Shown here one piece after another: positions 1 to 37,812 of a stretch of DNA of 37,812 nucleotides. Source of the DNA: a virus; IMG/VR virus record IMGVR_UViG_3300007960_003683, positions 1-37,812 of that record; one strand, given 5' to 3'. The translations under genes were made by a program, and so were the position numbers. The notes under the pieces are model-generated. The model was not told the DNA's origin and did no database searches. It saw only the letters and a program-made list of their open reading frames with translations. Each line of letters opens with the position of its first letter. The stretch's first letter is position 1.

Positions 1-2
1 AA

Positions 3-152
3 CAAGTCGAGGATTTGATTTTACCTCTGCTATATAATTTACAAAAAAATCCAGAAAAAGAATATATTCATTGGCCAAATAGAACGGCTGTAATTGATAA
101 ACAAATTGAAAAAATTAAGGCGGTAACCAGATACTATGACGACACTATCTAA
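3..152 (+). CDS. C-terminal end of an unidentified phage protein (partial)
   Basis: An open frame enters from the left edge and stops at 150-152, overlapping the start of the ClpP-like gene by 17 bases. The visible part is about 49 residues and includes KNPEKEYIHWPN followed by a short helix rich in Ile and Lys. The phage-like composition and the compact overlap with the next gene support it as a real gene end. I recognise the style of a conserved marine T4-like hypothetical protein but cannot name a function. The start lies outside the window. Confidence 0.6.
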   Translation, partial: QVEDLILPLLYNLQKNPEKEYIHWPNRTAVIDKQIEKIKAVTRYYDDTI

Positions 153-771
153 AAATGAGTCAGTAGATTTAAATAATCAAACCGGTGTATATGAAAGAAC
201 TACCGGTAGAATTTTTGATTTATATTTAAATGATGTAATTCAATCTCCCAAAGATTATATTTCTTGGAATCAATTGATTAGATCCTGCGGCGAGAATGAT
301 GTTGTTCATTTTCACATCAACTGTTACGGCGGTGATGTAATGACAACAATACAGCTACTTCGATCAATGGCAGAGTGCCAAGGCACAACGGTAGCTTCTA
401 TTGAGGGTGCATGTATGTCAGCAGCAACATTTATTTTCTTAGCTTCTGATATTTGTGAAATCTCAGATCACTCTCAGTTCTTAGTTCATAATTACTCATC
501 AGGTAATTGGGGTAAAGGAAACGAACTAATTGCAAAAGCTCTTGCAGAACATGCTTGGGCAAACAGATTACTAAATACTGTATACGAAGGCTTTTTGACT
601 AAAGAAGAGATTAAAGAAGTCATCGAAGGAAAAGACTTTTGGTTAGACGCTCCAGAAGTAGCAAAAAGATTAGAAAAAAGAAACACCGCGTCAAAAAGGA
701 AAGGTACAAGAAATGCAACTAAGCGCAAACTTTCAGCTAAAAGAATTTACTCGCAGCCAAACAGCATCTAG
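136..771 (+). CDS. ClpP-like serine protease (peptidase S14)
   Basis: The 211-residue product has the ClpP fold signature. An oxyanion-type glycine motif YGGDV lies at 64-68, the nucleophile Ser95 sits in GACMSAATF, His118 in FLVHNYSSG, and an acidic residue Asp167 in GKDFWLDAPEVA. ClpP proteases cut unfolded proteins inside barrel-shaped oligomers, usually with a Clp ATPase; phage copies may recruit the host ATPase or act in capsid maturation, which is inference. The gene overlaps the following peptidase gene by 59 bases. The last 30 or so residues are a basic Lys/Arg/Ser/Thr-rich tail read in the overlap; one extra A in the A6 run at 674-679 would instead end the protein at 722. No Clp ATPase gene is in the window. 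Confidence 0.88.
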   Translation: MTTLSKNESVDLNNQTGVYERTTGRIFDLYLNDVIQSPKDYISWNQLIRSCGENDVVHFHINCYGGDVMTTIQLLRSMAECQGTTVASIEGACMSAATFIFLASDICEISDHSQFLVHNYSSGNWGKGNELIAKALAEHAWANRLLNTVYEGFLTKEEIKEVIEGKDFWLDAPEVAKRLEKRNTASKRKGTRNATKRKLSAKRIYSQPNSI

Positions 772-1213
772 GTTAGGCATCGACAATACACCACAGGGTG
801 AACATATGGAGAACCTTAAATATGTGGTGGAAAAAATTTGTCAGCCTGTAAGAGAAGCGTTTGGCAAACCAGTTCGTATTAACAGTGGATATAGATCTCC
901 AGCGTTAAATAAAGCAGTGGGAGGTTCTAAAACATCTCAACACTGTAACGGACAAGCTGTTGATATGGAAATTGATGGAGTACCAAATAAGGTACTTGCA
1001 GATTGGATCACAGAAAATTGTGATTTTGATCAAGTTATTTTAGAATTTTATAATCCAGCAGAGGGAGCAAACTCAGGCTGGGTACACGCTTCTGTTAGAA
1101 GTGATGGACAGAACAGAGGCAAAAAATTAATTGCCTTTAAGGATGGTAAAAAAACAAGATATGAATTTGTCGAAGATTTTGATAAAGGAAATGAATACGA
1201 AGATTATATTTAA
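713..1213 (+). CDS. M15-family zinc peptidase, endolysin-like
   Basis: This 166-residue protein matches the peptidase M15A / D-Ala-D-Ala carboxypeptidase-like fold. Zinc ligands are visible: His77 in SQHCNGQAVDME, Asp84 in the same motif, and His125 in GWVHAS. The upstream RINSGYRSPALN block is also typical. Such enzymes cleave peptide crosslinks of peptidoglycan, and in phages they serve as endolysins or virion-associated lysins. No signal peptide is visible, so a holin or another export route would be needed for lysis. The start ATG lies inside the upstream ClpP-like gene. A tiny membrane protein follows at once, an arrangement seen in lysis cassettes. Confidence 0.88.
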   Translation: MQLSANFQLKEFTRSQTASRLGIDNTPQGEHMENLKYVVEKICQPVREAFGKPVRINSGYRSPALNKAVGGSKTSQHCNGQAVDMEIDGVPNKVLADWITENCDFDQVILEFYNPAEGANSGWVHASVRSDGQNRGKKLIAFKDGKKTRYEFVEDFDKGNEYEDYI

Positions 1214-1319
1214 TATTTTTGACTATGTGTTAGGAGGAGCTGCTGCTCTTGTAACATTGTGGGCCTTATATAGAATGGGTTTAGAATTATGGTGCATTGC
1301 ATACGGATTAATTTATTAG
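1191..1319 (+). CDS. Tiny single-span membrane protein, possible lysis accessory
   Basis: The ATG at 1191 gives a 42-residue protein with one hydrophobic stretch (roughly residues 11-27, FDYVLGGAAALVTLWAL) and an aromatic C-terminus. A longer in-frame start at 1131 would lie deep inside the peptidase gene and is less likely. AAGGA directly precedes the ATG but is closer than usual for a ribosome site. It overlaps the M15 peptidase end by 23 bases and the TonB-receptor-like start by 31. Size, one membrane span and position after an endolysin-like gene fit a holin-type or lysis-accessory role, but no family is recognised. It could also simply be the translational bridge to the next gene. Confidence 0.45.
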   Translation: MNTKIIFNIFDYVLGGAAALVTLWALYRMGLELWCIAYGLIY

Positions 1320-2761
1320 CATTAATTTTATTATTTAACACTCCTGCTTTTGCAGAAGAACTTGTTGAGATTGTAGTAACTAGTGCACCAACAACAGAAC
1401 TAGAAGCAAATCCTGAACTAGATTTAACAATAGCAGAAATGCTTGATCCTAGCCAATCATTTACACAAGGTGGTTACGGAGGTTTTTCAGGTTATCGTGA
1501 ACGTGGACAACAAACTATTCACTCTCAAATATACCGCAATGGTATTCCTGTAAACGACTCTGGAACTGGTTGGTATGATTTTGCTCATGACATACCAACT
1601 GGTTCTGAAAAGATAAAAGTAATACACGGAGCAAACTCAACCATATATGGATCTGGATCTCTTGCAGGTACAGTATTCATTGAAGACACATTCGATAATA
1701 GATCAGTATTACGTTATGGAACCAACAGTACTCTACTACATGTATCTCACGAACTAGGAGTTTCACTTACAGCATTTAATGCTAAAAATGATTCCGTAAG
1801 ATCAGATAACGAAGAAAAAGACAGATACGAAAATTATACCTTTCGTGGAAAGTATAATAACTTTAATCTAGTATACACTGACTATTCATATGACTATGAC
1901 AAATGCTATCAGCCTACTATAATGACATTGTTTTCTAATGATTGTAAACAAAAAGGAGAACGAGGTACACTATCATATAATAACGATAATGTAACTTTAG
2001 GTTATAGTTTTAATAATGCTGACTTTCCAAATGAAGGCAATGGGTATACAAGTAAGTCCCAAAGATTTTATGGTGACGCTAGAAATTATTATGGGGATCT
2101 ATTATATGGTGCCACAGTAAATGCTGAAAAATTTAATGATAAAACAGATGAGCGCGTAGAAGTTTATGCTGAGTATAGAGGATATTCATTTAGAACAGAT
2201 GGTAGTAATACAGCTTTTAGGGCAGGGTTCATGCCTTTGTCATCTATAGACATTGCTATTGGATCATCATATAGAGACCCAACATTATACGAACAATATG
2301 GAGATGCATACGTTTTGTCAAACAATAATTTAGATTCTGAAAAATCCTTTGGTATAGATATTTCATTAGGACCTGTAACAGGTTTCGCTTATAAATTTAA
2401 AGAGGGCATCTCATATAATTTTGAGAACAATCAATTTCAAAACACTGGCGAATATTCTACAAGTGGTGTAAGATTCCAAAATAATTATACTTTAGATGAT
2501 GTAAACTTATCTGTCTTTGGAGGTTATACAGATAGTGATCAACCATTTGTATCTCCATGGAAGGGTAGTGTAACTGCACAGTGGAAAGATTTTACTACTC
2601 AGATAAACAGTAATCAATGGGCAACTACAATAGATTTCAGCTACGAAAAAGATGGGATGTTCTTTTCAATAACTAATATCACCGATGAGGAATATGAGAT
2701 TCAACGTGGTTATCCCCTTGGTGGTATCGAATACCATATAGGTTTTAATGTAAGTTATTGA
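1289..2761 (+). CDS. TonB-dependent outer-membrane receptor-like protein
   Basis: The 490-residue product has a signal peptide (about residues 1-22, cut after AFA), then a TonB-box-like segment LVEIVVTSAP. A plug domain follows, with RERGQQ, IYRNGIPVND, EKIKVIHGANSTIYGSGSLAG and a VFIED ending, matching the plug consensus of BtuB/FepA-type receptors. The rest is rich in alternating aromatic and polar residues, as in beta strands, with SYRDPTLYEQYG, a NITDEEYEIQRGYPLGG block near the end, and a terminal aromatic Tyr, the usual BAM recognition feature. Such receptors import siderophores, cobalamin or other metal complexes across the outer membrane using TonB energy. At 490 residues it is clearly shorter than usual (around 600 or more), so the barrel may have fewer strands. 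Substrate is unknown. Coding by a T4-like phage is the surprise. Confidence 0.82.
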   Translation: MVHCIRINLLALILLFNTPAFAEELVEIVVTSAPTTELEANPELDLTIAEMLDPSQSFTQGGYGGFSGYRERGQQTIHSQIYRNGIPVNDSGTGWYDFAHDIPTGSEKIKVIHGANSTIYGSGSLAGTVFIEDTFDNRSVLRYGTNSTLLHVSHELGVSLTAFNAKNDSVRSDNEEKDRYENYTFRGKYNNFNLVYTDYSYDYDKCYQPTIMTLFSNDCKQKGERGTLSYNNDNVTLGYSFNNADFPNEGNGYTSKSQRFYGDARNYYGDLLYGATVNAEKFNDKTDERVEVYAEYRGYSFRTDGSNTAFRAGFMPLSSIDIAIGSSYRDPTLYEQYGDAYVLSNNNLDSEKSFGIDISLGPVTGFAYKFKEGISYNFENNQFQNTGEYSTSGVRFQNNYTLDDVNLSVFGGYTDSDQPFVSPWKGSVTAQWKDFTTQINSNQWATTIDFSYEKDGMFFSITNITDEEYEIQRGYPLGGIEYHIGFNVSY

Positions 2762-2765
2762 TTTT
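2751..2765 (+). repeat. Upstream promoter element copy 1 (TAAGTTATTGATTTT)
   Basis: First of five near-copies of a 15-bp element that precede strong sigma70 promoters. It starts 32 bases before the -35 box and covers the stop codon of the TonB-receptor-like gene. Other copies are at 3226, 5539, 27710 and 27779. Confidence 0.6.
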
Positions 2766-2782
2766 TAACGAAAAGAAAATGC

Positions 2783-2811
2783 TTGACTTTTACTTAAAAA
2801 GAGTTCATAAT
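2783..2811 (+). promoter_or_regulatory. Sigma70-type promoter for the His-rich protein
   Basis: The -35 box TTGACT (2783-2788) and -10 box CATAAT (2806-2811) are 17 bp apart. The -10 box overlaps a T4-type late motif TATAAATA at 2811-2818, so one site may serve both host and late phage polymerase. Confidence 0.75.
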
Positions 2812-2818
2812 ATAAATA
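2811..2818 (+). promoter_or_regulatory. T4-type late promoter motif TATAAATA
   Basis: Exact match to the T4 late promoter box, 20 bp before the His-rich ORF start and fused to the sigma70 -10 box. The motif is short and AT-rich, so chance is possible. Confidence 0.4.
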
Positions 2819-2837
2819 ATAAAGTAAGGAGAAAGTT

Positions 2838-3221
2838 ATGAAAAAACTTTTAATTGCAGTAGCAGCAACAGCCCTTTTGTCTACCCCAGCACATGCTGAT
2901 ACAAAAGATGTAATTGGTGGTGTAATTGGTGGCTTGATTCTTGGTGAGATTATTGATAACAGCTCTCATCGACATAGAAATCATAGGCACGAATACTATA
3001 ATAACCACTATAGTTATCACAACCATTATCATTACAATCGCAATGTTCCCAATGCACACATCACAATCATTGAGAACAATCGAGTGTATGAGCTCAACAG
3101 ACACGGAGCTCCAGTGTACAATCCAAACACCCCTGGAATGGGATTTGGATACTGTGACACACGATATCGTGGTTATGACGGCTGTCAGCGAGCCAGGATT
3201 GAGGCTTGGAAACGTAGATAA
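2838..3221 (+). CDS. His/Tyr-rich exported protein with glycine zipper
   Basis: The 127-residue product begins with a clear signal peptide (about 1-20, cut after AHA). A hydrophobic glycine-zipper segment follows (IGGVIGGLILGEII, about 26-39). Then comes a stretch of about 30 residues dominated by His, Tyr and Asn (about 43-72), and a C-terminal part with two Cys (CDTRYRGYDGC). Export to the periplasm or envelope is well supported. The His-rich stretch could bind divalent metal, which is inference. It has its own promoter and a good ribosome site (AAGGAG). It follows a TonB-receptor-like gene and precedes the CobT/CobS-like pair. Glycine-zipper proteins often associate with membranes; an envelope-stress or surface role is an alternative. 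No specific family is recognised. Confidence 0.8.
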   Translation: MKKLLIAVAATALLSTPAHADTKDVIGGVIGGLILGEIIDNSSHRHRNHRHEYYNNHYSYHNHYHYNRNVPNAHITIIENNRVYELNRHGAPVYNPNTPGMGFGYCDTRYRGYDGCQRARIEAWKRR

Positions 3222-3225
3222 TTTG

Positions 3226-3240
3226 TAAGTTATTGATTTC
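3226..3240 (+). repeat. Upstream promoter element copy 2 (TAAGTTATTGATTTC)
   Basis: Second copy of the 15-bp element, starting 41 bases before the -35 box. It is followed by AAAGGAAAGAAACTTTGAAA, which recurs nearly unchanged after copy 3. Confidence 0.65.
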
Positions 3241-3266
3241 AAAGGAAAGAAACTTTGAAATAATGC

Positions 3267-3295
3267 TTGACTTTTACAGAAATAGGTGCTATAAT
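3267..3295 (+). promoter_or_regulatory. Strong sigma70 promoter, VWA gene
   Basis: TTGACT (3267-3272) and TATAAT (3290-3295) with a 17-bp spacer and an extended -10 TGC before TATAAT. The core GGTGCTATAATATACGCATAAA is nearly identical at 5611 and 27851. Confidence 0.88.
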
Positions 3296-3333
3296 ATACG
3301 CATAAAATGAAGAAGTAAGTGAGGACTTCGTAA

Positions 3334-5541
3334 ATGCAAGTAATAGAATCCAAATCAATCCTAGCCAAATGTTTGGCTACCGAGAACTTGACAGTAGAGC
3401 ATCAGAAGGTGCCTACTGCCATGTTCGATCTTAAAGAGCGTAAACTGATCCTCCCCATGTGGAAGGAGATGTCCCCTGCACTGTATGACTTGCTTATTGG
3501 ACACGAAGTAGGACACGCTCTAGAAACTCCCGAAGAAGGCTGGCATGATAATGTTAAGGCCAATCCTCGAATTAAATCTTACCTTAATGTATTGGAAGAC
3601 GCTCGTCAAGAACGTATAACAAAGCAACGCTACCCTGGCCTCGTCAAGAGTTTTTATGCCGGGTACCGAGAATTATTTGAGAAAGATTTCTTTGGTATTA
3701 AAGGTGTTGACCTTAACACCCTCCCCCTTATTGATCGTATCAACCTACACTTTAAGGTTGGTAGCTTCCTAAACATTCAGTTTACACCAGAAGAACAGCT
3801 CCTTGTTAACAAGGTATATGATCTCAAGACTTGGGACGATGTAGTCGCCCTTGGCGAAGAACTTTTTGCTCACGGCCAAAAAGAAGCAGAAGAAATGGCC
3901 GAGGCTTTGGGCTACACTCCACAGCAGTCAGAAGATGACGAAGATATGGATATGGACTTTGAATTTGGTGAGTCCATGTCTTCAGAAGGTTACGAAACAC
4001 CTGAAGAAGAAACAGAAGAACAAGAAGGCCAAGCTCCAGTTTCCAACGGTGACGGAGAGTTGGACGAAGAACAAGAACAAGATGACGGCGAGCCGCAAGG
4101 TGGCGAGGGCGACATTTCCGAACAGATTAAAGATTGGTTGGACAACGAAGGTGCCCACTCAATTACAGACGAAGCATTTCGTGAAAACGAAGACAAGCTT
4201 CTCAGTGATGATGGAAAAGTTAATCGTTACTTTGACATTCCCCGACTTCCGAACTGGAAGGACCTTATTGTTCCTGCCAAAGAAATGTACTCCGGTATTG
4301 ATAACTCCTTTAGTTACTACATTCGTAGCTTAGAAGGACATTCATTAGAGCCGCTAGCTAATCGACTTGTTGGTGAATTTATTCGAGACAACCGCTCTAC
4401 TATCAACCAGATGGCTCAGCAGTTTGAAATGAAGCGTAAGGCTCAGGTACTTAACAAGGCAAAGGTATCCAAGACTGGCGACTTGAACGAAAACAAGCTG
4501 TGGGCATACAAATTGACAGAGGACTTGTTTAAGCAGTCCATGATGATTCCAGAAGGCAAGAACCATGGCATGCTACTTTATTTAGACATGTCAGGTAGCA
4601 TGTTCCGTAACATGCCTGGCACTATTGACCAGCTCATTACGTTGATGATGTTCTGCCGTAAGGTAAACATTCCTTTTGAAGTGTATGGCTTTACTTCAGG
4701 TGGTTACGATAACATATTGCGCAAAGGCAAGATGAACGAAATGTGGATATCAGATATTTCCTTCCGTCATTTAGGTTCGTCATTGTTTAGCAAGCGTCAA
4801 ATGAACGAGGTTTACAAGCACTTGTTGATGTTTAAGTACTCTATTGAGGCTCGTTACACTCGAGGCGCGACTGGCGACTATGTAGAAGTCAAGAATAAGA
4901 ACTACACTTTGAACGGTACACCTTTAAACAATAGCGTACCGTTTGCTATTGAAGTTGCTCGAAAGTTTCGTAAGGATAATAATGTAGAGATTGTAAACAG
5001 TATCTTCCTTACCGATGGCGGTGCTACTGATCATGTTGAATCAGTAGTAAATGAGGAACAAGAGTATCCACGTCCTACTAAGACTTACGGGCGCGAGGAA
5101 CGTGCTGTATACCGTCAAGGCAACGTGTCGGTAACTGCGCCAAGCAACATTTACTGCTACAGTGGCACAAAAGATGCCATGGCTATGATTGAACTTTACA
5201 AGCAGATTGTTGGTGGTAATGTTATTAACTACTTCATTGCCGATCAATGGTCAAGCCGAGCGCTCGAAAACGAAATTAGCGAGTGGAGTAACATGGGTTG
5301 GAGCGAACGCCATGAAATTATCACCAAGCAACGTAAGACAGGCGTTATTGTTTGCACTGCCACCCAGGCATTTGACAAGCGTTTTATACTCAAGGGTGGA
5401 GCCAACCTCAAAATTGAGAACACTTCACTAGAAGTGAAGTCCAATAGCAAAGGTGATTTGCTCCGAGGCTTCCGTAACTTTAACAAAGACAAGGTGCAGA
5501 ACCGAGTGTTCCTATCCAAGTTTATGGACATGGTTGCCTAA
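3334..5541 (+). CDS. HExxH metallopeptidase-like plus VWA protein, CobT-like
   Basis: This 735-residue protein has three visible parts. The N-terminal part carries HEVGH at 57-61 and NVLEDARQE at 85-93, a pattern that fits a gluzincin-type zinc site with a downstream Glu. A very acidic linker (about 195-265) follows. The C-terminal part is a von Willebrand A domain with the metal-ion site Asp418-x-Ser420-x-Ser422 (LYLDMSGSM) and a later Asp561 in FLTDGGATD. This resembles CobT of aerobic cobaltochelatase and other VWA partners of MoxR-type ATPases. The next gene encodes just such an ATPase under a twin promoter, so the two products probably form one complex. No large chelatase subunit (CobN) is present, so cobalt insertion itself is not supported. 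Ribosome site GTGAGGA supports the ATG. Base composition is more GC-rich than most neighbours. Confidence 0.85.
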   Translation: MQVIESKSILAKCLATENLTVEHQKVPTAMFDLKERKLILPMWKEMSPALYDLLIGHEVGHALETPEEGWHDNVKANPRIKSYLNVLEDARQERITKQRYPGLVKSFYAGYRELFEKDFFGIKGVDLNTLPLIDRINLHFKVGSFLNIQFTPEEQLLVNKVYDLKTWDDVVALGEELFAHGQKEAEEMAEALGYTPQQSEDDEDMDMDFEFGESMSSEGYETPEEETEEQEGQAPVSNGDGELDEEQEQDDGEPQGGEGDISEQIKDWLDNEGAHSITDEAFRENEDKLLSDDGKVNRYFDIPRLPNWKDLIVPAKEMYSGIDNSFSYYIRSLEGHSLEPLANRLVGEFIRDNRSTINQMAQQFEMKRKAQVLNKAKVSKTGDLNENKLWAYKLTEDLFKQSMMIPEGKNHGMLLYLDMSGSMFRNMPGTIDQLITLMMFCRKVNIPFEVYGFTSGGYDNILRKGKMNEMWISDISFRHLGSSLFSKRQMNEVYKHLLMFKYSIEARYTRGATGDYVEVKNKNYTLNGTPLNNSVPFAIEVARKFRKDNNVEIVNSIFLTDGGATDHVESVVNEEQEYPRPTKTYGREERAVYRQGNVSVTAPSNIYCYSGTKDAMAMIELYKQIVGGNVINYFIADQWSSRALENEISEWSNMGWSERHEIITKQRKTGVIVCTATQAFDKRFILKGGANLKIENTSLEVKSNSKGDLLRGFRNFNKDKVQNRVFLSKFMDMVA

Positions 5542-5553
5542 GTGCTTGATATC
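5539..5553 (+). repeat. Upstream promoter element copy 3 (TAAGTGCTTGATATC)
   Basis: Third, more divergent copy, starting 52 bases before the -35 box and covering the VWA stop codon. The AAAGGAAAAGAAACTTTGAAA that follows matches the one after copy 2. Confidence 0.55.
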
Positions 5554-5590
5554 AAAGGAAAAGAAACTTTGAAAAAAGGCAAGAAAGTGC

Positions 5591-5619
5591 TTGACTTTTG
5601 CGTAAATAGGTGCTATAAT
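5591..5619 (+). promoter_or_regulatory. Strong sigma70 promoter, CobS-like gene
   Basis: TTGACT (5591-5596), 17-bp spacer, extended TGCTATAAT with the -10 at 5614-5619. Nearly identical to the VWA-gene promoter, so the partner genes should be expressed together. Confidence 0.88.
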
Positions 5620-5665
5620 ATACGCATAAACTGAGAAATTAACTATATAAGTGAGGATATAGATT

Positions 5666-6859
5666 ATGACTAAAACTACCCAAGTGCAAAAAGAAGAGCT
5701 CATCAACACTCTTAAAAATATTTCAGTTGATGGACGATTCCTATCGCGACAAGATATTATTGATACTGCGGCTGATTTGGGACACCCCTTCCCGCACTGG
5801 CTCTTAAAGGATCCAACAGCAAAGGTACAGCGAGGCAAGTATAGCGTCGCGATGTACCAAGGCAACGCTAATGTGGTGCCAATGACTCCTAAGCAGCCGG
5901 TGATGGTTGTAGAGTCCGAAGCTGCCAAGGTTGTAACCCAGGCTAAACTTAACGTGGATATTGAAAACCTAATTCCTGCCAAAGACGATACTTTTGTACC
6001 CTTTGGCTTTTACCGAGACTTGAAGAAGGTACTTCAGTCCGGTATGTTTTATCCGATTTTTATCAGTGGTTTGTCCGGTAACGGTAAGACTACAATGGTA
6101 GAACAGGTATGTGCGAACCTCAACCGAGAGGCTATTCGTGTAAACATTAGTATTGAGACCGATGAGGACGATTTGATCGGTGGCAATACCCTAGTTGACG
6201 GTAACGTCGTGTATCGAGAAGGACCGGTCCTCACCGCCATGAAACGTGGCGCGGTTCTCATTCTTGATGAAGTAGACCGCGGGTCCAACAAGTTGATGTG
6301 TCTCCAGGCCATCCTTGAAGGCAAAGCGTACTTCAACAAGAAAACAGGCGAAACCGTTACTCCTGCTCCCGGCTTTACAGTGGTTGCCACTGCTAATACA
6401 AAGGGCCGAGGATCAGATGATGGCAAGTTCATTAGCGCTCAGCTACTGGACGAGGCATTCCTGGAGCGATTCGCCGTTACGGTGGAGCAGGAGTATCCTA
6501 CAGCAGCCACTGAGAAGAAGATCATTCTTAACAAGATGGCTAAGGCAAACTGCACAGACGAAGAGTTTGCCACTAACCTTGTCACATGGTCCGAAGTCAT
6601 CCGTAAGACATTTTACGAAGGCGCCATTGACGAGTTGGTTAGCACCCGCCGACTAGAACACATTGTGAATGCTTTTGCAATGTTCGGTGATAAGCTCAAG
6701 GCTATTGAGCTCTGTGTTAACCGTTTTGATACCGACACTAAACAAGCATTCATTGACTTGTATAGTAAGGTAGACGCTGGAGTTGACCTCACCAACAACA
6801 GCGTCAACGACGAGTTCAGTGAAGATGAGGAAGAAGGATTTGATGACTCCTCTTTCTAA
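5666..6859 (+). CDS. cobS: CobS/MoxR-like AAA+ ATPase
   Basis: The 397-residue protein is an AAA+ ATPase of the MoxR/CobS group. Walker A GLSGNGKT is at 135-142, Walker B VLILDEVD at 197-204, a sensor-type VVATANTKGRG segment follows, and the C-terminus is very acidic (DEFSEDEEEGFDD). Marine T4-like phages often carry such a gene, annotated cobS after the ATPase subunit of aerobic cobaltochelatase. In bacteria CobS works with the VWA protein CobT and CobN to insert cobalt during B12 synthesis. Here only the ATPase and VWA partner are present, so a general MoxR-VWA remodelling role is equally possible. It starts after GTGAGG. The gene is GC-rich for this window. The next gene starts inside its last codons. 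Confidence 0.9.
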   Translation: MTKTTQVQKEELINTLKNISVDGRFLSRQDIIDTAADLGHPFPHWLLKDPTAKVQRGKYSVAMYQGNANVVPMTPKQPVMVVESEAAKVVTQAKLNVDIENLIPAKDDTFVPFGFYRDLKKVLQSGMFYPIFISGLSGNGKTTMVEQVCANLNREAIRVNISIETDEDDLIGGNTLVDGNVVYREGPVLTAMKRGAVLILDEVDRGSNKLMCLQAILEGKAYFNKKTGETVTPAPGFTVVATANTKGRGSDDGKFISAQLLDEAFLERFAVTVEQEYPTAATEKKIILNKMAKANCTDEEFATNLVTWSEVIRKTFYEGAIDELVSTRRLEHIVNAFAMFGDKLKAIELCVNRFDTDTKQAFIDLYSKVDAGVDLTNNSVNDEFSEDEEEGFDDSSF

Positions 6860-7379
6860 TTACATACTTTACCTGGACGGCGAGCTCGGCGCAAAGGATT
6901 GCGCCGAGTTCGTTTCTTTCTGTGAGGCAGAGGAACAACAGAAACGTAAAATTGAATTTAAAAAGGCTGAGTGGTATGAAGTAACGGAGGGAGCTTTAAC
7001 AACACTCGCGAAAAAAGAATTTGTTAGGGCATTTGGAGACTATTGTGCCCTAGTACCAGATAATGTTATTGAAGTATTAAAGCCCCAAGACTGTGAAATA
7101 GAATCCTGTGTCATAAAAAAGGTGGGTGATGAAGGACAAGAATTGTTTTATGATAACTTTGGAGCCTCACGAAGAAGGCTCGTTATCATGATACATCTAA
7201 ACACTGTAGAAGATGGAGGCGTACAGTTTCCACAAGCAGGCGTTCAAGCATGTCAAGTACAAGGTAAAATTACAGTAGCGCCTTGTACATGGCAGTATGC
7301 TTACAGAGTAAACGCAAGCAAACAGACTCAATATGTTCTTTATTGTTATATTAGGATTAAAAATGAAAAAGCAATATAA
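6843..7379 (+). CDS. Degenerate 2OG-oxygenase-like fold, probable pseudoenzyme
   Basis: The ATG at 6843 follows AAGGA and overlaps the CobS-like stop, so the two are translationally coupled; upstream in-frame starts lie inside that gene. The 178-residue product has the C-terminal pattern of prolyl-4-hydroxylase-like 2OG oxygenases: RRRLVIMIHLN, EDGGVQFP, a beta-rich GKITVAP and a W-x-Y block. The usual iron and cosubstrate residues appear replaced. Aligned by eye with the active-looking paralogue at 29479-30012, the first His becomes Phe102 (in LFYDNF), the distal His becomes Tyr154, and the 2OG-binding Lys becomes Gln163. It may be a binding or scaffold protein for the AAA+/VWA pair. The fold assignment is moderate. 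Confidence 0.6.
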   Translation: MTPLSNYILYLDGELGAKDCAEFVSFCEAEEQQKRKIEFKKAEWYEVTEGALTTLAKKEFVRAFGDYCALVPDNVIEVLKPQDCEIESCVIKKVGDEGQELFYDNFGASRRRLVIMIHLNTVEDGGVQFPQAGVQACQVQGKITVAPCTWQYAYRVNASKQTQYVLYCYIRIKNEKAI

Positions 7380-7635
7380 ATTTAACGAAGAAGCACTCAT
7401 TAAGGAATTAAAAGAGTATGTAGACTCTACATACGAACAGCACTATAGTAAGAGTAAGTTCCAATCCTCAGAGTTTATTATGGACTGTGGACACGGAATG
7501 GGATTCTTTCTTGGAAATGTTCTAAAGTATGCACAAAGGTATGGTAAAAAAGACGGTTACAATAGAAAAGACCTCTTTAAAATTTTACATTATGCACTTT
7601 TAGCACTAAATGAACATGACGAAAATTATAAATAG
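7363..7635 (+). CDS. DUF3310-like nucleotide-kinase-associated small protein
   Basis: The ATG at 7363 gives 90 residues; a longer start at 7333 lies inside the previous gene. The block CGHGMGFFLGNVLKYAQRYGK followed by DLFKILHYALLAL matches the DUF3310 pattern (a GN-x-x-KY-x-x-R motif, then a DL-x-K helix) common in phages. The biochemical role of this family is not established. It overlaps the preceding gene by 17 bases. Confidence 0.75.
   Translation: MKKQYKFNEEALIKELKEYVDSTYEQHYSKSKFQSSEFIMDCGHGMGFFLGNVLKYAQRYGKKDGYNRKDLFKILHYALLALNEHDENYK
7627..7634 (+). promoter_or_regulatory. T4-type late promoter motif TATAAATA
   Basis: Exact late-box match at the end of the DUF3310-like gene, 36 bp before the next start. 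It may drive 7670-8002 late in infection. Confidence 0.4.
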
Positions 7636-7669
7636 TGGAACACTTTACCCATTTAGGAGATAAAAAATA

Positions 7670-8002
7670 ATGGCACACGAAGTTATCATTAAATACGTTC
7701 GGCCTTCGGTTGATGTTGAAGTTCCTACTGCTGATCAAACTCAGGCACAGGAAGAGTGGGACACCTCTCGAAGACTTGCTCTTATTGACAATAATATTTC
7801 AGTAACTTATAGCATTAGCGAAGATGGTCTAACCATGGAAGCAATTTTTAATGCTCTATCTGAAGCAGATTGGAATAACTATATGACTGCGATGCAGGCA
7901 GATGGCGGATTTAATATTATTGAAGACTTAAAGACACGTTGCACAGAAGCTGGCATTACTATGTCATATATTGTTAACGGCTCTGAAGTTGTTTCAGTTT
8001 AA
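7670..8002 (+). CDS. Hypothetical acidic protein, 110 residues
   Basis: The start has a good ribosome site (TTAGGAG, eight to ten bases upstream). The protein has an acidic, mixed alpha/beta composition, no Cys-rich, membrane or signal segment except one Cys near residue 91, and no motif I recognise. It is preceded by a late-type TATAAATA box and followed by the gp45 promoter, so it may be a late gene next to an early one. It may be a structural or accessory virion protein, but nothing in the sequence proves this. Confidence 0.7.
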   Translation: MAHEVIIKYVRPSVDVEVPTADQTQAQEEWDTSRRLALIDNNISVTYSISEDGLTMEAIFNALSEADWNNYMTAMQADGGFNIIEDLKTRCTEAGITMSYIVNGSEVVSV

Positions 8003-8014
8003 TTAAAAAAACAC

Positions 8015-8042
8015 TTGACTTTTGAAATGAAGTCTGTATAAT
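8015..8042 (+). promoter_or_regulatory. Sigma70 promoter for the sliding clamp gene
   Basis: TTGACT (8015-8020) and TATAAT (8037-8042) with a 16-bp spacer. The -10 box lies inside a perfect 19-bp palindrome. Confidence 0.85.
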
Positions 8043-8050
8043 ATACAGAC
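8032..8050 (+). promoter_or_regulatory. 19-bp palindromic operator candidate over the gp45 -10 box
   Basis: GTCTGTATAATATACAGAC is perfectly symmetric (9+1+9). It covers the -10 box and the expected start point, where a bound repressor would block RNA polymerase. The core CTGT-N7-ACAG resembles a LexA box (CTGT-N8-ACAG) with one base fewer. Confidence 0.6.
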
Positions 8051-8069
8051 TTAATACTTGGAGTATATT

Positions 8070-8732
8070 ATGAAAATTAGCAAAAACACCCTCGAAGTTC
8101 TGAAGAACTTCGCTACTATCAATTCCAATATCCTTGTACGGCAAGGAAATGTTCTTTCCACTATTAGTACTGGTAAGAACATCTTTGCCCGCGCAACGGT
8201 AGAGGATAGTTTTGATAAAGAATTTGCAATCTATGATCTAAATAGTTTGCTAGCACTTCTAACTCTAATGGAAGATACTGAAGTACAATTTGGAGACGAG
8301 TCTCTAACTGTTACTAAAGGCTCTAGTGAGTTTGAATATTTTTATGCTGATCCTGGCATTATTGTTTCCGCTCCTGACAAGACTATTGAGGTAGATAATT
8401 TTTATACCTTTGATTTGTCTTCTGAGGACTTGAATACAATTATGAAGGCAGCGGCTATTACAGGAGCACCTATGTTCAGTGTAGTAGCTAAAGACGGTAA
8501 GGTAGTACTTACTGTAGGAGATCCGAGTACACCTAAGAGTAACAGCTTTAAGCAAGTTATTGGTGATACGGATCTAACGTTTGATTGTCGTTTGTCAATT
8601 GAAAATCTAAAGGTAGTACCTGGCAGTTATTCTGTTACACTATCTACTAAGAAGTTTATGTTCTTCCAGAACAAGAAAAACGATCTTAAGTATTGGTTGG
8701 CACTCGAACGTTCATCAGAAATTGGAGGTTAA
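8070..8732 (+). CDS. gp45: DNA polymerase sliding clamp, T4 gp45-like
   Basis: The ATG at 8070 with GGAG upstream gives 220 residues (T4 gp45 is 228). The N-terminus MKISKNTLEVLKNFATINS closely follows T4 gp45, as does the later FAIYDLNSLLALL block. The protein forms a trimeric ring that tethers gp43 polymerase to DNA; in T4 it also activates late transcription. It is loaded by gp44/gp62, both present downstream. In T4 the clamp gene lies directly before 44; here four genes lie between them. Confidence 0.95.
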   Translation: MKISKNTLEVLKNFATINSNILVRQGNVLSTISTGKNIFARATVEDSFDKEFAIYDLNSLLALLTLMEDTEVQFGDESLTVTKGSSEFEYFYADPGIIVSAPDKTIEVDNFYTFDLSSEDLNTIMKAAAITGAPMFSVVAKDGKVVLTVGDPSTPKSNSFKQVIGDTDLTFDCRLSIENLKVVPGSYSVTLSTKKFMFFQNKKNDLKYWLALERSSEIGG

Positions 8733-8733
8733 T

Positions 8734-8907
8734 ATGGATGATGGAAAATTAAGCTTTAATCTAAGACAAGTTGGTAACGGTTTGGTTTTAGAAGTATGCA
8801 AAAATGGTGACTGTGTTGAGTTTATTTTTAACAGGCACGGTAAAGCCCTTTCTGTAATGAGACAAATCTTTAATGGAGATTTAGATCCTTTTGCAGACGC
8901 AGAGTAA
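8734..8907 (+). CDS. Small hypothetical protein, 57 residues
   Basis: The ATG at 8734 has a strong ribosome site GGAGG just before the gp45 stop. The product is mostly beta-like (KLSFNLRQVGNGLVLEVCKNGDCVEFIFN) and ends with an acidic tail. No family is recognised. The 1-base gap to gp45 and good ribosome site support a real gene cotranscribed with the clamp. Confidence 0.65.
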   Translation: MDDGKLSFNLRQVGNGLVLEVCKNGDCVEFIFNRHGKALSVMRQIFNGDLDPFADAE

Positions 8908-9529
8908 TATAATTGTAAGCAGTCCCCTCATTGGTGTACCTTTGGGGGGTTGTTGGATAAATGAAGAGCGCAAACAATTTTGGATTAATATTCCAAAAAA
9001 CGCATCTCAATTTGCAATTAGAACATTAAGAAAAAAAGAAGATTGGTGGGCTACAAACGAACATGGATGGATGGATAAATCCATGTCAGAAATAGTTACG
9101 CATTTCTCTCAAGAAAAAGGATTTACTGGTATAGTTATACTCAGGGAACCTTGGGAGAGATGGAAGTCTGCTACAGTACACAATTGGACAAGACAGTCAA
9201 GTGATATTATGTCATTACAAAATTTTGTATTGTATTATAAAAATCAAGCAACACTCTTTGAACAAGATGAGCATACAAATAAACAAGTATCCTTTTTAGC
9301 TGGTCTAGATAAGAGCAATGCTATCTTTTTTAACCTAGATAGTCCTGACTTTGGAAAAAAGTGGACTAAATATTTAGGATTGCGTCCTCACAAACCAACT
9401 AATGCCGTTAGCGTTCAAGCACAGCATGCAAAAGATTGGTTGGAGTATAGAAAAACTGACGTATGGGACAAATTAAGAATTTTTTATAGAGAAGATGTAA
9501 GTTTATATAATGAGGTGACTTATGAATAA
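8891..9529 (+). CDS. Sulfotransferase-like protein (first of three)
   Basis: This 212-residue protein shows the two PAPS-binding signatures of sulfotransferases: a phosphosulfate-loop-like IPKNASQFAIRTL at 34-46 and the 3'-phosphate motif ILREPWERWKS at 83-93. Such enzymes move sulfate from PAPS to sugars or other acceptors. No signal peptide or membrane span is visible, so it would act in the cytoplasm. The assumed start is TTG at 8891, overlapping the previous gene by 17 bases; the first in-frame ATG is about 60 residues later, past the first motif, so a non-ATG start is required. It overlaps the peroxiredoxin gene by 8 bases. Confidence 0.7.
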   Translation: MQTQSNIIVSSPLIGVPLGGCWINEERKQFWINIPKNASQFAIRTLRKKEDWWATNEHGWMDKSMSEIVTHFSQEKGFTGIVILREPWERWKSATVHNWTRQSSDIMSLQNFVLYYKNQATLFEQDEHTNKQVSFLAGLDKSNAIFFNLDSPDFGKKWTKYLGLRPHKPTNAVSVQAQHAKDWLEYRKTDVWDKLRIFYREDVSLYNEVTYE

Positions 9530-10100
9530 AATTGAAGGTACAAATATTCCTTTTTTAGAATTTCCAACTCGTATTAGAGAAGGAGAAGAAATGGTATGGC
9601 GAAATAACACTACTGAAGAACTCTTCGGAGGAAAACGTGTTGTTCTTTTTGCTTTGCCAGGTGCGTTTACGCCGACATGTTCAACATATCAGCTACCAGG
9701 ATATGATGATCTTTACAGTGATTTTATTAGCACTGGCATTGATGAAGTCTACTGCTTGTCAGTAAACGATACCTTTGTAATGAATGCTTGGGCGAAGGAC
9801 CTTGGAATTAAAAATGTAAAAATGATTCCAGATGGCTCAGCACAATTTACGCATGCCATGGGTATGCTTGTAGCTAAAGATAACTTAGGCTTTGGCATTC
9901 GCTCATGGAGATACGCTGCCGTTATCGATAACATGCAAGTAGAAAAAGTATTTGAGGAAGAAGGAAAGGCTTCTAATGTTGAAGGCGATCCTTATGAGGT
10001 GTCTAAACCTGAAGTAGTACTAGAGTACTGCAAAGGAGGACGTCATATTAATCTCAATCTATCAGACTCTACTGATGTTAAAGAAAAGTTTGGTGGCTAA
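9522..10100 (+). CDS. Peroxiredoxin (Prx5/AhpE-like thiol peroxidase)
   Basis: The 192-residue protein has the peroxiredoxin active site PGAFTPTCS with peroxidatic Cys53, preceded by VVLFALPG, plus Cys78 in the typical YCLSVND strand and Arg127 in GIRSWRYAAVIDN. The layout fits the Prx5 group, which reduces hydrogen peroxide and alkyl hydroperoxides with thiol donors such as glutaredoxin or thioredoxin. Family size is usually around 160-190. In a phage it would protect the infected cell or keep metabolism reduced during infection, which is inference. It overlaps both neighbours (8 bases upstream, 26 downstream), so it belongs to the clamp-region operon. Confidence 0.9.
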   Translation: MNKIEGTNIPFLEFPTRIREGEEMVWRNNTTEELFGGKRVVLFALPGAFTPTCSTYQLPGYDDLYSDFISTGIDEVYCLSVNDTFVMNAWAKDLGIKNVKMIPDGSAQFTHAMGMLVAKDNLGFGIRSWRYAAVIDNMQVEKVFEEEGKASNVEGDPYEVSKPEVVLEYCKGGRHINLNLSDSTDVKEKFGG

Positions 10101-10710
10101 AACAATACATGCTTTTGGAGATAGTTTTACTACTGGTTTAAACAAACCTCTAAGAGCAGAAAGATGTTATGTAAAATCCTACATAGATTGGATTGCCGAT
10201 TACAATAAATGTCGACTTGTAAACCATGCAAAAGACGGTAACTGCAATCCTTCAATAGCATATGACGTCATGTCTCGTCGGTACCTCACTACCGATAAGG
10301 TAGTTATATGCTGGTCAGGACTGTTGCGCCCTTGGACTTGGGACAATGGTTTTGTTTCGCCTCCCGGGAATGCCAAAAGTGATCCCGAGGAGGCTCTTTT
10401 TATGTCTGAAATTTGTATGAGAGCTTGTGAAGACTACTTGACAAAACAAGGAGTAGACTATATAATGACTGCAGCTTTTGTTACACCGTATTATGTCAGA
10501 CGTGAAAACTGGAACTGGATTGAGAACCGATCAAAAGGTAACACACTGTTAGATATTTGCAATGGTTCTTGGCTAGTTGGTGATTATAAAGATCCCGATT
10601 TCAATCATGTTGATACGGAACAAAATGAAAATTTGGAATTTTGTTTGCATCCAAATGAACGTGGACACAAACTAATTGCGGATACTTTAAACAAATATAT
10701 TATGGAGTAA
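10075..10710 (+). CDS. SGNH/GDSL-type hydrolase-like protein
   Basis: The 211-residue product has block I AFGDSFTTG with Ser17 and block V LHPNERGHKLIADTL with His192 near the C-terminus, the two ends of the SGNH catalytic set. SGNH enzymes remove acetyl or acyl groups from glycans, lipids or other esters. No signal peptide is present. It overlaps the peroxiredoxin gene by 26 bases and precedes gp44 by 3. A modifying role on a glycan or lipid is plausible given the glycan-related genes elsewhere in the window; the substrate cannot be read from the sequence. Confidence 0.75.
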   Translation: MLKKSLVAKTIHAFGDSFTTGLNKPLRAERCYVKSYIDWIADYNKCRLVNHAKDGNCNPSIAYDVMSRRYLTTDKVVICWSGLLRPWTWDNGFVSPPGNAKSDPEEALFMSEICMRACEDYLTKQGVDYIMTAAFVTPYYVRRENWNWIENRSKGNTLLDICNGSWLVGDYKDPDFNHVDTEQNENLEFCLHPNERGHKLIADTLNKYIME

Positions 10711-10713
10711 ATT

Positions 10714-11658
10714 ATGGATACTAAGAGTGAACAATTTTTGTGGGTAGAAAAATATCGTCCACGAAAAATTGATGAGTGTGTCCTTCCAGACAGCATTAAA
10801 GATATGTTTACACAATTCTTGAACAAGGGAGAAGTACCTAATCTTCTTCTTTGTGGTTCTGCTGGTACAGGTAAAACTACAGTTGCCCGTGCTTTATGTG
10901 AGCAGTTGGGTTGTGACTACATCATTATTAACGGTTCTGATGAAGGGCGACAAATTGATACGCTACGAACTAAAATTAAAGAGTTTGCTAGTGCTATTAG
11001 TTTTGAAGGTAAAACTAAGGTTGTAATTATTGACGAGGCAGACTATCTAAATAAGGATAGTGTACAGCCTGCTTTGAGAGCATTTATTGAAACGTTCTCA
11101 CAAAACTGTCGATTTATTTTTACATGTAACTATAAAAATCGAATCATTAGTCCCCTACATTCTAGGACTACAGTAATTGAATTTTCGTCTCATAAAAGTG
11201 ACAAACAAACACTTGCTGCAGCATTTATGAGACGTATGCAAAACATTCTACAATCGGAAGGTGTGCAATATAAGGACAAAGTTCTAGCAGAACTTTTGAT
11301 GAAATACTTTCCTGATTATCGTAGAGTTATAAACGAACTACAGCGTTATTCTTCTGCCGGTGTTATTGACGAAGGTATTCTCAGTAACTTTGCAGAGATT
11401 AATTCTAAAGAACTGATTGCCTCTTTGAAGGACAAAGAGTGGAAGAAGATGCGACAGTGGGTTGCTAATAATGTTGACACAGATCCGCAAGGCATCTTTA
11501 GATACATTTATGACACTCTTTTGCCTGAGGTTAGATCTGTTCCGCAGTTGGTGTTACTAATTGCTGACTATCAGTATAAGGCAGCGTTCGTGGCAGACCA
11601 AGAAATTAATCTTACAGCCTGCCTAACCGAAATTATGGCGAACGTGGAGTTTAAGTAA
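10714..11658 (+). CDS. gp44: Clamp loader large subunit, T4 gp44-like
   Basis: The 314-residue protein (T4 gp44 is 319) is an AAA+ ATPase. It begins FLWVEKYRPRKIDECVLP, the clamp-loader hallmark. Walker A GSAGTGKT is at 48-55, Walker B VVIIDEAD at 103-110, sensor 1 TCNYKN at 137-142 and the arginine finger in HSRTT at 149-153. With gp62 it forms the loader that opens gp45 and places it on DNA. GGAG upstream supports the start. Confidence 0.96.
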   Translation: MDTKSEQFLWVEKYRPRKIDECVLPDSIKDMFTQFLNKGEVPNLLLCGSAGTGKTTVARALCEQLGCDYIIINGSDEGRQIDTLRTKIKEFASAISFEGKTKVVIIDEADYLNKDSVQPALRAFIETFSQNCRFIFTCNYKNRIISPLHSRTTVIEFSSHKSDKQTLAAAFMRRMQNILQSEGVQYKDKVLAELLMKYFPDYRRVINELQRYSSAGVIDEGILSNFAEINSKELIASLKDKEWKKMRQWVANNVDTDPQGIFRYIYDTLLPEVRSVPQLVLLIADYQYKAAFVADQEINLTACLTEIMANVEFK

Positions 11659-11675
11659 TTGTTACGGGAGTTGAT

Positions 11676-11723
11676 ATGATAACTAACATCAAGCAGACAA
11701 TGCAACCTTTACCACGTTGCTAA
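11676..11723 (+). CDS. Possible 15-codon leader peptide
   Basis: ATG at 11676 has GGAG six bases upstream and runs MITNIKQTMQPLPRC to TAA. It lies just after gp44 and overlaps the tail of the minus-strand ORF. It could be a small peptide or chance; the ribosome site is the only support. Confidence 0.25.
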   Translation: MITNIKQTMQPLPRC

Positions 11724-11772
11724 GTCTACCTTGTTTCATTAGATTATCGAATTTTTTGAATAGTTTTTTCAT
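11689..11772 (-). CDS. 27-residue minus-strand basic peptide ORF
   Basis: Read on the minus strand, a perfect AGGAGG (plus-strand 11777-11782) stands four bases before an ATG at 11772. The frame runs 27 residues, beginning MKKLFKKFDNLMKQGR and ending VVKVALSA, then TGA at 11691-11689. The peptide is basic and could form an amphipathic helix. AT-rich TATATA repeats lie just upstream on its strand. It is the only well-supported minus-strand candidate in the window and lies divergent to the RHH regulator gene. A role as a toxin-like or regulatory peptide is speculation. Confidence 0.4.
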   Translation of the reverse strand: MKKLFKKFDNLMKQGRLSNVVKVALSA

Positions 11773-11830
11773 CTTGCCTCCTATATTTTTTATATATACT
11801 ATATATACTTTTTAAATATTTGAGGTTATT
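11773..11830. promoter_or_regulatory. AT-rich divergent intergenic region
   Basis: Fifty-eight bases between the minus-strand peptide ORF and the RHH gene. They contain TATATATACTATATATAC, a nearly symmetric AT-rich stretch with possible -10 boxes on both strands, and no clear -35 box. This is the natural place for a divergent promoter or RHH operator. Confidence 0.35.
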
Positions 11831-11974
11831 ATGAGCGAGAAGAATGATCAACTTTTAGTAAAAATTAACAAAGACGATAAGAAGGAGTTTATCAAAGTTT
11901 GTAAAGAACTTGACACTTCTGCAAGTCGTGAAGTTAGACATTTTATTAAAAAGTTTATTAAAGAACATAGTTAA
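11831..11974 (+). CDS. Ribbon-helix-helix small regulator
   Basis: A 47-residue ORF with ribosome site TTGAGG. The pattern (short strand QLLVKIN, helix KDDKKEFIKVCKELD, then SASREVRHFIKKFIKEH) fits the Arc/CopG/MetJ ribbon-helix-helix fold, which binds DNA as a dimer through the strand. Its stop overlaps the start of the radical SAM gene (TAATG), so it is cotranslated with it. RHH proteins commonly repress their own promoter, and the AT-rich near-palindrome just upstream is a candidate site. They are also antitoxins, and the divergent basic peptide could be its partner, but that is unproven. Confidence 0.65.
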   Translation: MSEKNDQLLVKINKDDKKEFIKVCKELDTSASREVRHFIKKFIKEHS

Positions 11975-13074
11975 TGTGGTCGTTTGAAAAATTAAATGCG
12001 GTTCATCTTGAGTTGAGCAGTCGTTGTAATGCTGCTTGCCCAGGGTGTCCTCGTTATTTGAGAAACTCCCCCATTGTTGATCCAGATTTGCAACAAACAG
12101 ATATTAGTATCGAGACATTTAAAGAATGGTTCTCTCCTACTACACTGTCTAAAATTAAAAATTGGATCATATGCGGAACACACGGTGATCCTATCACATG
12201 CAAAGATTTGGTAGAAATTTTACAGTACATCTGTAAACATAGCCCAGGACAGATACAGATTAATACAAACGGCGGCCTTCGAGGTGAGAAGTTTTTTACT
12301 GACTTAGGTAACATTTTAGCAGCAGCTACTGCTAAAGATGGCGTACAAAGAGAGGTTGTATTCTCTCTTGACGGATTAGAGGACACTAATCATCTATACA
12401 GACGTCAAGTGAAATGGGAAAAAGCATTTGCTAATTTAAAAGCATTTGCTTCAACAGGAGCTAATACAGCATGGGACTTTCTTCGTTTTGCACATAACAC
12501 GCATCAAATAGAAGAAGCACGTTCCATTGCAACAAGTCTTGGTGTAGACTTTAGACTTAAAAATCCTTTTGGTGTAGACGGTATAGGTATGCCAGTGTAC
12601 GACAAAAACTTTAAGTTGGACTATGTTATTAATCATTGGGAAGAAGGATACAAAGATCCTTATGAGCCGTACCCGTTAGGATACGAAGCACCATTACCAA
12701 TATTAGAAGAAAGAAAAGGGTGCATTGATTGTAACTCGTTTAGAATGCACCAACCGCCACAACACGAAACACAAATGTGCGAGGTGTATATAGATCATTT
12801 AGGGCGTGTACAACCTTGTTGCTTTGTGGGTAACAAAATGTATGGTCCTGCTTATATAGAAGAAGCCACAGAGGTAAGATACGTTCAGCAAGCGATTGGA
12901 ACTAGAAACAATTTGTATCACTATAGTTTACAAGAAGTGCTTGACAATGGAGCACTAGACATGTATAGTAACAGTTGGGAAAATAAAACAATCAACCAGT
13001 GCTGGATACAGTGTGGTAAAGAACAAGGTAATGATAGATTAATTGATAGTTTGTTTGTGAGAGAAATACAATGA
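11974..13074 (+). CDS. Radical SAM enzyme with SPASM-like C-terminus
   Basis: The 366-residue protein begins with HLELSSRCNAACPGCPR, the CxxxCxxC cluster motif (Cys18, Cys22, Cys25) that binds the SAM-cleaving 4Fe-4S cluster. Later Cys groups (GCIDCNS, MCEVYIDHLGRVQPCCF and CWIQC near the end) fit a SPASM or twitch domain holding an extra cluster. Members modify peptides or other substrates by radical chemistry. No precursor peptide is obvious nearby except the tiny ORFs at 11676 and 11689. It overlaps the RHH regulator upstream and the AbrB-like gene downstream (ATGA). The substrate is unknown. Confidence 0.88.
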   Translation: MWSFEKLNAVHLELSSRCNAACPGCPRYLRNSPIVDPDLQQTDISIETFKEWFSPTTLSKIKNWIICGTHGDPITCKDLVEILQYICKHSPGQIQINTNGGLRGEKFFTDLGNILAAATAKDGVQREVVFSLDGLEDTNHLYRRQVKWEKAFANLKAFASTGANTAWDFLRFAHNTHQIEEARSIATSLGVDFRLKNPFGVDGIGMPVYDKNFKLDYVINHWEEGYKDPYEPYPLGYEAPLPILEERKGCIDCNSFRMHQPPQHETQMCEVYIDHLGRVQPCCFVGNKMYGPAYIEEATEVRYVQQAIGTRNNLYHYSLQEVLDNGALDMYSNSWENKTINQCWIQCGKEQGNDRLIDSLFVREIQ

Positions 13075-13262
13075 GTAAGTATACAGTGAAAATTGAACAA
13101 GATCCAGATACTGGGGATTTAATTCTACCTATTCCTGATGAACTATTAGTGCAAGTGGGTTGGGGCGAAGGTGATGAGTTAATTTGGGAAGAAACCTTAA
13201 TATGTGAAGATTGGGATGAATACCATGGATATACTTTACGGAAGAAGTGTGACAATGAGTGA
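13071..13262 (+). CDS. AbrB/MazE-like small protein
   Basis: The 63-residue product has DPDTGDLILPIPDELLVQVGWGEGDELIWEE, the swapped-hairpin AbrB pattern (two strands, P-x-E-L-L helix, G-W-x-x-G-D-x-L). Proteins with this fold bind DNA or act as antitoxins; here no toxin is evident. It overlaps the radical SAM gene by four bases and the next gene by eight. Confidence 0.7.
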   Translation: MSKYTVKIEQDPDTGDLILPIPDELLVQVGWGEGDELIWEETLICEDWDEYHGYTLRKKCDNE

Positions 13263-13578
13263 GCAAAACTATTTCCCTGATAATTGGGTAGTTATCAAAA
13301 TCAAAGGTGATGATCCGCACTATCGTGTGCTTGCTGGCTGGTCAGGTGGATATCTTGACGGCGATAGTTGGCGCATGAATAGCGGCATCACAAGAGTAGA
13401 GAAGGGTAGCACCACTTGGAAGTTCTATGGTTCAACTGGCAGTTGCTATGAATGCGGTATGCATAACTATACTCTTCGTATGAACAATGCTCATATCTGG
13501 GCACAACTGCAAGAACGTCATGGTGACAAAGTTGAGTTGATGCCTGAAGATACTGATTGGATGGAGATCGAGTGGTGA
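13255..13578 (+). CDS. Conserved-type hypothetical protein, 107 residues
   Basis: The ATG at 13255 overlaps the AbrB-like stop (ATGAGTGA). The product is rich in Trp, Gly and Tyr with a repeated beta-like pattern (WVVIKIKGDDPHYRVLAGWSGGY, then SWRMNSGITRVE) and a CYECGMHNYTLRMNN segment. This resembles a common marine-phage hypothetical protein; no function is known to me. The codon pattern and overlap on both sides support a real gene. Confidence 0.75.
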   Translation: MSEQNYFPDNWVVIKIKGDDPHYRVLAGWSGGYLDGDSWRMNSGITRVEKGSTTWKFYGSTGSCYECGMHNYTLRMNNAHIWAQLQERHGDKVELMPEDTDWMEIEW

Positions 13579-13859
13579 ACCAAGACATACTAGCACAAGC
13601 AAGGCGTTTTTATCATCATGTGCTCAATGGCGGTAAGTTGAAACCTGAAGATGTTTCTTACATGGTATCTGCTCTTGAGGAAGCCTACGAAGACCACGCA
13701 CTGACATTTGAAGAATGGTTAGATGAAATAGAATGCTACTCGACACGTCGAGAACGCCTTAGCGAAGAACTGCCTGTATCAGATGTATTGATAAAATGGC
13801 TACGAGCCGCCTATGAAGTTGGATACGAACAAGGAAAGAAAGATGACATTACCAACTGA
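13575..13859 (+). CDS. Hypothetical acidic helical protein
   Basis: The most economical start is GTG at 13575, which overlaps the previous stop (GTGA). The 94-residue product is acidic and mostly helical (LAQARRFYHHVLNGGKLKPEDV, then LSEELPVSDVLIKWLRAAYEVGYEQG). No domain is recognised. An alternative start a codon earlier (13572, GTG) is possible. Confidence 0.65.
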   Translation: MNQDILAQARRFYHHVLNGGKLKPEDVSYMVSALEEAYEDHALTFEEWLDEIECYSTRRERLSEELPVSDVLIKWLRAAYEVGYEQGKKDDITN

Positions 13860-14037
13860 AAGAACAAATGCAGTATTACGAACTGAACGGTTTCTGATTG
13901 ATCTATTGAACCCTAAAAAGACGCCCAGGGTTCCACGAGCAGTGAGACAAGAAGCAGGTAGACTGTTAAAGCACTATCCTTCAAAATATGATATGGAATA
14001 TATGGAAGAGAGATTTAGTTATGAATATAAAACATGA
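13843..14037 (+). CDS. BPSL0761-family-like small protein
   Basis: The ATG at 13843 follows AAGGAAAG. The 64-residue product runs LPTERTNAVLRTERFLIDL, then NPKKTPRVPRAVRQEAG and LLKHYPSKYDM, matching the BPSL0761 family found in proteobacteria and phages; its function is not established. Its last codons contain MEERFSYEY, encoded by a 25-base segment that recurs at the end of the next gene. Confidence 0.75.
   Translation: MTLPTERTNAVLRTERFLIDLLNPKKTPRVPRAVRQEAGRLLKHYPSKYDMEYMEERFSYEYKT
14002..14026 (+). repeat. Direct repeat at gene junction, copy 1
   Basis: A 25-base segment starting ATGGAAGAGAG and ending with the next gene's start codon. It matches 14420-14444 at 21 of 25 positions; all four differences are A/G transitions. 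The pair flanks the gene 14021-14446. Confidence 0.65.
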
Positions 14038-14446
14038 ACCTATTTTTAAAACTGATGCTATGGCAGAACACTATTCTAAAAAAGACGGTGTAGCTGTTAA
14101 GTATGTTTGCACAAGTGCACTAGGTGGTGAAGCGCAGGCGATGGATATTTTTTATCGCGATACTCCTCATCCTCAGTTTGGTAATCGCTACTTTGGTATG
14201 TTCATTGACCATCTGGATCGTGTGACGATTACCAATGCAGATCGTATCGAGGGTGCAGAGTTTGCCATGATCGAGGATGGCGAAGGTAACCTACATTACA
14301 GTGCTCATCGACATGACTACAAAACTGTGGACGGCAAAATGATTGACGGTGGCAGGGCATATATTCGTTCAAGTGGTGAAGTTGTGTTGTACAAAGTTCG
14401 TGACGGTGAGATTGTAAAAATGGAAGAGAGGTTTGATTATGAGTGA
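14021..14446 (+). CDS. Hypothetical protein between direct repeats
   Basis: The ATG at 14021 has a GAGAG-type ribosome site and overlaps the BPSL0761-like stop. The 141-residue product is beta-rich (HYSKKDGVAVKYVCTSALGG, FGNRYFGMFIDHLDRVTITNAD, GGRAYIRSSGEVVLYKVRDGE). No function is recognised. Its end repeats the previous gene's end (MEERFDYE against MEERFSYE), and the DNA repeats bracket the gene, as if the ORF had been gained or duplicated as a unit carrying its own ribosome site. Confidence 0.75.
   Translation: MNIKHEPIFKTDAMAEHYSKKDGVAVKYVCTSALGGEAQAMDIFYRDTPHPQFGNRYFGMFIDHLDRVTITNADRIEGAEFAMIEDGEGNLHYSAHRHDYKTVDGKMIDGGRAYIRSSGEVVLYKVRDGEIVKMEERFDYE
14420..14444 (+). repeat. Direct repeat at gene junction, copy 2
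   Basis: Second copy of the junction segment (see 14002-14026). It carries the ribosome site and start codon of gp62. Confidence 0.65.
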
Positions 14447-14900
14447 TGCAATTTTAGAAGGCTTTGGCTCTGCAGTAGAAGAGATTAAAGAAGAAGAGTT
14501 TAATGAAAAGCTCTCTAAAATTTCTCCTTTTGACTTTGTTAACAGCATTAACTTTACAAAACAGAATTTAATTATTGATGAGAGGACTGAGAACGAATAC
14601 AATCCTTTTATCGTTAATCGTGGGTTAGGTTTTAATCCTGATACAGTAATTGCATCGAATGAAATGAACTCACGTCCACACCTAGATAAAAAAATGCAAT
14701 ATGATTTTTTACAGGCAGTGGTAAGAAAAGGCAAACGCTATGGTAAATGGCTAAAGAGTGAAGAAGAAAATTTAGAACTAATACAGAAGCAGTTTGGGTA
14801 TAGTTTTAATAAAGCTAAAGAGGCTCTCCGTATTTTGACAGAAGAACAGTTGCAGGAGATCCGTGAGTATCAAGAAACATCTAAAGGTGGAAAGTTATAA
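14439..14900 (+). CDS. gp62: Clamp loader small subunit, T4 gp62-like
   Basis: The ATG at 14439 follows GAAGAGAGG; the in-frame TTG six bases earlier is less likely. The 153-residue product carries VRKGKRYGKWLK (T4 gp62 has VPRGKRYGKW) and ISPFDFVNSINFTKQNL, typical of marine T4-like gp62. It joins gp44 to load the gp45 clamp. It is shorter than T4 gp62 (187) and lies directly before regA as in T4. Confidence 0.88.
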   Translation: MSDAILEGFGSAVEEIKEEEFNEKLSKISPFDFVNSINFTKQNLIIDERTENEYNPFIVNRGLGFNPDTVIASNEMNSRPHLDKKMQYDFLQAVVRKGKRYGKWLKSEEENLELIQKQFGYSFNKAKEALRILTEEQLQEIREYQETSKGGKL

Positions 14901-14903
14901 ATA
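14896..14903 (+). promoter_or_regulatory. T4-type late promoter motif TATAAATA
   Basis: Exact late-box match, followed by TCC (TATAAATATCC), across the gp62 stop codon and 43 bp before regA. Function is uncertain because regA is an early gene in T4. Confidence 0.35.
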
Positions 14904-14945
14904 TCCTTGTCCATTGTTATGGAATATATTAATAAGGTAAATTGA

Positions 14946-15365
14946 ATGATTGACAAAGATAATTTCTTTGGTATTAGCTTTCCTGGTTACGAGCCTCTAG
15001 AGGTACTGCTTAATACACCCGACGACTTTTTAAAGGTAAAGGAAACTTTATCTCGCATCGGTGTAGCTTCTAGAAAAGACAATGTTTTATATCAATCTTG
15101 TCATATTTTGCACAAGAAAGGTAGATACTTTATTACGCATTTTAAAGAACTTTTTGCACTTGATGGCAAACAGACTGACATGACTGATAACGACTTGCAA
15201 CGAAGGAATACTATTGCAAGATTGCTTCAAGAATGGGGACTTATTAAAATACTTAAAGAAGAAGAATTAGAGTACGCTCCTTTAAGTCAAATTAAAATTA
15301 TAGCGTTTAAAGATAAACATGATTGGAACCTCGTTCCCAAATATAATATTGGAAAGAAATACTAA
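14946..15365 (+). CDS. regA: RegA translational repressor
   Basis: The 139-residue product is close to T4 RegA: TPDDFLKVKETLSRIGVASR, then KDNVLYQSCHILHKKGRYF, and the C-terminal KDKHDWNLVPKYNIG. RegA binds the translation start regions of early mRNAs, including its own, and blocks ribosomes. It is about 17 residues longer than T4 RegA (122), with extra sequence at the N-terminus and near residues 105-112. Its place between gp62 and the polymerase follows the T4 order. Confidence 0.96.
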   Translation: MIDKDNFFGISFPGYEPLEVLLNTPDDFLKVKETLSRIGVASRKDNVLYQSCHILHKKGRYFITHFKELFALDGKQTDMTDNDLQRRNTIARLLQEWGLIKILKEEELEYAPLSQIKIIAFKDKHDWNLVPKYNIGKKY

Positions 15366-15371
15366 AAATAA

Positions 15372-15953
15372 ATGCTGATTAATATTCACCCCTTGATTTG
15401 TTTTCAAGACAGTGTCCTGTCTGCAAAAGAATGCGAACATATAATTAAATTAGCTGAGCCTCACATGACTCGTGCAACTGTCATGACAGATGAGAATGGT
15501 GGTTTACACCCATCGAGAACAGGTAACTTTCATTTTATTAAGAAAGGTGAGGACACTATTGTAGACACTGTATACCGCAGAGTTTCAACACTTTGTGGCA
15601 TGCCTTTAGAATGGGGTGAGGCTATGCAGGTAATTAGTTACGACCAAACACAAGAGTATGCACCTCATTTTGATACTTTTGAACTTAAAAACATGCCTGA
15701 ACAAGAGGCGAGAGGCGGTCAACGAATATTAACAGCACTATGCTATTTGAACACACCAATGTCAGGAGGAGGAACAACCTTTCCTGAATTGAAAAGAACT
15801 ATTGATGCTAAACAAGGGCGCATGGTAGTATTCCAAAACACTTTTAATGGAGGAACTGTCAGACATCCTTGGTCTAAACACGGAGGAGATCCTGTTGGGA
15901 TGGGCATTAAATGGGCGTGTAATATTTGGTTTAGAGAATCTACATTTAAATAG
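15372..15953 (+). CDS. 2OG-Fe(II) oxygenase, prolyl-4-hydroxylase-like
   Basis: The 193-residue protein has an intact 2OG-oxygenase set: His99-x-Asp101 in YAPHFDTF, a distal His (His170 in SKHGGDPVG) and Lys180 for 2-oxoglutarate in GIKWACNIWFR, with the usual YLNTPMSGGGTTFPEL strand between. These enzymes hydroxylate proline or other side chains using iron, oxygen and 2-oxoglutarate. P4H-like genes are common in marine T4-like phages; substrates are unknown. It begins seven bases after regA. Confidence 0.92.
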   Translation: MLINIHPLICFQDSVLSAKECEHIIKLAEPHMTRATVMTDENGGLHPSRTGNFHFIKKGEDTIVDTVYRRVSTLCGMPLEWGEAMQVISYDQTQEYAPHFDTFELKNMPEQEARGGQRILTALCYLNTPMSGGGTTFPELKRTIDAKQGRMVVFQNTFNGGTVRHPWSKHGGDPVGMGIKWACNIWFRESTFK

Positions 15954-15985
15954 AAAAAACTGAGCTAACTATTATACATATTAAT

Positions 15986-16004
15986 GAGGTGCCGAAAGGG
16001 CCTC
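15986..16004 (+). other. RNA hairpin with GAAA loop in the hsp20 leader
   Basis: GAGG pairs with CCTC and an inner CC pairs with GG around a GAAA tetraloop, with a small TG/G internal loop. It lies 39-57 bases before the hsp20 start and is not followed by a T run, so it is not a classic terminator. Confidence 0.4.
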
Positions 16005-16042
16005 AAAATCTAACCTTGCTAAATTTATAGGAGGAAAGCAAA

Positions 16043-16486
16043 ATGGTAAGACGATATACTACAGCCACAATGGCTGATTTTCTAAACGATGTAGCACCTT
16101 TCACGGTAGGCTTTGATAAGGTACTAGATAATATTGCTAATGTTTCTGACATTGCACACAATTATCCCCCTTACAACATCGTAAAAAATGATGACGAATC
16201 ATTCGTTATCGAACTTGCAGCAGCAGGTTTCCGTAAGGACGAGTTTAATATTCAGCACGTCCCACATAACGGAAACAAGCTAATTGTACAGGGTGTTCAG
16301 GATCGCGGAGAAGATAAGCGTGATTTTGTACACAAAGGAATCGGCGCAAGAAACTTTACTAGATCATTTGCACTATCAGATGATGTAGTGGTTGACGGTG
16401 CTAAATTTGAAGACGGTATGCTTCTAATCTCACTCAAAAGAGTTATTCCAGAAGAGAAGAAAGCAAAAGAAATCAAAGTTAAATAA
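16043..16486 (+). CDS. hsp20: Hsp20-family small heat-shock protein
   Basis: The 147-residue product has the alpha-crystallin pattern: a conserved hydrophobic N-terminal region, YNIVKNDDESFVIELAAAGF, a beta sandwich core, GIGARNFTRSFALSDDVVVDGAKFEDGMLLISL, and a C-terminal Lys-rich tail (the I-x-I motif is weak, EIKVK). Such chaperones hold unfolding proteins. Marine T4-like phages often encode Hsp20, possibly to assist virion assembly. The ribosome site AGGAGG is ideal, and a hairpin sits in the leader. Confidence 0.95.
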   Translation: MVRRYTTATMADFLNDVAPFTVGFDKVLDNIANVSDIAHNYPPYNIVKNDDESFVIELAAAGFRKDEFNIQHVPHNGNKLIVQGVQDRGEDKRDFVHKGIGARNFTRSFALSDDVVVDGAKFEDGMLLISLKRVIPEEKKAKEIKVK

Positions 16487-16499
16487 TTAGGAGTAAAAC

Positions 16500-16832
16500 A
16501 TGGCCGACGTGCGTATTTTAAAATTGGTATCAGGTGAAGATATTATTGGTGACATCAAAGAGATTGATGTTGAAGGCAAAGAGTTTATCCTAGTTAATAA
16601 ACCTATGTTGGTGGTTATGATGCCAAAGCAGGAAAACCCTAACGAGTATGCCGTCGGCCTTGTTCCTTATGCACCTTTTGCGGAAGGGAACCAAGTACCT
16701 ATTATGCCGCAACACATTGTTTCAATTTACAGCCCAGAAGCAGGTCTAAGAAACGAATACAGTACTAGATTTGGTTCTGGATTAGTTGTACCTGATAATA
16801 AAATAGACACTAAAAAATTACTCAAAGGATAA
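16500..16832 (+). CDS. Conserved-type phage protein, Sm-like beta fold possible
   Basis: This 110-residue product starts VRILKLVSGEDIIGDIKEI, a pattern of small beta-barrel (Sm/SH3-like) proteins, and continues with KPMLVVMMPK and HIVSIYSPEAG. Marine T4-like phages carry similar proteins, commonly of unknown function. It follows hsp20 by 13 bases with AGGAG and precedes the nuclease by two. Confidence 0.65.
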   Translation: MADVRILKLVSGEDIIGDIKEIDVEGKEFILVNKPMLVVMMPKQENPNEYAVGLVPYAPFAEGNQVPIMPQHIVSIYSPEAGLRNEYSTRFGSGLVVPDNKIDTKKLLKG

Positions 16833-16834
16833 TA

Positions 16835-17248
16835 ATGTACGAGTATCGTTGTAACATTGTTAGAGTAGTAGATGGAGATACAGTAGATGTGGATATCGAC
16901 TTGGGCTTCGGTATATGGGTCCGCAATGAGCGCGTTCGTCTCTATGGTATCGACACACCGGAAAGTAGAACCCGTAATAAAGTCGAAAAGAAATACGGAT
17001 TGTACGCAAAGGAATTCCTCAAATCTATTCTTGGAAACCAATCCGTGCTACGAACTAAAAAAGACGAAGAAGGGAAATACGGTAGAATACTCGGAGAGTT
17101 TATCGTGTACGACTCGAAAGAGGATAGACAAGTTAGTGTAAAGGATATTATGATCCGAGAACATATTGGTGTACCTTACTTTGGGCAATCCAAAGAAGAA
17201 ATTGCAGAAGCACATTTAAGAAATTACGAACTATTAGGCGACATTTAA
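16835..17248 (+). CDS. Thermonuclease-like (SNase-fold) protein
   Basis: The 137-residue protein matches the staphylococcal-nuclease fold: RVVDGDTVDVDIDLG (calcium-site Asps), ERVRLYGIDTPESR (Arg and Glu of the active site) and GKYGRILGEF (second Arg). Such enzymes cleave DNA or RNA with calcium. The key residues appear intact. No signal peptide is seen, so it would act in the cytoplasm, for example in host DNA breakdown, which is inference. Confidence 0.9.
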   Translation: MYEYRCNIVRVVDGDTVDVDIDLGFGIWVRNERVRLYGIDTPESRTRNKVEKKYGLYAKEFLKSILGNQSVLRTKKDEEGKYGRILGEFIVYDSKEDRQVSVKDIMIREHIGVPYFGQSKEEIAEAHLRNYELLGDI

Positions 17249-17259
17249 CAAAATAGTTC

Positions 17260-17288
17260 TTGACATTCACTCCACAAGAGTGTATAAT
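17260..17288 (+). promoter_or_regulatory. Sigma70 promoter for DNA polymerase
   Basis: TTGACA (17260-17265) and TATAAT (17283-17288), 17-bp spacer. An inverted repeat CACTC-N5-GAGTG (17268-17282) fills most of the spacer. Confidence 0.88.
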
Positions 17289-17315
17289 ATGGTTCTAACT
17301 TGAGGTGGAGTCTAC

Positions 17316-19814
17316 ATGAACTTTTATACTTACGCTAAGCACTACGGCAACAAAATACATGTTCGTGGTGTTAAAAATGGTAAGCGTTTTATAGCAAGAC
17401 ACGACTTTAGTCCTACTTTGTATGTAAAGTCGGACAAACCCTCCCCTTTTAAAAGCATGTTTGGAGAAAAGATTTCTCCTATACTATTTGATACTAACAA
17501 AGAAGCATCCGAGTTTGTAGATCGCTATAAAGAAGTTTCTAACTTTCCTATTTTTGGACAAACCCAATGGGGGTATCAATATCTAACTGAAAGGTATCCA
17601 GGTACTGTTGAATGGAATGCTGAAAACATTGCCATTTATTCTATAGATATCGAAACAAGTTCTGAGAATGGCTTCCCCCAAGTAGACAATCCTATTGAAG
17701 AAGTTCTACTGATTACCTTACAAAACAATTTTACAAAAGACCTTACTACGTTTGGTGTAGGTTCATTTACACCTAGTGTACATACAAAACATCTAAATGT
17801 AGAATATATTCAGTGTGATACTGAACGTGCTTTGTTATTTAAGTTTATGGACTGGTGGAAAGAAAACTGTCCTGATGTTATAACAGGTTGGAACTCCTCT
17901 CTGTTTGACATTCCTTATCTTGTTGCTCGTACTGATAGACTTTTGGGAGACGATCATAAAAAGATGTACTCTCCTTTTGGTTTGGTTTCTCGTCGTGTAA
18001 TTAACATGCAAGGCAGAGAACAAACCACATACGACATTCAAGGTGTTGCACAGTTAGACTATTTGGACTTGTATAAGAAGTTTACATACACTGCACAAGA
18101 GTCCTACAAACTAGATTATATTGCTGAGGTAGAACTAGGACACAAAAAACTAGACAATCCCTTTGACACTTTTAAAGAGTTTTACGACAACGACTGGAAC
18201 TTGTTTGTTGAGTATAACATTATTGACACCGTCCTTGTTGATGAACTAGAGGACAAGATGAAGTTGATTGAACTTTGTCTAACTATGGCATACGATGCTA
18301 AGTGTAATTATCAAGATGTTTTTTCTTCTGTTAGGACTTGGGATTGTTTGTTGTACAATCATTTGATTGATCAAAATGTTGTAATACACCAGCGCCCGGA
18401 ACGTCCAGCAAGAACTATTGCTGGTGCTTTTGTACAAGAGCCTATTGCAGGACAATACGAGTGGGTTGCATCTTTTGACGCTACCTCACTTTATCCTTCT
18501 ATTATTATGCAGTACAATATGTCTCCTGAAACTCTTGTGCCAGGTAATACTTATGATGTAACTGTTGATAGTTTGTTAGATAGAAAAAACGATCTATCTG
18601 ATTTGAAGAAAGATGACTATGCAATGACTGCGAATGGTTATTGTTTTACACGAACACGAATGGGTTACTTTCCTGAAATTGTTAGTAAGTTTTTTGATGA
18701 CAGACAAAAGTATAAGCGTCTAATGATTGACGCTCAGAACAAATATGAGGAAACTGGAGACAAGAAGTATCAGAAGGATATATCTAAATTTAATAACTTC
18801 CAGATGGCTCGTAAGATTCAACTAAACAGTTTATATGGTGCAATGGCTAACGAATACTTTCGTTATTATGACGATCGAATTGCAGAAGGCATTACCCTGA
18901 CTGGACAATATATTATTAGGCAAACTGCTACTGCACTTGATACGTTTATAAACAAGGTGTGTGATACTGAAAATAAAATGTACAGTTTTTATTCTGACAC
19001 AGACTCATGTTACATTACTCTAAAGCCTCTTGTAGATAAGTTTTTTGCAGACAAGCCTAAAGAAAAAATTATTGACATTTTAGATAAGATTGGTAGTGAG
19101 CAGATAGAGCCTTGTATTGATAAGGCAATGCGTAATCTAGCTGACTACACAAATGCTTTTGAACATAAATTGTTCTTTAAGCGTGAGGCGATCGCCGATA
19201 ATTGTATCTGGGTTGCTAAAAAACGATACGCTATGAATGTTTACGACAACGAAGGTGTTCGTTATAAGGAACCTAAACTAAAGGTTATGGGTTTAGAAAT
19301 TGTTCGTTCCTCTACTCCTGGTTGTGTTCGAGACAGTCTAAAAGAAGCAGTTCGTATCTGTCTTACACAAGATGAAAATGCTTTGCACAAGTTTGTAGAT
19401 GCCACAAAGGCGGAGTTTAACAACAAGAGCCCTGAAGAGATTGCCTTCCCTCGTGGTTGTAATAACTTAGCAAAGTATAGAAGTGCTTCTCACATTTATG
19501 AAAAAGGAACACCTATTCATGTTCGAGGTAGTTTACTGTACAATTATTATTTAAAAGAGAACAAAGTTGAACATAAGTATGAGGACATTAAAGAGGGCGA
19601 TAAGATTAAATTTTTGTATCTCAAGGAGCCCAATGTAGTTAAGGAGAACTGTATGGCATTTATTGGAACTTTGCCGAAAGAGTTTGGCGTACACAAATAT
19701 ATAGATTATGACACAATGTTCCAAAAGGCATTTTTAGAACCTATGGATACTATTGTTAAAACTATGGGTTGGAATACAGAACCTCAAGCAACATTAGAAG
19801 ATCTGTTCTCATGA
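17316..19814 (+). CDS. gp43: Family B DNA polymerase, T4 gp43-like
   Basis: The 832-residue protein (T4 gp43 is 898) is complete. Exonuclease motif I YSIDIETSS carries Asp111 and Glu113, polymerase motif A FDATSLYPSI has Asp388, motif B KIQLNSLYGA is at 500-509, and motif C SDTDS at 560-564 has Asp561 and Asp563. These are the proofreading and nucleotide-transfer residues of the phage replicase. The RBS GAGGTGGAG is strong. The following gene overlaps its stop (ATGA). Confidence 0.97.
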   Translation: MNFYTYAKHYGNKIHVRGVKNGKRFIARHDFSPTLYVKSDKPSPFKSMFGEKISPILFDTNKEASEFVDRYKEVSNFPIFGQTQWGYQYLTERYPGTVEWNAENIAIYSIDIETSSENGFPQVDNPIEEVLLITLQNNFTKDLTTFGVGSFTPSVHTKHLNVEYIQCDTERALLFKFMDWWKENCPDVITGWNSSLFDIPYLVARTDRLLGDDHKKMYSPFGLVSRRVINMQGREQTTYDIQGVAQLDYLDLYKKFTYTAQESYKLDYIAEVELGHKKLDNPFDTFKEFYDNDWNLFVEYNIIDTVLVDELEDKMKLIELCLTMAYDAKCNYQDVFSSVRTWDCLLYNHLIDQNVVIHQRPERPARTIAGAFVQEPIAGQYEWVASFDATSLYPSIIMQYNMSPETLVPGNTYDVTVDSLLDRKNDLSDLKKDDYAMTANGYCFTRTRMGYFPEIVSKFFDDRQKYKRLMIDAQNKYEETGDKKYQKDISKFNNFQMARKIQLNSLYGAMANEYFRYYDDRIAEGITLTGQYIIRQTATALDTFINKVCDTENKMYSFYSDTDSCYITLKPLVDKFFADKPKEKIIDILDKIGSEQIEPCIDKAMRNLADYTNAFEHKLFFKREAIADNCIWVAKKRYAMNVYDNEGVRYKEPKLKVMGLEIVRSSTPGCVRDSLKEAVRICLTQDENALHKFVDATKAEFNNKSPEEIAFPRGCNNLAKYRSASHIYEKGTPIHVRGSLLYNYYLKENKVEHKYEDIKEGDKIKFLYLKEPNVVKENCMAFIGTLPKEFGVHKYIDYDTMFQKAFLEPMDTIVKTMGWNTEPQATLEDLFS

Positions 19815-20038
19815 GTTGGTGGGATAGATTAGTAGCACGCATTATTGCGTGGTTTGAGCGTCCGGTGGAAGAAAATCCTCTCGATAAGGCGATAGTAGAA
19901 AAACTTCCACAAGAAGGTGAAGTAAATAAAGTTTATCAAGCACGTTGGGTTTGGTACCATACAATACTTGCAATAGAATTGTTTTTTACTAATCTTCTTT
20001 TGTTGTTAATATTGTTTGTAGTAGCATTAAAATTATGA
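19811..20038 (+). CDS. Small membrane-anchored protein
   Basis: The ATG at 19811 overlaps the polymerase stop. The 75-residue product starts MSWWDRLVARIIAWFERP, has a polar middle, and ends in a hydrophobic stretch of about 25 residues (ELFFTNLLLLLILFVVAL) that can span the membrane. No family is recognised. It overlaps the next gene by four bases. Confidence 0.7.
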   Translation: MSWWDRLVARIIAWFERPVEENPLDKAIVEKLPQEGEVNKVYQARWVWYHTILAIELFFTNLLLLLILFVVALKL

Positions 20039-20553
20039 ATTTATTTCTTTTTCAAAACAAATACACTTACTTTGAAAGTCCTTGGCCGCACATTGTAATT
20101 GATAACTGTTTGCCTGATGACATTGCCAAAGAACTCTCAGATACATTTCTTGAAAAAACAGAGCTCTGGGATGAACTAAAGAATCAGAATATGAACAGCC
20201 TGTACAAGATGAATGTTTTGTTGTCAGGTATATTTAATAAGGATTTGGTAAACGTTTATACTGATGAATGGAATTTAAACGTACATGTTGCATCAACAGA
20301 AACAGAATTAATTAGAGATTGGCACATAGATGGGCTTGACAAACGATACCAAATTATATTATACTTAGGGGATATGAAGTGCGGTCAATATGAGATGAAA
20401 AATAAAGATGGATGGACTAAAACTATTCCATATAAACATAATCGTCTTTTGGCTTGGTATAACAATACCACCGATAACCCAACTTATCATAGATTTTGGA
20501 CAGGCGATAAAGACAGGCATACAGTTAACATGCCAATATACAGGAAAAAATAA
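20035..20553 (+). CDS. 2OG-Fe(II) oxygenase-like protein
   Basis: The 172-residue product begins with FESPWPHIVIDNCLPDDIA, common in phage 2OG oxygenases, and has the His97-x-Asp99 iron motif in RDWHIDGLDKR. A likely distal His (His152 in PTYHRFWTG) and Arg161 follow. It is one of four active-looking 2OG oxygenases here. The substrate is unknown. It overlaps the membrane-protein gene and abuts the dehydrogenase gene with no gap. Confidence 0.8.
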   Translation: MNLFLFQNKYTYFESPWPHIVIDNCLPDDIAKELSDTFLEKTELWDELKNQNMNSLYKMNVLLSGIFNKDLVNVYTDEWNLNVHVASTETELIRDWHIDGLDKRYQIILYLGDMKCGQYEMKNKDGWTKTIPYKHNRLLAWYNNTTDNPTYHRFWTGDKDRHTVNMPIYRKK

Positions 20554-21339
20554 ATGAGATTATTAATTGTAGGATATGGATTTGTAGGTAAGGCAACAGA
20601 GTATCTTTTTAAAGACTCTAATGTTGAACTAGATATTCATGATCCAGCACAGGGGTATAATAATAAACACCAAGTGTATGATTATATATTTTTGTGCGTA
20701 CCGACTGATTTAGATAGTGGAACTAAAAAATTAAATATTGAAACTCTTAAAACAGTATATGAGGAATGGAAAGATAAAGGGCGTACTGTCGTTAGAAGTA
20801 CTATTGGTCCTGATCAAGTAGAACAATTTCCAGAAGCAATTATTATGCCGGAGTTTTTAAGAGAGAAACATTGGAAGGAAGATGTAGACGATACAAACTT
20901 GCCTATTATTCTTGGCGGTGAACATGTTTGGTGTGAGCCACTATATACGAAAACTTGCACGCTAGGAAAAGGATATACAATCTTTGTGAGTGCCAAACAG
21001 GCTTCCATGTTTAAAATGGCTCGTAATACTGCTTTAGCTATGAGAGTAGCATTAGCAAACGAGTTTAAAGAAATTTGTGACAGATTAGATGTTAGTTATG
21101 ATGTGTTGCAAGGAATGCTTAGTCGCGACAAAGTAATTGGAGGTACACATTGGCAGGTACCTGGTCCAGACGGCAAAGTAGGTTTCGGAGGAAAATGTTT
21201 GCCAAAAGACTTGACACACATGAGTACTCTATGTTATAATGATTACAATATAATGGAAGATGCTGTTAAGGTTAATATGATTCGTAAAGTAAAAGAAATT
21301 GGAACCATGTTAGACTCGGCACATGCACATTTCCAGTAA
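20554..21339 (+). CDS. UDP-glucose/GDP-mannose dehydrogenase-like, short
   Basis: The 261-residue protein starts with a Rossmann GYGFVG (residues 7-12), has FLCVPTDLD and VVRSTI strands of the family, and the catalytic Cys215 in GFGGKCLPKDL. Family members oxidise nucleotide sugars to uronic acids in two NAD-dependent steps. The usual C-terminal sugar-nucleotide-binding domain is missing, since the family is normally about 400 residues, so activity or substrate may differ. It could feed the glycan-modifying genes further on. Confidence 0.85.
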   Translation: MRLLIVGYGFVGKATEYLFKDSNVELDIHDPAQGYNNKHQVYDYIFLCVPTDLDSGTKKLNIETLKTVYEEWKDKGRTVVRSTIGPDQVEQFPEAIIMPEFLREKHWKEDVDDTNLPIILGGEHVWCEPLYTKTCTLGKGYTIFVSAKQASMFKMARNTALAMRVALANEFKEICDRLDVSYDVLQGMLSRDKVIGGTHWQVPGPDGKVGFGGKCLPKDLTHMSTLCYNDYNIMEDAVKVNMIRKVKEIGTMLDSAHAHFQ

Positions 21340-21350
21340 GGAGAAATATT

Positions 21351-22424
21351 ATGAGTTTGATTGATAAACTAAAAAAGAATTCTACAATTAAAGAATCGGA
21401 AATCCTGACACAGTCTAAGTTTTTTACTTCTAAAGACTTGATTCAGACACCTGTTCCTGCACTTAACGTTGCGTTGAGTGGTAGACTTGATGGGGGACTT
21501 ACACCTGGACTAACTGTTTTTGCAGGTCCTAGTAAGCACTTTAAAACTGCTTTTGCTATGATGTTGGCAAAGGCATATCTAGACAAATATGATGATGGTG
21601 TTGTTTTGTTTTATGACTCGGAGTTTGGTGCTCCTCAGAGCTATTTTAATAGTTTTGGTATTGATACTGATAGAGTTGTACATACACCTATTACTGACAT
21701 TGAACAGTTAAAACATGATAGTATGTCTCAGCTAAATGGTATTGAGAGAGGCGATCATGTGATGATTATTGTTGACTCTGTTGGTAACTTAGCAAGTAAG
21801 AAAGAGGTAGAGGACGCTCTAGAAGGTAAGAGTGTAGCAGACATGACAAGGGCTAAAGGATTGAAGTCGTTGTTTAGAATGATTACGCCTCACTTAACTA
21901 TTAAAGACATTCCTGCAGTTGTTGTTAACCATACATATAAAGAGATTGGTTTGTTTCCGAAAGATGTTGTGTCTGGTGGTACAGGTATTTACTACAGTGC
22001 CGACAACATTTACATTATTGGTAGGCAACAAGAAAAAACAGGTAAGGACCTAACAGGTTATAATTTTATTATTAATGTTGAAAAGTCTCGCTATGTAAGA
22101 GAGAAGTCTAAAATCCCTGTTGAAGTTTCCTTTGAGGGTGGCATTAGTAAGTGGTCTGGTTTGTTAGACATTGCAATAGAATCCGGACATGTAATTAAAC
22201 CTTCTAATGGTTGGTATCAGAGAGTAGATATGTCTACAGGTGAAGCAGTTGATCCTAAAGTTAGAGCCAGCGACACTTACACCAAAGATTTTTGGTTGCC
22301 TATTTTGAAAGATGAAACATTCAGTAAATGGATTGAAAATAGGTATTTAATTTCTAGTGAGGCAGGTATTTTTAGAGATGAAGTTTCTGAAGAAGACATC
22401 GAAAAAGCATACGAAGAAGCCTGA
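21351..22424 (+). CDS. uvsX: UvsX RecA-like recombinase
   Basis: The 357-residue protein (T4 UvsX is 391) has Walker A AGPSKHFKTAFAM (GPSKHFKT at 59-66; T4 has GPSKSFKS), VMIIVDSVGNL as Walker B, and AVVVNHTYKEIG. It forms filaments on single-stranded DNA for repair and recombination-dependent replication. RBS AAGGAG is good. A zinc-ribbon ORF overlaps its last 47 bases. Confidence 0.96.
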   Translation: MSLIDKLKKNSTIKESEILTQSKFFTSKDLIQTPVPALNVALSGRLDGGLTPGLTVFAGPSKHFKTAFAMMLAKAYLDKYDDGVVLFYDSEFGAPQSYFNSFGIDTDRVVHTPITDIEQLKHDSMSQLNGIERGDHVMIIVDSVGNLASKKEVEDALEGKSVADMTRAKGLKSLFRMITPHLTIKDIPAVVVNHTYKEIGLFPKDVVSGGTGIYYSADNIYIIGRQQEKTGKDLTGYNFIINVEKSRYVREKSKIPVEVSFEGGISKWSGLLDIAIESGHVIKPSNGWYQRVDMSTGEAVDPKVRASDTYTKDFWLPILKDETFSKWIENRYLISSEAGIFRDEVSEEDIEKAYEEA

Positions 22425-22563
22425 GGGCACCTGTGATAGATGCCAAATAACTATTTGGCAAGGCGATAAAGCAATTTGTTTCCACACAGATACAGAAGAA
22501 CTGTATTTGTGTGAAAACTGTATCAGTGAAATTTATGGAGAATACACTAAGGATTTATTGTAA
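22378..22563 (+). CDS. Small zinc-ribbon protein overlapping uvsX
   Basis: The 61-residue ORF has two CxxC pairs (GTCDRCQ and YLCENCIS) about 22 residues apart, a zinc-ribbon pattern. The first 16 residues are basic and are read in the uvsX overlap; the start could also be an upstream GTG at 22357. Its stop overlaps the gp41 start (TAATG). It may bind nucleic acid or a replisome partner, but this is not shown by the sequence. Confidence 0.65.
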   Translation: MKFLKKTSKKHTKKPEGTCDRCQITIWQGDKAICFHTDTEELYLCENCISEIYGEYTKDLL

Positions 22564-23939
22564 TGATTGAAAGAATTATTTTAGCAGAACTTTGTAAGGA
22601 CGAGGAGTATACAAGAAAAGTTATTCCTTTTCTTAAGGCGGAGTACTTCTTTAATCCTGGTGAAAAAATCCTTTTTGAAAAAATTGAACAGCACGTTGTT
22701 AAATACAATTCTACTCCCGATACAAATGCTTTAGTTATTGCTGTACAGGAAGACAGGAAAGTAAGCGAGGCAGAACTAGCTGAGATAGAAGGTGTACTTA
22801 AAAATTTAAATACAGAAGACACAAACAGAGAATGGTTACTTAATGAGACAGAAAAGTTTTGTAAAGATAAAGCTCTTTATCTTGCTGTTATGGAAAGCAT
22901 TAGTATTATTGATGGCAAGGACAAAAACAAACCTACATCTGCGCTTCCTTCTATCTTATCCGATGCTCTTGCGGTTGGGTTCGACACTAACATAGGACAC
23001 GACTATATTAATGATGCTGAATCTCGATTTGAGTTTTACCATCGACTAGAAGAAAAACTTCCTTTTGATCTAGAAATGTTTAATGAGATTACAGAAGGAG
23101 GTTTAGTAAACAAAACACTAAACGTAGCTCTTGCAGGCACTGGTGTTGGTAAGTCTTTGTTTATGTGCCACATGGCAGGTAATTGTATCTCACAGGGTAA
23201 AAATGTCTTATACATAACATTAGAGATGTCTGAAGAAAGAATTGCTGAACGTATTGATGCTAATCTTATGAACATTCCAATACAGCAGTTGAAGGAACTT
23301 CCTAAGACAATGTTTGATGATAGGATTAAAAAACTAAACGAAAAAATTAACGGCAGACTTATTATTAAGGAATATCCGACAGCGTCTGCTAATGCTGGAC
23401 ACTTTAAGGCTCTATTAAATGAACTTAGACTCAAGAGAAATTTTAGTCCGGATATTATTTTTGTGGACTATCTTAACATTTGCAGCTCTAGTAGATATAG
23501 GGCAGGTACGTCAGCGAATAGTTACACAATTATTAAGGCAATCGCAGAAGAACTTAGAGGCCTCGCTGTAGAGTTTGATGTACCTCTTGTTACAGCTACA
23601 CAAACAACAAGAGGCGGTTACAACAGCAGCGATGTAGAACTTACAGATACTTCGGAGTCGTTTGGTTTGCCTGCTACAGCAGACTTGATGTTTGCTCTTA
23701 TAAGTACTGAGGACATAGAAAAACTTGGACAAGTAATGGTTAAACAATTAAAGAACCGTTACAGTGATCCGACAAGAAACAAGCGCTTTATGGTGGGTGT
23801 TGATAGGGCTAGAATGAAACTATACGATATTGAAGACCCACAAGCGGGATTACAGGATACAGGTGAAGATGAAGATCAAGGACCTGTATTTGATAAAGGC
23901 AGATTTGGAGCTGGCAAGTACGATGAAATTAACTTTTAA
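22563..23939 (+). CDS. gp41: Replicative DNA helicase, T4 gp41-like
   Basis: The 458-residue protein (T4 gp41 is 475 or close) is of the DnaB type: an N-terminal helical domain, Walker A GTGVGKS at 192-198, YITLEMSEERIAERIDANL, the Walker B strand IIFVDYLNI, and VPLVTATQTTRGGYNSSD. It unwinds DNA ahead of gp43 with primase. It ends with an acidic tail. The start overlaps the zinc-ribbon stop and the next gene overlaps its end by 17 bases. Confidence 0.95.
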   Translation: MIERIILAELCKDEEYTRKVIPFLKAEYFFNPGEKILFEKIEQHVVKYNSTPDTNALVIAVQEDRKVSEAELAEIEGVLKNLNTEDTNREWLLNETEKFCKDKALYLAVMESISIIDGKDKNKPTSALPSILSDALAVGFDTNIGHDYINDAESRFEFYHRLEEKLPFDLEMFNEITEGGLVNKTLNVALAGTGVGKSLFMCHMAGNCISQGKNVLYITLEMSEERIAERIDANLMNIPIQQLKELPKTMFDDRIKKLNEKINGRLIIKEYPTASANAGHFKALLNELRLKRNFSPDIIFVDYLNICSSSRYRAGTSANSYTIIKAIAEELRGLAVEFDVPLVTATQTTRGGYNSSDVELTDTSESFGLPATADLMFALISTEDIEKLGQVMVKQLKNRYSDPTRNKRFMVGVDRARMKLYDIEDPQAGLQDTGEDEDQGPVFDKGRFGAGKYDEINF

Positions 23940-24666
23940 TGAAGTAGATTTTGATATCTACGATGATGAATTTTCACTTAGGCATGGTGCCTTTGTAGAA
24001 AAAGATGTTAAACCAGAAAATGAATTCTTTTGGTTTGATTTAGATCCAATCGCTCTAAAAGAAGAAATTGATTCGCTTCGTTTAGAATTAGACATACAGA
24101 CTAACATGACATTAGATGATGGACTTATGAATCATCTACATGCAAACTTTGTTCAGTGGCATGATCAAGCAGACGGTGAACGTAAGAAAAAATTGTCTAC
24201 AATGAATGATGCAATTCATAAACTAGAACTTGCAAGAGCAGGACAACCTGACAGGTGGGGGTACATTAATGGACAAACAACATATCGTCTCCCAGAACAT
24301 GCTTATGAAAGATTTACAATTAAAAGAAAGTTTGGACATCTTTATATGGGTTATACTCATGTAGGAAAGCATTTTGCAGAAATTGTACAAAGTGGAGACA
24401 TACATATACCAGCAAATCAAATTGTGCCACAGTATTGGGCTAGATCAGATTTCTTTGTTTGGTTAGGTGATGATGTGACAGATGAGCAAGAAAAAGCCTG
24501 GTGGGAAAAAGCTCGGGAAACATATAAAAAGATGAAAGATAAAATGCCTTATGCCTTACACAATCCTAAATTAGCTGTTGGTTACATTCCTTTTGGAAAA
24601 ATGACAAGAACAGACTGGACTAAGGAAGATTTTATCAATCACATGAAACCTTATAGTTATAAATAA
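23923..24666 (+). CDS. Hypothetical acidic protein, 247 residues
   Basis: The ATG at 23923 is the most likely start; an earlier in-frame start lies deep inside gp41. The product is mixed, with an acidic N-terminal part (NEVDFDIYDDEFSLRHG), a helical middle (LLDDGLMNHLHANFVQWHDQADGERKK-like) and a Trp/Lys-rich C-terminal part (EQEKAWWEKARETYKK). No motif is recognised. Two His near 178-182 (HVGKH) are the only striking polar cluster. A late-type TATAAATA box covers its stop codon. Confidence 0.7.
   Translation: MKLTFNEVDFDIYDDEFSLRHGAFVEKDVKPENEFFWFDLDPIALKEEIDSLRLELDIQTNMTLDDGLMNHLHANFVQWHDQADGERKKKLSTMNDAIHKLELARAGQPDRWGYINGQTTYRLPEHAYERFTIKRKFGHLYMGYTHVGKHFAEIVQSGDIHIPANQIVPQYWARSDFFVWLGDDVTDEQEKAWWEKARETYKKMKDKMPYALHNPKLAVGYIPFGKMTRTDWTKEDFINHMKPYSYK
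24658..24665 (+). promoter_or_regulatory. T4-type late promoter motif TATAAATA
   Basis: Exact late-box match 26 bp before the EF-hand protein start, in a 25-base gap that ends with a strong RBS (AGGAGG). Confidence 0.45.
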
Positions 24667-24691
24667 TTAGACTTCAATAGGAGGGCTAATT

Positions 24692-25021
24692 ATGTCAGAA
24701 GAAGAAAAGAAATCTTCGTCTAATTTCCATCCTGCTGATAGCAATGGCGACGGCAAAGTCGACGCCGAAGAACATAAAATGTATATGGAGTTCAAGAGGA
24801 AGGAGCTTGAGGACCAAGATGCAATGCGAGACTCTCAGAGAAGCATGGCATGGTTCGCACTATTTGGCATGTTACTTTATCCTTTTGCTGTGGTAATTGC
24901 ATCATTAGCAGGATTAGAACAGGCGCAAGAAACATTAGGCGACATGGCACCAACTTACTTTGTCGCAGTTGCTGGTATTGTAGCAGCATTTTTTGGTGCA
25001 CAGGCATTTACTAAAAAGTAA
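24692..25021 (+). CDS. EF-hand membrane protein, two spans
   Basis: The 109-residue product has a canonical calcium loop DSNGDGKVDAEE at about residues 16-27 (Asp, Asn, Asp, Asp and final Glu in the ligand places). Two hydrophobic segments follow (about 50-70 AWFALFGMLLYPFAVVIASL and 85-106 THE-like APTYFVAVAGIVAAFFGAQAF). A calcium-binding, two-span membrane protein with a late-type promoter fits a holin or an envelope-associated late protein, which is inference. RBS AGGAGG is strong. An unrelated single EF-hand by chance is unlikely because all ligand places match. Confidence 0.8.
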   Translation: MSEEEKKSSSNFHPADSNGDGKVDAEEHKMYMEFKRKELEDQDAMRDSQRSMAWFALFGMLLYPFAVVIASLAGLEQAQETLGDMAPTYFVAVAGIVAAFFGAQAFTKK

Positions 25022-25031
25022 ATAGGTAATT

Positions 25032-25769
25032 ATGGATATAATTAAAGATATAAGAAGAAGGCACGATGCCGGACGCTTACATGATGAGTACTCAACAGAG
25101 ATGCCGGTACCTCATGTATATTTGAATGATTTTTTATCAAAAGACTTAGCGGCTGCTATGTACAAGGAAGCATGTACAGCCGATGATTCTTTGTGGACTA
25201 CTTTTGATAGAAAAGGTAGCCATATGAAAGAGTGTAAAGTCCTAGAGCATCTACCAGTTGCTTCTCAATTTGTAAATGAGATGCACAGCAGTTTAGGGCT
25301 TGAATGGATCTCCACGTTAACAGGCATGGATGGTATTATGGGAGATCCATATCTTGTAAGGGCAGGCTACTCTAAAAGTTATAACGGAGATTCCTTACAA
25401 GTACATTCAGATTTTAACTGGCAAGATAAACTAAAACTTCACAGAGCCGCTTCACTAATTGTTTACCTTACACCCGATTGGGAACCAGAGTGGAATGGAG
25501 CTTTAGAGTTTTGGGACAACATGAAGGAAAAACCAGTCAAGGAATTTCCTTGTATACATAATAGCGTAATTATATGGGATTACAGTCCGAGAGGATTTCA
25601 CGGATACCCCAAGCCAATTAGTTGTCCTGCTGATGTGCATAGGACGACGTTTAGGCTATTCTATTATTACAGCGACGCGCAGTATAAACAAAACGATCGT
25701 CCGCATAGAAGCTTGTATTGGTACGATAAAGAAGCTCAAGAGCCATATGATATAGCAAGTAGGAGATAA
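25032..25769 (+). CDS. 2OG-Fe(II) oxygenase-like protein
   Basis: The 245-residue protein has His125-x-Asp127 in SLQVHSDFNW, a YLTPDWEPEWNGALEFW strand pair, the distal His190 in RGFHGYPKPI, and an Arg in RTTFRLFYYY that can bind 2-oxoglutarate. This is the layout of the Ofd1/P4H-type group. It precedes a glycosyltransferase by one base and may act on the same target, which is inference. Confidence 0.88.
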   Translation: MDIIKDIRRRHDAGRLHDEYSTEMPVPHVYLNDFLSKDLAAAMYKEACTADDSLWTTFDRKGSHMKECKVLEHLPVASQFVNEMHSSLGLEWISTLTGMDGIMGDPYLVRAGYSKSYNGDSLQVHSDFNWQDKLKLHRAASLIVYLTPDWEPEWNGALEFWDNMKEKPVKEFPCIHNSVIIWDYSPRGFHGYPKPISCPADVHRTTFRLFYYYSDAQYKQNDRPHRSLYWYDKEAQEPYDIASRR

Positions 25770-25770
25770 A

Positions 25771-27048
25771 ATGGGCGCACTTGGTTATGTAAATAATGTT
25801 TATAGTGATACAAAACTACCTTATGATAATTACATTAAAGGATATATTCGTCCTATAAATGAAGGTATCTATAACGACAAAGCAATTTATCTTTATGATA
25901 GATTAGACCTTGCAGTAAGACAATATAAATTAGAAGATCTTCTTTCACCTAAAGTTGTCTCACATCTAAGAGGAGATAATGATACAAAACTATTGATCTT
26001 TTACCCAGACGATTATTTTAATCTTCATGATACAAAAACTTTTAATCAAGTTCTTCAAGAGAAAAGAATTCCTCTAAACAAAGTTCATATGATTATGAAA
26101 GACGATTTGTTTAGAAGATTTGCAAGATCAAAAATGGGAGATGAAATTACATATCATGTGTACTCCCCGCTTCAAACAAGAGTAAGAAATATTGATTTTA
26201 AACACACTACAAGTAAAAAGTTTAGTGTGTTTAGCAGAAACTATAATGAACATAGACTTGCATTACTTTTAGAACTTGTTATGCGAGAAGTGACTGACAA
26301 TTTTAATCTTACCTTTCATAATTTCAATCCTTATGTTATGATTGAACACAATCATGTATTAAAACCTGAAGATAGAGTAAAGGTATTTACACAAGAAGAA
26401 ATCATACAACATGCTAAAGATTTTGATTTGTATAATGATAAAACGAAAGAATGGATTGATAAAATTCCCCATACTATCGAGCATACTAGACGAGAATCTT
26501 TAAACAAGTGGACTAATGTTATTATGGACGCTCTTATAGATGCAGACTTTCATATTATTGTAGAGTCACATTACGATCCTTTTAATAACTTTATGGGCTA
26601 TAAAGGTAAAGTTTCCGTAGAGGAATTTTCGCCAGCGTTCTTAACAGAGAAAACATATAAGTGTATTGCAGCCGGACGCCCATTTTTAGCATACACCACA
26701 CCATACTTTATTAAAGAGATTCGAACACTTGGGTATAAAACATTTCATCCTTATATAAATGAAGATTACGACAGCATTGAGGATAATGATGAAAGAAGAA
26801 GAGCTATTGCTAAAGAAATTGAAAGGCTCGATAATCTTTCCGCTGACGAGTATAAAAAGGTTCGAGATAAATGTTTTGAAATTGCACAACACAATAGAAA
26901 AGTTTTGTATTTTGAAAACGTGGGGTTGTTAAATGAATACAAACAAGGTCCTTTTGGAGAGATGCTATTAGACTTTAACAAGTATTGGAAAACTGGAAAA
27001 GAAGAAGATTATATTACCGATACTATGATAAGTCATGTTCAGCAATGA
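25771..27048 (+). CDS. Glycosyltransferase-like protein (GT10/exostosin-like)
   Basis: The 425-residue protein has a C-terminal segment FSPAFLTEKTYKCIAAGRPF, then TPYFIKEIRTLGYKTF, typical of nucleotide-sugar-binding ends in fucosyltransferase/exostosin-like enzymes. The strand FHIIVESHYDPF precedes it, and FSVFSRNYNEHRLALLL begins the domain. The first 150 residues match nothing I know. It likely adds a sugar to a surface glycan or other acceptor in the cytoplasm. It overlaps the next sulfotransferase-like gene by four bases. Confidence 0.7.
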   Translation: MGALGYVNNVYSDTKLPYDNYIKGYIRPINEGIYNDKAIYLYDRLDLAVRQYKLEDLLSPKVVSHLRGDNDTKLLIFYPDDYFNLHDTKTFNQVLQEKRIPLNKVHMIMKDDLFRRFARSKMGDEITYHVYSPLQTRVRNIDFKHTTSKKFSVFSRNYNEHRLALLLELVMREVTDNFNLTFHNFNPYVMIEHNHVLKPEDRVKVFTQEEIIQHAKDFDLYNDKTKEWIDKIPHTIEHTRRESLNKWTNVIMDALIDADFHIIVESHYDPFNNFMGYKGKVSVEEFSPAFLTEKTYKCIAAGRPFLAYTTPYFIKEIRTLGYKTFHPYINEDYDSIEDNDERRRAIAKEIERLDNLSADEYKKVRDKCFEIAQHNRKVLYFENVGLLNEYKQGPFGEMLLDFNKYWKTGKEEDYITDTMISHVQQ

Positions 27049-27659
27049 TTGTAATTACATTACCCAGGAGCGGTGGTACTAAGTTCTGTATGGACTTAGC
27101 AAAGGAGCACAATTTAGAGTATTTTGGGGAGTTGTGCTTTGATCATACTACAAGTTATGATCACAAATTTGTAAGTTTGGCTGAACATAAGAACAAACAT
27201 CACGAAATACCAAATTGCCAACCTGTTAGAACACCTCATGCCTTTATGAAAGCTCTTTCTAATCATGAGCAGTATGTTATTCAATCAAACATTCATTCAC
27301 CAATAACATTACTTCCTTTTGCAGACTATTTTCTGTTAAGAAGAGACTTTCACAATATGGTTAAGTCCTGGTTCAACTTTATTGTTGATACGGTAGAGCA
27401 GAGAGATGATGCCGACGCAGTGTTCTCATGGATGCTACCTAACATGATTGATCGCTTTGGTAAGTATACGAATATCATAATAGAGTACTGTTACATCAAC
27501 TGGAAAACTATCACGTGGTATGAGGATTTATACAGTACTTCAACCAATTATGTTAAAGCAGAGCAGAATCACAGATACAGTAGAGTACTGGACTTGATAC
27601 ACGAAACGTCAGAGAAGTACGAGCTACACGAAAAATACCATAGATATACCCTAGGATAG
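27045..27659 (+). CDS. Sulfotransferase-like protein (second of three)
   Basis: The ATG at 27045 overlaps the glycosyltransferase stop (ATGA); the longer frame start lies inside that gene. The 204-residue product opens with MIVITLPRSGGTKF, a phosphosulfate-binding loop (7-14), and has FLLRRDFHNMVKSWFNF (Arg99/100, Ser108), the 3'-phosphate motif. It likely transfers sulfate from PAPS, perhaps to the glycan made by the neighbouring glycosyltransferase. Confidence 0.75.
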   Translation: MIVITLPRSGGTKFCMDLAKEHNLEYFGELCFDHTTSYDHKFVSLAEHKNKHHEIPNCQPVRTPHAFMKALSNHEQYVIQSNIHSPITLLPFADYFLLRRDFHNMVKSWFNFIVDTVEQRDDADAVFSWMLPNMIDRFGKYTNIIIEYCYINWKTITWYEDLYSTSTNYVKAEQNHRYSRVLDLIHETSEKYELHEKYHRYTLG

Positions 27660-27709
27660 CCTAAAATAGCGTGTGAGACAGAGGCGCTGCTAGCGTCTGA
27701 CAGAGCCTG

Positions 27710-27724
27710 TAAGTCATTGATTTC
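27710..27724 (+). repeat. Upstream promoter element copy 4 (TAAGTCATTGATTTC)
   Basis: Fourth copy, starting 32 bases before the -35 box of the first tandem promoter. Confidence 0.6.
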
Positions 27725-27741
27725 TATAGATTAATTTAGGC

Positions 27742-27770
27742 TTGACAAATACTCTTTTTGGTGCTATAAT
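27742..27770 (+). promoter_or_regulatory. Sigma70 promoter, tandem 1
   Basis: TTGACA (27742-27747), 17-bp spacer, extended TGCTATAAT with the -10 at 27765-27770. Confidence 0.85.
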
Positions 27771-27778
27771 GTGCCTTA

Positions 27779-27793
27779 TAAGTTATTGATACC
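27779..27793 (+). repeat. Upstream promoter element copy 5 (TAAGTTATTGATACC)
   Basis: Fifth copy, starting 52 bases before the -35 box of the second tandem promoter and just after the start region of the first. Confidence 0.6.
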
Positions 27794-27830
27794 TATAGTA
27801 AAAAAAAGTTGAAAAAAGTTAAAAAAAGGC

Positions 27831-27859
27831 TTGACATTTACTGAAATAGGTGCTATAAT
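27831..27859 (+). promoter_or_regulatory. Sigma70 promoter, tandem 2
   Basis: TTGACA (27831-27836), 17-bp spacer, TGCTATAAT with the -10 at 27854-27859, then GTACGCATAAA as at the VWA and CobS-like genes. A poly-A upstream region may act as an UP element. Confidence 0.88.
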
Positions 27860-27894
27860 GTACGCATAAAGAATGAGAAGTGAGGCTTATTGTT

Positions 27895-28371
27895 ATGAAA
27901 CTCGTTATTTGGACCCAATACAAAGAAAACTATGGCGCCCATGATTGGGACGGCAAGGGTGAGTGCCCTCAGTACTGGAAGTTCAAGGGTGGATCCACCT
28001 ATGTTGTTCGTGACATCACGAATGCTCAAATGAACAAGATTGCTAAGGAGGGTATTCCTACTCTCACCGATCTTATCGAGTATCGTAACGAGGCTTCTGA
28101 GGAGTACATCATCTCCTGGGAGATCCTTGAGGACTCTGCTAAGGAGTGCGAGGATTGGGACTCTGTAACCGAGTTTGTTTGGAAGATGGATCGTTGGGTT
28201 TGCCAGCGCCTCACCAACAATGACGAGTATGGTTACATGCGTCGTGAAATTCTCGCTAAAAGTGAGTCATGGATTCCTCTTTCACAATCAGAACGCTCAG
28301 ACTATAAGTGTGAGTACAAAACAGCTCAAGGCTGGGTAAGTCCTGAGCAATTCTCAGCTATGGTGGCATAA
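27895..28371 (+). CDS. Conserved-type early phage protein, 158 residues
   Basis: The ATG at 27895 follows GTGAGG by nine bases; the GTG at 27880 is part of that ribosome site. The product begins MKLVIWTQYKENYGAHDWDG, then CPQYWKFKGGSTYVVRDI, a recognisable marine T4-like hypothetical protein. It is acidic and Trp-rich. It has the strongest promoter set in the window, so it is probably abundant early. Its first two thirds use GC-richer codons than the last third. Function is unknown. Confidence 0.85.
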   Translation: MKLVIWTQYKENYGAHDWDGKGECPQYWKFKGGSTYVVRDITNAQMNKIAKEGIPTLTDLIEYRNEASEEYIISWEILEDSAKECEDWDSVTEFVWKMDRWVCQRLTNNDEYGYMRREILAKSESWIPLSQSERSDYKCEYKTAQGWVSPEQFSAMVA

Positions 28372-28583
28372 TGCAAGTATTAAAAGAAGTTACCCAATGG
28401 GTAGGCGATATTCAACCTAATCATACTTACCTTGTGGACGGCGATAAGATTATTGCCTATAAGCCAAAGCACGGTATGGAAGTTCGTATCAGCCCTAGTA
28501 ATAAATTGAAGCTTGTTCGCACTCGTAGGCAGTTTGAAAAGTTTAAGTATATTCCTCAAGATTGGCCAGGTGTCAATGTATGA
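28371..28583 (+). CDS. Small hypothetical protein, 70 residues
   Basis: The ATG at 28371 shares one base with the previous stop. The product is beta-rich and basic (HTYLVDGDKIIAYKPKHGMEVRI, then LKLVRTRRQFEKFK). No family is recognised. It is cotranslated with the preceding early-type gene. Confidence 0.7.
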   Translation: MQVLKEVTQWVGDIQPNHTYLVDGDKIIAYKPKHGMEVRISPSNKLKLVRTRRQFEKFKYIPQDWPGVNV

Positions 28584-28609
28584 GTATTGAAAAAAATCTG
28601 AAAAAATGC

Positions 28610-28638
28610 TTGACATTTAATTAGAAAGGTTATATAAT
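28610..28638 (+). promoter_or_regulatory. Sigma70 promoter giving a nearly leaderless mRNA
   Basis: TTGACA (28610-28615), 17-bp spacer, TATAAT (28633-28638). The ATG at 28646 lies seven bases after the -10 box, where transcription should begin. Confidence 0.85.
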
Positions 28639-28645
28639 AGCGGTT

Positions 28646-28918
28646 ATGGATAAAAGATTATACAAATTCGCAGGTTACTCTGTCATGCCAAACGGGACTA
28701 CAAAAGCTCGTTTTTCAAATGACGTAGTAACTAGTGTAAAGAGGTTAAGGGATAATTCAGGAATTGATTTTGTTGAGTTGCCCTTTTCAATGACAAAGAA
28801 AGACGCATCAAAGTTTGCTCTTGCTATCTACAAAGAGGCAAGTGCTGATACTAAAGATGCGTTTCTCCGAGTCATTAATCGTGGAGTTCCCAAGACTAGT
28901 AGACGTAAAACTAGTTGA
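28646..28918 (+). CDS. Small hypothetical basic protein, apparently leaderless
   Basis: The 90-residue product is basic, with SMTKKDASKFALAIYKEA and a C-terminal KTSRRKTS tail. No ribosome site is visible because the -10 box is only seven bases before the ATG, so the mRNA should start at or next to the start codon. No domain is recognised; the basic tail could bind nucleic acid. Confidence 0.7.
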   Translation: MDKRLYKFAGYSVMPNGTTKARFSNDVVTSVKRLRDNSGIDFVELPFSMTKKDASKFALAIYKEASADTKDAFLRVINRGVPKTSRRKTS

Positions 28919-28948
28919 GGGATTTTGTAATTAAATATGGAGACAAAT

Positions 28949-29212
28949 ATGTCAACTAAGACTGTAAAAGTAAATCAGGCAGCAAAGGTTCTTAACTTCC
29001 TTTCTTCTGGTGCTACCCTAACCGAAACTCAGGCTCGTAAGATGTTTGGGATTCAATCCGTTGGTGCTCGAATCAACGAGCTTCGTTCAGCAGGTTACCC
29101 TGTTTATACGAATGTTACCAAGACAGGTAAGACTGTCTATCGCCTCGGTACCCCTAGCCGAGCAATGGTAGCTGCTGCTTTTGAAGCAGCTGGTGCAGGC
29201 GTTTTTAAGTAA
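28949..29212 (+). CDS. Winged-helix/HTH DNA-binding-like protein
   Basis: The ATG at 28949 has GGAG six bases upstream; an ATG 12 bases earlier lies in that ribosome site. The 87-residue product has NQAAKVLNFLSSGATLTETQARKMFGI, then SVGARINELRSAGYPVYTN and VYRLGTP, a winged-helix pattern with recognition helix and wing. It is probably a small transcription regulator or DNA-binding protein. Its codon use is GC-richer than nearby genes. Confidence 0.8.
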   Translation: MSTKTVKVNQAAKVLNFLSSGATLTETQARKMFGIQSVGARINELRSAGYPVYTNVTKTGKTVYRLGTPSRAMVAAAFEAAGAGVFK

Positions 29213-29224
29213 GCGCTCTACATG

Positions 29225-29305
29225 ATGGGGTATAGCCAACAAGACCCTGTTCGCGATGAACAAAACGTTGGGTGCACTTCCCGGGCAAGAAGTAAAACTG
29301 CCCAT
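29225..29305 (+). ncRNA. Candidate structured RNA upstream of tRNA-Thr
   Basis: Four 5-bp perfect stems can form together: outer ATGGG (29225-29229) with CCCAT (29301-29305); CCAAC (29236-29240) with GTTGG (29067-like position 29267-29271); inside it TGTTC (29248-29252) with GAACA (29258-29262); and ACTTC (29276-29280) with GAAGT (29289-29293). The first bases, TGGGGTATAGCCAA, resemble the 5' end of bacterial tRNA-Gln, but the rest does not fold as a tRNA. An alternative stem GGGCA/TGCCC (29283-29287, 29299-29303) would compete with the outer one. It ends two bases before the tRNA. Confidence 0.45.
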
Positions 29306-29307
29306 TC

Positions 29308-29383
29308 GCCAGATTAGCTCAGCAGGTAGAGCAGCTCACTTGTAATGAGAAGGTCGCGAGTTCGATTCTTGCATCTGGCACCA
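29308..29383 (+). tRNA. tRNA-Thr (anticodon UGU), CCA encoded
   Basis: A full cloverleaf can be drawn by hand. The acceptor stem GCCAGAT pairs with ATCTGGC, the D arm is GCTC/GAGC, the anticodon loop CTTGTAA gives anticodon TGT, the T arm contains TTCGATT, and the CCA end is encoded. It decodes ACA. One mismatch (G-A) closes the anticodon stem. Phage tRNAs often match codons frequent in the phage. Confidence 0.93.
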
Positions 29384-29391
29384 ATTTTAAA

Positions 29392-29410
29392 CTACACTCA
29401 AAATGTGTAG
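29392..29410. other. Hairpin after the tRNA
   Basis: CTACAC pairs with GTGTAG around a seven-base loop. On the plus strand it is followed by A8, so it is not a plus-strand terminator; it could end minus-strand transcripts weakly or limit 3' trimming of the tRNA. Confidence 0.35.
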
Positions 29411-29478
29411 AAAAAAAAGGCTCCGAAAATTTCGTATAAGTATTTATATGCTAAGGAATTTTGACAAAGTTGAGGTAG

Positions 29479-30012
29479 ATGGATAGACTTACAGACTACA
29501 TTAAAGTTTATGATAATGTACTTACAGAGACTGAATGTAAGGATTACATAGAACTTTTTAATTCCAGTCAAAGCCAGACGTATGATACGCCTGGCTATAA
29601 GTTTGATCAACTTAACTTAAACGAAGCAGGTGTCCATGGCGCTGCACAAGGTTTTATTAAAAAATGCTTACCTAGCATACAGTCATATATAATAAGCGTA
29701 AACAAAAAAGAGTTCATACCGTTTAATGGATTTGAACAAGTTCGCATAAAAAAGTATACTGTAGGCACTAACCAAAGATTTGACACCCACGTGGATGTTT
29801 TAGATCATGTTAGTGCTAGACGTAGTTTGGTGTTCATGTTATACTTAAATGATAACGATGGGTGTACTTATTTCCCTGGACTAGACTACACTGTTACACC
29901 TAAGGCAGGCAGGCTATTAGTGTTCCCACCACTGTGGTTGTACCCACATGGAGGACAAGAGCCTACTAACCATGACAAGTATATTATTATGAGTTGTGTA
30001 CACTATGCCTGA
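29479..30012 (+). CDS. 2OG-Fe(II) oxygenase, prolyl-4-hydroxylase-like
   Basis: The 177-residue protein has His104-x-Asp106 in RFDTHVDVLDH, MLYLNDNDGCTYFPG, the distal His157 in YPHGGQEP, and Lys167 in HDKYIIMSC. All catalytic residues are present. It serves as the close reference for the degenerate protein at 6843. GAGG precedes its ATG. The substrate is unknown. Confidence 0.9.
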   Translation: MDRLTDYIKVYDNVLTETECKDYIELFNSSQSQTYDTPGYKFDQLNLNEAGVHGAAQGFIKKCLPSIQSYIISVNKKEFIPFNGFEQVRIKKYTVGTNQRFDTHVDVLDHVSARRSLVFMLYLNDNDGCTYFPGLDYTVTPKAGRLLVFPPLWLYPHGGQEPTNHDKYIIMSCVHYA

Positions 30013-30037
30013 CCCTAGGAAATTAAGGCGCAAGAAA

Positions 30038-30064
30038 ACTTACGCGCGTAAGTAAGCGCTTACT
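30038..30064. promoter_or_regulatory. Two overlapping perfect palindromes
   Basis: ACTTACGCGCGTAAGT (30038-30053) and AGTAAGCGCTTACT (30051-30064) are each perfectly symmetric and share AGT. They lie 20 bases before a small gene with strong RBS (AAGGAG). No T run follows. They could be operator half-sites or alternative RNA hairpins. Confidence 0.55.
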
Positions 30065-30084
30065 ATTATAATAAGGAGAAACCT

Positions 30085-30276
30085 ATGAAACATATTAAAG
30101 AAGTGATGGAAAGTCATTTTCAAGCACAGGTAGACAAGCACCGAATGAATGTTAATATTCTTTTGGAAAATCCCCGTGCAATTCCTGAGCATACTGACTT
30201 TTCTGAGGCAGTGGAAAAGGAGTTAGAGCAGATGGCACACTACAAGGATCTTTTAGCAGCATTAAACGATGTCTAG
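30085..30276 (+). CDS. Small helical hypothetical protein, 63 residues
   Basis: RBS AAGGAG at 30073-30078 supports the ATG. The product is helical and acidic (HIKEVMESHFQAQVDKHRMNV, then FSEAVEKELEQMAHYKDLLAAL). No family is recognised. It overlaps the following glycosyltransferase gene by eight bases. Confidence 0.75.
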   Translation: MKHIKEVMESHFQAQVDKHRMNVNILLENPRAIPEHTDFSEAVEKELEQMAHYKDLLAALNDV

Positions 30277-31645
30277 GTTTTTAGTTGGTATACTTACCTC
30301 AGACGATATTGAGAAACTAGAAAGAGCTATACTCAATGTTAATCAGCCTTATTACAATCCTGTTGGGTTGTGGGCTGATATCGTCGTTGTAGCAAACAGT
30401 TTAGATCCAACTTACGCAGACAAAGCAAAAGAAGTAGCAGAACGAAATAAGTGTAAGTTTATTGTAACAGAATCTAATGGTACTCCTGGACAAGGTAAGC
30501 AGTCCGTTCTAGATTACTTCTTAACTACACCATATGACTATCTTGTCCCTGTTGATGGTGATGATTATCTTGAAGACTTCACTCGTATATGTGAAATTGT
30601 TAATGAGCGGGAATGTGATGTATTAGTACAAACAAATCAGGAAACTGGTGTTGGACTAAACATTGCAGAGGACATTATACCCAGACAAGTCTTTGAAGCT
30701 AAAGAATGGGACATGGCAACAATAAAGTCATGGAAACGATTTGGTAAGGCTCTGAGGCGACACAATCACCCTGTTAAGAATGGACTTAATCGTATCCTAT
30801 GCCTGTCCCAAGAGGCTGCAGGCTCCTTTAGATATCTAACACACCTGAGAGGCTCAGAGGACGTAGTAGCATCTGCAGAGCTGTACAGCATTGACAAGTT
30901 AGTAAAGCACAATACTGACGAGTTTCTTTACGTCTGGGACTACGACACAAACGGAGCTTGGGGTACCTTTATTGGTAATAAAGAAGAAATAGACAACACT
31001 ATTGCTGCACTTGACGCTGTATATGAGAAACATAACTATATTGACGTCAACAGCAAATCCGATCCCAAGATGATTGTTGAATGGGCTAAATCAGCACACG
31101 CAGCAGGAGGACCTGGATCTGATATTATGTGGGATGAGGATTGGGAATCTAAACCTGCACAGTTTCTAAACAAACTATTTTATCAAAAAATTTATGACGA
31201 AGAAAACGGTGGCTTTTATACACTGTTTAAGAAAGATGGTAAAATTGTATCAGGGTGTGGTTTGAATAGACTACATGATACAGAGTATGCTAATATTGGT
31301 ACAAGGTCGTTCACTCTCCCAGAGTACAGAGGAGATACATACGATTTTTATCAGTGGTGGGTAAAAAGAACTTACGAATATATTCTAAAAAATTATCAAG
31401 GGTACATTTGGTGCTTTAATAAATACAATAAGAAGTTGTTTGACACGAATGCTAAAATTAATGATTATAAATTAGCAGACGTTGCACCCAACATAACAAA
31501 AGGAAGATATTTTATTCCTGCTAAAGCATGGCCACGTCTTTGTACAATTAACTACACCCCGCAATATGTAGTATATAATGACTGTCCTGGCTGTACAGGT
31601 ATTGAAATTTATCTTCAAAGTATAGACTCAGAGCATAATCAGTGA
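30269..31645 (+). CDS. GT-A glycosyltransferase fused to an acetyltransferase-like domain
   Basis: The 458-residue protein has two parts. The N-terminal part has the GT2-type pattern PVDGDDYLEDF with DGDD at 96-99, preceded by GQGKQSVLDYFL. The C-terminal part (about 300-458) has GFYTLFKKDGKIVSGCGLNRL, then ANIGTRSFTLPEYRG, which resembles the start of a GNAT acyltransferase domain. It may transfer a sugar and an acyl group. The fusion reading is moderate; the N-terminal part is firmer. It overlaps the desaturase gene by four bases. Confidence 0.65.
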   Translation: MSRFLVGILTSDDIEKLERAILNVNQPYYNPVGLWADIVVVANSLDPTYADKAKEVAERNKCKFIVTESNGTPGQGKQSVLDYFLTTPYDYLVPVDGDDYLEDFTRICEIVNERECDVLVQTNQETGVGLNIAEDIIPRQVFEAKEWDMATIKSWKRFGKALRRHNHPVKNGLNRILCLSQEAAGSFRYLTHLRGSEDVVASAELYSIDKLVKHNTDEFLYVWDYDTNGAWGTFIGNKEEIDNTIAALDAVYEKHNYIDVNSKSDPKMIVEWAKSAHAAGGPGSDIMWDEDWESKPAQFLNKLFYQKIYDEENGGFYTLFKKDGKIVSGCGLNRLHDTEYANIGTRSFTLPEYRGDTYDFYQWWVKRTYEYILKNYQGYIWCFNKYNKKLFDTNAKINDYKLADVAPNITKGRYFIPAKAWPRLCTINYTPQYVVYNDCPGCTGIEIYLQSIDSEHNQ

Positions 31646-32388
31646 AAAACATTTTCAAATTTAGTGTAGCTTCAAATTTACACATTACCATTGGACAGTA
31701 CATTAATATTCTAGGAATATTTTTGATTCCAGTTCTTATTATGAACGGAACAGCCTTTCACTGGACTATGGCTGCAATAGGGTATGTACTTTGGAATAAT
31801 TTTGGAATTTTTACAGGCTATCATAGAATAGCAGCACACAGGCAAATCAAATGCCCAGAGTGGTTTAAGAGATTTACTGCTTTGTGTGCAAACATGATGT
31901 GCTTAGGGCCGGCTTTTCATTGGGTGGCACAACACATTGCACATCATGCTCATACCGACACAGAAAAAGACCCACACTCTCCAATCCATAAAGGTTTTTG
32001 GAATGTTGTCTTTTTTCTTCCCTATCTAACAGACGATGTCAAATACATTCACGCACGACATCTTATCACAGATCCTTTCTATAAATGGCAAGTTCAATAT
32101 TATTGGCTAGTTATTATAACCTTTGCTCTTGTATTACTATTAATTGATCCATTTGCATTAGTTTACTTTTGGTTAGTCCCGGTTGGACTATCAAGAATGA
32201 CACTTGCCTATCTAACATCAGTGGTACACATGGTACCAGGCGCAACAAACAATTATTTTCTAGGTTTCATTTCAGCAGGAGAAGGCTGGCACGGAAACCA
32301 CCACGACAATCCTCGATCGGTTTTATATCATGAAAAATATGACTGGTGGGGTATGATGCTAAACAAATTTTTCAATAAAAAGTCTTGA
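31642..32388 (+). CDS. Fatty-acid desaturase
   Basis: GTG at 31642 overlaps the previous stop. The 248-residue membrane protein has the three His boxes of acyl-lipid/acyl-CoA desaturases: HRIAAH (61-66), HIAHH (98-102) and HGNHH (217-221), and several hydrophobic spans. These bind two irons and introduce a double bond into fatty acyl chains in the membrane. All box residues are intact. Expressed in a phage-infected cell it would change membrane fluidity, which is inference. Confidence 0.93.
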   Translation: MKNIFKFSVASNLHITIGQYINILGIFLIPVLIMNGTAFHWTMAAIGYVLWNNFGIFTGYHRIAAHRQIKCPEWFKRFTALCANMMCLGPAFHWVAQHIAHHAHTDTEKDPHSPIHKGFWNVVFFLPYLTDDVKYIHARHLITDPFYKWQVQYYWLVIITFALVLLLIDPFALVYFWLVPVGLSRMTLAYLTSVVHMVPGATNNYFLGFISAGEGWHGNHHDNPRSVLYHEKYDWWGMMLNKFFNKKS

Positions 32389-32413
32389 CAATTAAGTTAT
32401 AAGGCTATATAAT
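32385..32413 (+). promoter_or_regulatory. Sigma70 promoter giving a nearly leaderless mRNA
   Basis: TTGACA (32385-32390) overlaps the desaturase stop; 17-bp spacer; TATAAT (32408-32413). The ATG at 32422 is eight bases after the -10 box. Confidence 0.83.
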
Positions 32414-32421
32414 GGTGCACT

Positions 32422-33252
32422 ATGGAACTAAGTACTAAACATTTTGGCGAGCCTTACGCAGTCCGCGGAGAAGATAACTCTTGGTTGGGCGGGCAAGTAC
32501 ATAATTTCTTTGCTACTGATAGTGAAGATAATTGGATTCGTAATGAAGAAAAATTGCTCAAAATGGGTTATACAAAAGACTATCTAACGTATGATCTAAA
32601 TGAACAAGGCTTTAGAATGTTTAAGTCACTTGAGGACGAGTTTAATGAGCCTATCGTTTGTATTGGCGATAGTTCTACATTTGGAAACGGAATTCGTTTT
32701 GAAGATATTTGGATTAACTTCCTAAAAGAGGAAGGAGATATTATTAACCTAGGTAGCCAAGGTGCTGGATTTATCACAATTTACAGATTATTAAAGTCAT
32801 GGCTACCTGTAATTAAACCTAAAGCTGTCTACATGGCAGAACCTATACAAAAGCGTCCAGAGTTTTATACTGGTTCTATTCCTCATATTATAGGAGAAAA
32901 TTCGAGGGATATGGAAAAAGACTTCTGGAAAGAATATTTAAACAATGACAGAACAGAAGGCGTTTATAGAAGCTTATGCTTAGACGCCATAAAGAACTTG
33001 GTAACAGAGATGGGCATTAGATTGTATTTCTTGGAAACACCTTGGGATACGCCCATCTTTGGAGATCATGGTTGGAGACGTAATATGTTTCTCACAAAGA
33101 AATATGTTATGACTGCTGCAAAGTATAACTCCGATCACGACCAAGTAGGTCAAATAGCACGTGACCTATTACACCCTGGTAGTGATATACATTCGCATAT
33201 TGCCCAGGAATTTAATCATATGTTTGATAATAATCTTTTGTACGGGAGTTAA
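32422..33252 (+). CDS. SGNH hydrolase-like protein, apparently leaderless
   Basis: The 276-residue product has block I VCIGDSSTFGNG with Ser84, a NLGSQGAG block (second oxyanion position), and near the end DLLHPGSDIHSHIA with Asp248 and His251. This is the SGNH catalytic set. The -10 box ends eight bases before the ATG, leaving no room for a ribosome site. It may act on acyl or acetyl esters made by the nearby cluster. Confidence 0.75.
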   Translation: MELSTKHFGEPYAVRGEDNSWLGGQVHNFFATDSEDNWIRNEEKLLKMGYTKDYLTYDLNEQGFRMFKSLEDEFNEPIVCIGDSSTFGNGIRFEDIWINFLKEEGDIINLGSQGAGFITIYRLLKSWLPVIKPKAVYMAEPIQKRPEFYTGSIPHIIGENSRDMEKDFWKEYLNNDRTEGVYRSLCLDAIKNLVTEMGIRLYFLETPWDTPIFGDHGWRRNMFLTKKYVMTAAKYNSDHDQVGQIARDLLHPGSDIHSHIAQEFNHMFDNNLLYGS

Positions 33253-33254
33253 AA

Positions 33255-33800
33255 ATGGCTAATCATGTCTACTGTGATATTTCCTTAGTAGAGGGAAACA
33301 AAACATCTACGAAAAGATTCAACGAAGCATTTAGGTCTGTTAAAAGGCTTGACGAGTGTGGACTTGAATACTCTAACATTATGCCCGAGTGGGACGGAGA
33401 GTTTGCGTCTTATGGCTGGATGAATGACAACGTTGGTCCTAAGTGGGCTAATCTAGAGGCATACGACGAAGATGAAATTGACGAGTATGTACATGTCTGT
33501 TCGGCATGGTGTGCTCCATTTCAGTTTATGGAAACTTTAGGTGAGCATCTTAGTGAAGTTGATGCAGACGTAAAGCTAAAAATGACATACGTTGACGAGT
33601 TTTATAACTTTGTAGGTGTATGGACATGGGCAAATGGTGTCTCTGAAGTTGAAGAAGTTGATGGGGAATATTTAATTAAAATGCGAGCAGAGCAGCTTCG
33701 TATTCCTTCTAAAAATTATAAAATTTTTGATGATGATGGTTGGCATGATTTCTTAGACGACATTATGCATCAATGGGCGTCTGAATACTTAGATGATTAA
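33255..33800 (+). CDS. Api92/DUF1281-like protein
   Basis: The 181-residue acidic protein has the order of the DUF1281 (Api92-like, ferredoxin-like fold) family: MPEWDGEFASYGWMNDNVGPKWAN, then HVCSAWCAPFQFMETLGEHL and TYVDEFYNFVGVWTWANG. The family is common in phages and plasmids; its role is not clear. GGGAG precedes the ATG. Its stop overlaps the next start (TAATG). Confidence 0.65.
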   Translation: MANHVYCDISLVEGNKTSTKRFNEAFRSVKRLDECGLEYSNIMPEWDGEFASYGWMNDNVGPKWANLEAYDEDEIDEYVHVCSAWCAPFQFMETLGEHLSEVDADVKLKMTYVDEFYNFVGVWTWANGVSEVEEVDGEYLIKMRAEQLRIPSKNYKIFDDDGWHDFLDDIMHQWASEYLDD

Positions 33801-34255
33801 TGGGTATGATTTTAAACTATAAAGACTTAGCTGACAAGACAATTGGTTTTACATGTAGTACATTTGATTTACTACATGCAGGACATATCACAATGCTAGA
33901 AGAAGCCAAAAGGCATTGTGATTATCTAGTCGTCGGTTTGCAAATTGATCCTTCTATTGATAGAAAAGATAAGAATAAGCCCGTACAAAGTGTCGTAGAA
34001 AGACAAATTCAATTAGCAGCAGTTAAGTATATTGACGAAATTGTTCTTTATAATACAGAGAAAGATTTATTAGATCTTCTCTTGACATTGCCTATAAATG
34101 TGCGTATAATAGGCGAAGAATATAGAGACAAACCCTTTACTGGAAAAGAACTTCCTATCAAAGTAATATATAACACTAGGAAACATTCTTTTAGTAGTAC
34201 AGATTTACGTCAACGTGTAGTCGAAGCAACAATTGGTTATGAGGATAGAAGGTGA
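33800..34255 (+). CDS. Glycerol-3-phosphate cytidylyltransferase-like (TagD-type)
   Basis: The 151-residue protein has FTCSTFDLLHAGHITMLEEA with the HxGH-type HAGH at 26-29, and C-terminal RKHSFSSTDLR, the second nucleotide-binding signature. The family activates glycerol-3-phosphate or related alcohol phosphates to CDP forms for polymer or lipid synthesis. It overlaps the sulfotransferase-like gene by four bases. Other cytidylyltransferases of the superfamily remain possible. Confidence 0.85.
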   Translation: MGMILNYKDLADKTIGFTCSTFDLLHAGHITMLEEAKRHCDYLVVGLQIDPSIDRKDKNKPVQSVVERQIQLAAVKYIDEIVLYNTEKDLLDLLLTLPINVRIIGEEYRDKPFTGKELPIKVIYNTRKHSFSSTDLRQRVVEATIGYEDRR

Positions 34256-34875
34256 TCCAAGCTAGTAAAATTTTTGGAGAAAGACATACAGGAACAAATG
34301 CAGTAAGAGTGTTTCTCAAAGAAAATTTTGATTTACGCCCTCATGATTACACCTATTTGGGTTGGAAGCATCGTTTAGCTCCTTCAGTATCAGAGATGGA
34401 AAAATTTGATCTCACTAAAACATTATTTGTTTTTACTTTTAGATCTCCGTACACATGGATACAGGCAATGCATCGTCTACCCTATTATTTCCATTGCCCT
34501 GAAGCACATGATCGCCCTTTAGAATCTTTTGTAAAATTTCAAATAGAAGATTATGAAAACAGTATTGCAATGTGGAATCAAAAAAATAGAAGTTATCTTG
34601 AACTCTCTAAAAAATTATCAAATAGTATGCTTGTAAAAGTGGAAGAGTTTAGAAATTTTCCTTCCGTGATTGCTGAAAAGGTAAATCTTTTATTAGGCAC
34701 AGACGTACAAAATTTAAAGCATGTTAGCCAATATATAAGTGGAAAAGGAATATCAAATTCTGATGTAGATAAAAATTTAAGTATGGAGAATCTTCCTCCG
34801 TCTACATTAGAATTGATTAATGAAAATCTTGATTTTCAAGTTATGAATGAACTTGGTTATAACATTGAGGAATAG
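34252..34875 (+). CDS. Sulfotransferase-like protein (third of three)
   Basis: The GTG at 34252 overlaps the previous stop. The 207-residue product starts IFGERHTGTNAVRVFL (loop at 9-16) and has VFTFRSPYTWIQAMHR (60-75), the two PAPS-site patterns. Identity is weaker than for the second copy but the order is right. It likely sulfates a cytoplasmic acceptor; the partner is unknown. Confidence 0.65.
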   Translation: MIQASKIFGERHTGTNAVRVFLKENFDLRPHDYTYLGWKHRLAPSVSEMEKFDLTKTLFVFTFRSPYTWIQAMHRLPYYFHCPEAHDRPLESFVKFQIEDYENSIAMWNQKNRSYLELSKKLSNSMLVKVEEFRNFPSVIAEKVNLLLGTDVQNLKHVSQYISGKGISNSDVDKNLSMENLPPSTLELINENLDFQVMNELGYNIEE

Positions 34876-34878
34876 AAA

Positions 34879-35055
34879 ATGAAAAAGCGTAATGTAACGA
34901 ATCGTCGTAAAGTGGCTCTTGAGAATCTCAAGAAGCAAAAGTTCTTCCCAAAGAAGATGAAGGACGGTAAGGAGCGCTCAGAAGAGAAATGGACTGAGCG
35001 TAAAACAAAAATGATTGAAATTCTCGAAAAGAGAATTGGAAGTGGAGTATTATAA
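34879..35055 (+). CDS. Small basic protein, 58 residues
   Basis: The ATG at 34879 gives a highly basic peptide (MKKRNVTNRRKVALENLKKQ, then PKKMKDGKERSEEKWTERK). A good start is suggested by the three-base gap after the sulfotransferase gene and by the stop overlapping the next start (TAATG). It likely binds nucleic acid or a negatively charged partner; no family is recognised. Confidence 0.6.
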   Translation: MKKRNVTNRRKVALENLKKQKFFPKKMKDGKERSEEKWTERKTKMIEILEKRIGSGVL

Positions 35056-35243
35056 TGAGTAATGATCAAGCAAAAAGAAAAATTGCCAACTGTATTATGG
35101 CAAGCAAGAGGGCATTGGATCCTAGTTTTAGAGCCTATTGGAAAGATACGGCATCAAAACTAGCAAAGACATACAATGTTAATTTAACTGAAATTGAAAA
35201 GTCACCGGAGTTTTACAATGCTAAAGTTGGTAGCCTGCACTAA
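35055..35243 (+). CDS. Small hypothetical protein, 62 residues
   Basis: The ATG shares a base with the previous stop. The product is helical and basic (QAKRKIANCIMASKRALD, then KDTASKLAKTYNV). It overlaps the next gene by 26 bases. No family is recognised. Confidence 0.6.
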   Translation: MSNDQAKRKIANCIMASKRALDPSFRAYWKDTASKLAKTYNVNLTEIEKSPEFYNAKVGSLH

Positions 35244-35571
35244 GGTTTGGCAAAACCTTGGAGATGTCCATCTCCCTATGTGGAGGGCTTGTGATTGTAA
35301 TGAGTACATTATTGCAAGATTTGAAAAGGAACCTACTTGGCCTGAAATTGGAGATGCTGTTAAAAAGTTTATGCACATCTTGGAAGGTAGGATCTCTGAT
35401 AACACCATAGAATCCTATATCGGGTTTGAGTTATATAGCAATAATTCTCTTACACACGGAGAAAACTTTCAATTAGAACAAGGGGGAACAATTGACTTCC
35501 CCGCTGAGGATGTTACAAAAATCGATGTTAGATCTGAAATGGCTGGAATCGCAGGGGAAATTCCTCAATGA
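35218..35571 (+). CDS. Hypothetical protein, 117 residues
   Basis: The ATG at 35218 has GGAG eight bases upstream; the longer frame start lies further inside the previous gene. The product has LVACTKVWQNLGDVHLPMWR, a CDC pair, and an acidic helical middle. No domain is recognised. The next gene begins eight bases after its stop. Confidence 0.65.
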   Translation: MLKLVACTKVWQNLGDVHLPMWRACDCNEYIIARFEKEPTWPEIGDAVKKFMHILEGRISDNTIESYIGFELYSNNSLTHGENFQLEQGGTIDFPAEDVTKIDVRSEMAGIAGEIPQ

Positions 35572-35578
35572 TGATAAA

Positions 35579-36301
35579 ATGGAGCCAAGGCTAACCATAG
35601 CCTACTCCTATTACGAGGAACCTGAACTTTTAGAAAAACAAGCCCAACTCTGGGAAGACTATCCTCCTGGAGTTGAGATTTTTGTGGTTGATGATGGATC
35701 TCAGAAATATCCTGCGTTGGATATTTTAAAGAGAACATATTTTCCATATGGTCCTAATATACAGTTGTGGACAGTAGATGAGGACCTTGGTTTTAACTCC
35801 CATGGTTGTCGAAACTTAGCTGCAACTTATGCACCTACAGATCCCGTTCTATTTTTAGATATAGATATCACTCTCAATCCTTGTGATGTGGGAAGTTTAA
35901 GACGTATTGCATTTAAGGATGGACGTCACTATATGTTCAATGCTTATATCAGACACAGAAAGAATTTTGTCCCTTGTCCAGGACATATCAATATGTTTAT
36001 AACGACAAAGAAAACGTATTGGGACGCTGGTGGTTATGATGAATCTTTTACAGGCTGGCATTATGGCGATAGAGAATTCCATGAAAGATTAGAAGCAGCT
36101 TCGACAAAAAATAATACAGGAATTACTCTAACAATTGAAAGGGGTGGCAGACAGATGTATGTTGATCCTGATCAAGAGACTAGAATGGTATACGATAACA
36201 CAAATATGAAACTAATCTACAGAGACGAACTCCCTGATTTCAACATTCTTAAGGGTACGCAGCCCAATAAATTAGTGTTTCCGTATACCAGAATCTTATA
36301 A
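35579..36301 (+). CDS. GT2-family glycosyltransferase
   Basis: The ATG at 35579 is the natural start; upstream in-frame starts lie in the preceding gene. The 240-residue protein has the GT-A pattern: YYEEPELLEKQ, VVDDGS (37-41), the DxD-type DIDIT (94-98) and the acceptor-side WDAGGYDESFTGWHYGDREF. It would transfer a sugar from a nucleotide donor in the cytoplasm. It is one of three glycosyltransferases in the window. Confidence 0.88.
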   Translation: MEPRLTIAYSYYEEPELLEKQAQLWEDYPPGVEIFVVDDGSQKYPALDILKRTYFPYGPNIQLWTVDEDLGFNSHGCRNLAATYAPTDPVLFLDIDITLNPCDVGSLRRIAFKDGRHYMFNAYIRHRKNFVPCPGHINMFITTKKTYWDAGGYDESFTGWHYGDREFHERLEAASTKNNTGITLTIERGGRQMYVDPDQETRMVYDNTNMKLIYRDELPDFNILKGTQPNKLVFPYTRIL

Positions 36302-36304
36302 ATA
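36297..36304 (+). promoter_or_regulatory. T4-type late promoter motif TATAAATA
   Basis: TATAAATACT covers the GT2 stop codon, a few bases before the sigma70 -35 box of the next gene. Confidence 0.4.
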
Positions 36305-36308
36305 CTGC

Positions 36309-36337
36309 TTGACATTTAGCATGAAATGTGCTATAAT
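36309..36337 (+). promoter_or_regulatory. Sigma70 promoter for the ligase-like gene
   Basis: TTGACA (36309-36314), 17-bp spacer, extended TGCTATAAT with the -10 at 36332-36337. The -35/spacer contains ACATTT-N6-AAATGT (36312-36329), a perfect inverted repeat. Confidence 0.85.
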
Positions 36338-36370
36338 AACAATATAAATTGTTAAGAGAGAGTAGAAATA

Positions 36371-37549
36371 ATGTTGAAGTTTAGGGGTTTTCTGGTAGAA
36401 CAAGCGGCTGAAGAAGACAAACTCAAGCATCTAGAACATGTAGAGGATCATGTCTTGCATGGAGGTGCAGAAGGATTTGCACATGCTTTTCACACCCTAA
36501 ATGATGTACACGGACACCTAACTGGACAAAAAAACGACACTAAAATTACCACAAAATATGATGGTAGTCCTGCAGTTATTTACGGTACAGATCCTAAAAC
36601 TGGAAAGTTCTTTGTAGGCAGTAAGTCTGTTTTCAACAAAAATCCTAAGATTAATTATACGCCTGCTGATATTGAAAAGAACCATGGACATGCTCCTGGA
36701 CTTGTTCAAAAGCTCAAGGCTGCTTTAGAACACCTTCCTAAAATTCACGACGGCAAAGGCATCTACCAGGCAGACATTATGCACGCTGGTGATGTTAAAG
36801 ATCGTGGACATCGTGCAGAATATACTCCCAACACTATCACTTATCATCATCCAAAAGGTTCGGACGATTATAAAAAAGCTCTAAAGGCAAAGTTTGGTGT
36901 TGCGATTCATACCAAATATACTGGTAACAGTCTCGATCAAATGGTTGCACAACACGGTGCAGATATTAACTACAATGAACACGAAGACGTTCACGTGATG
37001 CCTGTTCAGCATGACATTAGTAAGGCACACTACCCTCTAGAAGCACAACAAGAGTATCAGAAGCATGTAAAGGCTGCTATGGAACATTACAAAAAGATGC
37101 CTAAAGAAGGACATGAGGCTGTAATGGGACACTCAGAACATCTTAAAACATACATTAATAATACAGTAAGAACAGGAGAAGATCCTTCTCATAAAGGCTT
37201 TCATGCTCATCATAAACTACATCACGACAAAGGTATTGCCAAAGTAACACAAGAAAAGGCAGTACAAAGTAGAACACAAAAGAGAGATGCTGCACTAAAC
37301 AAAATAAAAGCAGATAAAGGACACATTGAAACTGCTTTAAAAATGCACCATCACTTACAAAAAGCAAAAGATATTTTAACAAACGCGTTATCAAGCCATT
37401 CTAGCGTTGGTCATGAGATTGGGGGAATGCCTACAAAGCCTGAAGGTTTTGTTGTACATAAAGGCGGCCGCCCTTCTAAATTTGTGGATAGAAAAGAGTT
37501 TAGTGCTGCTAACTTTGCTAGGGGCGACGCACTTAAAGGGAACAAATAA
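36371..37549 (+). CDS. RNA/DNA ligase-like nucleotidyltransferase (DUF6267-like)
   Basis: The 392-residue protein has the order of a nucleotidyltransferase ligase core: motif I TTKYDGSPAVIYG with Lys62 in KYDG, then FFVGSKSVFNK, and a C-terminal EGFVVHKGGRPSKFVD with Glu358 (motif IV type) and a following Lys. The middle is unusually His-rich. Marine T4-like phages carry a similar protein of unknown function. An ATP-dependent RNA or DNA joining or end-modifying role is possible; end motifs are only seen by eye. The start has GAGAGAG upstream, and the next gene overlaps its stop (TAATG). Confidence 0.72.
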   Translation: MLKFRGFLVEQAAEEDKLKHLEHVEDHVLHGGAEGFAHAFHTLNDVHGHLTGQKNDTKITTKYDGSPAVIYGTDPKTGKFFVGSKSVFNKNPKINYTPADIEKNHGHAPGLVQKLKAALEHLPKIHDGKGIYQADIMHAGDVKDRGHRAEYTPNTITYHHPKGSDDYKKALKAKFGVAIHTKYTGNSLDQMVAQHGADINYNEHEDVHVMPVQHDISKAHYPLEAQQEYQKHVKAAMEHYKKMPKEGHEAVMGHSEHLKTYINNTVRTGEDPSHKGFHAHHKLHHDKGIAKVTQEKAVQSRTQKRDAALNKIKADKGHIETALKMHHHLQKAKDILTNALSSHSSVGHEIGGMPTKPEGFVVHKGGRPSKFVDRKEFSAANFARGDALKGNK

Positions 37550-37812
37550 TGCCAGCTAGAAAAAACAAACATATGGTATTTGCGTTCGGAAGGATGAATC
37601 CCCCTACTGCTGGGCATAGTAAGTTAGTTGACGCTGTACACGATGTTGCAAGAGGACACGGTGCAGATCATAAAGTTATTGTAAGCCACAGTCAGGACTC
37701 TAAGAAGAATCCATTACATTCCGATCACAAAGTAGAATACTTAAAACATGTACACCCAGGTGTAAACTTTGAGGCTTCTAGTAAAGAGAGTCCTCACTTC
37801 TTAGCACATCTA
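37549..37812 (+). CDS. NMN/nicotinate adenylyltransferase-like protein (partial)
   Basis: The gene begins at ATG 37549, overlapping the ligase-like stop, and runs off the right edge after 88 residues. It starts with MVFAFGRMNPPTAGHSKLV, the HxGH-type nucleotidyltransferase signature in the TAGH form, followed by strands VIVSHSQDSKKNPL, as in phage NMN-adenylyltransferase-like proteins. Pairing with a ligase-like enzyme that releases AMP or NMN could link NAD metabolism to ligation, which is inference. The C-terminal part is outside. Confidence 0.8.
   Translation, partial: MPARKNKHMVFAFGRMNPPTAGHSKLVDAVHDVARGHGADHKVIVSHSQDSKKNPLHSDHKVEYLKHVHPGVNFEASSKESPHFLAHL

Follow-up and report, generated by a model that had tools for sequence, protein, structure and literature searches.

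The window analysed here is a stretch of viral DNA of 37,812 nucleotides (IMG/VR record IMGVR_UViG_3300007960_003683). An open reading frame on its plus strand starts with ATG and runs uninterrupted for 490 codons, and its product was identified as a TonB-dependent outer-membrane receptor (TBDT). The receptor gene, its protein features and the small reading frame that overlaps its start are as follows.

1191-1319 (+): 42-aa single-span membrane ORF, the second part of ORF 1131-1319, flanked by the M15 peptidase gene and by the receptor, whose start it overlaps
1289-2761 (+): TonB-dependent outer-membrane receptor, BtuB-like, 490 aa, from the ORF, a Plug match and an AlphaFold2 model with its fold match
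1289-1354 (+): signal peptide, residues 1-22 (MVHCIRINLLALILLFNTPAFA), by direct reading of a hydrophobic core and a site between AFA and EE
1361-1384 (+): TonB box, residues 25-32 (LVEIVVTS), by family conservation; aligns with DTLVVTA of E. coli BtuB
1376-1672 (+): plug domain, residues 30-128, by PF07715 match
1466-1486 (+): plug apex 1, residues 60-66 (QGGYGGF), mean entropy 0.63 bits, joint lowest in the protein
1538-1600 (+): plug apex 2, residues 84-104 (NGIPVNDSGTGWYDFAHDIPT), with the family signature GWYDFAHD, mean entropy 0.63 bits
1700-2758 (+): predicted 22-strand beta-barrel, residues 138-490, by AlphaFold2 model and VIA-align to BtuB 2gsk_A
1790-1828 (+): extracellular loop L2, residues 168-180 (DSVRSDNEEKDRY), in which D173, N174, E176 and D178 are invariant
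1883-1957 (+): extracellular loop L3, residues 199-223, with invariant D202, D204, C206, C219 and Q221

By direct reading, the receptor N-terminus (MVHCIRINLLALILLFNTPAFA followed by EE) resembled a Sec signal, AxA site included, and the C-terminus was ...NVSY. The TonB box was among the best-conserved N-terminal elements of the phage receptor family described below (E26 in 36 of 39 sequences, E27 in 38 and V30 in 37, with I/V28 also conserved). PF07715 (Plug) matched the window receptor at 39.9 bits, compared to a gathering score of 23.9 (E = 6.8e-10), and was present in all 39 family representatives. The TonB box, plug and C-terminal Tyr that an initial annotation had read from the sequence were thus confirmed, and the signal peptide it had named is plausible. 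The two L3 cysteines, Cys206 and Cys219, could form a disulfide. At 490 aa the protein is shorter than E. coli BtuB (614 aa), and its phage relatives are mostly 490-570 aa long.

When AlphaFold2 was run on the window receptor with the 39-member family alignment, the model (pLDDT 79.5, pTM 0.80) displayed a plug enclosed by 22 barrel strands, counted manually with the hairpin 374-385 treated as an extracellular loop, with short turns on one side of the barrel and longer loops on the other. This is the plug and closed barrel that the initial annotation had expected from a structure prediction. Its idea of a minimal barrel held for length and failed for strand number, 22 being the full count; because a short protein is nevertheless modelled with all its strands, the barrel appears to have been trimmed without losing any. 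Foldseek against the PDB returned only B12 transporters (the BtuB proteins of E. coli and Bacteroides) in its first 17 rows, and VIA-align did so in its first 15 (Z 32.3 down to 28.5), the best match being BtuB 2gsk_A (Z 32.3, 457 residues, 3.0 Å). HasR was the first non-B12 receptor (Z 28.2); with ChuA and ShuA, also haem receptors, it made up the next structural neighbours. The small size of BtuB among solved TBDTs may contribute in part to its rank, a concern limited by the finding that Bacteroides BtuBs of 621-633 residues outranked the equal-sized Cir, ShuA and ZnuD. Taken together, the plug, modelled barrel and TonB box identify the receptor as a TBDT, with TonB-energised transport as its putative activity.

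The window DNA polymerase was T4-type and 50% identical to cyanophage gp43, and PHROG matches in the window included the polymerase, a DnaB-type helicase and a ClpP-like protease, with UvsX and helicase homologues present in relatives of the contig. Plug, barrel model, TonB box and phage genes together bear out the earlier proposal that a T4-like phage encodes a TBDT. The same locus recurred in two independent viral contigs with the gene order of the window, IMGVR 3300010299_001894 (L002; receptor 100% identical) and IMGVR 3300031977_001417 (L007; 77% protein identity), so the window contig is not chimeric at the receptor and the assembly artefact considered at the outset did not materialise.

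A first scan of IMG/VR viral contigs found 29 receptor relatives. Rescanning with an alignment of 17 members raised this to at least 167, and the 80 best were retained; the gene also occurs on contigs of 217 and 251 kb. The receptor therefore belongs to a large phage family that extends beyond the window phage, and its carriers are marine T4-like and jumbo-like phages in which the importer is conserved and shortened. Searching 50,697 named phage records at E 0.01 gave no match, and the motifs of the phage receptor family were absent from 84,980 bacterial and archaeal genomes. With the 39-member profile (A2), 398 Pseudomonadota genomes gave only one match at E 1e-20, a distant receptor of 87 bits; genuine phage family members score about 600-800 bits on the family profile. 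In a tree the phage receptors formed one fully supported clade on a long stem, the placement of which is unsure because long branches meet there. In two large phages (L312 and L315) the receptor open frame was about 660-700 aa and matched in two pieces, and some branches may therefore have longer loops. Separately, phrog_5687 (760 aa, function unassigned) weakly matched receptor residues 82-220 (2e-4) and may represent another unrecognised phage TBDT family.

We then considered which branch of TBDTs the family comes from. A single-sequence PDB search with the window receptor gave no match, and the family profile was needed. In the PDB this profile placed BtuB first (E = 7e-22), far ahead of PhuR as the next receptor (8.6e-5), and in an E. 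coli genome BtuB (1.4e-16) likewise led the next TBDT (1.6e-3). The comparison with BtuB proposed in the initial annotation yielded a near full-length match, both by hhalign to K-12 BtuB (probability 98.5, nearly the whole protein covered) and by the VIA-align match above, and blastp of other family members against BtuB reached 2e-16 over 605 columns. The NCBIfam model TonB-B12 (TIGR01779) matched the window receptor at 7.5e-7 with 28.1 bits, compared to an equivalog cut-off of 599.7, and TonB-hemin was the next NCBIfam match (5.9e-4); no match of the window receptor to NF007926 / PRK10641 was reported. For all ten of the nearest cellular receptors scanned, the best NCBIfam match was a B12-receptor model. 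BtuB was thus the best-matching branch by profile, by fold and by ranking within a genome, suggesting that the nearest known relatives of the phage receptor are cobalamin receptors and that its ligand is a corrinoid. Of the several roles that the initial annotation had listed, the evidence favours the cobalamin option. Because the equivalog cut-off is missed and a riboswitch is absent, the receptor is not filed as BtuB; the claim is that it works like BtuB.

A cobalamin-class riboswitch adjoined the gene in 16 of the 18 highest profile-ranked cellular receptor loci, the E. coli reference left out. Among TBDTs with the best Plug scores, which served as a first control, 12 of 20 loci had one (Fisher p 0.07). 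Since this Plug-ranked control was itself rich in riboswitches, a second was drawn from other TBDTs down the Plug list, in which the proportion fell to 5 of 20 (Fisher p 9e-5). The riboswitch evidence is supportive and not decisive, because canonical short TBDTs often have a riboswitch, as the first control shows. The window and the loci of eight phage relatives yielded no cobalamin riboswitch.

Pairwise dN/dS was 0.10-0.23 where synonymous change was unsaturated, indicating purifying selection. Column entropy was lowest in the two plug apices, followed by L3 (0.71 bits) and L2 (0.95 bits), and was 1.78 bits in the barrel strands and 2.16 bits in L5. In BtuB the corrinoid rests on both plug apices and loops L2-L5 have a key part in binding it, while five aspartates next to the pocket form a cage for two calcium ions (PMC7360065). 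Invariant acidic residues occur in L2 and L3 of the phage family (D173, E176, D178, D202 and D204), D218 is mostly kept, and His100 at plug apex 2 is invariant. We take the BtuB cage to sit in loops L2 and L3; a calcium site in the phage receptor is a proposal only, as its equivalence to the BtuB aspartates differs between alignments. Such low entropy at the plug apices, L2 and L3 would be expected of a conserved small-molecule pocket, and a surface under attack should show the reverse. It speaks against the decoy or arms-race role entertained earlier, since these surface parts were the most conserved and not the most variable.

Compared with known receptors, the phage protein shares with E. 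coli BtuB (2gsk, 1nqh; NP_418401.1) the plug and 22-strand barrel, the TonB box, the signal peptide and the concentration of acidic residues in L2 and L3. It differs in being only 18-22% identical, about 120 residues shorter, phage-encoded and without a riboswitch, and in its signatures GWYDFAHD, YDYDxC and Cys206/Cys219. The best cellular profile match in the 398 genomes, a TBDT of genome G425 (locus L174; 118 bits for the whole protein), has a cobalamin riboswitch upstream and contains a YDNC...NDC segment that is also present in phage loop L3; unlike the phage receptor, it is 613 aa long and groups with other bacterial receptors in the tree.

The gene neighbourhood was examined in the window and across the family. 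In the window, L002 and L007 the order is a ClpP-like gene, an M15 peptidase gene, a small membrane ORF and the receptor, and downstream in these contigs lie genes for a His-rich exported protein, a VWA/peptidase protein and a CobS-like AAA protein. The initial annotation had suggested looking for such clpP-like and cobS neighbours in other marine phages; they were found only in these two closest contigs and not family-wide. The frames of the ClpP-like protease (phrog_1827; 136-771, +) and the M15-type endolysin (phrog_894; 713-1213, +) overlap. The 42-aa membrane ORF that follows (1191-1319, +) is holin-like in size and position, and its overlap with the receptor start could allow translational coupling. 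The exported protein, of 127-130 aa (window 2838-3221, +; L007 9592-9984), combines a His/Tyr-rich run (HRHRNHRHEYYNNHYSYHNHYHYN) with a stretch resembling a glycine zipper and is preceded by a T4-late-type TATAAATA at 2811; it had no family match and possibly binds metal. The CobS-like AAA protein at 5666-6859 (+) matches phrog_249 ('porphyrin biosynthesis') and adjoins a 735-aa phrog_459 protein ('peptidase'). Its cobalamin label is doubtful because the CobS match scored 78 bits compared to a cut-off of 559, and the cobS and VWA neighbours were rejected as B12 genes on this ground and on that of an adjacency limited to the closest relatives. In G001, a 165-kb relative with core genes mostly 52-84% identical, the receptor (70% identical) lies about 50 kb from cobS.

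Elsewhere the receptor is associated with uvsW. In one marine clade it lay immediately 5' of uvsW in 59 of the 65 loci fetched via uvsW with enough upstream sequence, and in a wider set in 6 of 56; in some receptor-free sister loci the AAA gene adjoins uvsW, forming a natural empty site. In one subgroup the receptor abuts or overlaps the preceding gene and is separated from uvsW by 4-5 nt. A perfect TTGACA-N16/17-TATAAT was present 52-78 nt 5' of the receptor in four members and an 11-of-12 match in a fifth, compared to 0.15 matches (at least 11 of 12) expected by chance among 39. Such a consensus sigma-70 promoter fits expression together with the replication genes by host RNA polymerase. The uvsW synteny, short gap and promoter point to expression during replication and not at lysis. 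No clear promoter was found upstream of the window receptor, and no T4-late-type TATAAATA was found upstream of the receptor gene. In a second phage lineage, with UvsW closest to PA5oct-type phages, the receptor again lies between the AAA gene and uvsW. It is 37% identical to that of the window despite a distant UvsX (26%), and the gene has therefore probably moved between phage lineages. At L058 6342-6722 and seven other loci, a phage AcpS gene (holo-ACP synthase, TIGR00516 above cut-off) was observed 5' of the AAA gene and receptor.

Several candidate links between the receptor and phage B12 metabolism were examined and rejected. Ribonucleotide reductases found in the relatives tested were class I, a type that needs no B12. 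Genes for B12-binding radical-SAM proteins occurred in 5 of 30 receptor-bearing contigs, with the architecture confirmed in three and a fourth that scanned weakly; as they also occurred in two of eight receptor-free relatives, their frequency was about equal with and without the receptor and the link is non-specific. Proteins with B12-binding and radical-SAM domains were observed on large marine phage contigs (L222 1375-3231, L223 1-2184, L224 31-1899, L225 1405-2910 and L419-L422), and searching named phage records with the L222 protein brought up one distant match. At L009 11539-12639 and comparable loci, metK, adenine phosphoribosyltransferase (apt) and MTA/SAH nucleosidase genes stand in a row 3' of uvsW and make up a phage cassette for SAM recycling. 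Its link to the receptor is at clade level only, as metK was not more frequent alongside the receptor (23 of 46 loci of the near clade with it and two of five without it). A phage-encoded TonB was found in none of 12 contigs, and energisation by the host is assumed for that reason.

We propose, with a probability of about 0.6, that the receptor is a phage-encoded, TonB-coupled corrinoid importer of BtuB-branch descent that now forms a phage-restricted family. Computation shows that the protein is a TBDT of phage origin, how far its family extends, which relatives are nearest, that selection is purifying, how conservation is distributed, and what operon or promoter context relatives have; the ligand, transport, timing and benefit are our inference. 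The receptor would be exported through host Sec and BAM and inserted into the host outer membrane during infection, where vitamin B12 or a related corrinoid would be bound in a pocket formed by both plug apices and loops L2/L3. Host TonB-ExbB-ExbD would act on the conserved TonB box and open the receptor, so that the corrinoid supply of the infected cell would be raised or maintained. A likely beneficiary would be B12-dependent host metabolism, for example methionine/SAM synthesis. The gene is maintained by selection in phage genomes and has cellular relatives of metabolic function, as a phage auxiliary metabolic gene would.

It is possible but unlikely that the receptor imports another scarce ligand, haem in the first place and then a metal complex, and that its likeness to BtuB reflects ancestry only. 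Haem receptors use a plug histidine, and His100 is invariant at plug apex 2. HasR, ChuA and ShuA were the next structural neighbours by VIA-align, PhuR was the next profile match and TonB-hemin the next NCBIfam match, and a His-rich exported protein (2838-3221) follows the receptor in the window. Against this, the gap between BtuB and the next receptor was wide both by profile (7e-22 versus 8.6e-5) and within the E. coli genome, and cobalamin riboswitches lay beside most of the nearest cellular genes. The His-rich neighbour was restricted to the window, L002 and L007 and was not conserved elsewhere.

Exclusion or replacement is another idea to which we give little weight. The phage receptor would make BtuB- or TonB-dependent entry unusable for competitor phages or bacteriocins, either through competition for TonB or through a swap to a receptor version that competitors fail to recognise. 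BtuB is a known phage receptor (PMC8624392), and other TBDTs are too. Competition for TonB would follow from an intact TonB box, loops are shorter than in BtuB, and the gene seems to spread between phage lineages. However, surfaces in an arms race should diversify, yet the apices, L2 and L3 were the most conserved parts and dN/dS was low; furthermore, a conserved ligand pocket would be superfluous for pure competition over TonB. The receptor may combine uptake with resistance to entry.

A part in lysis or virion release in the window phage would account for the position of the gene beside the M15 endolysin gene and small membrane ORF in the window, L002 and L007, but we consider it very improbable, since most relatives have the receptor in the recombination/replication region between the AAA gene and uvsW, the T4-late-type TATAAATA is missing upstream, and lysis would need neither a conserved TonB box nor a ligand pocket. 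A host gene captured by chance or an assembly artefact, without phage function, is conceivable as TBDTs are widespread in marine bacteria (PMC3400609), but is refuted for the family as a whole by at least 167 viral relatives, fixed synteny, purifying selection and the lack of a close cellular copy.

TBDTs of phages have been mentioned before. The marine megaphage Mar_Mega_1 carries a SusC-like TBDT for which carbohydrate uptake was proposed (PMC9723777); it is likewise phage-encoded and belongs to a different subfamily. Among BFVD viral models the only fold match at E < 0.001 was A0A8D9FQQ5 of an uncultured marine phage ('TonB-dependent receptor SusC'), which aligned with a TM-score of only 0.42 and differs from the window receptor in length (805 aa) and in being of SusC type. 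A TonB-dependent receptor protein annotated in the marine phage Polarivirus skadi was taken by its authors as a hint to the entry receptor (PMC10504331); that phage is HTVC010P-type with the TBDT among structural genes, whereas the window receptor matches no named phage record. Our literature search, with most subscription journals outside it, found no account of a phage-encoded BtuB-like family. The family thus appears to be undescribed and, being below the BtuB equivalog cut-off, is called a new BtuB-like TBDT variant. This cautions against taking a phage-encoded TBDT as a pointer to the phage's own entry receptor, the reading given for Polarivirus skadi.

Most known phage metabolic genes encode enzymes that act inside the cell. 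An outer-membrane receptor, if our reading is true, would mean that a virus alters what the infected cell takes from sea water. Few marine microbes make B12, and large ocean regions are poor in it (PMC13079714). TBDTs are also doors for other phages and bacteriocins. For the marine phage clade, we would give even odds that a compact, phage-specific B12 receptor has become near-core, is expressed with the replication genes and rebuilds corrinoid uptake; it may also free the cell from entry via host BtuB. A near-core TBDT and the empty sites in sister phages make the benefit testable, under scarce B12 on the one hand and against BtuB-entering competitors on the other. Collectively, these data suggest that, if the proposal is true, phages would upgrade or replace host uptake of a scarce cofactor during infection.
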